Assembly (NCBI GenBank): GCA_021773135.1
Contig: JAJFKP010000055.1
Coordinates: 62,001 to 126,000 of the forward strand
From: Woeseiaceae bacterium
GTDB taxonomy: Bacteria; Pseudomonadota; Gammaproteobacteria; Steroidobacterales; Woeseiaceae
Reading direction: 5' to 3'
Length of the DNA: 64,000 bases
The notes under the pieces are model-generated. The model was not told where the DNA came from and made no database searches. It saw only the letters and a list, made by a program, of their open reading frames with translations. Below are positions 1-64,000 of this stretch, in pieces (within the stretch, counting starts at the first letter, position 1; each line of letters opens with the position of its first letter). Made by a program: the position numbers and the translations under genes.

Positions 1-1483
1 CGATAATCAACAGCGTGAGGACGACCACCGGTGAAAACCCTGCAGAAACATTAACGATGCCTTCCGCTATCAGGGTCGTACTGCCGGTTGACTGCATGGC
101 AGTCCCGATAGGAATCATCCCGGCCAACAGTACTATCACGGGCCATTCGACGGAATCATACATTTCCCGTACCGGCACAATATTGAGCATCACGTAGGCA
201 CCCGCAACACACCCCAGCGCAATAGGCAGGTATACGATACCGATGCTGGCCGCCAGTATGGCTGCGGCAAATATGGAAACTGCCCACCAGGCCTTGTTAC
301 GCTGAATCACGCGCTGGCCGCGATCGACCAGCGGTAGCAAACCCAGCCGGTTTACTACATCGCCAAGCCGGTCCTCAGCCCCAAGTAAAAGTAAAACATC
401 GCCTGCCCTGGTTTCGACCTTGCGTACGTGTTCCCTGAAGCGTCGGCCCTGTCGTGATATGCCAACCAGCGCGACGCGATACCGGTATAGCAGGCGGAAC
501 GACATGGCAGATCGCCCGGCAAGATCCGAAGATTCGGGAACGATGACCTCACTAAGAACAAGATCGTCTTTATGTAACACGCCCTCACCTGTGCCGACAT
601 ACTCCAGGCCGAGGCCACCAACGGCATCTTCAATGCTTTCAGGATCACCTTCCACGACAAGCAAATCGCCGGCAATGATTTCAACTCTGCGGGCAAGTCC
701 CGGCATCCGCTTGCCGCGTCGCACCAGTCCTATGATTTCGACATCGCTTTTTTCGGCCTGGCTATCGAGATCTCTCACATAGGAGCCGATCACGGTGGCG
801 CCTTCCGGCACCTTGAGCTCGGCGATGTAGTCAGCAAGCTCGAAAAGATCTTTGCCGGAATCGGCTTCCCGCCGCTCGGCAGGGAGTAGCCGCCAGCCGA
901 TGAAGGCGACATAGGCTACGCCAACAACCGCGCAGGTAAGGCCAACGGGAGCGAAATCAAACATCTTATACGGCGCGCCGAGCGCGCTATTGCGAAACTC
1001 GGCAATGACGATATTCGGCGGCGTTCCAATGAGCGTTATCATGCCGCCCAGGATCGACGCGAACGACAATGGCATCAACGACAGCGCAGGGCTCCGCCCG
1101 GCCTTGTTGGCCGCCTGAATATCCACAGGCATCAACAATGCGAGTGCGGCGACATTATTCATCATGGCCGACAGGACTGCCGCGAGTGACGACATGATGC
1201 TGACGTGGGCTGCCAGAGTTCTGCTGCCCGACACAACCACCCGCGCCAGAAGCTCGATCGCGCCGGAGTTCGACAGGCCACGACTCACGATCAGCACCAA
1301 CGCAATGATCACGACGGCAGGATGGCCGAAGCCTGAAAATGCCTCCGCCGTGGGCACAATGCCGGTGAGCACCCCGACAAGCAATGCACCGAAAGCAACG
1401 AGGTCGTAGCGCCATCGGCCCCAGATCAGGAATACGAAAACAAAAAAGAGCAGTGCAAATAGCGTAATTTGTTCGGGGGTCAA
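1..1483 (-). CDS. SLC13/DASS-type permease with two TrkA-C domains (3' end beyond window)
   Basis: Inner-membrane anion/dicarboxylate-type transporter. I translated it directly because the frame runs off the left edge. It opens with hydrophobic helices, an SLC13-like core (IGTPPNIVIAEF, a typical substrate/ion-site loop, and SAMMNNVAALALLMP), then two cytoplasmic RCK_C/TrkA-C modules at about residues 214-285 and 312-377, then further membrane helices (WWAVSIFAAAILAAS and onward). The only sensible start is TTG (MTPEQITLF), since an in-frame stop lies a few codons upstream and the next Met is far inside. About 494 codons are present. The substrate cannot be told; family members move sulfate, citrate or dicarboxylates. 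Confidence 0.85.
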   Translation of the reverse strand, partial: MTPEQITLFALLFFVFVFLIWGRWRYDLVAFGALLVGVLTGIVPTAEAFSGFGHPAVVIIALVLIVSRGLSNSGAIELLARVVVSGSRTLAAHVSIMSSLAAVLSAMMNNVAALALLMPVDIQAANKAGRSPALSLMPLSFASILGGMITLIGTPPNIVIAEFRNSALGAPYKMFDFAPVGLTCAVVGVAYVAFIGWRLLPAERREADSGKDLFELADYIAELKVPEGATVIGSYVRDLDSQAEKSDVEIIGLVRRGKRMPGLARRVEIIAGDLLVVEGDPESIEDAVGGLGLEYVGTGEGVLHKDDLVLSEVIVPESSDLAGRSAMSFRLLYRYRVALVGISRQGRRFREHVRKVETRAGDVLLLLGAEDRLGDVVNRLGLLPLVDRGQRVIQRNKAWWAVSIFAAAILAASIGIVYLPIALGCVAGAYVMLNIVPVREMYDSVEWPVIVLLAGMIPIGTAMQSTGSTTLIAEGIVNVSAGFSPVVVLTLLII

Positions 1484-1659
1484 TTCGGCTTGATTCCGTT
1501 TTTATTGATTGTTGCGGCCAGCTACAGTGTAACAACAATCGCGTGTCGACAACCTGTGCATTGACAGCACGCCCGGCGGCATCCAGCTGAATTTTCTCAA
1601 TGAATGTCTATCTCACTGTTGGCTTTCCGGCAGTCATGACGAAGCCGCAATTCCCAGGC

Positions 1660-2577
1660 TCAGTGCGAGCCAGCGGTCCGCGCGTTCAGTGACCAGTCAT
1701 AGTCTTCGTAAACAACCTCGAACGTGTCGGCAGCCAACAGTCGGGCGCGGCGATCATGCGGCGAAACGTCAAGGATATAATCCACAACGCCGCGGTCGGA
1801 TGGCAAGCCACGCCGTCGTAGGTCGTTCACGAAATCATTGCGATACCATTTGAAAATAGTGGAGAGGATGACCTGCCGATTTTCTTGATCGACGCGAACG
1901 TTGCGGGGGTCAGAAACAAATTCAACAGTCGCCTCGCGCAGCAGATTCTCCAAATCGTCTCCGGTCGGCAGCTCGGGACGGAGAACCGGGCAACTTTCGC
2001 TGGCACAGTTCAATACGAAATGCACACGCGGGTCCTTGAATGCCTTGAGGATTTTTTCATGTTCGAGCGCATACAGGCTGAGCGGTTTCGTGCCGAACAG
2101 GAATCGTTGCCGGTAGAAAAACCTGAGCCCGGTAACGGCCTCGATCGGCGCCTTCACATCGGTAACACTTTCCAGCGGCCAGTTCTCCAGTACACTGCGA
2201 ATAACGTAGGCGTTGTATGCGTAGAGCCAGTAGGCCAGTTCTTCCGCGCGCGCTGCGAAACGTTCCGGCGCATTCTCCGGACTAAATTCGGCAACTGCGG
2301 CAAGGTAGCCATCCAGGCTGGCGCGATCATTCTCGTTCTGGTGCCAACGCGCATATGCGACATTCCCTTCAGCATCGACATACTTGAGCAATAGTTGCTC
2401 GAAGCGTTCGTGCCTGAAGCCACCCGCGAGAAACTCTTCCGGAATGGCCGCATTGATGCTGATTAACTGCGGTCGATTCAGGTAAAGGAACGACGCCACC
2501 AGAATCACGACTAGCGCTGACCCGTAGAGAAACACTGTCAATATTTTATTCCGCGCCGGCATACACAAGGGATCCAA
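1660..2577 (-). CDS. DUF547 domain protein, membrane-anchored
   Basis: A single N-terminal hydrophobic segment (about residues 10-32) is followed by a periplasmic DUF547 domain, recognised by WLYAYNAYVIRSVL, the LYALEHEKIL block and VHFVLNCASESCPVLRPE. The conserved Cys/Ser/Cys segment is typical of the family, whose molecular function is unknown. An alternative start five codons in (MPARNKIL) is possible. It is divergent from the metallopeptidase gene, with only about 60 bp between the starts. Confidence 0.85.
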   Translation of the reverse strand: MDPLCMPARNKILTVFLYGSALVVILVASFLYLNRPQLISINAAIPEEFLAGGFRHERFEQLLLKYVDAEGNVAYARWHQNENDRASLDGYLAAVAEFSPENAPERFAARAEELAYWLYAYNAYVIRSVLENWPLESVTDVKAPIEAVTGLRFFYRQRFLFGTKPLSLYALEHEKILKAFKDPRVHFVLNCASESCPVLRPELPTGDDLENLLREATVEFVSDPRNVRVDQENRQVILSTIFKWYRNDFVNDLRRRGLPSDRGVVDYILDVSPHDRRARLLAADTFEVVYEDYDWSLNARTAGSH

Positions 2578-2636
2578 GAACGCTAACTTATACAGACCCT
2601 ATCCCTGCGCATTTTATTTCGCGTAAGATCCCGCGC

Positions 2637-3320
2637 ATGGGCTACCTGATCATTGCTTTGATTCTGCTGGGAATCGTTTTTCTTCCAGGCATCTGGGTGA
2701 AACGGGTTCTGCAACGCTACTCAATACCCGCAGACCGTTATTCCGGCACAGGATCTGAACTGGCACGCCACCTGCTCGACGCCAACGGGATGCAGTCCGT
2801 TGCCGTGGAGGAGACAGCGGAGGGAGATCACTATGACCCGTCAGCCAAAGCGGTACGACTTACACCGGACAAGTTTAATGGCCGATCGTTGACAGCGTTA
2901 ACGGTGGCCGCCCACGAAGTTGGGCACGCACTGCAGGACGAACAGGGCTACAAACCCCTCCGCTACCGCACCAACCTCATACGGGCAACGCAGAAGTTCG
3001 AAAAATTGGGCGCCGGCATCCTGATGATATCGCCATTTATCGGCGCAATTACGCGCGTCCCAGGCCTGGGAATTTTAATGTTCCTTGGCGGCCTGATGAC
3101 CCTGGGAACAGCAACGATCGTGCACATGGTAACGCTGCCCACCGAATTCGATGCGAGTTTTAATCGCGCACTGCCCATGCTGGACGAACACAAAATACTA
3201 ATGAAGTCTGATCGGAAACATGCTCGCAAGCTGCTGAAAGCCGCCGCTTTTACCTACGTTTCAGCGTCGCTGATGAGTCTACTTAATATTGCCCGGTGGT
3301 TCGCAATACTCAGACGCTAA
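2637..3320 (+). CDS. Membrane zinc metallopeptidase (YugP-like, peptidase_M family of pfam Zn_peptidase_2)
   Basis: The HEVGH zinc motif lies at residues 93-97 (AAHEVGHALQDEQGY), between an N-terminal hydrophobic segment and a C-terminal pair of hydrophobic segments near residues 122-155. Length (227 aa) and layout match the YugP-type family. The substrate is unknown; these proteins are thought to act on membrane proteins. It is convergent with the RND permease, with only 5 bp between the stops. Confidence 0.9.
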   Translation: MGYLIIALILLGIVFLPGIWVKRVLQRYSIPADRYSGTGSELARHLLDANGMQSVAVEETAEGDHYDPSAKAVRLTPDKFNGRSLTALTVAAHEVGHALQDEQGYKPLRYRTNLIRATQKFEKLGAGILMISPFIGAITRVPGLGILMFLGGLMTLGTATIVHMVTLPTEFDASFNRALPMLDEHKILMKSDRKHARKLLKAAAFTYVSASLMSLLNIARWFAILRR

Positions 3321-3325
3321 CGTTG

Positions 3326-6300
3326 CTAAGACGCATCCGCTGGCCTGTTCTCACCAACGGCATCCCGTCCGAGCAACAGGTTTTTTGCATCCGTCATCAG
3401 AACGCCGAAATCCTCCTGCAACAAGTAAAGAGACGGGATTAGAAATAGCGTAATAACGGTGGCGAAAACAATGCCAAAGCTCAGCGAAATCGCCATTGGA
3501 ATAACAAACTGCGCCTGCACACTCGTTTCCAGCATGATTGGCATGAGGCCCGCAGCGGTGGTCAGCGAGGTCAGTATTATTGGCCTGAATCGTTCGATGC
3601 CGGACTGAACAACCGCGTCCACTGCGGATACGCCTTCTTCGCGAGCTTTATTGATAAAGTCGATCAGAATCAGACTGTCGTTCACAACCACGCCCGCCAG
3701 GGCAATTAGCCCGAACAGCGAAAACATACTGATTGCCTTACCCATCATGATATGCCCAATTACCGCTCCAATGAGACCAAAAGGGATTACGGACATAATA
3801 ATTAACGGCTGCGAGTAAGAACGCAGCGGAATGGCAATCAATGCATAAATTAGAAACAGCGCTGCAATGGACGCGATCGACAGGTTGCGCACAAGCTCTG
3901 TCTCTTCGAGGCTGGCGCCTTCGAGACCATAATCGACGCCGGGATGCCTGGACAACAGGCCTGGAACGTAGTCCGCAGAAATCTGCTCAATAATTTCTCC
4001 CGGCTCAACCAGCTCCGGATCGATATCAGCTGAAACCGTCACCGAGCGCTTGCGATTTTGACGAGAGATACTCGAGTACCCCTCGCCGAAAGATACTTCT
4101 GCCGCGGAGTTAAACGGCACCTCGTCACCTGCCGGCGTTCGAATACGCATATTTTCGAGATCAGCGACAGATCGTCGCTCACTTAAAGGATAACGTACCA
4201 TCACTTTGAGCTCATTCTGTCCACGCTGTATGCGCTGCGCCTCTTCTCCGTAAAAAGCCTGCCGCACTTGTCGCCCCAGCGATGACATCGTCAGGCCAAG
4301 CGCCTCTGCCTCGGGTTTAATATCGAGTCGAATTTCCTGCCCGCCGGCACTTGATGAATTTAAAATATCAAAAACACCATTGTACTCGCCGAGCTTGTCT
4401 TCGAGTTCAGCCGCAGCATTTTCCAGCGATTTGTAGTTATTGCCGGAAAGTTTGAAACTCAAGGGAGCCCCACCGCCGATATTGTCGCCACCAGAAAATG
4501 ACAGATCCTTGATACCGGCAATCTCACCGACTTTGTCGCGCCACATACTGATAAGCTCATCGCCATTTATAGGTCGGTTCTCGCCGCGAAAGAGTTCGGC
4601 AAAAACGAGTCCGCCGGCATCACCGTCCGTGAAGACAATGAGGTGATCGATGGGTTCCTCTACGCCCGCATTTGCAGCCAGGTACTCGCTGTTGATGTCA
4701 AATGCTGCCTGTTCGATACGCGATAAAGCCGCGTCTCGAACTGTCGGCGCAGTGCCGTTCTGCATTTGCATACTGACCTGCACAAAGTCCCCTGGCACCT
4801 CCGGAAACAGAACTGTGCGAACAAGGCTGCTTTTCATTAATCCGATCGTGAGTATCAAGACTGCAGCGAAGATGACCAGCGTCAGTCCGCGATTGACCAG
4901 CGTCTTCTGCAGCGCCGGCACGTACCACTTGTGAATCAGCTTTTGCAGGCCATGCTGCACGTGGCGCTGAACCTTCTGAAAAAACCGCGGGATTTTCTGA
5001 AACGAGCCAATATCTCGCTGTGGATTGAACAGGTCGTCTTCATCGACCGGCTTGATATTTGCGTGCACCAGGTGCGCTGGGAGAATCAATTTTGACTCAA
5101 CCAGCGAAAACATCAGGCACAGTATGACAACAACCGACATCGCCTCGAAAAATGGTCCCACGATGCCTCCAACAAACAACATAGGAGCGAATGCAGCAAT
5201 TGTGGTCAACACACCAAATGTCGCTGGTACCGCGACTCGTTTTGCGCCGCGCACGACATTGTCGAGCGAGTGTCCGTCGGCGCTGATCTTGGTGTAGATA
5301 CTTTCACCGATAATGATTGCATCATCGACGACGATTCCCAATACCAGGATAAAGCCGAACAGGCTGATGACGTTGATCGACACCGGCCACGGCCCAAGTG
5401 GCATCAACCACATAGCGCCGAAGAATGTCACGGGAATTCCGACGATAACCCATGCTGCAACTTTCAGTCGCAAAAACAATGACAGGATAAGACACACGAG
5501 TAGCGCACCCTGCAACATGTTCTTGACCATCATGTCGAGCCGGTCCTGCAGGTAGATTGAGCGATCGACCCAGACCTCTATGGATACACCGTCGGGCAGA
5601 GTCTTTTTCTTTTTTGCGACGTATTCCTTGACTTCCGCAGCGGTTTTCAGTTCGTTCTGCTGACCAATCGCCATCACGCGCATCGATGCGGCTGCCTGCC
5701 CCCTATATCGAGCGTAGCCGTTGGTTTCTACAAACCCGTCCTGAATCGTCGCGATATCGCCCAGCGTCAAGCGCGTACCGTCCGGAAAGGTTCGCAGCAC
5801 CAGTTCGGCAAATTCCTGGCCCGTATAAACCTGCCCTTCTGTCCGCAGCAGGATGTCGCCACCCGCTGACTTTATCGACCCGCCGGGCATATCCACCGAC
5901 GATTCGCGGATGGCCTGGGAAATCTCACTCATTGTCAGACCGTATTGGCGCAGGACGTGTTCCGGCACCTCGATGCTTATTTCGTAATCCCGGTCACCGA
6001 GAATCTGGACCTGGTTGACGGAGGGAATACTCATCAGCTCATCGCGAATCTCAAGGCCAACTTCCTTCCTCGAATACTCGTCGAGTGGCCCGGTGATGGT
6101 AAGAAATACGACGTGAATAGGGACTTCCTGCTTGTAGATCACCGGCTTTTCGGTCAATCCGGGAAAGGTCGAAATCGCGTCGACTTTCGTTTTAACCTCG
6201 GTGAGAATCTCGTTGATATCCTCACCGGATCCCACCTCAGCCGTCACATTGCCGACCCCTTCAAAGGCCTCGGAATTTATTTCGACAATGCCGGGTATGT

Positions 6301-6544
6301 CCTGGATCGCCTCCTCAATCTTGATCACCACGCCCTCTTCTACTTCCTGAGGGGCTGCGCCGAGATACGGCACCCGAATCTGGATCCAGTTCAGTTCAAA
6401 GTCAGGCGTGGTTTGTTTACGGATCGTAAATGCGGATACCACGCCGAATGCAATGATCAAAAACATCAGGAGGTTCGCTGCCACGTGATTCCTGGCGAAC
6501 CATGCGATGATGCCCTTGCGAGGATCCGATCTTGAAGAACTCAT
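3326..6544 (-). CDS. RND-family efflux transporter permease (AcrB/MexF superfamily)
   Basis: A full-length 1072-aa RND pump with 12 predicted membrane helices and two large periplasmic loops. The N-terminus IIAWFARNHVAANLLM, the TM4 proton-relay motif VLGIVVDDAIIIGES near residue 405 and a second-half copy LAGVVVNDSLILIDF are visible. It resembles the COG0841 group close to proteobacterial multidrug and metabolite exporters. It is the second gene of an adaptor-permease operon (24 bp after the adaptor stop). No outer-membrane TolC partner is encoded here. Confidence 0.95.
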   Translation of the reverse strand: MSSSRSDPRKGIIAWFARNHVAANLLMFLIIAFGVVSAFTIRKQTTPDFELNWIQIRVPYLGAAPQEVEEGVVIKIEEAIQDIPGIVEINSEAFEGVGNVTAEVGSGEDINEILTEVKTKVDAISTFPGLTEKPVIYKQEVPIHVVFLTITGPLDEYSRKEVGLEIRDELMSIPSVNQVQILGDRDYEISIEVPEHVLRQYGLTMSEISQAIRESSVDMPGGSIKSAGGDILLRTEGQVYTGQEFAELVLRTFPDGTRLTLGDIATIQDGFVETNGYARYRGQAAASMRVMAIGQQNELKTAAEVKEYVAKKKKTLPDGVSIEVWVDRSIYLQDRLDMMVKNMLQGALLVCLILSLFLRLKVAAWVIVGIPVTFFGAMWLMPLGPWPVSINVISLFGFILVLGIVVDDAIIIGESIYTKISADGHSLDNVVRGAKRVAVPATFGVLTTIAAFAPMLFVGGIVGPFFEAMSVVVILCLMFSLVESKLILPAHLVHANIKPVDEDDLFNPQRDIGSFQKIPRFFQKVQRHVQHGLQKLIHKWYVPALQKTLVNRGLTLVIFAAVLILTIGLMKSSLVRTVLFPEVPGDFVQVSMQMQNGTAPTVRDAALSRIEQAAFDINSEYLAANAGVEEPIDHLIVFTDGDAGGLVFAELFRGENRPINGDELISMWRDKVGEIAGIKDLSFSGGDNIGGGAPLSFKLSGNNYKSLENAAAELEDKLGEYNGVFDILNSSSAGGQEIRLDIKPEAEALGLTMSSLGRQVRQAFYGEEAQRIQRGQNELKVMVRYPLSERRSVADLENMRIRTPAGDEVPFNSAAEVSFGEGYSSISRQNRKRSVTVSADIDPELVEPGEIIEQISADYVPGLLSRHPGVDYGLEGASLEETELVRNLSIASIAALFLIYALIAIPLRSYSQPLIIMSVIPFGLIGAVIGHIMMGKAISMFSLFGLIALAGVVVNDSLILIDFINKAREEGVSAVDAVVQSGIERFRPIILTSLTTAAGLMPIMLETSVQAQFVIPMAISLSFGIVFATVITLFLIPSLYLLQEDFGVLMTDAKNLLLGRDAVGENRPADAS

Positions 6545-6568
6545 TTGCTTGCGCTCCCGTCAGGCAGC

Positions 6569-7756
6569 TCAGGATTTATCCACATCCGCAACACTTTCCT
6601 GGCTGGCGTCGGTCGACCGAACGTCCTCCGGAATTTCGCTTACGCGAACCTTCATGCCGTTGAGTGGCGACTCAATGGTCGTCAGGCTGATGCGATCCCC
6701 CACTTTCGCGCCACTGCGCAAATAGGCGTAGTCTGCGTCCGAGCGCAGAATTTCCACGTCACGAATGTAAAGTCGATCCTCTGCATCCACAAACGACAGT
6801 TGACGATTGCCCCGCAGCGCAATTCGGGGAACCCGAGTGACGTTTATGGCAGTGGTACCGACGATGCTCGCGGCGACAAAGGTACCAACCGGCAACGGAT
6901 AATCTCCGCCATTCCCGGAACCAAGGTGGTATGGATCGACAATGCGGGCGACCGCGTACGTCACCCGGTTCTTTTCATCAACAACGCCCTCGGAGCGAAC
7001 AATCTGCGCCGGCCAGGAACGCGACTCTCCCTGCTGCACCGCACTCAGCTTCACGGCGGGACCGGCGCTGCTGCCCGAGTCCTGAATGTCGGTGGCATTC
7101 GGCAAATCAATGAAAGCCAAATCCTGATCCGTCAATGGCAAGCGGACCTCGGCGATATCTGTTGCAAACGTAACGCCAAGCGTAGTGCCCGGATTAACGT
7201 ATTGGCCGAGATCTGCCGACTTCGTCCGAACCATGCCGGCATAAGGCAAACTGATGATCGTCCGTTCCAGGTTCCTTTCCGCGTTGACAAGGTCTGCCTT
7301 CGCAGCCGCAAGGGCCGCAACTGCCGAGGCATATTCCGCCTCCGCGCGATATCCCTGGCTGCGCAATTTCTCGGCACCGTCAAACTCGATTTTTCGTTGG
7401 GCAAGCATTGCTTTCGCCCGGTCGACTGCAGCGGCGTAGTTGGACGGGTCTATCCGCAGCAGCTCTTCCCCGCGTCGAAAGACACCGCCGGCGACAAATT
7501 TAGGTGAGATGCTAACAATTGCGCCGGAGATTTCCGCACTTAGCGTGGTCTCGGTTCGCGGCTGAATGGTGCCCTGACTTGCGATGCGAAAGCTCGTGTC
7601 AGCGGCATCGAGTGTGATGACGTTCACCAGGGGGGCGACATCTGCGATGTCTTTGGACTCCGGTGGCGGCTTCATGGTGCTCAGCCCGAAGGCCGCCAAT
7701 ATCGCGCCTGCAAGTATTGAAACGATCAATAATGCGCGTTTTCCCTTACGGGTCAT
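6569..7756 (-). CDS. RND efflux periplasmic adaptor (HlyD/MFP family)
   Basis: Membrane-fusion protein of the downstream RND pump. It has an N-terminal membrane anchor (about residues 6-25), a lipoyl half-motif (ETTLSAEISGAIVSISP), an alpha-hairpin (about residues 100-150, rich in Ala/Glu/Lys), the second lipoyl half (IISLPYAGMVRTKSADLGQYV) and beta-barrel regions. The start is preceded by TAGGA. A perfect palindrome lies about 75 bp upstream and overlaps a likely promoter, so the operon is probably repressed by a dimeric regulator. Confidence 0.93.
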   Translation of the reverse strand: MTRKGKRALLIVSILAGAILAAFGLSTMKPPPESKDIADVAPLVNVITLDAADTSFRIASQGTIQPRTETTLSAEISGAIVSISPKFVAGGVFRRGEELLRIDPSNYAAAVDRAKAMLAQRKIEFDGAEKLRSQGYRAEAEYASAVAALAAAKADLVNAERNLERTIISLPYAGMVRTKSADLGQYVNPGTTLGVTFATDIAEVRLPLTDQDLAFIDLPNATDIQDSGSSAGPAVKLSAVQQGESRSWPAQIVRSEGVVDEKNRVTYAVARIVDPYHLGSGNGGDYPLPVGTFVAASIVGTTAINVTRVPRIALRGNRQLSFVDAEDRLYIRDVEILRSDADYAYLRSGAKVGDRISLTTIESPLNGMKVRVSEIPEDVRSTDASQESVADVDKS

Positions 7757-7830
7757 GATGTCCTACCGTTGGTGGCTATAGTATTCGGGTCGGCAGCTCG
7801 CGTATTAGTAAAGCCTGCTCACCTGACCTG

Positions 7831-7854
7831 GGTGTTATAGTTAACTATAACACC
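7831..7854. promoter_or_regulatory. Perfect 24-bp palindromic operator upstream of the RND operon
   Basis: The site has the form GGTG-N16-CACC and is fully self-complementary (inner arms TTATAGTT / AACTATAA). A TTGACT -35-like hexamer on the minus strand lies a few bp upstream, so a bound protein would cover the promoter. As I recall, GGTG-N16-CACC is the architecture of YtrA-subfamily GntR operators. A near-identical site occurs before the small exported protein gene near 23.6 kb. Confidence 0.7.
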
Positions 7855-7943
7855 AAATCAGTCAATACTATCCGCACTTTTTTCGAACCGTTTGGTGCGA
7901 CCGGGTTCAGTCAAGAGATGCTCAGAATTCGCTATTGGTTGCA

Positions 7944-8873
7944 TCAGAGCCGATTCCTCGCCAATTTCCGATTCGTCTGCAAGGCGTCGACACTGAACAA
8001 CAGCACAGCGCCCCAGATGCAGGCAAAACAAACGATATGCGCAGTCGTCAGCTGCTCGCCATAATAAACTCCTACCAGGAACTGCAACGTCGGCGCCAGG
8101 AATTGCATCATGCCAAGTGTCGCCAGCGGAAGGCGCTTGGCCGCAAGCGCGAAAAACAGCAATGGAATAACCGTTAGCGGACCGGCGAGGAGCAGTATCG
8201 ACGTCGTAGCGATGCCGCCCGCGCCGAAAACTGCCTGATCGTTGAACATCAGAAACAAGAGGTACACGGCGGCGGCAGGAAGCAGCAGGATTGTCTCTAC
8301 AAAGAGTCCCGGCATGGCCCTTATCGCCGCTTTCTTGCGGATGATGCCGTAGACCGTGAAGCTTGATCCAAGGAACAGGGCAATTGCCGGCAACTTGCCG
8401 CCGCTGACCGTCAAGACAATTACGCCGATTGCGGCCAGCCAGACCGCCAGGACCTGCTGGCGGCGCAGGTGTTCACCAAGGAGGAACACGCCTGCAACCG
8501 CGAACAGCAGTGGATTAATGTAGTAACCGAGACTTGCCTGGAAAATCTGCTCCTGCTGCACCGCCCAGATATAAACCAGCCAGTTGCCGGCGATCAGAAG
8601 CGAAGTCGCCACCATGTAGGCCATCGTTACAGGATGGGTAAACGCCCAGCGGACTTCAGGCCACTGTTTGCGTGCATAAATAATCAGGGCGCCAAACGGC
8701 ACCGCCCAGATGACGCGATGCGCCAGCAGTTCCAGGGCCGGAACGGTCTTGACGATTATGAAATAGACCGGCAGAAATCCCCAGACGAGATAAGCGACCA
8801 GCGCCGACAATATCCCCTCACGCCACTGGCGCTCAGGCGTCTCTTGCGCGGTGTCAGAGCCAGGTTGGGTCAC
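7944..8873 (-). CDS. rarD: EamA/DMT-family permease RarD
   Basis: Ten-helix drug/metabolite transporter. Typical RarD features are GILSALVAYLVWGFLPVYF at the N-terminus, HRVIWAVPFG, NWLVYIWAV, GYYINPLLFAVAGVFLLGE and the C-terminal LATLGMMQFLAPTLQFLVGV. I place the start at a GTG (MTQPGSDTAQET) 4 bp after the phosphatase stop, giving about 310 residues as usual for RarD. The longer frame would run well into the phosphatase gene. The substrate is not known for the family. Confidence 0.9.
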   Translation of the reverse strand: MTQPGSDTAQETPERQWREGILSALVAYLVWGFLPVYFIIVKTVPALELLAHRVIWAVPFGALIIYARKQWPEVRWAFTHPVTMAYMVATSLLIAGNWLVYIWAVQQEQIFQASLGYYINPLLFAVAGVFLLGEHLRRQQVLAVWLAAIGVIVLTVSGGKLPAIALFLGSSFTVYGIIRKKAAIRAMPGLFVETILLLPAAAVYLLFLMFNDQAVFGAGGIATTSILLLAGPLTVIPLLFFALAAKRLPLATLGMMQFLAPTLQFLVGVYYGEQLTTAHIVCFACIWGAVLLFSVDALQTNRKLARNRL

Positions 8874-8877
8874 GGGG

Positions 8878-9750
8878 TTACTGGCCGTCCCATGCGATAT
8901 AGGTCGCTGCTTGCTTGAGTAAGTGCCGGTTTTCACGCGTTGGCTGTGGTTCAGAATCGCCGAAAATTGCGCGCACCCAGTGACCATCGGTCGGGTTCGG
9001 CAACAGGATGAACTCGCGACCAAAATGATCGCGGTCGCGCTCCATCAGGCGCAATCGTTCTGCAATGTCTGTGACGTAGTAGTCGCGCTGATAGTCGTTG
9101 AGGTTATCCCCCAGCATGACAGCTATCTGAAATTTTGACCTTACCTCAGCGCGCGCCGGCGACTTGTCGGAAGAATCCCGGAACACATACAGGTGCTCGT
9201 CATCAGCGAAGGGAAATTCGAGGAATTCGAGTTGCTTCATCGCGTACTCATAGGTGCGTTCACCCTGGTCGCGGTTGGTTACATAGAAAACGTCAACATT
9301 CCGTGCTGAACAATAGTCGAAAAAATCCTTGGCACCCGGCGCAGCCGTGATCTGATTCTTTGGCAACCACTCATCCCAAATCGAGTCATCAAAAAAATCG
9401 AGTCCCTGGTTAATTAAATACCCCCAGTAACTTCGCGCATGCATGGCCGTATTGTCGAGGTCCGTGATTACCGCCAGCGGTTTGTCACCTGCCGCACGTT
9501 TATCAAGCGCGAGGTCAACGCGCAATCGCGCCAGGTTGTAAGCCTGATGACACAGTGCAAAGTATTCCGCAGCAGTCTGTTTCCACGCCGCAGCCCATAA
9601 CAGGCTATTACGCAAATCTTCGTCGCCGCTTTCCGCACGTTTCCCGTTTTGGGCGGCACATGCGGTTGCCGTCGCTCCACCGGCTAACAGTAGCCCTAAA
9701 ACCCGTCGTCTCTCGCTGTCTGCCTGAACGCTTTTCTCTGGTTTGCTCAT
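8878..9750 (-). CDS. HAD-family acid phosphatase (class B / e(P4)-like), exported lipoprotein
   Basis: The DLDNT nucleophile motif is at residues 97-101 and VMLGDNLNDY provides the C-terminal HAD aspartates, as in HAD subfamily IIIB acid phosphatases/5'-nucleotidases. The N-terminus carries consecutive arginines (ERRRVLGLLLAGG) followed by a lipobox ending at Cys31, suggesting a Tat- or Sec-exported lipoprotein. The likely role is release of phosphate from nucleotides or NAD-type cofactors outside the cytoplasm. It forms an operon with rarD. Confidence 0.9.
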   Translation of the reverse strand: MSKPEKSVQADSERRRVLGLLLAGGATATACAAQNGKRAESGDEDLRNSLLWAAAWKQTAAEYFALCHQAYNLARLRVDLALDKRAAGDKPLAVITDLDNTAMHARSYWGYLINQGLDFFDDSIWDEWLPKNQITAAPGAKDFFDYCSARNVDVFYVTNRDQGERTYEYAMKQLEFLEFPFADDEHLYVFRDSSDKSPARAEVRSKFQIAVMLGDNLNDYQRDYYVTDIAERLRLMERDRDHFGREFILLPNPTDGHWVRAIFGDSEPQPTRENRHLLKQAATYIAWDGQ

Positions 9751-9983
9751 CGAATTCCCATTGGTTCACACCAGCCTGATTGCATTAAGTCAACATCAGC
9801 CGGAAAGGCTACTCGCTTCAAGAAGCGGAGTCGAAAGGTTTCTGGCTTGCCTCCAGCGTGTTTGGTGTCCTGTCGATAGTCGCGATTGAACATCTTCTCT
9901 GCAGCCAATTGGCGACAGTGTCAGTCAGAATCGCAACGCGGTATTATTTCCACATTCAAGCGAATCTCGCGAAAGGATGAAAC

Positions 9984-11600
9984 GTGACCAAACCGATTCT
10001 GCGCCTGACCTCACTACTCTCCGCTATATTCGCTCTCGCGGCCTGCAGCGGCGGGGGTGGTGCAGGACTTGTCGGCGGTGCTCCGCCACCGCCACCGCCG
10101 CCACCAACAACGAGCAACTGGCAACAGGGCGTTTTCCAGAACGCATCCACGTATCGCAATCAATGCGCCAATCCACGATCGGGTACCAACCCTGCCACCG
10201 GACAACCGTTTCCGGATGTCGCCGGAAGCACGCTGGACGAAAATAACTTCCTGCGTTCGTTTACCAACAATACTTACCTTTGGTACGACGAGATCGTCGA
10301 TCAGGATCCCGGTCTTTTCAATAGTCCTGTTGCTTACTTCGAACAACTTAAAACTTTTGCAACGACACCCAGCGGATCGCCAAAAGATTCCTTCAGTTTT
10401 TCTTTCGATACGCAGGAGTGGTTCGACCTGTTCCAGGGCGGCGTGTCTGCGGGCTATGGGTTGACCTTGGCCGTTGTATCAGCCACGCCGCCACGACAGA
10501 TTGTTATTGCGTTCACTGAACCCAATACACCCGCCACCGCGCCAGGAACTGATTTGGCCCGCGGTGCAACAGTGCTCTCTGTTGACGGTACAGATATTGA
10601 TGATCCAACCGGGGCGGGAGTCGACATCATCAATGCCGGCCTTTTTCCGGAGAACAGCGGCGAAACGCATACATTCGAGATCCTGGACGCCGGCGCTGCT
10701 GCCTCCCGGATGGTGACGCTGACGTCTGCGACGATTACTGAAACCGCCGTGCAAAATACGCGCGTAATCGACACACCTACCGGGCGGGTCGGTTACTTAA
10801 CCTTCAATACATTCAACTCCCCCTCGGAAGGCGAATTGATTGATGCTATCAATACCCTGAACGCAGGTGCGGGCGTTGACGACTTGGTGCTGGACCTGCG
10901 CTATAACGGCGGCGGATTTGGCTTCATTTCCGGAGAACTGGCATTTATGATTGCCGGGGATGCCAATACTGCCGGCAAAACATTCGATCTACTGCAGTTT
11001 AATGACAAACATCCCGCAACGAATCCGGTAACCGGTCAGCCCTTGGTAGCAGAACCGTTTCCGACGCAGACACCCGGGTCATTCAGTGAGGCTGCCGGAT
11101 TGCCGCTCCCTACGCTGGACCTGTCGCGCGTGTTCATTTTATCCGGACCGGGCACCTGCTCCGCAAGCGAGCTTGTCATCAATGGCCTGCGTGGAGCGGA
11201 CGTTCAGGTAATCCTGATCGGATCTACAACCTGTGGCAAGCCGTACGGTTTTTACGAGGAACCAAACTGCGGCACGAGCTATTTCCCGATCCAGTTCCGC
11301 AGTGTCAACAACAAGAATTTTGGCGATTACAGTGACGGCTTTGTGCCCTCGGCAACCGATGACGATATGGCCAATGTTCTGGGGTGTGGGGTCGCAGACG
11401 ATTACACCCGTCAACTTGGCGATGTTGAAGAGAATCGCCTCGAAGTCGCCCTGGCCTACCAGGCCGGCATGGGATGTGTCACGCCGGTAAACGCAGCTCA
11501 GAATCAGTTTGGTAAACCCTGGTTGCCCCTTGATTCTGCGGATGGCGTGATACGCAAATCGCCATTTGCCTCCAACCGCATCATGCACCGATCGCAGTAA
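9984..11600 (+). CDS. S41-family (C-terminal processing type) serine protease, lipoprotein
   Basis: GTG start with GAAAGGA upstream. The lipobox is FALAAC (Cys21), then a Gly and poly-Pro linker (8 prolines), a PDZ-like region (VLSVDGTDIDDP) and an S41 catalytic domain. The nucleophile segment GPGTCSASELVINGL and the general-base lysine in STTCGKPYG are present. It probably trims peptides in the periplasm or at the cell surface. It is followed 2 bp later by a small lipoprotein gene, so the two are likely co-transcribed. Confidence 0.92.
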   Translation: MTKPILRLTSLLSAIFALAACSGGGGAGLVGGAPPPPPPPPTTSNWQQGVFQNASTYRNQCANPRSGTNPATGQPFPDVAGSTLDENNFLRSFTNNTYLWYDEIVDQDPGLFNSPVAYFEQLKTFATTPSGSPKDSFSFSFDTQEWFDLFQGGVSAGYGLTLAVVSATPPRQIVIAFTEPNTPATAPGTDLARGATVLSVDGTDIDDPTGAGVDIINAGLFPENSGETHTFEILDAGAAASRMVTLTSATITETAVQNTRVIDTPTGRVGYLTFNTFNSPSEGELIDAINTLNAGAGVDDLVLDLRYNGGGFGFISGELAFMIAGDANTAGKTFDLLQFNDKHPATNPVTGQPLVAEPFPTQTPGSFSEAAGLPLPTLDLSRVFILSGPGTCSASELVINGLRGADVQVILIGSTTCGKPYGFYEEPNCGTSYFPIQFRSVNNKNFGDYSDGFVPSATDDDMANVLGCGVADDYTRQLGDVEENRLEVALAYQAGMGCVTPVNAAQNQFGKPWLPLDSADGVIRKSPFASNRIMHRSQ

Positions 11601-11602
11601 CG

Positions 11603-11962
11603 GTGCGCGGCGCTCTGGTAACTTTGGTCGTGATTACCGGGGTAGGATGCCAGACGCTGGCTGGCGATAAACCGGCAAGAATCGTGAATCCTGACGATAC
11701 CAGCCGGGCGGCACTGCAGAAAACGGTCAACGCCGCGATGCACACCGAAGTAACGTTGGCCGACGACGCGCTGACCCAGAGCAGCATTTTAACCATCGAG
11801 CGAAACCCTCCCCGAACAATGGGAAACCCGAGTCCCCAAGGTCGTGTAATGGAAGCACCGTATCGCTTCAGACTGGTTAGCAATGGTGGCGAGTGCATTC
11901 TTATTGACGAAAGAAACCAGACACGACATATATTACCGGCGACAAACTGCACTACGGAATAG
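11603..11962 (+). CDS. Small lipoprotein of unknown function
   Basis: A GTG start lies 2 bp after the protease stop, and a short signal peptide ends in a lipobox Cys16 (VITGVGC). The mature part is about 100 residues with a basic, Pro-rich middle and two cysteines near the C-terminus. I recognise no family. Tight coupling to the S41 protease suggests a partner or substrate. Confidence 0.6.
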   Translation: MRGALVTLVVITGVGCQTLAGDKPARIVNPDDTSRAALQKTVNAAMHTEVTLADDALTQSSILTIERNPPRTMGNPSPQGRVMEAPYRFRLVSNGGECILIDERNQTRHILPATNCTTE

Positions 11963-12091
11963 TTGCGCCGCATCTGAACGCCGCACGTTGGCCCGGTGTT
12001 GCAACTACGGACGTGCCGCTGCGCGCGCATCCCGGGCGCGCTCGAATAATAAACCGGTTACAATCCGGAAAAATATGCAGGCGGGGAATTA

Positions 12092-14737
12092 ATGACAGTA
12101 TTGCAGGATCATGAATCTGCGGGTCAGGTAGACGCGCAGCTCGTCCATGCGCATGGCATGGCGGCAATGATAACGCTACTAATCGCGATGGTTTTTGGCA
12201 TTATCATTTCGCTACAGTTTTTTCTTCCCGACCTTACGGGAAGCTGGCTGCCCATGGGTTGGGGGCGCCTGCGCTATGCCCATACCCAGGGCATCATGCT
12301 CGGCTGGCTGGGGAATGCGTTTCTTGCCTTTCTGTATCACGCCGTTCCGATCCTGACCGGCAAACCGGTGACCAGTCACAAACTTGGCCTCTGGCTGTTT
12401 GGTATCTGGAATTTCGCAGTAATGCTGCCGGGATGGATCCTGGTGCTTGCCGGCATTAGCCAGCCACTCGAATGGGCAGAGTTTCCGCTGGCTGTCGACG
12501 CTGTCGTCATTGTCGCGTTTCTCATGGCGGCCGTGCAGTTCCTGCCGCCGTTTTTTCGTCGCGGTCTCGAAAACCTGTACGTATCCAGCTGGTACATCAT
12601 TGGTGGGCTGATATTCACGCTGATGTCCTACCCGATGGGCAATATCGTGCCCGAGTTTGTGCCGGGCGCGGCAGGTGCCGCATTTAGCGGCCTCTGGATT
12701 CACGATGCGGTAGGATTGTTCGTAACGCCGCTGGCGCTGGCTATCCTGTACTTTGTTATCCCGGCCTCAACCGGGCGACCCATTTACAGCCACTTCCTCT
12801 CGATGCTGGGTTTCTGGGGCTTGTTTTTCCTCTATCCGCTCAACGGCACGCATCACTACATCTTCTCTGTCATTCCGATGGAAGCGCAAATTACGGCGAT
12901 TGCAGCGTCAGCGCTGCTCGGCGTCATCGTCGTCATTGTCGTGTCAAACCTCATGCTGTCACAACGCGGCGCCGGATGGCTGCCGCGAGACCCCGGGCTT
13001 CGTTTCGCATCAATGTCGGTCGTGTTTTACCTGGTGGTGAGCGTACAGGGGGCCATGCAGGCGCAAATGAGCCTTAACCAGGCCGTCCACTTTACTGATT
13101 GGGTGATCGGGCACTCGCATCTCGCGATGCTCGGGTTTGCGACCTTCGCAGGTATTGCCGGGATTGTGCATGCCTGGCAGCGCCTGCCGTCTGTGCGTTA
13201 CAACGCTCTGGCCATTGACTGGGCCTATGGTCTTCTCGTGGTCGGCATCACGATCATGTTCCTGGACTTGACCATCGCAGGCGTCATCCAGGGCAAGCTG
13301 TGGCAGGCGGGCGCGCCCTGGCTGGAATCTATTCAGGCATCGCGACCTTACTGGGTGATTCGATCACTATCGGCGATACCGATTGCGGCCGGCTTTATCG
13401 CCCTGCTGGCAGGCCTGACCACCGGTCCGCGGCGAGCCGGAAACCGCACAGTATCCGGCGAGATGCCACAGCAGGCGGCAGAGGTTCAACCCGTACTTGC
13501 CGCAACACCAGACAAGACACTGATGATGTCGTATGTCGTCGCCTCAATCGCAGGGGTCGCCTTTTTTGTAATGTCGGTGTCGCTCCTGGGCGTCTGGCCG
13601 AAGCAGGTTCTGGCAGAACAATCGGCCCTGATGGCACCGCAGAACCCGCTGCCGCCCACCACTGCCGAAGAACGCGGACGCGTAATCTACGCTCGTGAGG
13701 GCTGTGCTTACTGCCACACGCAGCAGGTTCGCTATACCGCGGCTGACATCGCTCGCTTTGGCGCAGCGACGCTGGCCTGGGAAACGCGTTTCGACTATCC
13801 ACACGTGCTTGGCACACGACGAATAGGACCTGATCTTGCGCGCGCGGGCAGAACACGCACCAAAGACTGGCATTACCTGCACCTGTTCGCACCACGAGCG
13901 GCAGTGCCGCTCTCCATAATGCCTTCCTATGCCGCACTGTTTGACGGTGCACCGGACCGTCCTTTGCAGGCAGCGCGCGACCTCGTCGCCTATATAGACA
14001 CGCTCGGCACCGCACGGGAGCTGGCCTGGCCGGAGGCAGATGAGGCCGCCCGGGCGGTAACGCTGGATGACAAGTGGGCGCAAATGTCCTTTGCGGCACC
14101 TGTGTTGAATGGACATCCTGGCCGCACACGGCCGAGAGGAAATGCACCACCATTGTCTTTGCCTGCAGCGGAAGAAGTTGGCCAACAGCTGTGGCTGGAC
14201 AACTGCTCAGGCTGCCACGGCGACGAAGGGCGCGGTGACGGACCTGGCGCTCAATGGCTAAAACCGCAACCAACGAATCTGACTGTGCGCGAGTATTCCA
14301 GCAGTCGTCTCGCGGATGTCCTGTGGAACGGTGTGCACGGCAGCGCCATGCCGGCCTGGCGCGATCAGGCGCCTGAGAATCTGGCGGCCCTGGCCAACGT
14401 TGTGCTCGGTTTCAGTGACATCGTTGAAGTGGCCCCGCCCTCACCTGCCGAACTCACACTTGGCGAACTTGTCTACCAGACTCATTGCGCCGAATGTCAC
14501 GGTGACGGCGGTGGTGGCGATGGATTTGCGGCCAACGACTTTCCGATCACGCCGTCTGACTTTCGCGGTGAACGCCCGAGCTATGCAGAAAGCGTTCGAA
14601 TTTTAAAGAATGGTGTGGAAGGTACATCAATGGCTCCCTGGACAGACAGGCTGGATGACGAAGAGATATTGGCTGTAGCCCACTACGTCAGGCAATTTTT
14701 CGCCGGCGGCGACAACCCGACAGGAGCCAGCCAGTGA
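12092..14737 (+). CDS. ccoN: Single-chain cbb3-type cytochrome oxidase: CcoN + CcoO + diheme CcoP-like fusion
   Basis: Reduces O2 with electrons from c-type cytochromes. Residues 1-450 are CcoN: the heme b ligand region AHTQG, the CuB His204, the helix with Tyr248 (cross-link position) and His254/His255 in YPLNGTHHY, and the heme-binding GHSH (341/343). A linker helix (about 475-500) leads into a CcoO-like domain with CxxCH at 538-542, GTRRIGPDLAR and the Met-ligand region IMPSY. Two further c-heme domains follow, CSGCH 705-709 and CAECH 799-803, which take the place of CcoP. A GGCGGGG ribosome site precedes the ATG. No assembly genes (ccoGHIS) are in the window. Confidence 0.95.
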   Translation: MTVLQDHESAGQVDAQLVHAHGMAAMITLLIAMVFGIIISLQFFLPDLTGSWLPMGWGRLRYAHTQGIMLGWLGNAFLAFLYHAVPILTGKPVTSHKLGLWLFGIWNFAVMLPGWILVLAGISQPLEWAEFPLAVDAVVIVAFLMAAVQFLPPFFRRGLENLYVSSWYIIGGLIFTLMSYPMGNIVPEFVPGAAGAAFSGLWIHDAVGLFVTPLALAILYFVIPASTGRPIYSHFLSMLGFWGLFFLYPLNGTHHYIFSVIPMEAQITAIAASALLGVIVVIVVSNLMLSQRGAGWLPRDPGLRFASMSVVFYLVVSVQGAMQAQMSLNQAVHFTDWVIGHSHLAMLGFATFAGIAGIVHAWQRLPSVRYNALAIDWAYGLLVVGITIMFLDLTIAGVIQGKLWQAGAPWLESIQASRPYWVIRSLSAIPIAAGFIALLAGLTTGPRRAGNRTVSGEMPQQAAEVQPVLAATPDKTLMMSYVVASIAGVAFFVMSVSLLGVWPKQVLAEQSALMAPQNPLPPTTAEERGRVIYAREGCAYCHTQQVRYTAADIARFGAATLAWETRFDYPHVLGTRRIGPDLARAGRTRTKDWHYLHLFAPRAAVPLSIMPSYAALFDGAPDRPLQAARDLVAYIDTLGTARELAWPEADEAARAVTLDDKWAQMSFAAPVLNGHPGRTRPRGNAPPLSLPAAEEVGQQLWLDNCSGCHGDEGRGDGPGAQWLKPQPTNLTVREYSSSRLADVLWNGVHGSAMPAWRDQAPENLAALANVVLGFSDIVEVAPPSPAELTLGELVYQTHCAECHGDGGGGDGFAANDFPITPSDFRGERPSYAESVRILKNGVEGTSMAPWTDRLDDEEILAVAHYVRQFFAGGDNPTGASQ

Positions 14738-14925
14738 TTGCAGCCATTATTGTTTGCCTGTCCGTGTTTTTCGCACTGGTATTTACGCTCGCGTATTTCC
14801 TGAAGGCGGACCTGAGAGATCAGATCGAGCGACCCAAATACGCGTTTCAGGACCAGCTCCGGCGCTATAATTGCGAAACCAGCAACGCCAATTCAACCAA
14901 CGCGAGCACTTCGGATGAGCAATAA
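14734..14925 (+). CDS. Small single-span membrane protein of the oxidase operon
   Basis: A 63-aa protein with one hydrophobic helix (about residues 2-23) followed by a charged tail. Its GTG start overlaps the oxidase stop by 4 bp, and its 3' end overlaps the next cytochrome gene by 11 bp. Size and position recall CcoQ or CcoS, but I see no diagnostic motif, so a role in oxidase stability or assembly is inference from context. Confidence 0.6.
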   Translation: MIAAIIVCLSVFFALVFTLAYFLKADLRDQIERPKYAFQDQLRRYNCETSNANSTNASTSDEQ

Positions 14926-15886
14926 CGACGGACAAACAGGATACTGGATCGCCGCCCTGGTCTTGGGCGGAGTCATTACCGCAGGCTCACTGGTTATCGC
15001 CAAGCGGGCGGCGGAAACCGCAGCGGCGGACATTCCGGTGGCCGCGACGGCCGATTACGGGCAACGAATTTTGCGCGACACCGGCGCCTATCTTGGCCCG
15101 AACCATCCGGACCCGGAGATGCGCTACAGCGGCACCAATATGGCCTGCGCGTCATGTCATATTGATACCGGCACCCGGCCCGGCACACTGAACCTGCTGC
15201 AGGCGGCCAGCAAGTATCCGCGCCCATCTGGTCGGGACGGTCGTGTAGGTGATCTGCGCGATCGCATCAACGGCTGTATGCAGCGCAGCATGAACGGCAA
15301 ACCATTGCCCAGGGACAGTGTCGAGATGATGGCGATGGAACGCTATATTCTAGGCCTCGGGGAACAATATCGTGCCATGAGCGAGACCAATCGCGCGCTG
15401 GTAGAGCCGCCTTCCTTCGTCGAGCCCGACAGGGCCGCAAATGTTGCCGCTGGCGAAATCGTATTCCTGGATCGCTGCCAGGTGTGTCATGGAGCCGACG
15501 GCGCCGGCCTGCGTGCATCGACGAAGCCTGAGGAGGGCTACGTATTCCCGCCACTCTGGGGTCCGGACAGTTACAACAATGGTGCCGGTATGACCCGCGT
15601 CCTGACCGCCGCCAACTTTATCAAGGCACGCATGCCGTTCGGGCAGCCGGATTTGACCGACGATCAGGCCTTCGACGTGGCTGCCTATATCAATTCGCAC
15701 CCGCGGCCGATCAAAAGCAATCTTGAGGTCGACTACCCGGATCGCACGACCAAACGCATAGACAGCCCCTATCCACCGTATGCCGATCCGTTTCCAGAGG
15801 AGCAGCATCGACTCGGTCCGTTCAAGCCGATACGGGAGTATTACAAGAACCTGAAAAAAGAAAGCCCGTCTGCCGACGACAGATAA
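14915..15886 (+). CDS. tsdA: Membrane-anchored diheme cytochrome c, TsdA (thiosulfate dehydrogenase)-like
   Basis: An N-terminal anchor or signal helix (residues 10-30) is followed by two c-heme sites, CASCH (78-82) and CQVCH (188-192). The block DRINGCMQRSMNGKPLP is the TsdA signature; its Cys121 corresponds to the unusual Cys axial ligand of the active-site heme in TsdA enzymes. TsdA oxidises thiosulfate to tetrathionate or does the reverse. Translational overlap with the oxidase genes suggests electrons pass straight to the fused cbb3 oxidase. The anchor differs from soluble TsdA and fits this tethered arrangement. Confidence 0.85.
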   Translation: MSNNDGQTGYWIAALVLGGVITAGSLVIAKRAAETAAADIPVAATADYGQRILRDTGAYLGPNHPDPEMRYSGTNMACASCHIDTGTRPGTLNLLQAASKYPRPSGRDGRVGDLRDRINGCMQRSMNGKPLPRDSVEMMAMERYILGLGEQYRAMSETNRALVEPPSFVEPDRAANVAAGEIVFLDRCQVCHGADGAGLRASTKPEEGYVFPPLWGPDSYNNGAGMTRVLTAANFIKARMPFGQPDLTDDQAFDVAAYINSHPRPIKSNLEVDYPDRTTKRIDSPYPPYADPFPEEQHRLGPFKPIREYYKNLKKESPSADDR

Positions 15887-15905
15887 ACTGCCGTAGCCGA
15901 CGGGC
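15853..15905 (-). terminator. Probable rho-independent terminator for the minus-strand operon, inside the tsdA 3' end
   Basis: Read on the minus strand, GCCCGTC pairs with GACGGGC across a long loop, followed by TTTCTTTTTT. The stem lies across the last codons and stop of tsdA, so it would end transcripts arriving from the convergent duplicated-domain gene. Confidence 0.5.
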
Positions 15906-15960
15906 AATCAGGCGGCGAGCGACGTGCGCCTCAGGCACTCGCCGCGAGCAACCAATCTTC

Positions 15961-17097
15961 CTACATCATTTTCTTGTTAGATAATTCCGTACTGTTGATA
16001 GGAATCATCAGATGGGCGGCTGGCGTGCCCTCACGCATCATCCACGGCAGGCCTTGCCCTGCCAGCGAGTTGTCGCGCTGACTGCCGGTCGGCATGCCGA
16101 GCTCGACGGACGTGGCATTGGGCAGGCGCAGCACCCAAAGCAGCTTAAGGCGATCATCCTCTTCATACAGGCGGTAGGCAATTGAGCCAATCGGTGCCGT
16201 TGCTAGGACACCGCTGTCCCGGGCCGCGGTCACAGCTGTGCCGATCTCCTCATTTGATTTTCCTTCCGCAGCAAGTTTCGCGCGCAGGTCAGTTTCGGGG
16301 CCGAGACTCTTGTGATAGCAACGGGTAAATCCGGATGCTTCGTCACGCGCGCGGCACTCGATCATGTTGTTGCCCTCGCGCAGCACCTGTCGTTCGCCAG
16401 ATTCGTCATACGTAATGACGGTCGCCCCGTCACGAAGATCCTCCGGCAGCGGCAGCGTGCCCTGGACGACCAGGTCGGTAATCGCCTTCGTATCCATCCT
16501 CTCCGGCGCACCGCCGGCATTCGAGAGCGCTGTGCCATTAATGGGAATCATGAGGTGCGCCGACGGCGTGCCTTCCCGCATCATCCAGGGCCGGCCCATA
16601 CCAGCCAGTGAATTGTCCCGCTGGCTTGCGAGTGACATGCCAAGTTCGTCAGCAGTTGCATTCGGCAGGAAGACAACCCACAACAGCTGAATGCGGTCAT
16701 CTTTTTCGTACAACCTGTAGAACATCGTGCCGAATGGCATTGGCTCCACTTCGCCAGCCTCCTCCGCAGCCCGCATGGCAGCCTGCAGTTCTTCGCCTTC
16801 CAGACCGCTTGCAGCGAGTTTCGCACTGAAATCGCGATTTGCCGCGGTCTTTTTCGAAGTACAGGAGGTAAAGCCGTTTTCGTCCCGCGGCTTACACTCG
16901 ACGTGATTGGACCCGCCTCGCAAGATTAGCCGCTGTCCGGCTTCGTTGTATTCGTACACCGCGGCGCCCGCCCGTAATTCTTCCGGCAGTGGCAATACCG
17001 CCTGCGCAATCTTTTCTTCTTTGGTCTGCGCGCCTGATACACCAGAAATTGCGACCCCGAACAGCGTCAGGGTCAACGTCACTATGATTTTTTTCAT
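15961..17097 (-). CDS. Secreted protein of two tandem copies of one unrecognised domain
   Basis: A Sec signal peptide (MKKIIVTLTLTLFGVAISG) is followed by two halves of about 165 residues that align over their whole length. Each half begins LPLPE-LR-GA, contains YRLYE-DDR, LPNAT, ELGM, SQRDNSLAG, PWMMREGTP and ends AHLMIPIN-T-LSN; cysteines are also conserved between halves. I recognise no family or catalytic motif. It lies 23 bp after the DsrE-like gene on the same strand and converges on tsdA. Confidence 0.8.
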   Translation of the reverse strand: MKKIIVTLTLTLFGVAISGVSGAQTKEEKIAQAVLPLPEELRAGAAVYEYNEAGQRLILRGGSNHVECKPRDENGFTSCTSKKTAANRDFSAKLAASGLEGEELQAAMRAAEEAGEVEPMPFGTMFYRLYEKDDRIQLLWVVFLPNATADELGMSLASQRDNSLAGMGRPWMMREGTPSAHLMIPINGTALSNAGGAPERMDTKAITDLVVQGTLPLPEDLRDGATVITYDESGERQVLREGNNMIECRARDEASGFTRCYHKSLGPETDLRAKLAAEGKSNEEIGTAVTAARDSGVLATAPIGSIAYRLYEEDDRLKLLWVLRLPNATSVELGMPTGSQRDNSLAGQGLPWMMREGTPAAHLMIPINSTELSNKKMM

Positions 17098-17120
17098 TTT
17101 CTTACCTCTTGGAAATCTGT

Positions 17121-17807
17121 TTAGCCGGTATACAGCAAGCTGTAGCCATATTCCTGTGCCCGAGTCGCTGCCACAACGCCGGCGGCAACAAAGCGGCTGT
17201 TGGGAACAGCCGAAGCGATAAAATCGGCATAAATATCCTTTGCATCACCGAATCCAGCTCTCGAAAGCGCCATCGAGATTACGTTCGCGGCATTGTCGCA
17301 AACTGCGAATTTGACGCCACGGGCACCTAATGACTCGATGGTGTTGCCGCGATTGGGAAGACTGCGGAGTCCTTGCACCTGCATCAGATTTACTTTCGGC
17401 GCTGCCCCGGTTGATGGATCGGCGAAGCCAACCACATTGTAAAAACCTTCCCCATACTTCTCCCAGACCTCGTCGCCAAAACCGAAAACGGTCGAATAGT
17501 GGCGCAGGCAAACAATCATCGCGTAATCCGATTCCTGTGCGCCTGCATAGGCCTTGGTGTGGGCATTAAGGATGTTATTTGCATACAACATTGCCACCGC
17601 ACCACCATCTGGCGTGGACGAATCGAGGAAGGCACGGTGACCACCCTCCATTTGATCCAACCACGCATCCTCGGCGTGGCGTGTAGGCTCAAAGCCACTG
17701 CTCGCGGCCTGCGCCGTCGAAGCGCCGCCCGCAGCTGCGGCGGCAGCGATCCCGATACCCGACAATACTGATCGCCGATCAATTATGTCGTTGTTTTTAT
17801 TAGACAA
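17121..17807 (-). CDS. Tat-exported DsrE/DsrF-like protein
   Basis: I place the start at a TTG with GGGGAAGGA upstream; this puts a twin-arginine signal (DRRSVLSGIGIAAAAAAGG) at residue 10. The mature part has a DsrE-like pattern: an acidic N-terminal strand region, AMIVCLRHYST, a conserved cysteine in KFAVCDNAANVISM, and a C-terminal SRFVAAGVVAATRAQEYGY resembling the family end. DsrE-type proteins bind or transfer sulfur in the cytoplasm; an exported version has unknown function. The longer ATG frame would break the Tat signal spacing. Confidence 0.65.
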   Translation of the reverse strand: MSNKNNDIIDRRSVLSGIGIAAAAAAGGASTAQAASSGFEPTRHAEDAWLDQMEGGHRAFLDSSTPDGGAVAMLYANNILNAHTKAYAGAQESDYAMIVCLRHYSTVFGFGDEVWEKYGEGFYNVVGFADPSTGAAPKVNLMQVQGLRSLPNRGNTIESLGARGVKFAVCDNAANVISMALSRAGFGDAKDIYADFIASAVPNSRFVAAGVVAATRAQEYGYSLLYTG

Positions 17808-17905
17808 TTTTCCTTCCCCCGAGTGCAGTAGCACCGAATCATGAAACTGTGCAGACATTCAACTACAGCCGGCGTATGCGGTCAATTGAAGCTCACATAA
17901 TCCCG

Positions 17906-19360
17906 TCATTCCCTGAAATCGATATCCAGCTCCGCGGCGACGTAAAAAATGGTGACGTAGGCCGCGGTCAGGTAGCGCATGTCTGCGGGGATGATTTTGT
18001 CGAAGGTGTCGTTTGGCGTGTGGTGATAGGCGAAGTAGTCATTGGAATTCTGACCAAAATCAAGCGCCGGCATTCCTGCCCGGCCCAGCACACTCATGTC
18101 GGATGCGCCCACCGCGTCATTGGCATCGCTCCACGCCACGCCCAGAGGCGCGATCAGTTTGTGCATTTCCCGAACGACAGGCAGCGCCGTTGCGCCAACG
18201 CCGGAGGTCAGCGTGTGAATCCTGCCACCACCACCATCTACTTCGGCGCCAAGCAGATGCTTGCCAATAATGCCCTGGTTGGCCCTTGCATATTCCCGAA
18301 CGCCAAGCAGTCCGATTTCCTCGGCACCAAACAAGAGCACGCGAATCGAGCGGCGCGGACGTCCTTCCATTTGGCCAATCATCGCGGCTGCCGCCATCAT
18401 CGAACCGACCCCTGCACCGTCATCCAGGGCGCCTGTGCCTTCGTCCCATGAGTCAAGATGGGCACCCAACACAAGAAATTCGTCCGATCCCTCACGACCG
18501 GTGATTTCACCAATCACGTTTGCGCCGACAATCGGCCCGGTAATTTCCGAGGTCATGTTCAACCGCATCGTCATCGGTACTCCACGCTTTAGCATGTTTT
18601 GCATCAGGATTGCATCCGGAGCCGATACAGCCGCGTACGGTATTTTGCGGACACCGTCCTCGTAGCCGTAGCCACTGCCGGTATGCCCGTTGCGATTGTT
18701 ATCAATACCCACCGACCGAATGACAATCGCCTCGGCACCGCGCTTGGCAGCCTCAACGTGTCCCCGGCTCCTGGCGCGAGTTCCCTGACCGTAGCCGGCC
18801 ATGCGCGACGCACCCGGCGGCGGCACATAGTCAGCCATACTGTACGAAACGAAAGCAATCTTACCCTTGAGACTATCGCCTTCCGGGACCGCCAGCAGGT
18901 CATCAAACGTCGCGAACTCGATCACTTCGCCGACCAGATCACCGTCGGTGCCCACGCTATAACCCAGGGCAGTGAGGACCAGGTTCTGCCGATACGGTGC
19001 GACGATCTCCGCACTGGCCTCACCCCTGATCCAGCCGTGCTCAACCGGAAGTTCCTCGGTCCACACCCGGTCGAATCCGAGTTCCCTGAATTTCGCCTGC
19101 GCCCATGCGATCGCCCGTGCATCGCCTTCAGTACCTATTCGCCGTGGCCCGACCTCGGTCGTGATTGACTCGACAATGTCCACGGACAAATTATCGAGGA
19201 GCGCTTTTTCCCGGAGCAGTATCGCGTTATTCGCGATCTCGACGGGAATTATGGAATGATCGATCGTCAGGCCAACTATCGATTCGTCCGCGTGGACCGG
19301 CCCGGTGATCAGGAGACAGGCGACGAAACTCAGGATTCGCCAGCGTCGTTTCTTGTTCAT
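17906..19360 (-). CDS. Secreted M28-family metallopeptidase (aminopeptidase type)
   Basis: A signal peptide (ILSFVACLLITGPVHA) precedes a PA-like insert and the M28 catalytic domain. Zinc ligands and catalytic residues are visible in GAHLDSWDEGTGALDDGAG, LFGAEEIGLLG, ANDAVGASDMSVL and the final His of AYHHTPNDTFD. It probably releases N-terminal amino acids from peptides in the periplasm or outside the cell. It is the first gene on the minus strand before the DsrE-like gene; a gap of about 100 bp makes co-transcription uncertain. Confidence 0.9.
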   Translation of the reverse strand: MNKKRRWRILSFVACLLITGPVHADESIVGLTIDHSIIPVEIANNAILLREKALLDNLSVDIVESITTEVGPRRIGTEGDARAIAWAQAKFRELGFDRVWTEELPVEHGWIRGEASAEIVAPYRQNLVLTALGYSVGTDGDLVGEVIEFATFDDLLAVPEGDSLKGKIAFVSYSMADYVPPPGASRMAGYGQGTRARSRGHVEAAKRGAEAIVIRSVGIDNNRNGHTGSGYGYEDGVRKIPYAAVSAPDAILMQNMLKRGVPMTMRLNMTSEITGPIVGANVIGEITGREGSDEFLVLGAHLDSWDEGTGALDDGAGVGSMMAAAAMIGQMEGRPRRSIRVLLFGAEEIGLLGVREYARANQGIIGKHLLGAEVDGGGGRIHTLTSGVGATALPVVREMHKLIAPLGVAWSDANDAVGASDMSVLGRAGMPALDFGQNSNDYFAYHHTPNDTFDKIIPADMRYLTAAYVTIFYVAAELDIDFRE

Positions 19361-19462
19361 ATTTTATTGTCCGTAGTCTGCAAGTGAAAACATTCTGCAC
19401 CTATTGTGCAGTTCGCAGACTGGCAATGCACCTGTCCGGCGCCGGCCGGTATTGCACAGTGT

Positions 19463-19493
19463 AAAAAAGGGTCGTCCCGGAATGGAACGACCC
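19463..19493 (-). terminator. Rho-independent terminator after the PspA/vWA operon
   Basis: On the minus strand the 7-bp arms GGGTCGT / ACGACCC enclose an 11-nt loop and are followed by six Ts. It lies about 27 bp past the vWA stop. Confidence 0.7.
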
Positions 19494-19519
19494 CGCTACG
19501 AACCTGGCTTGGCGGGAGA

Positions 19520-20719
19520 CTAGTAGGCAGGTCCATCCTTGTATTCGAGGCCTGACTTACCAGCCTGCTCTTTCACGGTTTCGTAAAGTTTTTGATCGAG
19601 TGAATCGTGCAATCCGCCGGCTTCGTCCACTTTCTTGGCAATGAACTGGTCCCGGTCTTTGGCCAGACGACGAATTTTTTGCTGAATATCGGCACGTTCT
19701 TCTGCCAACTGAGCAACATATGCAACCTGCTCCTCGCGCGGCATAGGTTTCAGTGCGGCCGGCAATTCGTCAGATTCAATTTCCTCGAGTGCAACGACAC
19801 CACTGGCAATCGCATCGACCAACTCGTTGTCACCGAGAAGATTTTCGCGTCCCGCTTCGCCGGCATTGAATGTGCCTCGCCTGGCGCGCGCAGCGACGGA
19901 TGCCTTCGCATTGACTTTCTCTGTCGCCGCAACCTTGTCATCCATTAGTCTTTTTTCCTCTGCGGTGCCGTAGTAAAGGCGCGTTGCATCGAGCTTTGCA
20001 GCCAACGTTGCGATTTCTTTATCGAACGGCGATTCGTAAGCTACCGCGCCCCCGGCCTGGTCGACCTGGAAAAAATTGCCGTGCCCCAGGCTGGCAATGG
20101 TGGTCCACGGCTCGATGGTTGATGGAATATTGCCTGCCTGGATGGTATTGATAACGATGCCGCGTTCGTTGGCTGCAGCAACAATTGCCGGATACTGTGT
20201 TTCGTTGTAGTCCATGTGCGGTGGTGCATCGCCTACCAGGAAGATTGTCTGGTACGCCTGTTCAGCATTGCTCCAGGACATGGCATACACCGCATCATAA
20301 AGTGCTTGGTTGACGCTCTCAGGGGTATCGCCGCCACCGCCCGCCTGGAAATCCATCAACGTCGCGTATACCGAGTCCAGGTCATTATTCAGGTCAACCA
20401 CTCGCGTTACATAGGCATCGCCCCGGTCGCGATAACCGACGAGACCAATGCGAATATCCGGCGTTTGTTGCGCAGAAGCCATAGTGGATGCAATGGACCA
20501 GATCTTTTCTTTCGCGGTCTGGATCAGCCCGGACATGCTGCCGGTCGTATCCAGCACGAAGACTACGTCCACAACCGGTCGAGTTGCTGTTATGTGGTGG
20601 TTTGTCTGTGGGTCAATCTGCGGATTCGCATTGACCGCCTTAGCCTGAAGCTGCGGGTAGTACATTACCGTGCCAAGCGTCAGAGCGAATAATGCCGTTC
20701 CTAAAATTTTCATATTCAT
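19520..20719 (-). CDS. Exported von Willebrand factor A domain protein
   Basis: I place the start at MNMKILGTALFAL, preceded by GAGGAATTG; the longer frame lacks a ribosome site. An N-terminal hydrophobic signal/anchor is followed by a vWA domain from about residue 50 to 240 with the MIDAS motif DTTGSMSG (Asp57). The remaining 160 residues are helical and charged (PMPREEQVAYVAQLAEERADIQQ), probably a coiled coil. It is the last gene of an operon with a PspA-type gene and a membrane protein. It probably binds a partner through a divalent metal at the outer face of the inner membrane. Confidence 0.88.
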   Translation of the reverse strand: MNMKILGTALFALTLGTVMYYPQLQAKAVNANPQIDPQTNHHITATRPVVDVVFVLDTTGSMSGLIQTAKEKIWSIASTMASAQQTPDIRIGLVGYRDRGDAYVTRVVDLNNDLDSVYATLMDFQAGGGGDTPESVNQALYDAVYAMSWSNAEQAYQTIFLVGDAPPHMDYNETQYPAIVAAANERGIVINTIQAGNIPSTIEPWTTIASLGHGNFFQVDQAGGAVAYESPFDKEIATLAAKLDATRLYYGTAEEKRLMDDKVAATEKVNAKASVAARARRGTFNAGEAGRENLLGDNELVDAIASGVVALEEIESDELPAALKPMPREEQVAYVAQLAEERADIQQKIRRLAKDRDQFIAKKVDEAGGLHDSLDQKLYETVKEQAGKSGLEYKDGPAY

Positions 20720-20738
20720 GGTCAATTCCTCGTGAAAT

Positions 20739-21302
20739 TTAATTTGTGAAAATTTGTTGCAGGGCCTGGTCAGCCTGGCGCCGTGCCTGCTCAAACCTGT
20801 CGTTCTCAATCGACGGCGCAGCTGGAGCGCTGCGGTTTCTAAAGCTTCGCGGGATCCACACAAACACCGCCTGCACCAGGAAGAAACACCACACGCCAAT
20901 GAAAACGCTGCCCGTGCGTTCAAGTGCCCAGCCAAGTGCGAATACGCTGCTGGCGCTAAGACCGAGATCCAGAAAAGACGGCAGCACACCCGTGTAGAAA
21001 TAGAGGGACCGCACCAGCCAGATGGCACCAACATGAAGCAGGACATAAAACCCCAGCGGGGGACTGATCCACCAGGTGATCGATGCCATAAGACCCCAGG
21101 CGAAGAGAGTCGTCAGCCGACCAGTGGGCTCGTCGTTGGTACGAAAAAGGAACAACAGGTACGCCAGTCCCAGCGCCGGAACCACTAACCTCACCACGCT
21201 AAGGAATCCGACGAATGGTGTGAGCGTCGCAATGACTGCGCTGGCGGCAAACGCAAGCAGAGCTGCGACGGCAACACCGTGCATAAAGTTGGGTTTATTC
21301 AT
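20739..21302 (-). CDS. Multi-span inner-membrane protein of the PspA/vWA operon
   Basis: 187 aa with about five hydrophobic segments (VAVAALLAFAASAVIATL, VVRLVVPALGLAYLLFLF, LFAWGLMASITWW and two more) and a C-terminal charged helix (RFEQARRQADQALQQIF). No family recognised. Its start overlaps the pspA stop by 4 bp and it ends 19 bp before the vWA start, so the three are one transcription unit. It may be the membrane anchor linking cytoplasmic PspA to the exported vWA protein. Confidence 0.75.
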   Translation of the reverse strand: MNKPNFMHGVAVAALLAFAASAVIATLTPFVGFLSVVRLVVPALGLAYLLFLFRTNDEPTGRLTTLFAWGLMASITWWISPPLGFYVLLHVGAIWLVRSLYFYTGVLPSFLDLGLSASSVFALGWALERTGSVFIGVWCFFLVQAVFVWIPRSFRNRSAPAAPSIENDRFEQARRQADQALQQIFTN

Positions 21303-21850
21303 GCCGCACCTCGCGTTGCTTTCTCACGCAGGTACGCAATTTCGACCTCGTCATCGCCGATGCGCAGGTCTCGGGTCAACCAGCCAATATCATCGTAGTC
21401 GGATCCTGCAGCCGACCCAGGCAAGCGGTGACCGACCAGTTCGGCCTTTTGGCGCAAGCTCTCCAGCGTGCCTCGGTTCTCGTCGAGCAGTGTCCGATGT
21501 TCGGCAAGAAAGCGTGCGTTGCTTTCGAACCTGGTGGTCAGCTTCTTCTGGATTCGTTCGGCCTCCAGTTTCTTCCTGATCAGCGTTTTGGCGAGGTCGT
21601 CCTTCCCTGACTCAAAGCAAAGATCCAGTTGGTTGCCAAATTCATCGATCGACGAGGTTACCTCGGTGCGACGAACGTTCAGGGTTTCCTGGTCATGCAC
21701 ACAAATTGCGATGCGCTGCTCGTTGGCTGCAAGCTCGTCTTCCATGTCGCGAATTGCCTGCTTAAGCAGCTGCTCGGGCTCTTCGATCTGATCAAGCACA
21801 GCGTTGAAATCTGCTTTAAAGAGCCTGGCGACTCGATTGATTAGGGCCAT
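21299..21850 (-). CDS. pspA: PspA/IM30 (ESCRT-III superfamily) membrane-stress protein
   Basis: 183 residues, almost entirely helical, starting MALINRVARLFKADFNAVLDQIEEPEQLLKQAIRDM, of which the first amphipathic helix and EEPEQLLKQAIRDME match the PspA/Vipp1 family. A long coiled coil follows (residues 30-140). Shorter than E. coli PspA (about 222). It would coat stressed inner membrane. No pspB, pspC or pspF is present; instead it heads an operon with a membrane protein and a vWA protein. Confidence 0.85.
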   Translation of the reverse strand: MALINRVARLFKADFNAVLDQIEEPEQLLKQAIRDMEDELAANEQRIAICVHDQETLNVRRTEVTSSIDEFGNQLDLCFESGKDDLAKTLIRKKLEAERIQKKLTTRFESNARFLAEHRTLLDENRGTLESLRQKAELVGHRLPGSAAGSDYDDIGWLTRDLRIGDDEVEIAYLREKATRGAA

Positions 21851-22191
21851 GATAGTGTCTCCACGGTTTCAGTTTGTGGAACCATGGTAGGCATCAGCGC
21901 GTCGGCATTTAAGACACGCTTTCGTAAACCCTGATACGGCCGGTTTACATTGAATTTACGTTACGTATTAAAGCCTGCGGATTCGTTACCACAATCCACT
22001 TCGGAGTCTGTAAATTCCTGCTGGACTAATTGCTGCAGACATGCAAAACGCCTGACCTGCGAGTGCTGCAAGCAGGCGTATTTTGCCCGCCATCAATTAC
22101 TTGTTGATCGCTATTTGCACACTTACACGCATGTTATTGTGTAACTGGAAAGTCAAGACATCATCGAGATACGTTCAGGGATACGACTGCT
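21851..22191. other. Intergenic region between divergent pspA and DUF4404 genes
   Basis: About 340 bp with promoters for both sides expected. I see a CGCCTG/CAGGCG stem near 22050-22079 and an inverted repeat near 22123 (listed separately). No sigma-54 promoter of the psp type was recognised. A 64-codon Cys-rich open frame here lacks a ribosome site and is probably chance. Confidence 0.5.
22123..22144. repeat. Inverted repeat upstream of the DUF4404 gene
   Basis: TTACAC and GTGTAA separated by 10 bp, about 50 bp before the start codon. The form fits a dimeric regulator site, but there is only one copy. Confidence 0.35.
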
Positions 22192-22455
22192 ATGAGCAAT
22201 GAAGAAATACGCCATCTCCTCGCCAAACTACAGGAGGAAATCCAGACAACCGATCTGGACGCCGAAACCCGGTCGCTCATGCGCAAGCTCGATGCGGACA
22301 TTCACAGCCTGGTTGACCCCGATACGGCAACCGATGATGCCAATCCCGTGCTGGAAAGAGCCAGGTTGCTGGAAGCGAAATTCGCGACCAATCACCCGAC
22401 TGCAGAACGTCTGACGACAGAGGTCATAAACATACTTGCGAGGATGGGTATTTAG
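22192..22455 (+). CDS. DUF4404 family protein
   Basis: 87-aa acidic, fully helical cytoplasmic protein; the pattern EEIRHLLAKLQEEIQ, a central LMRKLDADIHSL and a C-terminal TTEVINILARMGI match DUF4404. AGGGA precedes the ATG. Function unknown. Confidence 0.8.
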   Translation: MSNEEIRHLLAKLQEEIQTTDLDAETRSLMRKLDADIHSLVDPDTATDDANPVLERARLLEAKFATNHPTAERLTTEVINILARMGI

Positions 22456-22545
22456 GCTCGCGCAGAGAACACCTGTGCATTAGGCGACGGTCGGCAAAAT
22501 AAACTTCGGCTTCGGCTAGAATTTCGTTAAGAAAGGGGAAATAAC

Positions 22546-22998
22546 GTGCCGCAATCTGAACCTGCAATACCTCAAATCAGGGATTTCCGTCCGTTCCTGG
22601 TTTGCAACAGTGATAATTACGATGAGACGAAGGCGTTCTATATGGACCTGGGATTCAGGAAACTCTGGGACGATGGTGGCAGCGCATGCGAATTCGCAAC
22701 AGGATTTGCGAGCCAACGATTCCTCGTAACACTGCACCATGGACTCGAGCCGACGCGCAACGCTATGTTGCAGTTCTGGGTAGATGACGCCGAGGCCTGG
22801 TACGATCACCTGCAGAGTTTGCAGCTTGAAGGGCGTTACCCTGGCGTCAAAATCGATGCACCAAGCGTGGCTCCCTGGGGCTGGCTGATCACCTACGTGA
22901 CAGACCCGTCCGGAATACTATTGCATTTCGCCCAACCGCACAGTGAAGAAAACAAGGCGTTTTTTAATAACGCGGAGTGGATTCAAAAAGGAGACTGA
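22546..22998 (+). CDS. VOC-superfamily (glyoxalase/bleomycin-resistance fold) protein
   Basis: GTG start with GAAAGGGG upstream. A single VOC unit: FRPFLVCNSDNYDETKAFYMDLGF at the N-terminus (read as a short motif block around NYDETKAFY), LQFWVDDAEAWYDHL in the middle, and YVTDPSGILLHFAQP carrying the C-terminal metal-ligand position (here His rather than Glu in the usual ExxR block). It could be a small-molecule-binding or dioxygenase-fold enzyme; the substrate is not predictable. Confidence 0.8.
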   Translation: MPQSEPAIPQIRDFRPFLVCNSDNYDETKAFYMDLGFRKLWDDGGSACEFATGFASQRFLVTLHHGLEPTRNAMLQFWVDDAEAWYDHLQSLQLEGRYPGVKIDAPSVAPWGWLITYVTDPSGILLHFAQPHSEENKAFFNNAEWIQKGD

Positions 22999-23078
22999 TC
23001 TGCCGGGCGCTGTCGCAGGTTACCGTTAATCGAATGCCAGCACTGCCCTGTCAAGCATGGCTCGCCGGGATTCACTAA

Positions 23079-23585
23079 TCAGTTTGCAGCAATCGACTCG
23101 CGCTTCGCGAAAAACTGGACTCGAGCCGTATTGTATCGAGCAAAAGCCTCTTGCAATTCCGGATTAGCCGCCATCAGTGTTTCCATTCTCTGCTGATACG
23201 TTTGCATCTTCTCGTCGAGAGCAGGATCAGAACTCTGGTTGGCCACACTCGAAAGGTTGTTGCGATTTCGACGTGCATGTCGCTCGAATGCTTTCGTAAC
23301 GAACTGTGCTCGGCAAACGTGATTCTTGATATTGGTTCCGGTCGCCTTTTCATACCGGCACCGAACGTCAAACTCCTTTTCATCGTTTAACTTGTTGTAG
23401 ATTGAATAGAAGTCCTCTTCGGCCTCGTACGTCTCTCGACGCAGTTGCGCCAGCGATTTCTTGCTGACCACAACGATTTCATCCGCCGGCGCGTTGTCTG
23501 CAGCCGCGCTATCCTGTCCCAGTGCAGCCATCGGTGCGGCTACAGCGGCGACTATGATCGCCAGTATCATACGAGTTGGTTTCAT
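23079..23585 (-). CDS. Small exported protein of unknown function
   Basis: A signal peptide (MKPTRMILAIIVAAVAAP) is followed by an Ala/Asp-rich segment and a helical mature part (SLAQLRRETYEAEEDFYSIY, two cysteines, and a C-terminal helix). No family recognised. Alternative ATG four codons upstream. A 30-bp palindrome almost identical to the operator of the RND efflux operon lies directly upstream, so the gene is probably in the same regulon. Confidence 0.75.
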   Translation of the reverse strand: MKPTRMILAIIVAAVAAPMAALGQDSAAADNAPADEIVVVSKKSLAQLRRETYEAEEDFYSIYNKLNDEKEFDVRCRYEKATGTNIKNHVCRAQFVTKAFERHARRNRNNLSSVANQSSDPALDEKMQTYQQRMETLMAANPELQEAFARYNTARVQFFAKRESIAAN

Positions 23586-23603
23586 TGTGGTTACCATTAG
23601 TAG

Positions 23604-23633
23604 TATAGTGTTGTAGTTAAGTATAACACTATA
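23604..23633. promoter_or_regulatory. Second copy of the RND-operon-type palindromic operator
   Basis: AGTG-N16-CACT core with ATA/TAT extensions on both sides, two mismatched positions in the 15-bp arms. The half sites (AGTGTTRTASTT) match those of the perfect palindrome near 7.8 kb. It ends only 18 bp from the chosen start codon, so a bound repressor would block the promoter. Confidence 0.65.
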
Positions 23634-23785
23634 TAACCCTGACACAAGTCGCGAATCAGTTATGCATAGTGCTGCCCTGGTAAGTCATAGATGCATGAAC
23701 ACCTGATTTCGTTTATGCCATTTAGACATAAGCGGACGAGCACCCAAAGTGTCGCTGACTTCTTTAACTTCATGAGGGTTGAGTA

Positions 23786-24367
23786 ATGACCGATGCGGAC
23801 TTAAATTCCCGCCTGCAGTTCCTGCGGGAAGTGGAGCAGCTGAAGGACACGCTTCGCAGTGCCTATACCCGCAACGGACGCACTGAGAGCGTTGCCGATC
23901 ACTCGTGGCGATTGGCGCTCCTCGTGATGACCTTTGCGGACCATTTACCCGATGTCGATTTACTGCGTCTGTTAAAAATCTGTGTGTTGCATGATCTTGG
24001 TGAAGCTATACACGGGGACATCCCCGCCCCGGACCAGGATCTGGACTCACCCAAATCAGAACAGGAACGGAACGACTTCCTGAGCCTTATTGCGCCACTG
24101 CCCGCTTCAATCCGGTCGGAGTTCCTGTCGCTGTGGGATGAATACGAAAACGGAGTAACTCGCGAAGCCAAGGCCGCTAAGGCGCTGGACAAAATCGAGA
24201 CCATTTTGCAGCATAACCAGGGAGCCAATCCTGACAACTTCGACTATGCGTTCAACCTCGCATACGGCAAGACACATACGGACGGCGTTCCAGTAGCCGC
24301 AGCCCTGCGCACGATGCTTGATGCAGAAACCCAATCGAAAGCGGGCCCCCAGGCAAGCGACAATTAA
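23786..24367 (+). CDS. HD-domain phosphohydrolase (YfbR/HDDC2-like 5'-deoxynucleotidase)
   Basis: The metal-binding H...HD...D pattern is seen in ESVADHSWRLALL, ICVLHDLGEAIHGDIP and the downstream acidic residue region ALDKIETILQHNQG. The family removes phosphate from deoxynucleoside monophosphates. GAGG precedes the ATG. 193 aa is the usual length. Confidence 0.87.
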   Translation: MTDADLNSRLQFLREVEQLKDTLRSAYTRNGRTESVADHSWRLALLVMTFADHLPDVDLLRLLKICVLHDLGEAIHGDIPAPDQDLDSPKSEQERNDFLSLIAPLPASIRSEFLSLWDEYENGVTREAKAAKALDKIETILQHNQGANPDNFDYAFNLAYGKTHTDGVPVAAALRTMLDAETQSKAGPQASDN

Positions 24368-24412
24368 TCCAGGGCGAGCCTCAGAGCAGTCGATTGCCAG
24401 CGAATTTAAGCG

Positions 24413-26626
24413 TCAATCTCCCGGATGATAGGTCCGCGTTGCGCGCGCCTCTACATCTTCCCGGTAATAGGCAACGTCCTTGAACTGACGATCGGCATAG
24501 CGCTGTGCCTGGTCGTCGAAATGAGGCGACGACGGATCCCCGCTCTGGCCGCCCGCGAGCATGCTTTTAGCCTTTACGCGATCGGTGAATTCAACCACGG
24601 CGACAAAACTGTTGCCGGACGTTCCGTAGAGCTTCTTGGTGCCTGGATATCGACGCGCCCCAAATGAGGCCAGTGCGCCCCAGTTACCGGACGCCATACC
24701 AATGGGCAGCGATGGCTCGTCGTCATTGAACGGTTGCTGTATCGCGCCGTTCAGTCGCTGGTAGCGATTGACCTCGCCCCAGGGCACGTCCCACTGTCCA
24801 AAATCGTCTTCCAGCATTTTGATCGTATCGGCAAAAATTTTCAGCCGCTCGGCATGCGGGGATCCTTCGCCGAAGTAGTTGACCCGCTCCAGGAACGTCG
24901 CGCCGTCAGGGCGCACACCATCCTCGTTGTACCGGCTGGCATAGAAATGCGCGAGCGTCATGGCGACCGAATCCACCGCTACCCGGAAATCCCAGTCGCG
25001 CAACACGTTCATAGGTTCTGCCAGGTCCTTGTTCGCTTCTCCGGACTCCTCAAAGGCTTCGATCAGTCCCGGAATGAGGTTTTCGAAGCCCGGCAGATAC
25101 GTGTCGTAGGCAATATCTATGAGCCCATCGAGAGTCAGGTCAGATAGTTCTGTCAATACGCGAACCGCGTGCAGGCCGCGAAAATTTTCGGCGTCGGGCG
25201 CCATGTACACCGGGTAGTCCTCGCGCTTCGGACTGTATTCGGCGGCCGCCGTAAACGGCGTCGAATTGGTATTCTGAATCCAGCCATTGTCCGGGTTCAC
25301 GACCGTCACGATCTCCTCGACATCGTGCAATCCCTGCCAGTCAGTAGCCGGGTTACTGCCGTCCACCGGCTGCGAATAGTCGAACGTCGGGTCGCGGCGC
25401 GGCACGAAGTTGCCGTGGTAATAGGCAATGTTGCCGCTTGAATCCGCATAAACGGTGTTGTTCGAAGAATTGGTGCGCATATCCATCATTTCCCAGAACT
25501 GCTCGTGGTTCGCAAGCTTGGTGCGGATGAAGGACTGCTGCAGTGCGCGTACCGGATCCCAGTTGAGGGCAGTTGCGGTCCATTTGCCGTCCTCGAGATG
25601 GGTAATCGGTCCGTGATGCGTGTGATACATCGGGAACGTCCTTTCTGACATACCCGCGCCGTCTTTGTACCTGAGCGTCACTTCGGACACCTCTACCGGC
25701 CGGCTCTCGTCACCATATCGATAGAACAGCTGTCCGTCTTCCTCGTACACGTCTTCGACAAATTCGTCCATAAAGTCGAGGCGCGTCGACGTATGCATCC
25801 AGCCTGTATCCTCATTGAATCCCTGGTAGACAAAGAACTGCCCCCATGTAACGGCGCCATACGCGTTCAGACCTTCCTCGCTAACCACATGAATCTCGCC
25901 ACGAAAGAAAAACGATGTGTGCGGGTTAATCAGCAGCATGGCACTGCCTGACGCCGTATGCTCGCCGGAAATGGCAAACCCGTTCGACCCGCGGGGCTCT
26001 TTGAGCTGTCGATCATCCACAACGTCGCTGCGCAGGGTCTCAAGCGGGGTTTGTCCCCCGTACAGCATCCTGATGCCGTCGACGTCAACGGACTCGATAT
26101 CGCCACCAATCGAACCCTCGCTGAAGAACATCGGCATCCAGGGTTCGAATTTCGTCAGCAATCGCGGCCGCACTTCGGGGTGGGTGTGCAGGTAATAGTT
26201 GATGCCATCAGCAAAGGCATCGCAAAGATCTTTAAGCCACTGCGGCGAATCATCGTAAGCGCCCTGCGCTTCAGCGACAGTCATGTAGAGCCGTGCCCTG
26301 AGATCACTATAAAGCGCCTCCTCACCCTCCACTTCGGCAAGTCGACCGGTTGCCCATATGTAGTTTTGCTCAACCCGGTTGAAGTCATCCTCGCTTTGGG
26401 CATACAGCATGCCGAAGACCGCATCGGCGTCTGTCTGCGCATAGATGTGCGGCACGCCAAAATCGTCGCGGATGATCGTTACCTTGGCTGCTCGCGCCTC
26501 GAGGCGGGCAATTTCCGGATCGACTGCCTGATCCACGACCGGTTCGGCAGCTTTCTCCCCGCAACCGGTGAACAACAACAGCATTGGAATGAGCAAGCTG
26601 AGCGGCGAAACGAAACTTTTGAACAT
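24413..26626 (-). CDS. Penicillin-acylase-family N-terminal serine hydrolase, lipoprotein
   Basis: The start at MFKSFVSPLSLLIPM has GGGGG upstream and gives a lipobox LLLFTGC. The alpha-subunit region (VTIIRDDFGVPHIYAQTD) is followed by the autoprocessing site RGSNGFAIS, in which Ser214 would become the N-terminal nucleophile of the beta subunit. INPHTSFFFRGEIH, WQGLHDVEEIV and the C-terminal GMASGNWGALASFGARRYPG support the Ntn fold. Members cleave penicillins, acyl-homoserine lactones or other amides; the substrate here is unknown. 737 residues, normal for the family. Confidence 0.9.
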   Translation of the reverse strand: MFKSFVSPLSLLIPMLLLFTGCGEKAAEPVVDQAVDPEIARLEARAAKVTIIRDDFGVPHIYAQTDADAVFGMLYAQSEDDFNRVEQNYIWATGRLAEVEGEEALYSDLRARLYMTVAEAQGAYDDSPQWLKDLCDAFADGINYYLHTHPEVRPRLLTKFEPWMPMFFSEGSIGGDIESVDVDGIRMLYGGQTPLETLRSDVVDDRQLKEPRGSNGFAISGEHTASGSAMLLINPHTSFFFRGEIHVVSEEGLNAYGAVTWGQFFVYQGFNEDTGWMHTSTRLDFMDEFVEDVYEEDGQLFYRYGDESRPVEVSEVTLRYKDGAGMSERTFPMYHTHHGPITHLEDGKWTATALNWDPVRALQQSFIRTKLANHEQFWEMMDMRTNSSNNTVYADSSGNIAYYHGNFVPRRDPTFDYSQPVDGSNPATDWQGLHDVEEIVTVVNPDNGWIQNTNSTPFTAAAEYSPKREDYPVYMAPDAENFRGLHAVRVLTELSDLTLDGLIDIAYDTYLPGFENLIPGLIEAFEESGEANKDLAEPMNVLRDWDFRVAVDSVAMTLAHFYASRYNEDGVRPDGATFLERVNYFGEGSPHAERLKIFADTIKMLEDDFGQWDVPWGEVNRYQRLNGAIQQPFNDDEPSLPIGMASGNWGALASFGARRYPGTKKLYGTSGNSFVAVVEFTDRVKAKSMLAGGQSGDPSSPHFDDQAQRYADRQFKDVAYYREDVEARATRTYHPGD

Positions 26627-26816
26627 GTGACCCCCGTCATTGGTTGGCTGTGCCGACGAACGAATCTGTGGCAGGGATGTTGTTTTACAGCATGCGTCGA
26701 CACGGTAAAAGGCCCGCCACAAATATTCGCCGACAAGATTCTCAAGTCATTGATTTTACAAAAACGTTACATTGCGCCACGCACAGAACGCCAGCGACCT
26801 GATAGCCTTTGCAGTG

Positions 26817-27518
26817 ATGAAAAAGAAGATCCGTATACTGATCGTTGAGGACGAACAAGCCATCCGTGAGGGACTCATCGATGTGCTTGTCTATCATGGC
26901 TATGCTGTCGACAGTGCCGCGACGGGACCGGAGGGGCTCGCGCTCGCCCGGACGGGAAAATTCGATCTCATCCTGCTCGACATCATGCTTCCCGGCATGG
27001 ACGGCTATGAAATCTGTAATCGTATTCGGGAGAGTGACAGGGACCAGCCAATCATCATGCTCACAGCAAAAACCTCCGATGAGGAAATCGTGGAGGGCCT
27101 TAAGCTCGGCGCGGATGACTACGTTGGCAAGCCCTTTTCTATTCAGCAACTGGTGCTGCGCATCGAGGCGGTGCTGCGGCGCTCAAAAGCCGGCATCGAG
27201 CACGCCAAGACTATCCGCCTGGGAAACCTGGAAATTGACACGGACAATCTTTCCGGCCGCAACGGTGCACAGGAAGAAACCTTTACCAAGCGGGAGATCG
27301 AGCTCCTGTCGTATCTCGCACAGCATTCGGAACGACCCGTTCCAAGAGAAGAATTACTTTTAAAAGTATGGGGTTATGCGAAGAACCTCGATATAGAGAC
27401 AAGAACAGTCGACATTCATATTGCGAAGCTCAGGCGAAAAATCGAGGCGGATCCGAAAACACCCAAACATCTCGTCACCGTGCGTGGCGCGGGCTATCGG
27501 CTGCTAAGCGGCGACTGA
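26817..27518 (+). CDS. OmpR-family response regulator
   Basis: Receiver domain (residues 4-118) with phospho-acceptor Asp55 (LILLDIMLPGMDGYE), acidic pocket EDE (11-13) and Lys in VGKPFS; winged-helix output domain (about 140-230; EIELLSYLAQHSERPVPREELLLKVWGY). I prefer the start at MKKKIRIL over the longer TTG frame. It is followed after one base by its cognate kinase. Confidence 0.92.
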   Translation: MKKKIRILIVEDEQAIREGLIDVLVYHGYAVDSAATGPEGLALARTGKFDLILLDIMLPGMDGYEICNRIRESDRDQPIIMLTAKTSDEEIVEGLKLGADDYVGKPFSIQQLVLRIEAVLRRSKAGIEHAKTIRLGNLEIDTDNLSGRNGAQEETFTKREIELLSYLAQHSERPVPREELLLKVWGYAKNLDIETRTVDIHIAKLRRKIEADPKTPKHLVTVRGAGYRLLSGD

Positions 27519-27519
27519 G

Positions 27520-29712
27520 ATGCTGCCGAACAAATTCCTTAAAACCTACGACCAGCGACGCCTGAGAAACCTGCTTGGCCTGTTATTCATGGCCCTGACC
27601 ATACCGACCGGCGTCATCATCTGGCTGGCTTACGGGCAGCTCAAATGGGAAGCGTTCTACCAGTATCGCGCACAGGCCGAGGCGCTCACCAATCGCATCG
27701 ACAACGTGATCTCAGAGCGCATCGCGACGGCAGAGAACAGGCGCTTCGCCGATTTCGCCTTTCTCAACCTGACTCAGAGCGGCAAGATCCTGCAAAGATC
27801 GCCGCTGGCGGCCTACCCCGTGACACAGGATATTCCCGGGGCAATTGGCTACTTCCAGGTTGATGCAGATGGCACGTTCTCGACCCCGCTGCTCCCGGAT
27901 CGGCAGACAGATCTGGAGAGCGTCGGCATCGAAGCCGCAGAATTCGCTCAGCGCTCGGCATTAGCCGGACAAATCCAGCAAATCCTGGCGGACAACAGCC
28001 TGGTACGCGACGGTGTTGCGGCGGCCGCGCGGTTATCGGTTACCCGTGAAAGTGAGCCAATGGATCTGCCACAGGAGCAGGCGCCGTTGTCGTCGATCGC
28101 GGCAGGCGCCCTCGAATCGACCGACGACGACAGAAAAGACGACGCGGACCAAATGGAAGATCGTCGTGACAGTGCAGTGGCCACAAACGTCGCGGAATCG
28201 ACGGTCAGGCAGTCCGAAGAATCCGAATCCGCCTATACGCAGCAGGTTTTCGATCTGCTCAACGCCTCCCCCGCACCAGCAACAGCGGGATCACCCCAGC
28301 TTGATAACGTTGCCGAAAGTGGCAGGCGCGAAAATGCGTTCGGGCGGCTGCAGGATCTCGAACTTGACGAAGACCTGCAGAAGAAATCCGAGGAGCTGAA
28401 CAAGGAAATACCGCAGCTCCTGGAAGAAAAGCGGCAAAGCGATTTGGCACCGCTTCGCGCACGCCGTACAGAACAAGTCGCGGTTCCGGAAGCCATTGTA
28501 CTTGACGACGGGTTCAGTACAGGAGCCACAGCCGGCGAGGCGGCTCCGAAAGCCATCACTACGTTCTCGAGCGAGATTGACCCCTACGAATTCAGCCTGC
28601 TGGACAGTGGCCACCTGGTACTTTTTCGCAAAGTGTGGCGCAATGGTGAACGTTACATTCAAGGTCTATTGCTCGATCAGAACGTATTCGCAGAGGACGT
28701 GATCGCGACTGCATTTCGAGAGACGACGCTCGCCAGCATGTCTGACCTTATCATCGGCTACCAGGACGATATCATCAGCGTGGTCAACGGCACGCTCGGA
28801 CGAGACTACCTGTCCTCTTCGGGCGAATTGCAGGGCACACTTCTCTACCGCCGCCCGCTGTCGGCGCCATTGGACAGTCTCGAACTGGTCTATTCGATCA
28901 ACCAGCTGCCACGGGGACCGGGGGCCGGGGTGCTCGCCTGGTCAACGGTGATTATAGCGATCGTTTTCCTCGCAGGTTTTGCAGGTCTCTATCGATTAGG
29001 TTTGAGCCAGATCAGGCTGGCGCGACAGCAGCAGGACTTCGTCTCAGCCGTCAGCCATGAACTGAAAACGCCACTGACCTCGATCCGCATGTACGGCGAG
29101 ATGCTGAAGGAAGGCTGGGCCGACGAAGCCAAGCAAAAGCAATATTACGAATACATTCATGATGAATCCGAGCGCCTGACACGATTGATTTCGAATGTAT
29201 TGCAGCTGGCGAAAATCACTCGCAGCGACCCCGAATTCAATCTGCAGCCGATTACGGTTGGCGAGCTGATGAGCCAGATCGAATCCAAGATTACGAGCCA
29301 GGTTGAACGGGCCGGGTTTGCACTGCGAATCTCGCGGGATGCGGATAGCGACACTCAACATATCAACGTCGACGTCGATTGTTTCACCCAGGTCGTAATC
29401 AACCTGGTTGACAATGCAATCAAGTTTTCACGCGATGCGACTGAGAAAGCCATCGACATAACCGCTCGACTCTCAACGGATGGGAATATCGTATTGACGG
29501 TACGTGACTTCGGCCCGGGCATTCCAAAAGGGCAGATGAAGAAAATATTCCAGCTCTTTTTCCGCACCGAATCCGAGCTGACGCGGGAAACGGTCGGCAC
29601 CGGTATCGGGCTCGCCATCGTGCACCAATTGGTCACAGCAATGAACGGACGCGTCGATGTCACGAATCAGGATCCTGGCGCACAATTCGACGTATCATTC
29701 CCCACGATCTGA
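27520..29712 (+). CDS. Membrane sensor histidine kinase with a long disordered periplasmic insert
   Basis: TM1 about 12-32 and TM2 about 465-487 flank a 430-residue periplasmic region. Its middle (about 180-345) is acidic and low complexity, with a short coiled coil (ELDEDLQKKSEELNKEIPQ). Cytoplasmic part: H-box AVSHELKTPLTS with phospho-His513, N-box NLVDNAIKF and G-boxes DFGPGIPKG and GTGIGLAIVHQ. There is no clear HAMP domain. Overlaps the next gene by one base (TGATG). The signal sensed is unknown. Confidence 0.92.
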   Translation: MLPNKFLKTYDQRRLRNLLGLLFMALTIPTGVIIWLAYGQLKWEAFYQYRAQAEALTNRIDNVISERIATAENRRFADFAFLNLTQSGKILQRSPLAAYPVTQDIPGAIGYFQVDADGTFSTPLLPDRQTDLESVGIEAAEFAQRSALAGQIQQILADNSLVRDGVAAAARLSVTRESEPMDLPQEQAPLSSIAAGALESTDDDRKDDADQMEDRRDSAVATNVAESTVRQSEESESAYTQQVFDLLNASPAPATAGSPQLDNVAESGRRENAFGRLQDLELDEDLQKKSEELNKEIPQLLEEKRQSDLAPLRARRTEQVAVPEAIVLDDGFSTGATAGEAAPKAITTFSSEIDPYEFSLLDSGHLVLFRKVWRNGERYIQGLLLDQNVFAEDVIATAFRETTLASMSDLIIGYQDDIISVVNGTLGRDYLSSSGELQGTLLYRRPLSAPLDSLELVYSINQLPRGPGAGVLAWSTVIIAIVFLAGFAGLYRLGLSQIRLARQQQDFVSAVSHELKTPLTSIRMYGEMLKEGWADEAKQKQYYEYIHDESERLTRLISNVLQLAKITRSDPEFNLQPITVGELMSQIESKITSQVERAGFALRISRDADSDTQHINVDVDCFTQVVINLVDNAIKFSRDATEKAIDITARLSTDGNIVLTVRDFGPGIPKGQMKKIFQLFFRTESELTRETVGTGIGLAIVHQLVTAMNGRVDVTNQDPGAQFDVSFPTI

Positions 29713-30905
29713 TGCATAGAAGGTCTTCCGTGACCCCAGACCAGCAACAAGCAAGACGAAATCCACGCAAAACTTTGTGGCTGCTGCTATTTGTCGCGAT
29801 AGCTATAACGCTGTTCATCATCACGCCGGGTTGCTCCGTGCAATTAGCCGGACAACGTGTGCCAGCGCACGTTCTGGAAGCAGATCCCGATGCATTCAAT
29901 GTGGCTGATGACGTTGCAGTGTTGCACTACTATGGCGTGGGTGGATGGGGAGTGCAGTGGCGCGGCGAATACCTGCTTATGGCGCCCTACTTCTCGAATC
30001 ATGGCTTTCTCGGGTTTTACGCTGACCAGGGGCCTGATATCGAAGCGGTCATAGCAGGCGTTAACAACACACCATTCTCCGAGGCAGGACTCATACTTGT
30101 CGGACATGGCCATGTTGATCACGCAGCGGACATCCCTTCCTACCATGCCGCCGGTCTCACCACCGACCAGGCCGGCGTCATAGCGAACTCCACAACACTC
30201 AATATGCTGGCCAGCATAATGCCGCCGAACGAGAGATTTCGATGTGCCGAAGCGCCGACGACTGATGGTGTGCCTATCAATGACTGTTCACTGGCCGGGT
30301 TTCGCATCACACCGCTTTCCAGCGCGCACGCACCGAACGTCGAGATTCTCGGCAAGTCGTTCACCGTCTCAGAAGGCACGGTCGATCAGCCACAGCACAC
30401 TATTCCGCAAAGCCCCGCTGACTACCTGCTGGGCGCGACATGGGCGTACCTGGTCGACCTGCTTGATGCGGATGGCAACGTTGTCTTTCGCATCCACTAT
30501 ATGGACGCCGTCGCGGGCGCAGCCGAGAGTCACGTCCCTGCGGAGTTGCTCGCCGAACGCGACATCGATGTGCACATCGCGTGCGTGCCTGGCTTCAACT
30601 ATGTCGACCGTTATCCCGAATGGGTGATTGAACAGGGTAATACCGGCTACGTGCTCATGGGGCACTGGGAAGACTTCTTTCGTTCACGGGAGAAGCGTCT
30701 CAAGCCGGTGACGCTGGTATTGAGCGAGGGCAAACTTAATGACTTCGCCGAACGAGTCGAGGACGTCATGCCCGCAGGCCAGAATCGTTCCAGGCCAGTT
30801 AACAAGTCGACTGACGACTGCCCCGCTGACAGCGAAAAATGTGGACCGCGAGGAGAGTCCTGGGCACTGCCGGTTCCAGGAGAAACGTATCACTTCCGGC
30901 CCTGA
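29712..30905 (+). CDS. Membrane-anchored metallo-beta-lactamase-fold hydrolase
   Basis: A hydrophobic N-terminal segment with a cysteine that could be a lipobox (FIITPGC, residue about 41) precedes an MBL-fold domain with the metal motif GHGHVDHAAD. A further His lies in LSSAHAPNV and Asp in HYMDAVAG. Third gene of the regulator-kinase operon, so its substrate may relate to the signal. Nearest relatives I can think of are lipid- or phosphodiester-cleaving MBL enzymes, but I cannot decide. Confidence 0.85.
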   Translation: MHRRSSVTPDQQQARRNPRKTLWLLLFVAIAITLFIITPGCSVQLAGQRVPAHVLEADPDAFNVADDVAVLHYYGVGGWGVQWRGEYLLMAPYFSNHGFLGFYADQGPDIEAVIAGVNNTPFSEAGLILVGHGHVDHAADIPSYHAAGLTTDQAGVIANSTTLNMLASIMPPNERFRCAEAPTTDGVPINDCSLAGFRITPLSSAHAPNVEILGKSFTVSEGTVDQPQHTIPQSPADYLLGATWAYLVDLLDADGNVVFRIHYMDAVAGAAESHVPAELLAERDIDVHIACVPGFNYVDRYPEWVIEQGNTGYVLMGHWEDFFRSREKRLKPVTLVLSEGKLNDFAERVEDVMPAGQNRSRPVNKSTDDCPADSEKCGPRGESWALPVPGETYHFRP

Positions 30906-30919
30906 GCGTATTTAAGTGC

Positions 30920-31306
30920 CTAGTCCCCCAAAGGCGGCCGACTATCTGACATGATGAAATCGAGCTTCTTCTGAGCCTGTTTCGGTTTGGCAAGATCGCG
31001 CGGTTCAAGCATCTCGCATTCATCCTGAATCATGTCGGCGATGCGGACCGGATAGTATTTGCAGTCATTCGGTCGGTCGTCGTAAATCTCGCAAACGAAT
31101 TTCACCTTACCCGGCAGCTTCCGTAACCACGGACATTTGGTCAGTGACTCCCCGTTCTCGGGATCAAACCAGATTTCCCCGTCCCGTACGTAACTTGCGA
31201 TGTCGGGCCGATAGGTCTCCCACGCATCGATTTCGCTTGCCGACGCAGAGAGACCGCCGCCACCATATTTGGTACAGCATTTACCGCATTGATTACAGTC
31301 TTTCAC
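30920..31306 (-). CDS. YkgJ-family cysteine-cluster protein
   Basis: Begins MKDCNQCGKCCTKYGGGG, the CxxCxxCC cluster typical of YkgJ proteins, with additional cysteines (KCPWL, VCEIYDDRPNDC) that complete the metal or Fe-S site. 128 aa, cytoplasmic. Function unknown. It is the last gene of a minus-strand run after the phosphatase (23 bp). Confidence 0.87.
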   Translation of the reverse strand: MKDCNQCGKCCTKYGGGGLSASASEIDAWETYRPDIASYVRDGEIWFDPENGESLTKCPWLRKLPGKVKFVCEIYDDRPNDCKYYPVRIADMIQDECEMLEPRDLAKPKQAQKKLDFIMSDSRPPLGD

Positions 31307-31329
31307 TGGGTGTCGCTGTTGTGGCGATA

Positions 31330-32715
31330 TTAGCGACCGGTCAATCCGAGATGCTGCAGAGAGATCGTATGAATTTCTGCCTGGCGGATGAAAACAGGAA
31401 TGTCCCGAATTCCGGGGCCGATGGCGTAGAGCGGCACCGCCACGCCGGAATGCTCATCCCACATCGGTGAATCGTTGGACGCGTAGTTAATGCCCATGAT
31501 GCCGCCTTCAGGTGTTCTGATGCGTGCGAACCTGCCGGGTGATCCGTATTCCAATTCAGCAAGCCCACTAATGTCGGGGATCAGCGTTGCCGAGTGTCCA
31601 TGATCGGCAGTAACCAGGATCAGCGTATTGGGATGCGTCTGCTGATAGGCAATCGCCGCCTGCAACGACTCTATCAGCTGTTCAACCTCACCGATCGATC
31701 CACACGGACTACGACTGTGTGCCTGCTTGTCGATTGATGCCGCTTCAATCATCAGCGCGAATCCGCTCTCATTCTCCAGGTGACGAAGCGCCGTTACCGT
31801 CATTTCACTCAGTGTGGGCATTGAATCGGATGCCGGATTGATCTCGCACGCAAATGGCTCCGGCCACACAACTTTCCCATCGATCCGTTCGAGGAAGTCC
31901 GCCTGCCCTCCATTTACGCCACGATAACGAACCGGCATTGTGCTGCCGGAAAACAGGCCGAGGATGCGCTCATTTTGTCGAATGGACTTCAATTCGGCGC
32001 GGTCCGAAATGGTCCTGAAGCCGTAGTCCTGGGCTTCCCGCAAAACCGTGGTGTCGTTGCTGTCTTCTGCGAGCTGCCCAAAGTATCTCGCGCCGCCGCC
32101 AAGGATCAAGTCGAGCTTTGACGATGCGATCTGCTCCGCTATCGAGCCTCGCCCGCCGTTTTTCTTGTAATCGGCCGAACAGTCTGTCGTTGCAGTTGAG
32201 AGGCGCGCACCCTGCTCAACCATATTGTCAGGGCCATGGCAGAAGCGATGACTGACGTGGGCAACAAAAGATGCCGGCGTTGCGTCAGTGACGCTCGCCG
32301 TCGTAACGATGCCGGTGCGTAATCCCGCCGATTGGGCCGCTTCCAGCATCGACGTAATGTCTTCATCGGTTTTTGCAGTCGTTCCGACTCGCTGGCGGCT
32401 GGTGACAACGCCTCCTGCCATGGTTGTCGCGGTCGCGGCGGAATCGGCGACGTAGTTAGGCTCGTTCGGATTGTCTTCCCTGACGGCCTGTACCTGCACC
32501 ATGCCGCGATACGGCAGCTGGTCCAGAAGCAGCTCACCGCCGCTGCCGACCAGGTAGTTACGCGCAATAGTTATTTGTTGATCGTCGAACCCGTCGCCTA
32601 TAATCAGGATCAGGTTTGGACGCCCCTGGTTCTCCGGCTTGCTGATTGAACTGGCACAGCCAGTCAACGCGAGCAGCAGCGACGTGGCGACAAGCACCAG
32701 GCTTTTAATAGTCAT
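31330..32715 (-). CDS. PhoA-type alkaline phosphatase, lipoprotein
   Basis: The start at MTIKSLVLVATSLLLALTGC gives a clear lipobox. Active-site blocks: LIIGDGFDDQQITIARN (metal Asp), VADSAATATTMAGG (Ser nucleophile), ASIDKQAHSRSP, and TADHGHSATLI (Asp/His metal ligands). Releases phosphate from monoesters outside the cytoplasm. A longer GTG start would overlap the SOD stop as TAGTG, so translational coupling remains possible. Confidence 0.9.
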   Translation of the reverse strand: MTIKSLVLVATSLLLALTGCASSISKPENQGRPNLILIIGDGFDDQQITIARNYLVGSGGELLLDQLPYRGMVQVQAVREDNPNEPNYVADSAATATTMAGGVVTSRQRVGTTAKTDEDITSMLEAAQSAGLRTGIVTTASVTDATPASFVAHVSHRFCHGPDNMVEQGARLSTATTDCSADYKKNGGRGSIAEQIASSKLDLILGGGARYFGQLAEDSNDTTVLREAQDYGFRTISDRAELKSIRQNERILGLFSGSTMPVRYRGVNGGQADFLERIDGKVVWPEPFACEINPASDSMPTLSEMTVTALRHLENESGFALMIEAASIDKQAHSRSPCGSIGEVEQLIESLQAAIAYQQTHPNTLILVTADHGHSATLIPDISGLAELEYGSPGRFARIRTPEGGIMGINYASNDSPMWDEHSGVAVPLYAIGPGIRDIPVFIRQAEIHTISLQHLGLTGR

Positions 32716-32774
32716 CGGCAATCCAGGTGTTGTTAGCGAATAAGATATGTGCACGTAAGGATCTGATGGTGACA

Positions 32775-33533
32775 CTACGCGATTGCCGCAACCCTGGCCA
32801 TCACGGTATCCCAGTTGATGTTGGCAAAAAATGCATCAATGTAGCGAGCGGTCGCGGCACCAAAATCCATTTGGTAGGAATGTTCATACATGTCCATGAC
32901 CAGCAATGGCACAGTTTCTATGGGCGAATGCATGTGATCGGCCATCCAGTAATTCTCGAGCGTTTTGAAGTGTCGGTTGTACCCCAGCATGACCCATCCC
33001 GAGCCGCCGCCGAGACCCGCAGCAATTCGTTTATATTCCGTTTCCCAACGATCAAAGTCACCGAACGCCGCGCCGATCAGACTGCGGGCGTCGCTCGCCG
33101 CCCTTCCATCACCACCCAGGTTGTCAAAGTAGAGCTCATGCAGTATGACCGAGCCGGTTCGCAGCAGGTGTTCTCGCTTCAAATCGTTGTAGATAAAAGC
33201 CGGTGTGTCGGCATCAGCCAGTGCTTCCTCCAGGCGTTTGTTGACGACATTGAGCGCACGCACCGAGCCGCCGTAGTTATTTGCCCAATGCGACTGGATG
33301 ATGCGTGTGGACAGACCGCTTAACGACGACGCGGCGTACGACAGCGGCTGCATCTCGTGCGCAGCATTGAATGGTTGCGACGAATTAATTCTAAACGTGT
33401 CAGAACGCCCTTCCTGGCTCTGTACCAGCGCCGCCGATCCGGCGAATACGCTGCCCAATCCGACCGCTGCGCCCTTGATGACATTTCGCCGGGGCAATGA
33501 AAGCAGGTCTGGCTGTCTGTTCTTAATGTCCAA
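32775..33533 (-). CDS. Tat-exported Fe/Mn superoxide dismutase-like protein
   Basis: I choose a TTG start preceded by AGGGGGG, which places the twin-arginine motif LPRRNVIKGAAVGLG near residue 15; the longer ATG frame overlaps the VOC gene. Four metal ligands fit the Fe/Mn-SOD pattern: His in IQSHWANNYGG, His in VILHELYFDNLGG, Asp and His in LVMDMYEHSYQMDF. Some active-site positions differ from typical SODs, so activity is not assured. It sits in an operon with periplasmic VOC and phosphatase genes. Confidence 0.82.
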   Translation of the reverse strand: MDIKNRQPDLLSLPRRNVIKGAAVGLGSVFAGSAALVQSQEGRSDTFRINSSQPFNAAHEMQPLSYAASSLSGLSTRIIQSHWANNYGGSVRALNVVNKRLEEALADADTPAFIYNDLKREHLLRTGSVILHELYFDNLGGDGRAASDARSLIGAAFGDFDRWETEYKRIAAGLGGGSGWVMLGYNRHFKTLENYWMADHMHSPIETVPLLVMDMYEHSYQMDFGAATARYIDAFFANINWDTVMARVAAIA

Positions 33534-33561
33534 CGATTCCCCCCTGGTCGGCGCCAATAAT

Positions 33562-34503
33562 CTATTTCGCTTCAATTGCAGTCACCAAAGCCGCGTTTTC
33601 GTCTGACGCCTTGAACGTGCCCCACTCAAGGTAGTACCCCTCTGGGTCGTAGGCTACAAACGCGCGGTACCGATCCGTGTCCGAAATTTCTTCAGAGCGC
33701 ATCTCGATTGCGGCGTGGTTCCTGGCATAGTTATACCAGCCATCCACATCGGCTGTGATTAGCGAGAGGGTGACCGCTTTGGTCTCAGTGAAGTTGTGCA
33801 TACCGAGCTTTTCGTCTACGAGGCCGAAGTAGCCGGTTGGGCCAGTAGGATAGATCTTCGCCCACCCCTGATCCACGATCAGATCGAAGCCAAGCGTGTC
33901 CTCGTAGAAGCGCTGGATGCTTTCCATGTCCTTGTAGTAAAACCAGACCACCGTCGCTTTAAAACCCAACCCCTTCGGGACGTTCGAATCAGACCGGGCG
34001 TAGAGTGTTTCAGTCGCATCCAGCACGGGCATCAACTGTTCGTTTTCCGGATGCGGATTAAAACGTTCGAACTCGAGGAAATAACCTTCCGGATCGACCG
34101 CAACGAAACCATGGTGTGCCCTGCCCGGTTCGGTCTTGTATTCCTTTGTGCGCATTTCAACGTCCTGCCTCTGCATGTAGTCCCACCACTCATCCAATTG
34201 GTCGGTGACAATGGCAATTGCGGTCGTCTTCGGTTCGTCGGCAGAGTGCATGCCTGATTCGTGATCGACCAGGGTGATAAACGACTTGCGCGCAACCTGC
34301 ATTATTTTCGCGGAGCCGTAATCCGCGGCGATCCGGAACCCCATGATATCCGTGTAGAACTCAGTCGCCGCATCAAGATCTTCGTAGTAAAAAAATACAT
34401 TGCTCGCGGTCGTGCCAAATTCGTTCATCGGATCGGCATAGCCCTGCGTCGTGCCGCCAACAATAAAACAAACGAACAGGGTCCTGAATAAGCGCTTAAG
34501 CAT
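33562..34503 (-). CDS. Secreted two-domain VOC (glyoxalase-fold) protein
   Basis: The start at MLKRLFRTLFVCFIVGG gives a signal peptide and has GGAGTG upstream. Two tandem VOC units follow, each with FFYYEDLDAATEFYTDIMGF-type opening (here split as NVFFYYEDLD and VWFYYKDMES) and a DPEGYFLEFERF / DPEGYYLEWGTF end carrying the metal Glu. Periplasmic VOC proteins are uncommon. First gene of a minus operon. Confidence 0.85.
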   Translation of the reverse strand: MLKRLFRTLFVCFIVGGTTQGYADPMNEFGTTASNVFFYYEDLDAATEFYTDIMGFRIAADYGSAKIMQVARKSFITLVDHESGMHSADEPKTTAIAIVTDQLDEWWDYMQRQDVEMRTKEYKTEPGRAHHGFVAVDPEGYFLEFERFNPHPENEQLMPVLDATETLYARSDSNVPKGLGFKATVVWFYYKDMESIQRFYEDTLGFDLIVDQGWAKIYPTGPTGYFGLVDEKLGMHNFTETKAVTLSLITADVDGWYNYARNHAAIEMRSEEISDTDRYRAFVAYDPEGYYLEWGTFKASDENAALVTAIEAK

Positions 34504-34587
34504 CGGTAACACTCCAGAATTTACAATTGAGTTCCTAGATGGAATCACATCGATTATATTCGTTGCCTGCCGCTACTACACCCCGAG

Positions 34588-36063
34588 ATGTATCCAATGA
34601 AAAGATTAGCTCTGCTCGCCGCCCTTTTTACGTCTGTTTCCGGCTATTCCGCGCTCGCGCAACAGGAGGAGAATTTCGACTATTTTTCCGCCAATCGGCA
34701 GATGATTCGCAACGGGGTCCAGGCAGTCCTGATGTGCAACGGCCTGTTTACGTCCAATCGAACGCTGGAGCAGGTATTCGCTCAGGAACTGGCCTATCTT
34801 TCGCCGACCCGTTTTGCCGGGCCGGTTGGAACCGTAAATGGCGGCGAATACGTGGTCGACTATGCGCTCAAGGCAGTCGCAATTGGCGGCCCGTCGACAG
34901 GCACGATTATCCGCGCCGCCTTCAGGGAAGGTATTGGCTGTGTGGTCATGGCGCCCGATCAGACCTTTGACGATATCGACTCACTGCCCAGCCTGGACCT
35001 GCCCTATCCGGATATCGATGCGGCAACGCAGCCGTGGCCGGCAGGCGACCGGGTGGAAAAAATGCCGTTGCCGGCGAATGTTGATGCCAAGGCGCTGCAG
35101 GCAGCATCAGACTGGGCTTTCGATCGGGAAACCCCTGAACAGGATACGCTCAGTCTGCTGGTCGTTTATAAGGGCGACATTATCCTGGAACGGTATGCAC
35201 CTGGAATCACGGCGGCAACCCGCACCCGCACCTGGTCGACTGCGAAAAGCATCGCCGCAACCCTGATTGGCACCCTTGTTGATGATGGCAGGATGCATCT
35301 GGACGAATCGCTCGGCTTTGAATGGTTGCCGGACATTCGCTCGGCAGAGGCGGATCCACGCAACGAAATTACGCTGCGACATGCCCTGAACATGTCGACC
35401 GGCCTGTATCCGCTGGACAACCAGGGGATGGAGTATGTTACCGGGTCCGGCATGTCCTATTGGGCCGGCGCAAGTTCGGTCAACGGGGCAAGGCGCCGTG
35501 CGCTGGTGCGCGAACCCGGCAGCTATTGGGACTATGAGAACTACGACACCCTCCTGGCAGTTCTCGCAATGAAAAACACGTTGGGCGACGATAAGACCTA
35601 TCAGGAATTTCCCCGCCGGGCATTGCTCGACAAACTGGGCATGCGCAACACGCTGGTCAGTGCTGACCGCTTCCACGATTTTATCCTGAGCAGCCAGGTG
35701 TATACGAACGCGCGAGACCTCGCCCGATTCGGCCTGCTCTACCTGCAAGGCGGTGTCTGGAACGGCGAACAGATCATTTCCAGGGACTGGATCGACTTTG
35801 TCACAACACCCGCACCGGCGACCGCCGGGCGCGGCAGTTTTTATGGCGGCCAGTGGTGGCTGGTGCCGGACGACAGGAATGACGTGCCAGACAGCGCCTA
35901 TGCAACGTCCGGCAACAGGGGCCAGTATGTCATCGTCGTGCCGACACATGACCTTGTCATCGTGCGCCGCGGCCTAGACTACGGCCGCCAGGGCTTCGAC
36001 CGCTTCGACCTGACCCGTGAAGTCATCAAGGCAATTGGTCCTAACAGCGGCGGCGGTCGCTAA
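34588..36063 (+). CDS. Serine hydrolase, class C beta-lactamase/S12 family, secreted
   Basis: Signal peptide (MKRLALLAALFTSVSGYSALA). Catalytic SxxK motif STAKSIAATLIG, YxN in DYENYDTLLAVL and a C-terminal SGNRGQYVIVVP in the place of KTG. An N-terminal extension of about 120 residues precedes the hydrolase domain, as in a subset of the family. Probably an esterase or peptidase on extracellular substrates. Confidence 0.88.
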   Translation: MYPMKRLALLAALFTSVSGYSALAQQEENFDYFSANRQMIRNGVQAVLMCNGLFTSNRTLEQVFAQELAYLSPTRFAGPVGTVNGGEYVVDYALKAVAIGGPSTGTIIRAAFREGIGCVVMAPDQTFDDIDSLPSLDLPYPDIDAATQPWPAGDRVEKMPLPANVDAKALQAASDWAFDRETPEQDTLSLLVVYKGDIILERYAPGITAATRTRTWSTAKSIAATLIGTLVDDGRMHLDESLGFEWLPDIRSAEADPRNEITLRHALNMSTGLYPLDNQGMEYVTGSGMSYWAGASSVNGARRRALVREPGSYWDYENYDTLLAVLAMKNTLGDDKTYQEFPRRALLDKLGMRNTLVSADRFHDFILSSQVYTNARDLARFGLLYLQGGVWNGEQIISRDWIDFVTTPAPATAGRGSFYGGQWWLVPDDRNDVPDSAYATSGNRGQYVIVVPTHDLVIVRRGLDYGRQGFDRFDLTREVIKAIGPNSGGGR

Positions 36064-36197
36064 CGACCCACCAGAATTCGCCCAGGTACGAAACTTAACC
36101 CAATCTGCGCGTGTCAGAATGGAGGCGGCTGTGTATTATTCGCGGCTGCATTCATCTCTGACGGGCCTCAATAACGCGGCTGCCGGGACACAACATA

Positions 36198-37001
36198 ATG
36201 ACAATAACTCACCATCTGCGAGGCTTCACGCTCGCCGTATTGCTGGCGATAACAACTACAAACGCTAAAACTGCTTGTGCGACTGTCGTTGAATTTCAAA
36301 CAGTTATGGGCAACTTTGAAGTTAATCTCTACGATAATGCCACGCCTGCGACGGTCGCCAATTTCCTCGAGTATGTGAACAATGGCGACTACACCAACGC
36401 CATATTTCACCGCTCCGTGCCGGGTTTCATCGTCCAGGGAGGTGGTTTCAACTTTGGCATGGCCTGGCCCGTTGCCAGCATTCCCACACGGCCTGCCGTT
36501 CAGAACGAGCCCGAATTTTCCAGTCTCCGTGGCACGATCGCAATGGCCAAGCTCGGAGGTGATCCCGACAGCGCCACGAGCCAGTTCTTTTTCAACCTGG
36601 CAGACAACAGTACTATCCTTGATGCGCAGAATGGTGGCTTTACAGTGTTTGGCGAGGTCGTCGGCAATGGCATGAGCGTCATCAATCAGATGGAAGCACT
36701 GGCAAGGTTTCCTCTTGGCGCACCATTTGACGAAATTCCCCTGCGGAATTTCACAGGTGGCGACCCGGACGCGTCCAACCTGGTGCTCATCTCGGCAATC
36801 ATCGTCACTGATACGACCGTCGATTCGGCGGGGCTTGCGGGGCTGAATCCAACGCCGAATACCCTGATAAATGCACCACCGCCCGTGGTGCCACCACCTG
36901 TCAGCAGCAGCAGCGGCGGTGGCAGCCTTGGAATACTGGCCATACTCGGTTTGCTGATATTGAATCTCGTAAGACGCCCCCGGTCGGCCGGACAAAGATA
37001 A
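36198..37001 (+). CDS. Cyclophilin-type peptidyl-prolyl isomerase with GlyGly-CTERM tail
   Basis: Signal peptide, then a cyclophilin domain (about residues 30-185) with FHRSVPGFIVQGG, ATSQFFFNLADN and FTVFGEVV. After a Pro-rich linker the protein ends in SSSGGGSLGILAILGLLILN and a basic RRPR tail, the tripartite Ser/Gly motif, helix and positive cluster of GlyGly-CTERM sorting signals that rhombosortase cuts. It would assist folding in the periplasm or be sorted to the outer surface. Confidence 0.88.
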   Translation: MTITHHLRGFTLAVLLAITTTNAKTACATVVEFQTVMGNFEVNLYDNATPATVANFLEYVNNGDYTNAIFHRSVPGFIVQGGGFNFGMAWPVASIPTRPAVQNEPEFSSLRGTIAMAKLGGDPDSATSQFFFNLADNSTILDAQNGGFTVFGEVVGNGMSVINQMEALARFPLGAPFDEIPLRNFTGGDPDASNLVLISAIIVTDTTVDSAGLAGLNPTPNTLINAPPPVVPPPVSSSSGGGSLGILAILGLLILNLVRRPRSAGQR

Positions 37002-37028
37002 CCGGCTGAAACAGACTCGGCGCCAATA

Positions 37029-38336
37029 ATGACAACAGGAATCGCCGCAAAATTACTCACTCGTGCAACAGCGATCGCGCTGTGCCTTGCATGTGTCAGC
37101 GCAAAGACTGCCGGCTTCCGTGAGATTCAAGATTATATCGACAGCTACCAGCGCATGGCGGCATTTGATGGCGTAGTTCTTATCGCCCAGGGCAACGAAA
37201 TCGTTTGGCAAATGGCGTTCGGTTCCGCCGACTACGAGAACGCGCGGCCGATGAGCACTGCGACGCGTTTCCGCATCGCTTCTCTTTCGAAACAGGTGAC
37301 CCAGGCCGCGATCGGGCGCCTTGCAGATGACGGCAAACTCACGCTGCAGTCGAGACTGGCTGATTTTCTTCCCGACTTTCCCAACGCGCGCAGAATTACA
37401 GTCCGGCATCTCCTGGAACACACCGCAGGCATCGCGCATACGAATCGGCTCGACTGGATGGACATGTCGACCGCTATGACCCTGGACGAAATTGTCGCCG
37501 GCCTGGCTGGCGAAGACCTGCAGTTCACACCGGGGGTTGATTCGCAATATTCGAACGGCGGCTATGCACTGCTCGCCAAAGTCATCGAAGTAGCCAGCGG
37601 CACGAGCTACGGCGAATTCATTAATCGGGAGTTTGCCTCGACCGGGTACCCTTCGATCGGAGACGAGGCGGCGCATGAGGCAATTCCGGACATGGCGAAA
37701 CGGTATGCGCCCGGCCCCGATTACGGCCACAGGGTAGCGGCACAAACCTACATCACCGCAAACCGGATCGGCGGCGGTTCACTTCATGCTACCGCTGAGG
37801 ACATCTTTCGATTCTTTCGCGACAGTTATTCAGGCAATTTGCTCAGCATCGACACCAGCCGAGAAATATTCGAGAAACCGGCCGACGGGGATATCACTAT
37901 CACCGGCCGATCTCCCGGCGCGCTTGCACAGATATACCTGGATTTCGAGAACGACCTGACCGTGGTGACACTGTCATCTAATTCGGCCTGGCCGGGCAGC
38001 CTGAACGACGACGTTGTGGCGCTGTATCGCGACGAAAAAGTAGAGCTCCTGCCTGCAAGGCGAGCGGAAAACGCGCTGCCACCGCATGAACTCCGGACTT
38101 TTGCCGGCAATTTTCGAATGCAGCAGTTTGGTTGGAATGTGGTAATTGAGCCCGGCTCCGGCGATCTGATATTTATACAGGGCGACCTCAGAACCGCTCT
38201 GGTAAGGACTACCGACGAGAGTTTTCACCTGCCAATCTACGACTGGCTCTGTAGATTCTCGGCCTACAACACAGAGTTTGAGTGTCGCCAGCGCAACATC
38301 AAATCAGATGCTCGATTTTTCTTCGAGCGCATTTAG
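37029..38336 (+). CDS. Serine hydrolase, class C beta-lactamase/S12 family
   Basis: Signal peptide, SxxK motif SLSKQVTQAAIG, YSN motif in QYSNGGYALLAKVIE and an HxxGI region TAGIAHTNR near the family active site. A C-terminal beta domain (AGNFRMQQFGWNVVI) follows. 27 bp after the cyclophilin gene, so co-transcription is likely. Distinct from the S12 protein upstream, with little similarity outside the motifs. Confidence 0.88.
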   Translation: MTTGIAAKLLTRATAIALCLACVSAKTAGFREIQDYIDSYQRMAAFDGVVLIAQGNEIVWQMAFGSADYENARPMSTATRFRIASLSKQVTQAAIGRLADDGKLTLQSRLADFLPDFPNARRITVRHLLEHTAGIAHTNRLDWMDMSTAMTLDEIVAGLAGEDLQFTPGVDSQYSNGGYALLAKVIEVASGTSYGEFINREFASTGYPSIGDEAAHEAIPDMAKRYAPGPDYGHRVAAQTYITANRIGGGSLHATAEDIFRFFRDSYSGNLLSIDTSREIFEKPADGDITITGRSPGALAQIYLDFENDLTVVTLSSNSAWPGSLNDDVVALYRDEKVELLPARRAENALPPHELRTFAGNFRMQQFGWNVVIEPGSGDLIFIQGDLRTALVRTTDESFHLPIYDWLCRFSAYNTEFECRQRNIKSDARFFFERI

Positions 38337-38345
38337 AAATTACCA

Positions 38346-38990
38346 ATGCAGGAACTTCGCGACCGCGCCAGAGCAAACCTGCCGACTGTTTTACTGACAC
38401 TCCTGAGCATCGTGCAGGCCCTCGCACTCGAGTTTCTATGGGCACACGTAAGAGAAAACGGTCCGTTGTTCGAAATCTCCAGGATGACAGTCATGCTGTG
38501 GATCCAACTCCTGACGACCTTCGTGGGAATTATGCTCATCTGGATCGTCTACGCCAGCCACGTAATGCGTCTGCGCTGGGTGCCGACAACGACAGATTCG
38601 GTATACCCGTTTGTCATCGGGCTGCTGGAATTCATATTGATCGAGTTTCTCGGACCCGCCGAACTTGGGCAGTGGATGATCTGCAATTCGGTAGTATTTG
38701 GCGTGATGGTCTGGATCAGTCACCGTACAATGAAACGAGCACGCATGGACGGAGCGAACGTTGCGTTTTTCCAGCACCTCGAGCCCGCCACTATGCGCGA
38801 CTTTTTACCGACACTGACGATAGTAGTGGTGGGCGTACTGGCCGGTGTCTACCTTACAATCACTGACGATACCGGATGGGCTGCAATGATCGCGCTACTT
38901 GCCGCCGCCGGAGTCATTGTGTATCAGTTCATTTCTGTCGCGACTTTCTGGGAAAGATCCTTGTCCGACAGCTGGCCGCATAAGGACTGA
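38346..38990 (+). CDS. Six-span inner-membrane protein of unknown function
   Basis: 214 aa with about six hydrophobic helices (LLTLLSIVQALALEFLWAH, MLWIQLLTTFVGIMLIWIV and others). No family recognised. It starts 9 bp after the hydrolase stop. Confidence 0.7.
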   Translation: MQELRDRARANLPTVLLTLLSIVQALALEFLWAHVRENGPLFEISRMTVMLWIQLLTTFVGIMLIWIVYASHVMRLRWVPTTTDSVYPFVIGLLEFILIEFLGPAELGQWMICNSVVFGVMVWISHRTMKRARMDGANVAFFQHLEPATMRDFLPTLTIVVVGVLAGVYLTITDDTGWAAMIALLAAAGVIVYQFISVATFWERSLSDSWPHKD

Positions 38991-39055
38991 CCCGCCCACA
39001 TTGCATGCTAGATTGCGGGTCCGATCAGGGCACGGACTTTTTGGAGGATCCGGTA

Positions 39056-40030
39056 ATGGCAAAATCTCCGTACAAACCATTCACCCCGAAGCCGGAGCAA
39101 GTCGCGCTGATGCCGCCGGAAGCGGGAAACGATATTAATGGCCTTGGCGAAACCAGGTTCAGACGTGCGCGACCGATTTACTGGCATGATCCCGACTCAC
39201 TCGCACACGGCAGACTGCAAAAATGGTTTTACACGCAAAACGCTGATGATCCGGAGATCATCAAGTCACGTGAAAATCGCGCCGAGATTCTCGCCATCGA
39301 AGTGCCACCCGTCAGCGGCGAGCCCTTGCAGCAGTCAGCAGAAGACTGGACCCGGGATTTGCAAGCGCACGTGGCAACGCTGGACATGGAACTCTTCGGC
39401 ATCACAGCGCTTGATCCCGACTGGGCGTTCGAGGGCGTGGATCTCCCGCAAAAGTGGATTATCATGATCGGCCTTGCACACGACTACGAGCAAATCAAAA
39501 CGGCGCCGGCAATGACAGCCGGTGCCGAGGTGGTGAGACAGTATGGGCGCGGCACCAAGGCCGCCAAAGACATAGCAACCTGGATCAGAGTGCGCGGCTG
39601 GGATGCGACACCACAGGGCGGTCCTATGGCCGGGCCGCTGCTGCTGATTCCGCCCGCCATCGAATGCGGCTTCGGCGAACTGGGTAAGCACGGCTCGATT
39701 ATCAACAAAGACTATGGCTCATCTTTCAGGCTTGCTGCCGTATTGACGGACATACCGCTGCTGCCAACGTCGCGAGCCACTTACGAGGTCGATGACTTTT
39801 GTACCCGCTGCCAGGTTTGCGCCAATGCCTGCCCGCCCGAAGCGATCATGCCGGAAAAAGTTTTTGTCCGCGGTAAACTGAAATGGTACGTGGACTTCGA
39901 CAAGTGCATACCGTTTTTCAATGAGCACGCAGGCTGCGCGATCTGTATCGCCGTGTGCCCATGGAGCATTCCAGGGCGTGGTGAACGAATCATTGAGCAG
40001 TTGCAGCGGCGTGCAGCGAAGAAAGCGTAA
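39056..40030 (+). CDS. Cytoplasmic reductive-dehalogenase-like Fe-S protein
   Basis: The start at MAKSPYKPF has GGAGG upstream. The domain ends in two 4Fe-4S motifs: FCTRCQVCANACPPEAI and CIPFFNEHAGCAICIAVCPW, the RdhA/QueG signature. Upstream blocks (KDIATWIRVRGWDA, IECGFGELGKHGSII, RLAAVLTDIPL) match the cobalamin-binding fold of reductive dehalogenases. About 325 aa, shorter than respiratory RdhA, and without a Tat signal, so it should act in the cytoplasm. Substrate unknown; QueG is an alternative only at the fold level. Confidence 0.85.
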   Translation: MAKSPYKPFTPKPEQVALMPPEAGNDINGLGETRFRRARPIYWHDPDSLAHGRLQKWFYTQNADDPEIIKSRENRAEILAIEVPPVSGEPLQQSAEDWTRDLQAHVATLDMELFGITALDPDWAFEGVDLPQKWIIMIGLAHDYEQIKTAPAMTAGAEVVRQYGRGTKAAKDIATWIRVRGWDATPQGGPMAGPLLLIPPAIECGFGELGKHGSIINKDYGSSFRLAAVLTDIPLLPTSRATYEVDDFCTRCQVCANACPPEAIMPEKVFVRGKLKWYVDFDKCIPFFNEHAGCAICIAVCPWSIPGRGERIIEQLQRRAAKKA

Positions 40031-40056
40031 CCACGCAAGGCGATTGAATGTTAGTA

Positions 40057-40524
40057 CTACTGCGCCGGTATAATGGTGCCTGGAATTATCGTCGCCTGCC
40101 ACGCTACAACCTGCCATTGCCCGTCGCGTTTAACGAACGTGCCGGTATTCAGATACTCCTGCGTGGCGGATCCTTCCGGCGGCGTAGCGACCATTCTGAA
40201 TGCCACCACGGCTGCATCCTCGTAAACCTGGATTTGCACGTCTTCTGCAGTGTAAGCAGGCCCTTCTCCCGGACTGGCATCATTAGCATCCTCAAAGCCC
40301 TGCATGATCTGGTCCTTCGTGGTGCGCGTGCCGCGCGACGATGTATAGATTAGGTCGTGCGCCCAGAAGCGATTGTGGGTACTGGCGTCATTTACGTTTT
40401 GCAGAAAGTCATGCAGCATTTTCGTGAGGTCGTCGGTGTCGTCGGCGAGAACCGTAGCCGGGCTTAACACAATGGCTAGCAGCGCTAACGAGAACATGTT
40501 TTTAATTTCGAAAAGACGTGACAT
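40057..40524 (-). CDS. Secreted SnoaL/DUF4440-like (NTF2-fold) protein
   Basis: The start at MSRLFEIKNMFSL has GGATAAG upstream and gives a signal peptide ending in TVLA. The mature 130 residues show an NTF2-fold pattern: helical start (LTKMLHDFLQNVNDAST), IYTSSRGTRTTKDQI, VVAFRMVATPP and a final FVKRDGQWQVVAWQAT. Function unknown; could be a small hydrolase/binding protein. Divergent from the esterase gene. Confidence 0.75.
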   Translation of the reverse strand: MSRLFEIKNMFSLALLAIVLSPATVLADDTDDLTKMLHDFLQNVNDASTHNRFWAHDLIYTSSRGTRTTKDQIMQGFEDANDASPGEGPAYTAEDVQIQVYEDAAVVAFRMVATPPEGSATQEYLNTGTFVKRDGQWQVVAWQATIIPGTIIPAQ

Positions 40525-40585
40525 CGGCTTATCCTGATTTGGCGAGGCATAATAGTAACCCCTTATCCTTAGGTGTGAGCAACTT

Positions 40586-41677
40586 GTGAGACTTGTTGGC
40601 AATTCCTTGTGGCTGGTCGTACTGATCCTGGGCGCTTGCTCGGCCAGAGAACATTTGCCGTCGATGACGGCCGGCGACGATTCGATGTTGCGCAGGGTCA
40701 TTCAGCATGACGGCATTGAGCGTGAGTATTTCGTGCACGTCCCCGAAAGCGCGGGACCGTCGGCGCCGTTGGTTGTTGCCGTTCATGGCTACACGAGTAC
40801 CGCAACCGGGTTCGCAGCAGCGCACAACTTGAATCCGCATGCCGATGCGAATAACTACATCGTCGTTTACCCGCAGGCGAGTCATTTTTCCGTGGACACA
40901 ATGAATAACACGGGTTACCGAATAACGTCCTGGAACGACCTTGCGGCGAACCTTGGGCCAACGACGGAAGGCCCCCACTGCATTGATAACTCAACGCAGT
41001 ATCCTTGCCCACCGGAATGCGGCACCTGCAATCGCTGCGCATGGACGTCCTGTTATGACGATTTAGGCTTCATCGACAAGATGCTGGACGAAGTGGTTGC
41101 TGAATTCGCCACAGATTCCGGACGAACCTATCTGCTGGGTGTCAGCAATGGTGGCATGCTGGCACTAAGACTCGGCTGCAACCTGTCGCATCGCTTCGCC
41201 GCTGTTGCACCGATTATCGGGCAGCTTGCACCGGGATATGCTTGCGGCCCTTCTGTCGACGTGCCGCTGCTGCACCTGTTCGGCGGAGAGGATGACACCG
41301 TGCGCTTCGACGGCAAACCCGGTGCAGACGGTTTTATTTACACTACCGCTGAGAAGACTGCGAAAGTCTGGGCCGATACACTTGCGTGCGAGGCCGGCCC
41401 AATGTCCTGGGAGAACCGCTTTTCACGCACGCTGGGAGTAACTTGCGCAGCCTTCAGCAGTTGTCGCCGCGAGGGACATGAGGTGGTTAGCTGCCTGGAT
41501 CCCGACGGGGGCCACGACTGGCCCGGCCAGCGAGTTCAGTCCATTCCGGCAACCTGCGTAGCGCCGCTACAGTACGATTCGATGCCCGGTCAGACACGTT
41601 GCCCTGAATCGCCCGCTGACGGGGTCCATGCTGGCATGGACCTGGTTTGGCATTTCTTTCAGCAATACAGCAAGTAG
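40586..41677 (+). CDS. Poly(3-hydroxybutyrate) depolymerase / LpqC-type esterase, lipoprotein
   Basis: GTG start; lipobox LVVLILGAC. Alpha/beta-hydrolase with oxyanion region VVAVHGYTSTATGF, Ser nucleophile in LLGVSNGGMLALRL and a C-terminal His in PDGGHDWPGQ. Multiple cysteine pairs (ECGTCNRCAWTSC) suggest a disulphide-stabilised exported enzyme. Cleaves polyesters or hydroxycinnamate esters in related proteins. Confidence 0.85.
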   Translation: MRLVGNSLWLVVLILGACSAREHLPSMTAGDDSMLRRVIQHDGIEREYFVHVPESAGPSAPLVVAVHGYTSTATGFAAAHNLNPHADANNYIVVYPQASHFSVDTMNNTGYRITSWNDLAANLGPTTEGPHCIDNSTQYPCPPECGTCNRCAWTSCYDDLGFIDKMLDEVVAEFATDSGRTYLLGVSNGGMLALRLGCNLSHRFAAVAPIIGQLAPGYACGPSVDVPLLHLFGGEDDTVRFDGKPGADGFIYTTAEKTAKVWADTLACEAGPMSWENRFSRTLGVTCAAFSSCRREGHEVVSCLDPDGGHDWPGQRVQSIPATCVAPLQYDSMPGQTRCPESPADGVHAGMDLVWHFFQQYSK

Positions 41678-41721
41678 CACCGGCCGTGCTACGCTCGGCC
41701 AAAACCACAAAAGGCGCAAAC

Positions 41722-43089
41722 ATGCTCAGACGACTTGCCACGTTTCTCTTCCTCGCAGGATGCGGCGTTTCCGCGTACGGACAGTCGATCGAGGATGAAG
41801 CCCTCGACTGGCTGCAGTCCTTTGTACAAATCGATACGATTAACCCGCCTGGCAATGAATCCCGAGCCGTAGAATTCATCGCAGCCATCCTTGAGGCTGA
41901 GGGCATTCCGTTTGAGACTGCCGAAAGTGCGCCCGGCCGTGGCAACCTGTGGGCCCGCCTTGAAGGCGGTGACGAACCGGCGCTAATCATGTTGCAGCAC
42001 ACGGACGTCGTGCCAGCAGATCGTGACTACTGGACCACCGATCCGCTCTCGGGAGAAATTCGGGATGGTTATCTTTGGGGGCGCGGTACGCTGGATATGA
42101 AAGGCACCGGCATCTCCCAACTCGCTACTTTTATCAGCCTTCACCGCGCCGGCGCACCCTTGAACCGCGATGTCGTGCTCGTCGCATCGGCAGATGAGGA
42201 AGCCGGCGGACTGTACGGTGCGGGCTGGCTGGTCGAACATCACCCGGAGATATTCGCGGACGCAGGTCTCCTGATCAACGAAGGCGGCAACGGCGAACAA
42301 TCGGCAAAAGAACTGATTTTCAACGTCGAAGTAACACAGAAGGTTCCGGTATGGCTGCGACTGGTCGGGGTCGACACGCCTGGGCATGGCTCCATGCCAA
42401 ACGCCACGTCATCCGTCACCCGTATCGTGGATGCCCTGAGCATCCTGCGGGCGAACCCGTTCCCGGCCCGCATCGTTCCTGCGGTGGATACGATGTTTCA
42501 GTCGCTGTCGCTGAGTGCCTCGCCGGAATGGGAAGAGGCGTATAGCAACATTGCCGGTGCCGTCCGTGAACCGGGCTTCCTTGAAAAGCTGCAGCAACAC
42601 TCGGCGTTTTTACACGCGCTCACGCGAGATACCTGCTCGATGACCCGGTTCGAAGCCTCAAACAAAATTAACGTGGTGCCACCGGAAGCCTGGGCAGAAA
42701 TTGACTGCCGAATTTTGCCTGACCGGCCAAGCGAGGTGTTCGTCGCGGAACTGCGGGAAATGATCAAGGACACCGGCGTAGAAGTTGAGGTGATCATGGC
42801 GTTCACGCCGGCCGTCTCGGATACCAACACGCTGCTCTATAGAGCGATCGAAAACGTAACGGCGGAACGCTACCCGGGGTCAAGAGTGATGCCGTCGGTT
42901 GCCAGCGGCTTCACGGACAGTCACTTCACGCGAGACCTTGGCATTGCCAGCTACGGCTTCGACCCCATCGTCGTGCCAGAGGCTGAGTTTTCACGCATTC
43001 ATGGCAACGACGAGCGCGTCAATGTTGAAGCCTTCAAACGCGGCGTCATCGATCACTTAGCCATTATCGGGGCTGTGGTCTACGAGTAA
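41722..43089 (+). CDS. M20-family metallopeptidase, exported
   Basis: Signal peptide (MLRRLATFLFLAGCGVSAYG). All M20 metal and catalytic residues are present: LQHTDVVPADR, GRGTLDMKGTG, ASADEEAGG, LLINEGG, GVDTPGHGSMP and the C-terminal RIHGNDERVN. Probably a carboxypeptidase or dipeptidase in the periplasm. Convergent with a second M20-fold gene that lacks several of these residues. Confidence 0.92.
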   Translation: MLRRLATFLFLAGCGVSAYGQSIEDEALDWLQSFVQIDTINPPGNESRAVEFIAAILEAEGIPFETAESAPGRGNLWARLEGGDEPALIMLQHTDVVPADRDYWTTDPLSGEIRDGYLWGRGTLDMKGTGISQLATFISLHRAGAPLNRDVVLVASADEEAGGLYGAGWLVEHHPEIFADAGLLINEGGNGEQSAKELIFNVEVTQKVPVWLRLVGVDTPGHGSMPNATSSVTRIVDALSILRANPFPARIVPAVDTMFQSLSLSASPEWEEAYSNIAGAVREPGFLEKLQQHSAFLHALTRDTCSMTRFEASNKINVVPPEAWAEIDCRILPDRPSEVFVAELREMIKDTGVEVEVIMAFTPAVSDTNTLLYRAIENVTAERYPGSRVMPSVASGFTDSHFTRDLGIASYGFDPIVVPEAEFSRIHGNDERVNVEAFKRGVIDHLAIIGAVVYE

Positions 43090-43125
43090 GCGCAGCGCAT
43101 TTGCCCGGTGTCGTGCCAAAGCTGC

Positions 43126-44469
43126 CTATAGTTCTTTCCAACCAGAGAGAGTCTGTATCAGCACCGCCACCAGTTTTACCAGATCATCAATGTCGACCCA
43201 TTCATTGGGGCCATAAAAATTGCCGCCAAGCGACCCGATCCCATAGGCAGGCACGCCTAGCAGGCGAATCGGATAGCGAATGTCGCCAGCGTAATGATTC
43301 GGATAGGCGTCCGGCGCCCGCCCGGTCACATCCTCAATCGAGTTGCGGAGCACCTGGCTAACCGGTATGTCCCAGTCTGCGGCACCTGGATTGGTGCGAT
43401 AGCCGACCGTATCCAGCGCAAATTGATACGGGGATTCTTCTGCCGAAACGGTTGCGGCCAGTTCGTCAAGTGCGGTGCGCGCCGCATCAAGCAGGCTGCC
43501 CCAGGTATGCGAGCCAGAAAACTTAAGCCGGAAAGTGGCCTCAGCAGAATCGGCAACAGAGCCGACCCGGTCGCCACCCTCCATGATGCCAATGTTAAAC
43601 AGCACGTCAGCGAACACGCCGCTACGCAGATGCTCAAGTGCCCGCCAGCACATGTCGAGCGCATTGCCACCCGCATCCCATGCAGATGAATCGGTACTAC
43701 CGATTTCCATTGGCGGCGCACGCCAACCGCTAACTGTAAGCTTGAGGTCGACGATGCCCTGGACGGCATTCTTGATATCTTCAAGTCCCCTCCCTGTTTC
43801 GGCAGGATGCACGTATAACACGGCGCCAATGTCGTGATCTTCTTTGCTCAGGCGCTCAAAAACCGGCAGGCTGCCACGACTGCCCCCACCTTTGCCATGC
43901 AGACTCATCACAACCGGCAGCGTCTCACCGGCTTCAGCCAACGCGGCGCTCGCGACCAACATTGCCGCGACGCCACCTTTGTCGTCTGAGGTTCCGAGTC
44001 CATAGAGCCTGTTACCTATCGTCTTCGGTTCGAGTGGTTCCGTTACCCAGCCGGCGTCGAGCGAGTGCGTGTCAATATGGGAAAACATCGCATACTGTTT
44101 TCCCGACGCGTTTTCCGGCCAACCCACGACGTTGATAAACGGACCATCGCCGGGCGGGTTGGGTGGCATGAATTCCGCATGATCCTGGTACCGACTTGGC
44201 CGGTCGGCAGACTCCTCAATACGATACGGCAGCTTGCCCAGGTAGGCCTTGACGATGGCCTGCGCATCGGACGCTGACTCGCCGGAAAGACTCTGTACGC
44301 GAATCATTTCGATCAGCAACGCTACCAGTTCTTCACGGCGGCGCTCGGCCAGGCGCAGCGCATCGGCAGATGGCACAGCCATTGCCGTATCGTTTATGGC
44401 AGCGGTCGTAGCAACTGCACTCGCACCTGCAACAAATGCGCGCCGGGAAAGTCTGTTCTTGATAGTCAT
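43126..44469 (-). CDS. Tat-exported M20-fold protein with degenerate active site
   Basis: Twin-arginine signal LSRRAFVAGASAVA. The fold is M20 (FSHIDTHSLDAGW, GLGTSDDKGGVAA, and a dimerisation lid), but the catalytic Glu pair is replaced by HGKGGGSRGS, the lid AH pair by RAPPME, and the last His ligand by NFYGPNEW. The first His/Asp ligands remain. It may be inactive, a binding protein, or use other ligands. Overlaps the lipocalin gene by 4 bp. Confidence 0.85.
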   Translation of the reverse strand: MTIKNRLSRRAFVAGASAVATTAAINDTAMAVPSADALRLAERRREELVALLIEMIRVQSLSGESASDAQAIVKAYLGKLPYRIEESADRPSRYQDHAEFMPPNPPGDGPFINVVGWPENASGKQYAMFSHIDTHSLDAGWVTEPLEPKTIGNRLYGLGTSDDKGGVAAMLVASAALAEAGETLPVVMSLHGKGGGSRGSLPVFERLSKEDHDIGAVLYVHPAETGRGLEDIKNAVQGIVDLKLTVSGWRAPPMEIGSTDSSAWDAGGNALDMCWRALEHLRSGVFADVLFNIGIMEGGDRVGSVADSAEATFRLKFSGSHTWGSLLDAARTALDELAATVSAEESPYQFALDTVGYRTNPGAADWDIPVSQVLRNSIEDVTGRAPDAYPNHYAGDIRYPIRLLGVPAYGIGSLGGNFYGPNEWVDIDDLVKLVAVLIQTLSGWKEL

Positions 44470-45017
44470 TGATTTACCTTTTGGTGTCGCACGAAAATCA
44501 GGTCTTCAGTCGGAAAATTCAGGTCCCGCGCTGTAGTGACCAGTCGGTCGATTATTGATTGCTCGATTGCGGGACTGCGTGCCAGGATCCACAGATATCC
44601 ACGATCAGGTCCCACGACCAGCGCATACTGGTAGTCGTCCATATCCAGTTTGACGATGTTATAACCGCCGTAGAACGGACCGAAGAACGAGACTTTGAGC
44701 CGGCCCTCGTCCTCTGCGCCCACAAAATAGGCTTTGCCCTCGGCCTCTTGCCATTCGGCGTCTGCCGCATTGAAACCGCGATTGACGACCTGTACACCGC
44801 CATCATCACGCATGCTGTAGGTCGCAGTTACATTCGACAGGCCGCGTTCAAAGCGATGATCCAGTCGCGCAATCTCATACCAGGTACCGAGATAGCGATC
44901 CAGTTGGAACCCGGAAACCGTATCCACACCGTCAGGAACACCGGTGCAGGCTGTCAGCAGGCACAGGATCAATACCCGGCCCAGTGCCAGTCGTTTACGA
45001 TCGGCGTTAGTCCGCAC
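44466..45017 (-). CDS. blc: Blc-type bacterial lipocalin, lipoprotein
   Basis: Lipobox LCLLTAC, then a lipocalin domain with the GxW motif [20 protein letters not shown], a central [15 protein letters not shown] strand pair and a C-terminal YLWILARSP. Family members bind fatty acids or lysophospholipids at the outer membrane and help in membrane repair. It sits between the DUF885 and M20-fold genes in one overlapping operon. Confidence 0.92.
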
Positions 45018-46659
45018 CAGTCATCATCCTGATTTCATCATCGATGCCTGTCATTTCCCAACGCGCCAGAGAAATCGGAATGCTGTCGATAAGGTTGAGT
45101 CGATCAAAAAAATCTTTCATCCTGAATTCCTCACCGCGTGCTTCATATTGCCTGCTGAAATCTGCCAGTGCCCGTTCCAACAAATATTTACCAGTGATAT
45201 AGCTTGTGCCATAACCCGGCTGCCGCAGGTACAGGTGCTGCTCGAAAACGAGCAGCTCTTTTTCAGTCTTCATCCAGCCGCGCGGGGTATAGTCCTGATG
45301 CACACCGCCCGCTTCCTCCATCGTCATTTCATTTGCATGCGCATAGAGTGACCCCAGTCCCCGAGCCGCGCGTTGCGCCAGCAGAATCCAGACCAATTCG
45401 CGCGTTCGCGGACTGTCGTCGTAAAGCCCCGCGTGCATAAACATTTCTTCTACGCCGGTGGCAGTCCCTTCATTGCGACTATCAAAAATATTGTATAGAA
45501 GCGCCCCCTGCCGGATTGGGCTGGGATGTGGCGCAAGATCCATGCGCGCGAGTTCGAGCCAATGATAGAAGTGCGTGAACAACGGCGCCGGGTCATAGTG
45601 TGACGTTATCGAAAAGAAATTTCGCCTGTCGGCCGGCACGTACGATCCCATGTGTGCCGTTATGGCTGGCCGCATATAGTCTGTGACGGTCAGTATTTCC
45701 TTGTCGTCGAGGAAACGCATGATCCGGTCCACGGCTTCCTCCGCCTTGACCGCATATTCCTCCGGATTGCTGGCCGCAACCAGCGGCGGCAGATCCCGAT
45801 TACGCTGTTCCTCCAACCTTAGTGACGCCCATGCCCTGTCGAGCTCGCGCTTCAACAACCGGACCTCATCCTCCCAGGTCAGGGGTACCAGATGGACATT
45901 CTGCTGGTACCAGGTGTAATTTTCCTTGCCAATACCCGACGGCCCGGTTTTGGACGGCGATTCCGCTTCAAGCCAGGTGGCCAGCGATACTGTCGCCGAC
46001 TTGCCTGCCGCGATGACATCCTGCAACTCAACGCTGGCGCCGCCTGCCATTTCCAGAACCTGATCCAATTCCACAATTTGCTCGCGAATATCGCGAATGC
46101 CGGTCACCCATAAATCACGTGCGTTGCCGGTAAGATTGCGCTGCGCCTGACTCATCAAGGGCGCAATAGCGCTGAGCTCGCTGGTAAGTCGCGCCTCGTC
46201 ACGCTTCGACAACGGAAAGTCGTAGGTCCAGATTTCAACCACCGCATGATTGGTGGGGCCCTCATGCGCCGGCACATCACTTCTCTGCATCCAGACCGTG
46301 TCGTAAAAAGCCGGATCCCGCACCCACGGTTGCAGAACTCGGTGATTGAAGTCGAAGCCATTCATCTCAGCACGCACCAGGTGCCAGTCCACCTGTTCGC
46401 GTATCGACCAGCCATCGATTTCGAAGCGATCCAGCTCACGCCGCAATTCCTGATATCTTTGATAGCGGCGCGCAAACTGTGGCGCTGTGTAATCCGGCGC
46501 ACCCTCAAGCATTGGCGGCGTTTCGAATGCCCGCCACTTCGAGAAAAACGCCAGCAGGTCGTCGTGAGTATCTCCGCCTTGTGCGATCGCTGCGTCCGGC
46601 CGGGCCAGCAAAACAGGGAGCAGCAACAGGGCGAGCCATTTACAGCATTTCTTAGCCAT
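45007..46659 (-). CDS. Secreted DUF885 family protein
   Basis: Signal peptide [18 protein letters not shown] (an in-frame ATG eight codons upstream is also possible). DUF885 features: [28 protein letters not shown], a helical body, and the characteristic [21 protein letters not shown] near the C-terminus followed by the [20 protein letters not shown] end. I do not see the HExxxGH zinc-type motif of active family members, so peptidase activity is uncertain. First gene of an overlapping operon. Confidence 0.8.
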
Positions 46660-46818
46660 TATTCTGGTTCTCAATCTGACCATTAAACAGGAATCATCGT
46701 AGCAAATTGTCTGCGCCCATAGCGCAGGGATTTTGGCCCCAGCGTACTGTTCGCGAGCCTTCCCCGGCGTACCTAACGGAATCGAACGGACATTAGTACA
46801 CCTTTTTTTAATTGCTTG

Positions 46819-46848
46819 TTGCGTGAGTAGTCACGTATTTGTTATGCT
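46819..46848 (+). promoter_or_regulatory. MarR gene promoter with overlapping CGTGA-N4-TCACG palindrome
   Basis: TTGCGT (-35) and TATGCT (-10) with an 18-bp spacer; the palindrome begins inside the -35 element and lies in the spacer, a common arrangement for MarR autoregulation. The -10 ends only 6 bp before the chosen ATG, so the transcript may be leaderless. Confidence 0.5.
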
Positions 46849-46854
46849 TCATGC

Positions 46855-47301
46855 ATGCAAACCAAAACCTCAAAAGAACAGGCGCTCGCACTGACATTCG
46901 CCAGCGCCTGGAACCTGCTCGAACGGCGCCTTGACCACAGCCTCGGCGCGATCCGTGGCATTAGTCTTGCCGAATACCGCCTGCTGCGTGCACTGGGGGA
47001 TGCGACCGGCGCCCAGGCAAGTCGGGTCGACCTCGCGCATGCAGTAGGCCTTACACCGTCTGGCGTCACCCGTGCACTGCGACCGATGGAGAAACTCGGC
47101 ATTGTCTCCACGCTGAAGAGCAAGCGCGACGCCCGCCTCGCGATTGCAGCACTAACCCCTGCGGGTCGGGAGATACTGGAAGACGCCTCGGGTGTCGTGG
47201 ACGACACGATGAAGACCTTCCTTGCACATTCGCCGAAGGCCGCGTCGCAACTGAACGAATTGCTCGCCCTTCTGCAGGACTTGAACCAGCAGGCACGATG
47301 A
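46855..47301 (+). CDS. MarR-family transcriptional regulator
   Basis: 148-aa winged-helix protein: helix-turn-helix in ASRVDLAHAVGLTPSGVTRALRPME and wing KSKRDARLAIAALTPAGRE, flanked by the usual dimerisation helices. It probably regulates itself and perhaps the downstream dehydrogenase and haemoglobin genes. The small-molecule ligand is unknown. Confidence 0.9.
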   Translation: MQTKTSKEQALALTFASAWNLLERRLDHSLGAIRGISLAEYRLLRALGDATGAQASRVDLAHAVGLTPSGVTRALRPMEKLGIVSTLKSKRDARLAIAALTPAGREILEDASGVVDDTMKTFLAHSPKAASQLNELLALLQDLNQQAR

Positions 47302-47378
47302 CTTTGAAGCAATTGGCTTGCCGCGCATAATGGCACGCCCGCCACACCAATGGATAACCGCAAAGGAAGCAGGTCAAG

Positions 47379-48314
47379 ATGTCGGAGTGCCTGATCATTA
47401 CCGCCGTCGCAGAGGAATTTGCTGCAGAGGTAGCGCGCCTGTCAGAAATCCCAATACCCGTTACGGCGTGTAAAGACGCGCAACAGGCACTGGAGGAATA
47501 CCGCGGACAGCGCATCCTGTTCGGCAATCCGGCGATGATTGCAGAGGTGCTGGCACACATGCCAGGAATCGCATGGATACAATCATCGTGGGCCGGCGTT
47601 ACGCCATTGATCGAATTTGGACGACGTGATTATGTTCTTACCGGCGTCAAGGATGTCTTCGGGCCGCAGATGTCAGAGTATGTTCTGGGTTTTCTCCTGG
47701 CACACGAACTTAAGATTGTGAAACGGGCGGAGCTGCAGCGAGAGCGCCGCTGGTTGCACTTTCCTTCCGGAACACTCGCGGGAAAGCGCCTGGGAATAAT
47801 GGGCACCGGCTCTATTGGTCGACACATAGCGAACACCGCCGCGTGCTTTGGCATGACCGTGACCGGCTTAAGCCGCTCAGGTTCCAACGTTGACGGGTTT
47901 GACAAAGTAGCGCCAACCGGGCAGTTCCACGAGTTCCTGGCAGACCTCGACTACCTTGTTTCCACTTTGCCACAGACCAGGGACACGAACGACCTGCTAA
48001 ATGAAACTGCGCTGGCAATGCTACCTGGCCACGCGTACTTTGTTAACGTTGGCCGCAGCAACGTTGTGGTTGACGAAGCCCTCGTAGGCGCACTGCGGAA
48101 TGCGACGCTTGCAGGCGCAGTCCTTGATGTTTTCGACACAGAACCCCTGCCGAAAGATAGCCCGCTTTGGGATGCACCTAACCTTATTGTGACATCTCAT
48201 ATCGCTGCGATCAGCCACCCGCTGCTCATCGTGCCTGTATTCATCGACAACTATGTGCGTTTCATCGGCGGGAAAAAGCTCAGGCACGTAGTCGATTTCG
48301 ACCACGGCTACTAG
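47379..48314 (+). CDS. NAD(P)-dependent D-2-hydroxyacid dehydrogenase
   Basis: The Rossmann motif GIMGTGSIGRHIA is near residue 145; catalytic Arg in NVGRSNVVVDEAL, Glu in VFDTEPLPKDSP and His in VTSHIAAISHP. Reduces 2-oxo acids or glyoxylate-type substrates. 311 aa, normal length. About 75 bp after the MarR gene. Confidence 0.9.
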   Translation: MSECLIITAVAEEFAAEVARLSEIPIPVTACKDAQQALEEYRGQRILFGNPAMIAEVLAHMPGIAWIQSSWAGVTPLIEFGRRDYVLTGVKDVFGPQMSEYVLGFLLAHELKIVKRAELQRERRWLHFPSGTLAGKRLGIMGTGSIGRHIANTAACFGMTVTGLSRSGSNVDGFDKVAPTGQFHEFLADLDYLVSTLPQTRDTNDLLNETALAMLPGHAYFVNVGRSNVVVDEALVGALRNATLAGAVLDVFDTEPLPKDSPLWDAPNLIVTSHIAAISHPLLIVPVFIDNYVRFIGGKKLRHVVDFDHGY

Positions 48315-48330
48315 CAGGACAACGACACTG

Positions 48331-48747
48331 ATGCAGCGTGAAAAAAAACCATTCGGCACCGGCGATGCCTCATTTCTGGCGGCCGGCGGCGAAGTTGGAC
48401 TGCGGCGACTCGTCGACAGTTTCTTTGATCGTATGGGCACGGATCCGCGATTTTCCGCCATCTACGCACTGCACCCGGATGACATCGACGTGTCGCGCGA
48501 CAAGCTTGCCCGGTTTCTTTGCGGCTGGCTTGGCGGCCCGAAATTGTACAACGAAAAATACGGCGCTATTGGTATTCCACGTGTCCACGCGCATTTGCCC
48601 ATCGCTACCGCGGAACGCGATCAATGGTTGGACTGCATGGCAGCAAGCGTGGCAGAGCAACCGTATGCGAACGAATTCAAGAAATACTTGATGGAGCAAC
48701 TGTACGTGCCGGCAGAAGCCGTGCGCCGCCGTTGCGCCGTCGACTAG
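48331..48747 (+). CDS. Group II truncated haemoglobin
   Basis: TrHb-II pattern: proximal His in GIPRVHAHLPIATAERDQWL with the conserved Trp G8, and the KLYNEKYGAIG segment. Binds O2/NO; usually linked to oxygen or nitrosative-stress chemistry. 16 bp after the dehydrogenase, so co-transcribed. Confidence 0.9.
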   Translation: MQREKKPFGTGDASFLAAGGEVGLRRLVDSFFDRMGTDPRFSAIYALHPDDIDVSRDKLARFLCGWLGGPKLYNEKYGAIGIPRVHAHLPIATAERDQWLDCMAASVAEQPYANEFKKYLMEQLYVPAEAVRRRCAVD

Positions 48748-48769
48748 GCAAGAAAAATTCGCAGCGGAT

Positions 48770-50221
48770 TTATTCGAATTGAAATACGAGTCGTGTATTT
48801 ACACGTTGGTCTATCGCCCGGCCACGAAATACTCTTGGCTGAAAAGTCCATTTCTCGACTGCATCGATCGCTGCCGCCTGGAATATCGTGCCGGGTTCTG
48901 AATTCTGCACTTCGATATCGCTCGTTGTGCCCGCCGCAGTAACGACAAAATTCACTTCAACCCAGCCCTCTATATTCCGCTCCTGGGCTCGACGTGGATA
49001 TTTTGGGGGTTCGACCGCCAGACGAACAAAGTCCTCTACGTTCATGACCTTTGCCGATTCGGCTTCGATTAATGCATCGTTGAGATTATTGCGAAGCAAT
49101 TCGGTGGCCTCACTGTCGCCGAGAAACTCTGCCGCGGCTGCCAGTAACTGCTCTGCTTCAGCGAAACTTCCGTTGTCAATCCTGGCGGAACATTCGGCTA
49201 TGATTGCAACTGCCAGCTCCTGCTGCAGCTCTTCTTTTTCAGCCCCGGGGGCGTCTTGTTCGGTGAGGTATGCCAATGCATTTTCACCGTCGGGTGACAC
49301 CAGCCGCCCGGCGGTAATTGCGCCCCGAACCTTTTCCGTCCACTCGGTGACAGCCTGAACGGCGGCCTGTTGAACCTGCTCCAGCCGGGTCTGTTCGTCC
49401 GCTATTCGTGAGCTCCTGATATTTTCGATTGAGTCCCTGACCGCAGTAAAGTACTGCGGGTTACGGCCGGGCAGCGCCTGCGCCGCAACCAACGCTTCCT
49501 CAACCTGTTCGTCATTGCCCGCCTGCGCGTTCTGCAGCGCAATCTCGACGAATTCGTTCGTCATGCGATCCAGTTCGCGAGAAACGTTCTGGACCAGCGT
49601 GTGCCCGGGATTCTCATCACTGACGAGAAGCGCCAGTTCGTATGCTTCCACATATTCTGCCGCATCCAGATGCTCCATAGCCGTCTGCGCGAGGCGCCCC
49701 AGAGTAGCTTCCAGTTCTGCCCGGGCAACCTCGTGCTCCGGATCGATTCCTAGGATCTGGTTGTAGTAGTAAAGCGCACTCTGATCGACCGGATACGCAA
49801 GCATATCCGCCTCGGCGGCGAGACGTGCTTTGCGCAGATTCGTGTCTTTGCTTTGGGCGTCCGTTTCATCTCCCGCTGGTTCAACCAGCGCGAGCTCAGT
49901 AATTACGTCCTGTACCGATTCGTCAACCGGAATATCGCTCTGGATAATTCGCGGTTCACCGGTTCCGGCCATGTCGCCTTCCAAGTCCAGTTCCTGTGTC
50001 TGCAGGTCTTCAGGACTGATCGAATCCGTAACGATTGCAGCGGTTGAAGCGCCTACGTCGCTGGCGGCCGCGAGTGGCGCATCCGCGGCAGATTCTGCAG
50101 TGTTCGCGGGCGCCGAGAAATCGTCGTCCAGCAGGAACCATCCACCGGCTGCCGTCACGATCACCGCTGCAGAGATTGTCAGCAGGATAGGAAGTGAACT
50201 ATTTTCGTTTTGCTCATGCAT
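48770..50221 (-). CDS. TonB-domain protein with N-terminal anchor and helical repeat middle
   Basis: A single membrane helix (about residues 10-30) is followed by an acidic Ala/Glu-rich periplasmic region with helical, TPR-like repeats (about 130-380) and a TonB C-terminal domain ending VEKWTFQPRVFRGRAIDQRV. It could energise an outer-membrane receptor or be a TonB-like envelope factor. It follows the receiver gene by 18 bp. No ExbB/ExbD or TonB-dependent receptor is in the window. Confidence 0.88.
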   Translation of the reverse strand: MHEQNENSSLPILLTISAAVIVTAAGGWFLLDDDFSAPANTAESAADAPLAAASDVGASTAAIVTDSISPEDLQTQELDLEGDMAGTGEPRIIQSDIPVDESVQDVITELALVEPAGDETDAQSKDTNLRKARLAAEADMLAYPVDQSALYYYNQILGIDPEHEVARAELEATLGRLAQTAMEHLDAAEYVEAYELALLVSDENPGHTLVQNVSRELDRMTNEFVEIALQNAQAGNDEQVEEALVAAQALPGRNPQYFTAVRDSIENIRSSRIADEQTRLEQVQQAAVQAVTEWTEKVRGAITAGRLVSPDGENALAYLTEQDAPGAEKEELQQELAVAIIAECSARIDNGSFAEAEQLLAAAAEFLGDSEATELLRNNLNDALIEAESAKVMNVEDFVRLAVEPPKYPRRAQERNIEGWVEVNFVVTAAGTTSDIEVQNSEPGTIFQAAAIDAVEKWTFQPRVFRGRAIDQRVNTRLVFQFE

Positions 50222-50239
50222 ATCTTTGTCACCGAATTC

Positions 50240-51724
50240 TTATGTCGACGAATCCGTTGGATCGGCGCCCGCGGTGCGCAGCTGACGAATCCTGGTTACG
50301 AATTTATTCAGGGTCTCTTCCGGTTTTTCGTCGCGAGACATATCGACGACCCGGTGGCGTTTTGCCAGTTCCGGGCTTTGCGCGAGGTCGAGATGCTTGA
50401 TTGACGCCGCGTTAATTTCATACATCAGCTTTTTGGGTTCGATCGGTTTCAGTATGTAGCGAAATACCTGCCCGTGATTGATCAGGCTGATCATGTCCGT
50501 CGTGTCGCGACTGTTGCTGGCTACAATCGTCACAAGTTCCGGCATGAGTTGCTTTAATGAGCTGAGCATCCGCTGCAATACAGAGCTATTGGTGGTGAAA
50601 TCAGTCACCAGCACACCCGCTTCCTTTCTCTCTATGGTCTCGGCCACTTTCGCCAGCGTAGTCGCCAGCGCCACGGTCCGTTCACCGGAGGCAGCCCGCA
50701 TCGCGGTTTCAGCGAATTCCGGATCGACCGTAAAGAAAACCACACCAACCCGGTTGAATGCCGAAGAGGTTACCGAATCAAAATTTGGAGCACGGAACTC
50801 GTGACTCGTGTCCCCGGACAAAACAATCGTGGTTGACTGGTCCCAGTGTGATCGTGAGCCTGCACTCTGGGTCGATACCATTGGCGCCGCTTCCTGGCGC
50901 TGGTGATTGGCACGGTCTGCTAATTGCACGAGCTTGGCAGGATCCGGCGAAACCGGCTCAAGTGTCGGCAGTTCGCGTGCGTTACCTTGTTCTTCTGTCG
51001 CCTCTTTCCTGACCGACCAGCGGTCTGGATCGGTTTCAGCAACGGGCGGTGGCACGGTCGGAGCCAAGCGTTTCCTGCTGCCCGTAGCCGCGCTGCTTTC
51101 CTGCTGCGCAGGACTATTCTCTTTTCCGAGATTGCCAGGATCGCCAGCCAACGTTGAGCCAGGCGCGGCTTGCAGTTGGGGCATTGCCGGTCGCGACGAC
51201 GAATTCCACTGAACGTCCGCGGAACGTTCGTCCGATATCTCATTCGTTTCGACCGGATCGGCCGCTTTCGGCGACGTCTTCTCAGCGCTGTCTGCTGCTG
51301 CGGCGCGTTCCGAAATATCCGGCGATACGGGCGTAACAGCCGGTGCCGCAGTACGCGAAGCCTCAACCGCCAGTTTGAGGGTCTCACGAAGTGTTTTCGG
51401 CGGACAGGGTTTGCTTAGAAACCTGAATACTTCGCCGATATTGATTGAGCCCTCAACCGCTTCCGGGTCTGCATAACCGGTAAGCAGGATGCGAACCGTT
51501 TTTGGCGATAGTTCTTTGACTTTGCCCAGCACCTCAATGCCGGTCATTCCCGGCATGCGCTGATCGGCGACTACTACGTCAATGGGATACTCGCTTGCAA
51601 TGCGAATCGCTTCCGCTCCCTCGGTTGTCAAAAAGAGTTCAAACTCGCGCCGGAACAAGCCGCGCATTGAGTTCAATACACGCTTCTCATCATCAACGAA
51701 CAGGATTCTGGCCTTTCCCTCCAT
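50240..51724 (-). CDS. Two-receiver response regulator with long disordered linker
   Basis: First receiver (residues 4-120) has phospho-acceptor Asp54 (VVVADQRMPGMTGIE) and KPCPPK. A Pro/Ser/Glu-rich linker of about 180 residues follows. The second receiver-like domain (about 330-450) keeps a strand-end Asp (VLVTDFTTNS) and KPIEPKKLMYE but has lost part of the acidic pocket. No DNA-binding output domain is visible, so signalling is probably through protein contacts. The kinase stop is 5 bp upstream. Confidence 0.87.
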   Translation of the reverse strand: MEGKARILFVDDEKRVLNSMRGLFRREFELFLTTEGAEAIRIASEYPIDVVVADQRMPGMTGIEVLGKVKELSPKTVRILLTGYADPEAVEGSINIGEVFRFLSKPCPPKTLRETLKLAVEASRTAAPAVTPVSPDISERAAAADSAEKTSPKAADPVETNEISDERSADVQWNSSSRPAMPQLQAAPGSTLAGDPGNLGKENSPAQQESSAATGSRKRLAPTVPPPVAETDPDRWSVRKEATEEQGNARELPTLEPVSPDPAKLVQLADRANHQRQEAAPMVSTQSAGSRSHWDQSTTIVLSGDTSHEFRAPNFDSVTSSAFNRVGVVFFTVDPEFAETAMRAASGERTVALATTLAKVAETIERKEAGVLVTDFTTNSSVLQRMLSSLKQLMPELVTIVASNSRDTTDMISLINHGQVFRYILKPIEPKKLMYEINAASIKHLDLAQSPELAKRHRVVDMSRDEKPEETLNKFVTRIRQLRTAGADPTDSST

Positions 51725-51729
51725 AATAT

Positions 51730-53667
51730 TTATGCTGTGGCCTCTTCGCGCGCTATCTCGTCGATACTTTCATCAGGCGCCGAGCCCGGGGATTCAATGT
51801 AGCCAGGGTCGTTGGAGGATTCGCTCATAGCCTGGTGACTGCTGTCATTATCGATTGGCTCACCCTCGTTCTTGATGTAGCGCTCGTCAGGATCGATCTC
51901 CTCGTCGAGGGCGACTATCGGCAGGATGATAGTAATAACAGTACCTTTGCCCACTTCAGAATCGATCTTCAGCTCACCCTGATGCGCTGTAATGATCTGA
52001 TCCACTATCGACAAACCGAGTCCCGTTCCTTTTCCGACTTCCTTGGTCGTAAAGAACGGATCTTTAATTTTAGCGAGTAACGCTGCCGGGATTCCCGATC
52101 CGGAATCACCGATGCTGACACAGACATTCGTGCCTTCCAGCCAGGTTTTAAGGACGATGTCACCGGATTCTTCGATGGCGTCCGCTGCATTGGTTATCAG
52201 GTTGAGGAATATCTGGTTGATCTGCGAAGGCGAACAGCTAATCGCCGGAACCTCGCCGTAGTGTTTGTGCACCGTGACCTTGTTCTTGATCCGGTTCTTC
52301 ACAATCAGCAAGGTCTTGTCCAGGCCGTCATTAACGTCAAACTCGCCATTTTTGGCACGGTCGAGTCGACTGAAGTCTTTCAGGCTTTGCGCCAGCTCCG
52401 TAAGTTCCTCAAGGCCCTCGATGCTGTCCTGAATCAGGTCGCTGGCCTCGTCGATATCTTCTTTCATGCCATCGTTCAGCATATTGCGCATGTCTATGAG
52501 TCCGCGACTGACCACGTCCTTGACAGACTCTCGCGCCGCGACCGCTGCAATCATGTTTTCGGCAATGCCAATGAAACTTTGGGCCATCGATAGTCGTTCC
52601 TGAACGATGGTTGCATTACTGGAAAGGTAGTACAGCGGTGTGTTGATCTCGTGGCTGATGCCGGCGACCAGTTCACCCAGAGACGACATCTTCTCCGCCT
52701 GTACGAGCTGTACCTGCGATTCCTTCAGCTCGTCATAGGCGCCAGACAATTCCTCAGTGCGTGAGCTCACCCGGTCTTCCAGCGAAATGTTAATGGTCGC
52801 AAGTTCCGCGTTGCTGCGATTCAACTGACGAAAGCTCTTCTGCAGCTGCAGCATAGCGTAGCCCGTTCCTGCGACCAGCAGTACAGCACAAATTGAGAGC
52901 AGCAGCCTGGCTCGTTCTGCACGACCCACCGTGCGACGATTCTCGTTCAGGACGTTATTGGAGAGTAGCCACAGGTTGTCGGTGACATTGCTGCTGCCGA
53001 CGCTCGCCAGCGCAGATTCTGCTGCCGAAAATTCCGTTAACACCGACGATGCCGCCTGCGCGAATGGATCGACACGGCCCGGGAAGCGCTGTTCAATGTC
53101 CGCGTCGTTCCTGAGTGCATCGATTCTGTCCTGCAATGCAGCAACGTCTGAGCGTCGCTGGCCGGTGGCAAATTCGATGAGATCAATTGCAAGAGAGAAT
53201 GTATTTTGCGATTGAATGCGCAAATTCAGCCGCCGCAGTTCTTTCACAATTATGGGCGACTCTTCCTGCATCGTGCGGAGTGCATTCGCAAGTCCGTTTT
53301 GCCTTTCTGAAAAGCTCTTGCTGGCTGCCAGGAATTTTGACAGTGCAGCATCGTACAGCGGAAGTTGCTGTATCACCGGAGAATCCGGGCGAACTGATTC
53401 GTGCATCTGCTGCAATATCGCGTTGTTCGTGACGAGCCTGTCAATCGCCGAATCCACAGATTCCGAAATCGATCGCCCTTCATTAAATGCGCTTTGTGAG
53501 CCCTGCACGATCGTGGCGATATCATCTTTCGATGTCTCGATAGCCTGCACGCGGTTCGCGTGAGAAATATAGTAGTCCTCCGTGACCGATCTTGACTCGA
53601 TGGTAAGCAATGACAGGACCCCAAGAAGGAACGCAATCGCCAGTATGGCCAGTAAAGTTCTCAACAT
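51730..53667 (-). CDS. Sensor histidine kinase with helical periplasmic domain
   Basis: The start at MLRTLLAILAIAFLLG is the better one. TM1 about 5-22, a periplasmic helical domain (about 25-255), TM2 about 258-275 and a coiled coil (SNAELATINISLEDRVSSRTEEL). H-box LVAGISHEINTPLYYL with phospho-His339, N-box NLITNAADAIEE, G-boxes GDSGSGIP and GTGLGLSIVDQ. A C-terminal acidic tail of about 50 residues follows. Heads the operon with a double-receiver protein and TonB-domain protein. Confidence 0.9.
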   Translation of the reverse strand: MLRTLLAILAIAFLLGVLSLLTIESRSVTEDYYISHANRVQAIETSKDDIATIVQGSQSAFNEGRSISESVDSAIDRLVTNNAILQQMHESVRPDSPVIQQLPLYDAALSKFLAASKSFSERQNGLANALRTMQEESPIIVKELRRLNLRIQSQNTFSLAIDLIEFATGQRRSDVAALQDRIDALRNDADIEQRFPGRVDPFAQAASSVLTEFSAAESALASVGSSNVTDNLWLLSNNVLNENRRTVGRAERARLLLSICAVLLVAGTGYAMLQLQKSFRQLNRSNAELATINISLEDRVSSRTEELSGAYDELKESQVQLVQAEKMSSLGELVAGISHEINTPLYYLSSNATIVQERLSMAQSFIGIAENMIAAVAARESVKDVVSRGLIDMRNMLNDGMKEDIDEASDLIQDSIEGLEELTELAQSLKDFSRLDRAKNGEFDVNDGLDKTLLIVKNRIKNKVTVHKHYGEVPAISCSPSQINQIFLNLITNAADAIEESGDIVLKTWLEGTNVCVSIGDSGSGIPAALLAKIKDPFFTTKEVGKGTGLGLSIVDQIITAHQGELKIDSEVGKGTVITIILPIVALDEEIDPDERYIKNEGEPIDNDSSHQAMSESSNDPGYIESPGSAPDESIDEIAREEATA

Positions 53668-54178
53668 ACTTCGGCACCTGTAAGTCAGGAAAAAGTCGAC
53701 ACCCGTCATTCTGGGTTCGCGGTCAAGTCCGCGCTATGACGGGGGTCATAAAAGCGGTTAAATCAATTGGCTAGGCGAATCATCACGCGATTAGACATAA
53801 TCCGGCCAAGGCTGGCGCTGAAAACATGCATTCGGGCGGTAGGGTTGCCGCCCCGGAATGTTCGTGGCCAACTGGAGCCGTTGCCGCACAAGGTCTGTGG
53901 CTGCTGCCAGAATTGCGCCGCAACGAACACATAGGCAAACCCGGAAACCCGCACTTAACATAATTGCAGTCTAATTCCGGGCATTTCGGGGCTGAATAGC
54001 TAAATTATTTTCGTACAGGCCTCTAATATTTACTTTATGGCGAAAATTTTGCTTGGTTTTTGGTTATCTGGCCAATTGCGGCTGCCCGGCGCCGGCACCC
54101 CTCCCCGGGTGTGCCATGATGCGGTAGCGCGCGATCCCAGTGTGCCCACTTTTTTTACATGACCGGCTGATCTGTTAT
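53668..54178. other. Intergenic region between divergent kinase and ydbH genes
   Basis: About 500 bp. It must hold promoters for both operons. I see an imperfect stem (CATTCGGGCGG with a bulged partner) at about 53829-53860 and no convincing gene; a 63-codon frame here has no ribosome site. Confidence 0.45.
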
Positions 54179-56629
54179 ATGAAATTCAGGAAAGCCCTCA
54201 CCATCGCGGCTGCTTTCATTATCGTCCTGCTACTCGGCGGTTGGCTTTTACGCAACGCGCTCATCCAGCGTTTTTCCGGCCCGTTGCTTGCCAAGTTTGA
54301 TATTGAACTGGTCGACGTGTCGCTCGACGCGCTCGCCACCAGCAAGGCGCGAATCGGCTACCTGGAGCTGGTGCATGCCAAAGGCACAACGGTGACAATT
54401 GAAGGACTGACCTTGCCCATTGGTCGGGCAGCAGACGGCTCGCGGACCTACACTGCAGAAAAGGTATCCGTAATCACAGCGACCCGCTCGGAGGGCGAAC
54501 CCTTCGAATTGGCGCGCTTGATCGACCAATATCTGTTGTTGCCGGAATATCTCGCCGACAGCGATATAAAGGTAGCGACATTTTCGATGCCACCCTACCC
54601 CGCCGCGCATAACCTGCAGTGGACCGTGACGCAAAACGACCAAACTCTGCGGGCAACGATTGCGTCCATGGAACTTGAAATTGGCACGACGGGAATTACG
54701 GAAAGAGAGTACGAGATGCGCTTTGCAATTGACGTTGCGAAGGCGAATGAACGTTTCGTCACCGGGCATTTGCGCCGAAACAATGCCGGCATCGCAATTG
54801 CGGGCGGCGCTTCAATCGAACTGTCTGCGTGGGAACATCTCGTGAAAATGGCGGGCATAGTTCCGGATCCTGTCACAATGACGTCCGGCACCGCGCTCCT
54901 CGAATACGAGGTAGACATTCCCTATGACACCAACGAATCACCGTCAGTCGCGGCCGCGCTGTCGCCCTCGGCGGAACTGGGACTTGGCTATGCGAACGGC
55001 GACACGTCCCTGACCTCCATCGTCGTGACATCGGCCACGCCTCTGACAGTTAGCGCAACTTTTCCTGCAGTCGAGTGGCAGCTGCAACAGGATGAGGCAG
55101 CGATAAGAGTTAGCTACGAAGACTTCACCGATATTCCGCTGCGGATCTTTGGTCTGACCTGCACTTCCGAAAACAGGTGCACGATGAATTCTGAACTCAG
55201 GATGGCACCAGCCGAACTGCCTTCCGGCAGAGTCGAGCGGATCAGTTTGACCTCACGCCAGACATTTGACTTCTCAACCGCCGCACCGCGACTGGAACTA
55301 CACGCCGGCGGAAAAATGACTGCAAGCGGGCTCAAGGTGAATGATGTGAACATTGGATCTTGGGATGCAACATTGACGTCCGCAGCGAGTCTGGAGATCG
55401 TCCCGTCCGGCTGGAAGTTCGACGCAAGCTCCGTAGCGGCCCGCCTGGAATCGCTGTCTGTGAGTGACAATCTCTTGCTGTCCGGGCCACTCGTTCTTGA
55501 GGAAGCTTCGGTGGCCAGTCTGGACAACGTTACAACCGCAGTACTCGAGCTGCGCGCTCCGAATTCCCGACTTAAAACGGGTTCACACGATATCCTGATG
55601 CCCGGCTTGCAGGGCTCTGTCGCGCAGCGTGGTGACGACATCGAATTTAGTATTGCCACGATCGATCTTTACGAAAACGGCAAGGTACAGGGACAATACA
55701 GCCTGGATAACGGTCACGGAAATTTGGCTGTCGCTGACCTCGTTATCGCTTTTACTGAAACGCCCTTGTCAGCATGGACGTCACGCTGGAACCAAGACTG
55801 GGATCTTGTTGCCGGCACCGTTGGCGTTTCGGGACAGGTTGCGTGGTTGCAAAACGGTGCCGGGAGCCTGTCCGGCCCGATCAATATCGGGGCCGCTGAT
55901 CTTGCAGGCTATTTTGGCGATACCGCATTTACCGGCCTGTCGACTGATCTCCAGGTAATGTACGACGGAAAAGGCAGTGCTACCGTCATGCCTTCAAGCG
56001 CTTCGGTCGAGTTGATCGATGTCGGCCTGCCGTTGCGGAACATTACGGCAGATTACGCCATAACCCCTGATTTCAGTGGAGCAGACGTAGCCAACCTGCG
56101 AATGAACGCCTTTGATGGCGTTATTAGCGCTGATCCGTTCAGCGTGCGTACAGACAAAGGCAGTAATACTGTGATGGTGCGGGCTGAATCCCTGAAGCTA
56201 AGCGATATTCTTACACTGAAGGAGTTCGATGCTGTTGAGGTTAGCGGGCGAATTGGCGCCGAACTTCCCATCACGATCTCATCGGAGGGCATCACAATAG
56301 CGGCTGGCTCACTAACGGGCGAGGCCCCCGGCGGCGTTATCCGCTACCTGTCCGGGAACCTGGCGAACCAAGCGGTGAATCGCAATATTGATTCTGTCAG
56401 GCAGGCGCTAAGTCACTTCGAGTACGACACGTTAACCTCAAAGCTCAGTTACAGTCAGGAGGGCGATCTCGAGCTCGCGATGCAACTTAAGGGCAGAAAC
56501 CCCGACATGGAAGGCAGCAGGCCCGTGATTTTGAATTTGAATGTACAAAACAACGTCCCGCAGATGCTGAAAAGTTTGCAGGCAGCGCGTGCGGTTGAGG
56601 AGCTATTGGAGAGGCAACTTGCAGAATAG
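54179..56629 (+). CDS. ydbH: YdbH-like AsmA-superfamily intermembrane lipid-transport protein
   Basis: One N-terminal membrane helix (MKFRKALTIAAAFIIVLLL) followed by about 790 residues of beta-strand repeats. The family forms a periplasmic bridge that moves phospholipids to the outer membrane together with the lipoprotein YnbE. Recognition rests on architecture plus the immediately following ynbE and ydbL genes, the usual gene order. About 817 residues, close to E. coli YdbH. Confidence 0.85.
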   Translation: MKFRKALTIAAAFIIVLLLGGWLLRNALIQRFSGPLLAKFDIELVDVSLDALATSKARIGYLELVHAKGTTVTIEGLTLPIGRAADGSRTYTAEKVSVITATRSEGEPFELARLIDQYLLLPEYLADSDIKVATFSMPPYPAAHNLQWTVTQNDQTLRATIASMELEIGTTGITEREYEMRFAIDVAKANERFVTGHLRRNNAGIAIAGGASIELSAWEHLVKMAGIVPDPVTMTSGTALLEYEVDIPYDTNESPSVAAALSPSAELGLGYANGDTSLTSIVVTSATPLTVSATFPAVEWQLQQDEAAIRVSYEDFTDIPLRIFGLTCTSENRCTMNSELRMAPAELPSGRVERISLTSRQTFDFSTAAPRLELHAGGKMTASGLKVNDVNIGSWDATLTSAASLEIVPSGWKFDASSVAARLESLSVSDNLLLSGPLVLEEASVASLDNVTTAVLELRAPNSRLKTGSHDILMPGLQGSVAQRGDDIEFSIATIDLYENGKVQGQYSLDNGHGNLAVADLVIAFTETPLSAWTSRWNQDWDLVAGTVGVSGQVAWLQNGAGSLSGPINIGAADLAGYFGDTAFTGLSTDLQVMYDGKGSATVMPSSASVELIDVGLPLRNITADYAITPDFSGADVANLRMNAFDGVISADPFSVRTDKGSNTVMVRAESLKLSDILTLKEFDAVEVSGRIGAELPITISSEGITIAAGSLTGEAPGGVIRYLSGNLANQAVNRNIDSVRQALSHFEYDTLTSKLSYSQEGDLELAMQLKGRNPDMEGSRPVILNLNVQNNVPQMLKSLQAARAVEELLERQLAE

Positions 56630-56707
56630 ACACACATGCTATCAGGCTGTCAGTACTTGCGGTAAGCTCGGCCACTGCTTCTCCGGTGAGTGTAGGTAAG
56701 TTAAGCC

Positions 56708-56893
56708 ATGAAACAAACATTCTTTACGTTAGTGCTGTTCTCGTTGCTCGGCGGGTGCAACCCGACTGTCAAAGTTGAGGCACCCGACAAACCGATCGAG
56801 ATCAATCTCAATGTCAAAATTGAGCACGAGATTCGCCTGCAGGTCGATCGGGAACTCCAGGGACTGTTCGACGAAGAGAGCGACGTATTTTGA
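56708..56893 (+). CDS. ynbE: YnbE-family outer-membrane lipoprotein
   Basis: 61-aa lipoprotein with lipobox SLLGGC and the short conserved segment PTVKVEAPDKPIEINLNVKI; partners YdbH at the outer membrane in E. coli. The preceding gap is about 78 bp and AGTGTAGG precedes the ATG. Confidence 0.85.
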   Translation: MKQTFFTLVLFSLLGGCNPTVKVEAPDKPIEINLNVKIEHEIRLQVDRELQGLFDEESDVF

Positions 56894-56904
56894 GGATGAT
56901 GACG

Positions 56905-57228
56905 ATGAAAAAAATTGTTGCAGCCATTGGCCTGATGATGTTGTTGCAGAATGCATGGGCCATCGATATTGGTACAGCCAAGTCGCAGGGATTGGTCGGT
57001 GAGGCTCGCGATGGCTATATCGCCGCCGTACAAACGCCGGTAAGCGCAGAGGTGCGCGCCCTGATTGCCGATGTAAACGGCAAACGCCGGGCAGAATTCA
57101 ATCGTGCCGCCCAGAAAACGGGTACGACCGTAGCCCAGGTGGCCAATCGTTTCTATGAACTGGCTGTGCAAAAAACAGCAGCCGGGCACTACTACCAGGA
57201 CAGTAGTGGACAGTGGCGCAAAAAATAG
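56905..57228 (+). CDS. ydbL: YdbL family (DUF1318) periplasmic protein
   Basis: A signal peptide (MKKIVAAIGLMMLLQNAWA) precedes a DUF1318 domain: SQGLVGEARDGYIAAV, VNGKRRAEFNRAAQKTGTTVAQVANRFYEL. I use the ATG with GAGG nine bases upstream; the frame begins 11 bp earlier at a TTG. It is thought to control the YdbH-YnbE bridge. Confidence 0.85.
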   Translation: MKKIVAAIGLMMLLQNAWAIDIGTAKSQGLVGEARDGYIAAVQTPVSAEVRALIADVNGKRRAEFNRAAQKTGTTVAQVANRFYELAVQKTAAGHYYQDSSGQWRKK

Positions 57229-57257
57229 GAAGTGACATTAAGAAAGCACCGCAATGC

Positions 57258-57282
57258 ATTGATTAAAAACATTTTAATCAAT
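57258..57282. repeat. Perfect AT-rich 11-bp hairpin between convergent ydbL and ecsC genes
   Basis: ATTGATTAAAA and TTTTAATCAAT with a 3-base loop. The position between convergent stops suggests a weak bidirectional terminator or transcription barrier, although no GC stem is present. A protein-binding palindrome is the alternative. Confidence 0.55.
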
Positions 57283-57323
57283 AAGGTGATGCGCGCCTCT
57301 GCAACGCATTGGAAGCCGCCGGG

Positions 57324-58139
57324 TCAAACCGGCAGTTGGTTGCCCTGCAATCCCTTGTAGGCCTCTGCGATGACCTCGATGCCATATTTGCGCTCGAGTC
57401 CGCGCAGGACGAAATGCCCCCGTGCCATGTCCTGAAAATGGGAAATGAATATTGTATTCACTAACCCGCCGCCAACAGCGCCGAGGACCGGCATTGTCTG
57501 CGCCATCGCTTTTTGCGTTACGACGATGCCGAAGCGCTGCGCCACGGCCGATACCAGGCGGACCAGGGCGGGCGCGCTCGCAGAGCCTACGCCGTATTTT
57601 GCGACATATTGCATTGCATCTGTTAACGCCTTACCGAGCGCCAGCCGCACACCATAGTATGATGTTTCGGCGGCATCGTCCTGATCCGACATACCGCTGC
57701 CCATCGCAAATACCTGCATGCAATTCAGCAAGGTTTCCGGATTACTGGGTGCCTCTCCTTCCGCACGCGCTATATCAACAATCGAGCGAAACATTATCGC
57801 CGTTGTTACAGGCAATTCGACGACCAGCGTACTGAGCCCAAAAAAGCCGCCAACGGCGCCCGTGGTTATCGCAGCCGCCTTGTGCAGGCCCGGACTCGCC
57901 GGCACCTGCTTATCGTCCCTGATCGTTCGCAGAGAACTTTGCAAGACAAACTCGATCGCTGTGTGCGTGGACTTGCTGACAACGTCAACCACACCTTCCG
58001 GCGCCCGCTTGCCAAGCTCCCTGGTGACGGCCTCGACCGGCATGCCGACGGCGGAACTCAATCGAACCGCCAGCGACGGATTCTCAAGCGTAGAATACGC
58101 GTCTTTCAGTGTCGCAAGGTCGTTATCGGTCAGCGGCAT
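57324..58139 (-). CDS. EcsC family protein
   Basis: 271 aa with EcsC pattern: ITTGAVGGFFGLSTLVVELP (two hydrophobic segments), MFRSIVDIARAEG, YYGVRLALGKA and VGGGLVNTIFISHFQDMARGHFVLRGLE toward the C-terminus. Function unknown; the family is found beside ABC exporters in Firmicutes and elsewhere alone. Confidence 0.82.
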   Translation of the reverse strand: MPLTDNDLATLKDAYSTLENPSLAVRLSSAVGMPVEAVTRELGKRAPEGVVDVVSKSTHTAIEFVLQSSLRTIRDDKQVPASPGLHKAAAITTGAVGGFFGLSTLVVELPVTTAIMFRSIVDIARAEGEAPSNPETLLNCMQVFAMGSGMSDQDDAAETSYYGVRLALGKALTDAMQYVAKYGVGSASAPALVRLVSAVAQRFGIVVTQKAMAQTMPVLGAVGGGLVNTIFISHFQDMARGHFVLRGLERKYGIEVIAEAYKGLQGNQLPV

Positions 58140-58474
58140 GTCGAGGGCATTTTGGGATATTCACATTGCACCAGTAAAGTATTGGTACGCCGGGGCAAAT
58201 ATCTGCTGGCCCGGGTAGCGCTAGCGGTTAACAGGAAAAGACGAGTATACAATGGTCCGCACTGATGGGACCCAAGCTGCTTTACTGCAAGGCGCGTAAT
58301 AACCGGGGTCGACCAGCCGGTGCAACACCGGTTGCATAAAGTTGTGCCAGCGCCAGGCAACCCAGGAGGTCCGTCGCGCCGTTGCCCTGAGCTCGGAAGC
58401 GCAATTTTGAGTGTGCGACTTTGCGCTTTCGGCGTTCAACCCGGAATCCGCTTGCCGATCATTATTGAACAGGC
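58140..58474. other. Intergenic region upstream of ecsC
   Basis: About 335 bp before a terminator. I found no protein-like frame, no tRNA and no repeat. Several short inverted sequences (for example CCGGTTGCA/TGCAACACCGG) are too short to name. Confidence 0.4.
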
Positions 58475-58505
58475 AAAAAAAACCCCGCACCAGGCGGGGT
58501 TTCTT
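58475..58505 (-). terminator. Rho-independent terminator after the outer-membrane barrel gene
   Basis: Minus strand: GAAGAAA-CCCCGC-CTGGT-GCGGGG-TTTTTTTT. A 6-bp GC stem with a U-run about 20 bp past the barrel stop; the flanking As make it work in both directions. Confidence 0.85.
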
Positions 58506-58524
58506 CTTAAAGCCGAAAGTTTTT

Positions 58525-59094
58525 TCATTCGCCGAAATAAAATCGACCGCTTAAGGTGTAAGAAGAGACATCATCGCTCCACTTGCCACCGAAACCTAAT
58601 GAGAATGTATCTGTGAAATTGTACAGACCAGCTGCCGCAATTCCGGTATCGCCACCACTATCGCTATAGTCGATGTGCTCGATGCCGGCATTCAGCTCAA
58701 GCTCATTGCTGGCTGCGATTCGCAGACCAACTGCCAAACCAATGCCGCTGTCGTCAACGTCACCCAGGCCGGGTGCGTCAAACTCGATATATTCGTAAGA
58801 AAGCCGGGCTATAAGATCGACTGTTTCGGTCATGCCTCTGTTGTAGCCAAGACCGGCCGAAAACGTCGTCGCGTCCACACCAAAATCAAGCCCAGCAGAT
58901 TCATAGCTGCCAAACACGTGGTAGTCACCGTTAAGCGCATATGAGCCTTCAACACCGAATCCGTCGCCATCCACATTGATGTCATCGAAGTCGGTTGTGC
59001 CATAGCCGATCGAAAAATAGTTGTAATCGAATTCTGCGGCTGTCGCAGAAACCGAAAACGCCAGAGAGAGTATTACTAGTGTTGAACGCAACAT
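58525..59094 (-). CDS. Small outer-membrane beta-barrel protein
   Basis: The start at MLRSTLVILSLAFSVSATAA has AGGAGA upstream and yields a signal peptide. The mature part (about 170 residues) is alternating polar/hydrophobic strands with frequent Gly and aromatics (FSIGYGTTDFDD, VDLIARLSYEYIEF, LGFGGKWSDDVSSYTL) and ends in Phe-Gly-Glu, close to an outer-membrane C-terminal strand. Eight strands are likely. Function unknown. Confidence 0.82.
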   Translation of the reverse strand: MLRSTLVILSLAFSVSATAAEFDYNYFSIGYGTTDFDDINVDGDGFGVEGSYALNGDYHVFGSYESAGLDFGVDATTFSAGLGYNRGMTETVDLIARLSYEYIEFDAPGLGDVDDSGIGLAVGLRIAASNELELNAGIEHIDYSDSGGDTGIAAAGLYNFTDTFSLGFGGKWSDDVSSYTLSGRFYFGE

Positions 59095-59153
59095 TACGTT
59101 CTCCTGCTGTTTGCCCAAGAAAGGCGAATCCTATCCACCCGCACAGAAGGGAT

Positions 59154-59169
59154 TGTGTTTTGGGTCACA
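59154..59169. promoter_or_regulatory. CRP/FNR-family-like site before the outer-membrane barrel gene
   Basis: TGTGT-N6-TCACA, one mismatch from TGTGA-N6-TCACA, about 60 bp from the start codon. Single site, so low weight. Confidence 0.3.
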
Positions 59170-59361
59170 TAACACGATTAACGCGAACTATTGTTAAATG
59201 GTCGTTACGAAAAGTATCGACCAGTTCGCTTTTCACTCTGAATTTGTAGCAAAAACGCCACAAGCACACTCACACGTTTCTGGCGTCTTGCGCACTTTGA
59301 GTCCGTTTCCGCGACAGTTTTCAGCTCGGCAAACGCCCATTTGCCGCCAACTACAGTTTCG

Positions 59362-59694
59362 TCACGCGGTACTCGCGTGCAATTCCTTATCCAGTCCCGA
59401 TATCACAGCTGCATGCTCGATGGTCCGTCTTTCGAAAATTGGCACGAGATTCTCGAGTTTCCCGAGCGAGCTCGCGGCTATCAGTTCGGCGCAAATTGCG
59501 GAGAAGTACTTCAAACAAACCTGGCTACTGCTGCGTTTCAATGCATGAGCAATTTGGTCGATGACATCAGAGTCGCCGTCGGAAATCGCTGCACGAAGCC
59601 GCAACAGCAACTGAGTGGAACTGGAATAAATGGCCATCACAATCTCTTGTAGTAAAACTATACCGACGCTGGAATCCGGCAAGCGAAGTTCCAT
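59362..59694 (-). CDS. Orphan Hpt (histidine phosphotransfer) domain protein, possibly a gene remnant
   Basis: The Hpt motif IAHALKRSSSQVCL carries the phospho-His; flanking helices match the four-helix bundle. I use the ATG at MELRLPDSS, but the same frame stays open about 155 bp further upstream (including a TTG) with residues that look like the linker before an Hpt domain in hybrid kinases. It could be a free-standing Hpt or the last piece of a deleted hybrid kinase. No ribosome site is convincing. Confidence 0.55.
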   Translation of the reverse strand: MELRLPDSSVGIVLLQEIVMAIYSSSTQLLLRLRAAISDGDSDVIDQIAHALKRSSSQVCLKYFSAICAELIAASSLGKLENLVPIFERRTIEHAAVISGLDKELHASTA

Positions 59695-59947
59695 AATTAC
59701 GCTCTTGTCGACGGACCCGACCGTGGCGACATCGCCAAACGGAGAGGCAGTGTACGATGAGACATTTATCGAAAACTGTTGCAAAAAGTTTTGTTCTACC
59801 AGGCAGATGCGCGGATCTTCGCTGTGATCTACACGGTATTTGGCGCGTTGCTACTGCTCGCCTGGCGTTTCGGATGACCCAAGAACAGGCCTGACCGGCA
59901 TTGGTGGATATTGGGACATTCTTGTTTTAGCGTATTAATACGTTAAT

Positions 59948-61444
59948 TCAAGAATGTCCCGGTTTTTTGGTAAAGAATCGAACAATTTCTACCATGGCCT
60001 CCGTATCAAATCTGCAGTAGCGCAACAGCTGCTCCTCGAGTTCCGTCTTTCTTATCGAACCGGTCTCAGCGGCGATCGCCTCTATAAAAGCCTCTGCCGC
60101 GCCAACTCCCTCGTTGATGCCCTCCAAATTCGCATAATCCATGTGCGGTGCAATACACGGCAGAACCGCCTTGATCGACCATGAGCCGAGCATCCTCGGG
60201 TGATAGTAGTTGTCCTTTACTACGGGATACAGATCAAACAATCGATCGATGATGTTGTTCAACGGAATTGCAAGGTCTGGCAACAGGTCGATTAAGATGC
60301 GGATAACCCGCTTTTCGTAGCTCGTGTACATCAACACCGGACCTACTTCGCCGAGGCACTCAATCAGGCGCTCCGCGAGGCGCCGCATTGGTGGCTCGCC
60401 CGACAAGTCAAGAAAGTCCTCGTGCCGCAGATTGTCGCGATCACTATCTCCATTGCCGTCATCTATATGACATGACCATTGCACAGGAAGGCTCGAGTAC
60501 GGTCTCGTTCCCGGCCAGATCGGCACGGCAGGTCCTATCGTTTCGAAGTCGAGGAAGTAGCGTGGATATTCAAGCGTCTCCAGAATCTTACGACCTTCAT
60601 CCAGCACCTCCGGTTGACCGTCAGAGGTGATGCGATGAATACGCCGCTGCGTTGCCGCTGTGATGCTGTGAATATTGACATCTCGGATATCGCGACACCC
60701 GAGCGCAACATGTCTGGCGAGATTCGCCTTACTGCCACCCAGTCCAGCAATCGGATACTCCGTGTCATTTGGCCAGCAATGAGACTGGAACTCACATTCG
60801 AAGGGTTGTGTGCACTGTGGTCCAACATTGACATCCGGCATCGGGCCGGTGACGGCTGCTCGTGCCGCGACGAGCAGGTCAACCACTTCCTGCTTCAGAT
60901 CCCCTACTCGGTCGGTCAGGTCTTCTTCGATGAGGAGCCCCGCATAATCGCCGTCGCCCGGATAGACGAACTGATTGTTGACGTGTGCGAGAGCTACAGA
61001 ACGAACAGATAGTCCCGCCTGTTGAATCACCCAGACCTGAATCGCACAATCGAGTACATGATAGTCCTTCACTGATGTCGATGACTTGACCTCAATAAGC
61101 TGCCAGCCGTCGTCCAATGGCACGAGCACATCGGCACGCACCAAAACATTTTCGTGCATGAACGTTGCCTCGAAGACAGGAAATCGCGGATTGGATTCCA
61201 GGAGCACCTTGGTCTCCTGAATCATGAACCCGTTTCTTGGGTTGAACGGGATTTCCACCGACTCAGTTGTGCCATACAACTGTTGTGCAATGACACCAAC
61301 CTGGTGACCGGTCGCAAACATCGACTCCTTCCTGGTGGTTGTCTCCCCCAGTTCCGGGTGGTGCTGCTCAAGGTGCAGCATTTTCGGGCACTGCCAGGCG
61401 GAGATCAGGCGAGATTTTGAGAGATAGGGTCTACGAGCGGCCAT
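59948..61444 (-). CDS. Cas4/RecB-like nuclease fused to DUF2779 domain
   Basis: N-terminal part (about 1-230): LSKSRLISAWQCPKMLHLEQHHPEL, then PD-(D/E)xK residues in VRADVLVPLDDGWQLIEVKSST, and four cysteines (SAWQC near residue 17 and CTQPFECEFQSHC) that fit an Fe-S cluster as in Cas4/RecB-type nucleases. C-terminal DUF2779 with a DEDD-type FLDFETIGPAVPIWPG. Whether it acts in repair or defence is unknown. An alternative GTG lies five codons upstream. Confidence 0.85.
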   Translation of the reverse strand: MAARRPYLSKSRLISAWQCPKMLHLEQHHPELGETTTRKESMFATGHQVGVIAQQLYGTTESVEIPFNPRNGFMIQETKVLLESNPRFPVFEATFMHENVLVRADVLVPLDDGWQLIEVKSSTSVKDYHVLDCAIQVWVIQQAGLSVRSVALAHVNNQFVYPGDGDYAGLLIEEDLTDRVGDLKQEVVDLLVAARAAVTGPMPDVNVGPQCTQPFECEFQSHCWPNDTEYPIAGLGGSKANLARHVALGCRDIRDVNIHSITAATQRRIHRITSDGQPEVLDEGRKILETLEYPRYFLDFETIGPAVPIWPGTRPYSSLPVQWSCHIDDGNGDSDRDNLRHEDFLDLSGEPPMRRLAERLIECLGEVGPVLMYTSYEKRVIRILIDLLPDLAIPLNNIIDRLFDLYPVVKDNYYHPRMLGSWSIKAVLPCIAPHMDYANLEGINEGVGAAEAFIEAIAAETGSIRKTELEEQLLRYCRFDTEAMVEIVRFFTKKPGHS

Positions 61445-61512
61445 CGCAGGATAGTACACCGGGCCATCGGGTTATTAACAAGAGGGCGGGCGCGGTTAGG
61501 TCGTCGTGATAC

Positions 61513-61791
61513 GGGACAGTCCCTTTGGGACGGTCCCGGTCAGCTTATTGCGGGAAGGGAAGTTCTTTTTTTTTTGGGAGGGTGCCGGTCAAGTCATCTC
61601 GAGAGGGGGCGGTCCCCTTGGGACAGTCCCGGTCAGGTCATTGTGAAAAATGACGGTCCCTTCGGGACGGTCCTGATCAGGTCATTGTGAAAAGGGACAG
61701 TCCCGGTCAACTCATCTCGGGAAGGGACGGTCCCGGTCAGCTCATTGCGAGAAGGGACGGTCCCTTTGGGACGGTCCCGTCGGACTGTCCC
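61513..61791. repeat. Tandem array of palindromic 30-bp units
   Basis: About six degenerate units, each an 11-bp palindrome GGGACRGTCCC followed by GGTCARSTCATYKYGRGAA; the palindrome is often doubled around TTT or TTG. The array ends about 35 bp past the amidohydrolase stop. Transcripts would form a row of short hairpins. One poly-T stretch interrupts it. A 72-codon frame across it is a by-product of the repeat length. Confidence 0.85.
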
Positions 61792-61825
61792 GCCTGACTT
61801 TCCGCACTGACCCTCTGAGTCGTGG

Positions 61826-63106
61826 CTATTTATTCTTGTATACGATGCCACCTTTCATTACGAAATCGACATCTTCGAGCTCGCTGATATCGGCAAGGGG
61901 ATTGCCATTGACCGCAATGATGTCGGCGAACATTCCTGGTGCAATCTGGCCAACACGATCCTCCCAACCCAGCAGCTCGGCAGTAAGTGTTGTTGCCGAC
62001 TGGATCGCCTGCGCCGGCGTCATACCAAATCGAACGGCGCGCGCAAATTGTTTGCCGTTATCCCCGTGCGGGTAAACGCCCGAGTCTGTCGCGAAGACAA
62101 CTTTTGCACCCATCTCGACAGCTAGCGTAAAGCTTTGGCGCTGACGAGTTCCTACTTCACGTTCCTTATTAATGTTTTCCTCCGGAACGCCGTTTGCCGC
62201 GCCCATCTCAAGCGTGTACTCGGTGTTGTAAATATCAATCGCAAAATAGGTGCCGCGATCAATACCCATTTGAATAGCCTCCCTGTCCAGGAAACTCGCA
62301 TGTTCTATCGAGTCGACTCCCGCCGTAATCGCGCGCTTGATGCCCTCATTGCCATGCGCATGTGCCGCCACTTTACGATCGTGCGTGTGCGACTCATCGA
62401 CAATCGCCTGCATTTCCTCGAGCGTGTACTGCGTCATGCCGACTTTCGTCCCCTTTGAAAAGACGCCACCTGTTGCGCAAAACTTGGTGAGATCGGCACC
62501 ATATTTAACGTTCTTACGTACTTTCTCGCGCACAGCCCAGGGGCCGTCCGCAACTCCGTCACTGCGTTCCTCGAAAGAAGAATTAAGACTATTGTTGTCG
62601 CAGTGCCCGCCAGTAATGCCCAGGCTGGGACCGGAAACCGCCATACGTGGGCCGGGTATTTCGCCGGCGTCAATCGCGTTACGCAACGCGATATCTGCGT
62701 AGTCTGAAGCGCCGACGTTACGAATGGTTGTAAATCCGGCCATAAGGGTCTTCCTGGCATTGACCACACCGCCGATGGTAGCTCTGTGCGGGGACTGGAA
62801 ATACCCGGCAAAAAAGTAGTTGTCCAGGTTGCCAACCACATGAGTATGCATGTCCATTACGCCAGGAAGCACAAATGAAGACGACAAATCGACCACTTCA
62901 GCATCAACCGGGATGTCGATGCCTGAATCGCCTACTGCGGTAATCCTGTCATCCTCGACGACGATCACAGCATCTCGACTGACCCTGCCAGTACGGGAAT
63001 CAAACAATGAACCCGCTTTTATATAGGTTGTCTCGGCCAGTGCCGAACTGATCAGCAATGCAGCGACAGCAGCCGCGCCCCCGATACGTCTTATCCAGTT
63101 GTGCAT
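61826..63106 (-). CDS. Secreted metal-dependent amidohydrolase (imidazolonepropionase-like)
   Basis: Signal peptide (IGGAAAVAALLISSALA). The HxH metal motif is at His87/His89 (MDMHTHVVGN); further ligands in VAAHAHGNEGI, SIEHASFLD and the Asp in FATDSGVYPHGDN. It belongs to the exported amidohydrolases that act as prolidase-like dipeptidases. 426 aa, full length. The palindrome array follows its stop. Confidence 0.9.
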   Translation of the reverse strand: MHNWIRRIGGAAAVAALLISSALAETTYIKAGSLFDSRTGRVSRDAVIVVEDDRITAVGDSGIDIPVDAEVVDLSSSFVLPGVMDMHTHVVGNLDNYFFAGYFQSPHRATIGGVVNARKTLMAGFTTIRNVGASDYADIALRNAIDAGEIPGPRMAVSGPSLGITGGHCDNNSLNSSFEERSDGVADGPWAVREKVRKNVKYGADLTKFCATGGVFSKGTKVGMTQYTLEEMQAIVDESHTHDRKVAAHAHGNEGIKRAITAGVDSIEHASFLDREAIQMGIDRGTYFAIDIYNTEYTLEMGAANGVPEENINKEREVGTRQRQSFTLAVEMGAKVVFATDSGVYPHGDNGKQFARAVRFGMTPAQAIQSATTLTAELLGWEDRVGQIAPGMFADIIAVNGNPLADISELEDVDFVMKGGIVYKNK

Positions 63107-63355
63107 TGAAATCTCCTTCGCGTAATGTCGCTCCGCTGGTCACCTTCGCTGTGCGAATCGGGGCAGCGCAACTGTACCAGAATGGTAATGGTTAAGTTTG
63201 CAGTCCGGCTTTCTGCGACTGCAGAGAAGCACAGTCTCGCCGCTAACGGGAACGTTTCGAAGTGACTGTTTCCGTCGTCCCCAACAGTTCTTCAGAGACA
63301 TTCCATCAAATTGCCGGATCGTCGACAATGGCCAATTACTGTGGCGGAATCTCGC

Positions 63356-64000
63356 ATGTTCGATCAACGCTCGGCGATCCTCGCCAGCATCGCCGCAGCC
63401 ATTGTTGGCTGGGCGATATTCATGGGGCTTCCGATACGGGTTGGCGCATTTGTCGACTTTCGTAGCTTCACTGAAGAACAGGTCGGCTACCTCGCTTCGG
63501 CGGACCTTGGAACAGGTCGGCTACCTCGCTTCGGCGGACCTTGGCGGCATGTTTGTCTCATCCATCATTGTCTCAATGAATATTGCGAAGATGGACCGTC
63601 GTTTTTGGGTCACAGCGGGCATTGGTGTAGCGATCGTTGCTGACATCTTTTCTATCTATAGCGACGACTTCTGGTCGATGATGGGGATTCGCCTACTCGC
63701 TGGAACTGGGACCGGATTCTGTTGCAGCATCGCACTGGCAAACCTCGCGGCAACAACTGAAACAGCTCGCAATTTTTCTTTGCTCGTATTCGCATTTGTT
63801 TTCGTCAACTTTCTCGAACTGTATTCACTCGAAGTCATCAGTGATCTTTGGGGGGTCAGCGGCATTTTTGGAACATTTATCAGTATCAACCTGATTTGCC
63901 TGCTGGCGTGGCCATTTTTACCCCGCGGTAAAGTCGCGACCAATAACGCCCTTGGCAGGAGCGAGGTCGAAATGGCGGTGAGGACCGGCACGCCCGCCAT
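63356..64000 (+). pseudogene. MFS transporter gene broken by a 34-bp tandem duplication (3' end beyond window)
   Basis: Frame 1 (MFDQRSAILASIAAAIV ... SFTEEQVGYLASADLG) runs into the duplication and then off frame, ending 63643. Taking out one copy restores a continuous frame SADLGGMFVSSIIVSMNIAK and further helices (MGIRLLAGTGTGFCCSIALAN) to the window edge. That is the pattern of an MFS protein. Either a true mutation, a reversible slipped-strand state, or a sequencing/assembly error. Confidence 0.75.
63476..63544 (+). repeat. Exact tandem duplication, 34-bp unit, causing a frameshift
   Basis: The unit begins AACAGGTCGGC and ends GGACCTTGG and occurs twice without mismatch, with one shared base before it. 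34 is not a multiple of three, so the duplication shifts the MFS frame by +1. Confidence 0.95.

Follow-up and report, generated by a model that had tools for sequence, protein, structure and literature searches.

A single-chain cbb3-type oxidase next to a TsdA-type cytochrome in a Woeseiaceae bacterium, a candidate sulfur-compound:O2 respiratory module

The window (the whole 64,000-nt stretch of DNA analysed) carries, in overlapping frames, genes for a fused cbb3-type oxidase, a one-helix small protein, and a TsdA-type cytochrome, followed by two genes on the opposite strand (Table 1). The oxidase occupies a single open frame with an ATG start and no internal stop. Its last four bases, GTGA (14734–14737), are shared with the small-protein frame, which overlaps the TsdA frame in turn by 11 bases (14915–14925). 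Promoter and terminator scans gave signals within the range of shuffles.

Table 1. Features of the oxidase locus in window coordinates; neighbour counts are among the best 80 of 224 relatives
Feature	Coordinates	Strand	Basis
N-O-P fused cbb3-type (C-family) oxidase, 881 aa	12092..14737	+	ORF, Pfam, NCBIfam, helices, structure match
CcoN-type domain, residues 15–449, 12 membrane helices	12134..13438	+	heme b, heme b3, CuB ligands
CcoO-type domain, residues 476–640, one membrane helix	13517..14011	+	FixO 4.8e-34
CcoP-type diheme domain without CcoP membrane anchor, residues 690–870	14159..14701	+	Cytochrome_CBB3 x2
63-aa one-helix protein, E-x-PK motif, GTG start	14734..14925	+	sequence; homologs
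TsdA-type diheme cytochrome c, thiosulfate dehydrogenase family, hydrophobic N-terminal segment	14915..15886	+	4v2k 1.3e-36
378-aa protein, two repeats, likely signal peptide	15961..17097	-	neighbour in 32/80 loci
245-aa protein, weakly DsrE/TetH-like	17121..17858	-	neighbour in 55/80 loci

The first-pass annotation had read the 881-residue product as a complete N-O-P fusion, and Pfam bears this out, with COX1 matching residues 19–428 (1.5e-56), FixO residues 491–623 (4.8e-34), and Cytochrome_CBB3 two stretches, the best at 787–866 (3.1e-25). CxxCH occurs three times, beginning at C538, C705, and C799; the first is the monoheme c motif CAYCH (538–542) of the CcoO-type domain, which also holds Met610. 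Three methionines, M610, M753, and M847, are the probable ligands and do not vary across the 36 rows of alignment A2 (the window plus 35 loci, namely 33 of the 44 fused ones described below, L010, and L038). The CcoP-type domain matched the CcoP chains 8smr_G and 3mk7_C in phmmer, and the C-terminal hemes resemble those of ordinary CcoP and c6-type cytochromes by sequence search. The two heme motifs of the CcoP-like part proposed earlier are in place, but the membrane anchor of canonical CcoP is absent: helix prediction and hydropathy found no membrane helix after residue 514 of the oxidase, the best 19-residue Kyte–Doolittle mean past residue 515 being at most 1.55, versus 2.25 in the helix at 476–514. 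The fixed 1:1:1 ratio suggested earlier is trivially true of one chain, and a single electron path through the fused chain is plausible.

The ligands of the CcoN part, also claimed to be intact, are all present: the heme b, heme b3, and CuB histidines H64, H204, H254, H255, H341, and H343 correspond in order to Pseudomonas stutzeri H60, H207, H257, H258, H345, and H347, and the active-site tyrosine of helix VII, Tyr248 (P. stutzeri Y251), is kept in 88/88 rows of the clade delimited below. The channel residues Tyr220, Ser237, and Tyr313 are retained; elsewhere in the clade Tyr220 is Phe in 5/88 rows and His64 is a gap in 4/88. The six histidines, the helix-VII tyrosine, and the monoheme CcoO-type domain are features of the C family. 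Glu323 is an important residue of canonical cbb3 enzymes; its place is taken by Gln319 in the window oxidase (Gln in 87/88 clade rows), and that of P. stutzeri Trp203, a position discussed in PMC3578206, by Gly200 (Gly in 88/88). Because of these two replacements, chemistry or proton handling may differ, though CcoN rows outside the clade also show Gln at 323 (6/26) and Gly at 203 (3/26). The predicted oxidase structure fits cbb3 3mk7_D best (Z 43.2, 437 aligned, rmsd 2.2), and we consider O2 reduction, as predicted from the residues, to be well supported.

In our tree the window CcoN lies in a separate clade of 88 rows, marked by the motif GLWIHD at a CuB ligand and representing 84 distinct loci (the L009–L012 rows are identical to L043, L048, L102, and L109). 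The earlier CcoN assignment holds at the level of cbb3 type, by phylogeny and domain search, but not for ordinary CcoN: the score against TIGR00780, the canonical ccoN equivalog, is 163.8 bits compared to a cut-off of 583.15, and Gln319 and Gly200 stand where the canonical enzyme has Glu323 and Trp203. We infer a cbb3-type (C-family) heme-copper oxidase that reduces O2 and belongs to a distinct clade, which may coincide with the ‘distal’ CcoN of Ducluzeau 2008 that is mentioned in PMC7029218, PMC8788666, and PMC10734462.

Congeners carry the same fused oxidase at 67–74% identity. It is uninterrupted and full-length in L009 and L010, from two further genomes of the genus, cut off by contig ends in L011 and L012, and split over two contig pieces in G002. 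We also compared 80 loci from named genomes, chosen by CcoN alone as the best 80 of 224 relatives: CcoN and three heme motifs share one frame in 44 (including four congeners, L043, L048, L102, and L109, which are the contigs of L009–L012; L085, L102, and L109 are incomplete at one end), N stands in a frame without heme motifs in 33, and 3 end too early to tell. The first-pass annotation had named an assembly or sequencing error joining separate genes as what would undo the fusion. N and O-P do occupy separate frames in other lineages, and the Acidobacteriota loci mostly have two chains, N and O-P; such an error is nonetheless ruled out for practical purposes, because the 44 loci of other assemblies, four congeners among them, have the same single frame. 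The description of the fusion as unusual is apt within the order, where it occurs in 6/99 relatives, all of one genus, but not within its own clade, given those 44 of the best 80 loci. Nor is it undescribed, since Nitrospina gracilis has a fused N-O-P cbb3 of 954 residues, reported in 2013 (PMC3578206). The N-O-P fusion itself is thus already known, and what looks new is its sulfur-gene context; the openly licensed PMC literature searched, as far as its accessible text goes, yielded no account of a cbb3 clade linked to TsdA or SorAB.

The same genome also has a canonical locus, on contig C31 (L122), read by eye as ccoN followed by O-, Q-, and P-like ORFs. The ccoGHIS genes raised by the earlier reading are found there in part: ccoG and ccoS by Pfam and a CcoI-like ORF by eye, with a 98-aa ORF that has no Pfam match at the ccoH place.

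The best clue to the function of the oxidase is the pair of overlapping small-protein and TsdA genes, which the earlier reading did not include. Homologs of the 63-aa protein occur in 47 of the best 80 of 224 loci (E ≤ 1e-4). It has no reliable Pfam match; against the CcoQ, CcoS, and CcoP-anchor families, 35 rows gave single weak matches (FixQ 0.11, FixP_N 0.049), FixS being absent from the 25 families listed for these rows. The next protein belongs to the TsdA family by its two CxxCH hemes (78–82 and 188–192) and its catalytic Cys121, a heme 1 ligand that aligns with that of 4v2k and is present in 68/68 TsdA rows, as Met240 is in 67/67; thiosulfate:tetrathionate activity is predicted. Enzymes of this family can also work in reverse, reducing tetrathionate. 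A SoxA profile search of the window's own genome (E ≤ 0.001) retrieved nothing beyond the window TsdA. For the 378-aa neighbour (alignment A4, the window plus 27 loci), a model with pLDDT 87.9 gave no Foldseek match at E ≤ 0.001, the best VIA Z being 3.0. The 245-aa neighbour has an invariant twin arginine (R28 R29) and an invariant Cys187 in alignment A3 (the window plus 37 of 55 loci) and matches NF052225 weakly in 28/38 rows; against PDB sequences with E up to 5 it gave 13 weak matches, the best at 0.097 and almost all of them to antibody or nanobody chains. A further alignment, A5, holds the window plus 34 loci.

TsdA lies downstream on the same strand in 64 of the best 80 of 224 loci, at a gap of −3 to 942 bp (median 179). 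Eight others end 0–267 bp past the oxidase, and eight have room for TsdA yet are without it; a SorAB-type sulfite dehydrogenase is present in all seven of these eight that have upstream sequence. CcoN and TsdA distances correlate over 64 loci (r=0.735, matched by 0/2000 permutations; L009–L012 and TsdA rows of ≤270 aa (L043) left out, as rows of ≤200 aa were in the test for the 245-aa protein). Among 99 relatives, TsdA occurs in 6/6 with the oxidase versus 2/93 without it (Fisher 2.5e-8, kinship ignored); kinship inflates both the co-occurrence and the distance statistics. In G007, with TsdA and no oxidase, the contig breaks off at the expected position of the oxidase. In G001, TsdA and its two neighbours stand at this locus in the absence of the oxidase, which TsdA can therefore do without. 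On plasmids of Paraburkholderia fungorum and Komagataeibacter, TsdA stands beside N and O-P in another gene order, together with a second cytochrome; annotated DsrE-family and YeeE/YedE genes are also nearby in P. fungorum. SorA/SorB-like genes adjoin the oxidase in loci whose titles name Melainabacteria, Cyanobacteria, and Acidiferrum; the same holds for L131, where SorA has a match to 2blf of 7.7e-112. The Nitrospina-type fusions L129 and L130 (wider stretches of L038 and L041) have no other CxxCH frame listed in 18-kb stretches, so the fusion need not be accompanied by sulfur genes. As side observations, a metallo-beta-lactamase-rhodanese protein like persulfide dioxygenases adjoins SorAB in five loci, and a DsrE-like frame, assigned by eye, lies near the oxidase in L127.

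The adjacency of this oxidase family to genes for thiosulfate or sulfite oxidation suggests that it reduces oxygen specifically in the service of sulfur-compound oxidation. We think it somewhat probable, from gene content and order, that oxidase and TsdA form a dedicated sulfur-compound:O2 respiratory module, thiosulfate-oxidising in the window's genus. TsdA, whose gene belongs to this overlapping set and whose N-terminal segment probably anchors it at the membrane, would oxidise thiosulfate, the presumed donor, to tetrathionate. Electrons would pass directly to the two C-terminal hemes and on through the CcoO heme and heme b to the heme b3–CuB site, where O2 would be reduced, so that bc1 and soluble cytochrome may be bypassed. 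The one-helix protein may stand in for the missing CcoP/CcoQ helix, and SorAB-type sulfite dehydrogenase would take TsdA's place in related lineages. Only tentatively do we extend this to the whole clade, found in Gammaproteobacteria, Acidobacteriota, Melainabacteria, and plasmids of Paraburkholderia and acetic acid bacteria, as TsdA or SorAB supercomplexes for thiosulfate:O2 or sulfite:O2 respiration independent of bc1 and soluble cytochrome c, with an altered active-site surround (Gly200, Asp205, Gln319).

The enzyme might instead serve respiration in general, as a high-affinity terminal oxidase that takes electrons from bc1 and soluble cytochromes; the adjacent sulfur genes would then be incidental or merely co-regulated. 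Its cbb3-type fold and ligands, the ordinary character of its C-terminal hemes, and the persistence of TsdA in G001 would fit, but a canonical ccoNOQP-type locus already exists in the genome, the TsdA or SorAB adjacency recurs across gene orders and several phyla, and the three frames overlap; we find this explanation unlikely. Less likely still is a unit that balances redox or detoxifies reactive sulfur species (thiosulfate, persulfide, sulfite) rather than serving energy, with the oxidase as electron sink. The DsrE-like protein with a twin-arginine signal next door and the metallo-beta-lactamase-rhodanese protein beside SorAB speak for it. The enzyme retains the channel residues expected of an energy-conserving oxidase, which argues against this reading although compatible with it.

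NO reductases (NorB) are not known to carry the helix-VII tyrosine. An NO reductase, or another heme-copper superfamily reductase with a substrate other than O2, which the loss of canonical Glu323 and Trp203 and the rank of NO reductases as next best structural matches might recommend, is disfavoured and very improbable here, Tyr248 being universal in the clade and the score of NO reductase 4xyd_A (Z 39.1) falling below that of cbb3 against the same model.

Should the dedicated sulfur module be real, Woeseia-like sediment bacteria and many Acidobacteriota would own a self-contained thiosulfate/oxygen respiration machine. Thiosulfate oxidation in sediment bacteria near Woeseia has been ascribed to Sox (PMC12175321), and the route from TsdA to O2 has been guessed to run via TsdB or c4 cytochromes (PMC9237845); the module would name an oxidase partner for TsdA. 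Family models would be filing such an oxidase only as a weak cbb3 match, and it would offer a natural single-chain cbb3 core for testing the roles of Glu323 and Trp203.

Among known systems, the neighbour is like TsdA 4v2k in its two hemes, catalytic Cys, and Met ligand, and unlike it in having Arg rather than Lys before the Met (60/67 rows) and a hydrophobic N-terminal segment, an anchor or signal peptide (60/66 homologs). The SorAB sulfite:cytochrome c oxidoreductase (2blf) adjoins the oxidase in related lineages but not in the window's locus. With canonical CcoNOQP of P. stutzeri (3mk7), the window oxidase shares fold, heme and CuB ligands, Tyr251, and channel residues at 26% CcoN identity, but it is one chain, lacks the CcoP anchor, and has Gly for Trp203 and Gln for Glu323. 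CcoNO fusions (PRK14485, NF011053) give the best NCBIfam match (268.2 bits, residues 12–639), yet the score is far under the 1080-bit cut-off and the match stops before the P domain. Later reports describe N-O-P fusions in Ca. Nitrospira alkalitolerans (PMC7784846) and in other Nitrospinota (PMC10839748). The oxidase resembles that of N. gracilis, and Sinorhizobium SM11-type CcoN, in its one-gene N-O-P form (Nitrospina), 13 helices, and Gly at 203 (PMC3578206). It has Ser199, Gly200, Trp202, and Asp205 in place of the Nitrospina-type His202/Gly203/Tyr205/Tyr208 (PMC3578206), a motif found in L038, L041, and L128, which lie beside the window clade in the tree; window CcoN is 33% identical to L038 and L041.

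The fused oxidase of the window is a single open frame in which Pfam finds COX1 (residues 19–428), FixO (491–623) and two Cytochrome_CBB3 stretches, and along which the chains of 3mk7 match in N-O-P order (phmmer; CcoN 3.9e-37, CcoO 1.6e-25, CcoP 7.8e-7), confirming the complete CcoN-CcoO-CcoP (N-O-P) fusion observed in the first-pass annotation. It is no artefact: the homologs L009 and L010, from other genomes of the genus, are full length and free of stops. That annotation also called the fusion unusual, which is only partly right, because such fusions have been published and are common in this CcoN clade. Of more weight is the oxidase clade itself, which is distinct and is linked to sulfur dehydrogenases (TsdA, SorAB).

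The fused oxidase and its neighbours in the window
Feature	Position	Strand	Remark
N-O-P oxidase ORF	12092-14737	+	open frame, 881 residues
63-aa small protein	14734-14925	+	
TsdA-type gene	14915-15886	+	
378-aa two-repeat protein	15961-17097	-	one repeat (~195 aa) in many relatives
245-aa twin-arginine protein	17121-17858	-	

An AlphaFold2 model of the oxidase (mean pLDDT 80.9, pTM 0.82) has the 12 CcoN helices and one further membrane helix (476–514), then soluble domains, and is poor near the first c heme (pLDDT <50 at 539–546 and 565–578); a hydrophobicity check C-terminal of helix 476–514 gave no stretch hydrophobic enough for a membrane helix. The modelled CcoN part matches 3mk7_D (Z 43.2, rmsd 2.2, 437 residues), with NO reductase 4xyd_A as the next structural match (Z 39.1). 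Six other COX1-family genes occur in the same genome, one of them in a canonical cbb3 locus (contig C31), where Pfam identifies ccoG and ccoS and inspection by eye shows frames resembling O, Q, P and CcoI. Locus L123 (contig C47, 288000–306500) has three COX1-family genes in ~11 kb; ORFs that by eye resemble SCO and heme A synthase lie nearby.

Strong oxidase matches (E 4.3e-133 or better) occur in 6 of 99 relatives, own genome included, all from the window's genus (12 of the 99); matches L011 and L012 are truncated, and that of genome G002 is split over two contig pieces. Sampling the class and the phylum evenly gave strong matches (E 1e-75) in only 3/369 and 3/398 genomes, own genome counted in both; the remaining hits are the distant, fused L038 and L041, then L040, with N apart from O-P, and L039, whose N-O match contains a stop. 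Scanning named genomes with a CcoN alignment gave 224 relatives, of which we kept the best 80 for locus counts, with taxa as labelled in their records. CcoN and three heme motifs share one frame in 44 of these loci: 34 Proteobacteria (Woeseia, Pseudomonadales, other Gammaproteobacteria and two labelled Rhodospirillaceae), 6 Melainabacteria/Cyanobacteria, 2 Acidiferrum, 1 Acidimicrobiia and 1 Vicinamibacterales. Three loci end too early for a call, and the 33 with CcoN in a separate frame are Acidobacteriota under various names, with the sole exception of L107. This locus has CcoO matches in two pieces, and its 5965–8351 stretch clusters with Acidobacteriota in the CcoN tree despite a Gammaproteobacteria label; it is possibly mis-binned, transferred or frameshifted.

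In that tree (117 rows, 26 other CcoN rows as outgroup; a quick method, no bootstrap), 88 rows, the window's among them, group together (SH-aLRT support 100), next to three Nitrospina-type rows, L038, L041 and L128 (Rhizobium gallicum). Branches are long for L128, L111, L103, L040 and L099, and the joining of L040 with two plasmid rows was flagged by a warning. The label ‘split’ requires at least five changes, three of them forced by starred branches; N and O-P have therefore been joined or separated repeatedly, either direction being possible. All 88 clade rows have G-L-W-I-H-D at the CuB ligand and Gly at Trp203, 87 have Gln at canonical Glu323, and the His and Tyr ligands are kept throughout, except for a gap at His64 in four. 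Because 6/26 rows outside the clade share the Gln and 3/26 the Gly, these changes by themselves are insufficient to define it. Judged by sequence, the window's oxidase belongs to a distinct CcoN clade, apart from the Nitrospina-type fusions.

Four bases are shared between the oxidase frame and that of the 63-residue one-helix protein, whose frame in turn shares 11 with the TsdA-type cytochrome gene. The cytochrome matches the solved thiosulfate dehydrogenase 4v2k (1.3e-36); the Cys described as catalytic (PMC9237845) is conserved in 68/68 rows and the heme-2 Met in 67/67. The two-repeat and twin-arginine proteins lie downstream of TsdA, on the opposite strand. The former has a confident model (pLDDT 87.9), no Pfam match up to E 10 and no clear counterpart among solved structures in a structure search. 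The twin-arginine family is DsrE-like by a single Pfam match (0.0021, 1/38 rows) and weakly matches the NCBIfam ‘thiosulfate dehydrogenase’ NF052225 in 28/38 rows (window's protein 23.6 bits, cut-off 300).

Among the best 80 of the 224 relatives, TsdA homologs (E 1e-10) occur at 64 loci, always on the strand of the oxidase and downstream of it, separated by −3 to 942 bp (median 179), small-protein homologs (E 1e-4) at 47, the 245-aa protein at 55 and the 378-aa protein at 32. CcoN distances correlate with those of TsdA (r 0.735, 64 loci) and of the 245-aa protein (r 0.780, 51 loci), neither reached in 2000 permutations, with shared host ancestry contributing to both. Eight of the 16 loci without TsdA stop 0–267 bp past the last oxidase match; the other eight (L112–L115, L117, L118, L120, L121) continue for at least 627 bp, and all of these but L113, whose upstream sequence is too short, have upstream SorA-like molybdoenzyme matches (seven loci; in L120 a fragment only). 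L116, which ends soon after the oxidase, has one too, and five of these loci encode a metallo-beta-lactamase–rhodanese, persulfide dioxygenase-like protein. These nine loci fall in a 12-row group (support 90) with L040, which has SorAB upstream (the SorA of L131, its wider stretch, matches 2blf at 7.7e-112), and the two TsdA-bearing plasmid rows; the sulfur-dehydrogenase partners thus appear to have been exchanged within this group. L059, a TsdA locus, also has a distant SorA-family gene (30%).

Window-type TsdA (E 1e-40) occurs in 8 of the 99 relatives: the six oxidase carriers, G007, where a contig end adjoins TsdA at the expected oxidase place, and G001, where TsdA keeps the same neighbours with the oxidase absent between them; the oxidase can therefore be lost, or never have been present, while TsdA persists. 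The G001 locus (L133, 7845–9442) is otherwise window-like, lacking the oxidase and small gene between a 123-aa ORF and TsdA, and its TsdA has a lipoprotein-like start (by eye). The SoxA profile matched only the window's TsdA in the own genome, below the profile cut-off. The Paraburkholderia fungorum and Komagataeibacter xylinus plasmids share the order cytochrome, TsdA, N, O-P, small protein. Each carries a DsrE-like frame, annotated as such in P. fungorum and recognised by eye in K. xylinus, and P. fungorum has YeeE/YedE genes as well; the oxidase–TsdA cluster is possibly a mobile sulfur-respiration cassette. Substrate-binding proteins lie near both clusters (L126, L127), and a transposase in K. 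xylinus.

Beyond the observed domains, ligands, gene overlaps and repeated sulfur-gene association, a route for electrons can be proposed. Membrane-held TsdA would oxidise thiosulfate, and electrons would pass through the C-terminal diheme, the CcoO heme and heme b to heme b3–CuB, where O2 would be reduced. That O2 is the substrate, and that protons are taken up through the known channel, is favoured by the conserved Tyr and channel residues; Gln319, Gly200 and Asp205 suggest an altered active-site surround.

Three cbb3 subunits in a single 954-residue protein are described for Nitrospina gracilis, with His202, Gly203, Tyr205 and Tyr208 (PMC3578206), and Nitrospina-type cbb3 genes for Ca. Nitrospira alkalitolerans (PMC7784846) and other Nitrospinota (PMC10839748). 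On a Rhizobium gallicum plasmid (L128, 4275–9056), Nitrospina/Sinorhizobium-type N and O-P genes follow a one-heme SoxA/TsdA-type cytochrome and a metallophosphatase-like protein. The window's oxidase has only Gly203 of the four N. gracilis residues; its fused architecture is therefore already known, and its clade is another one.
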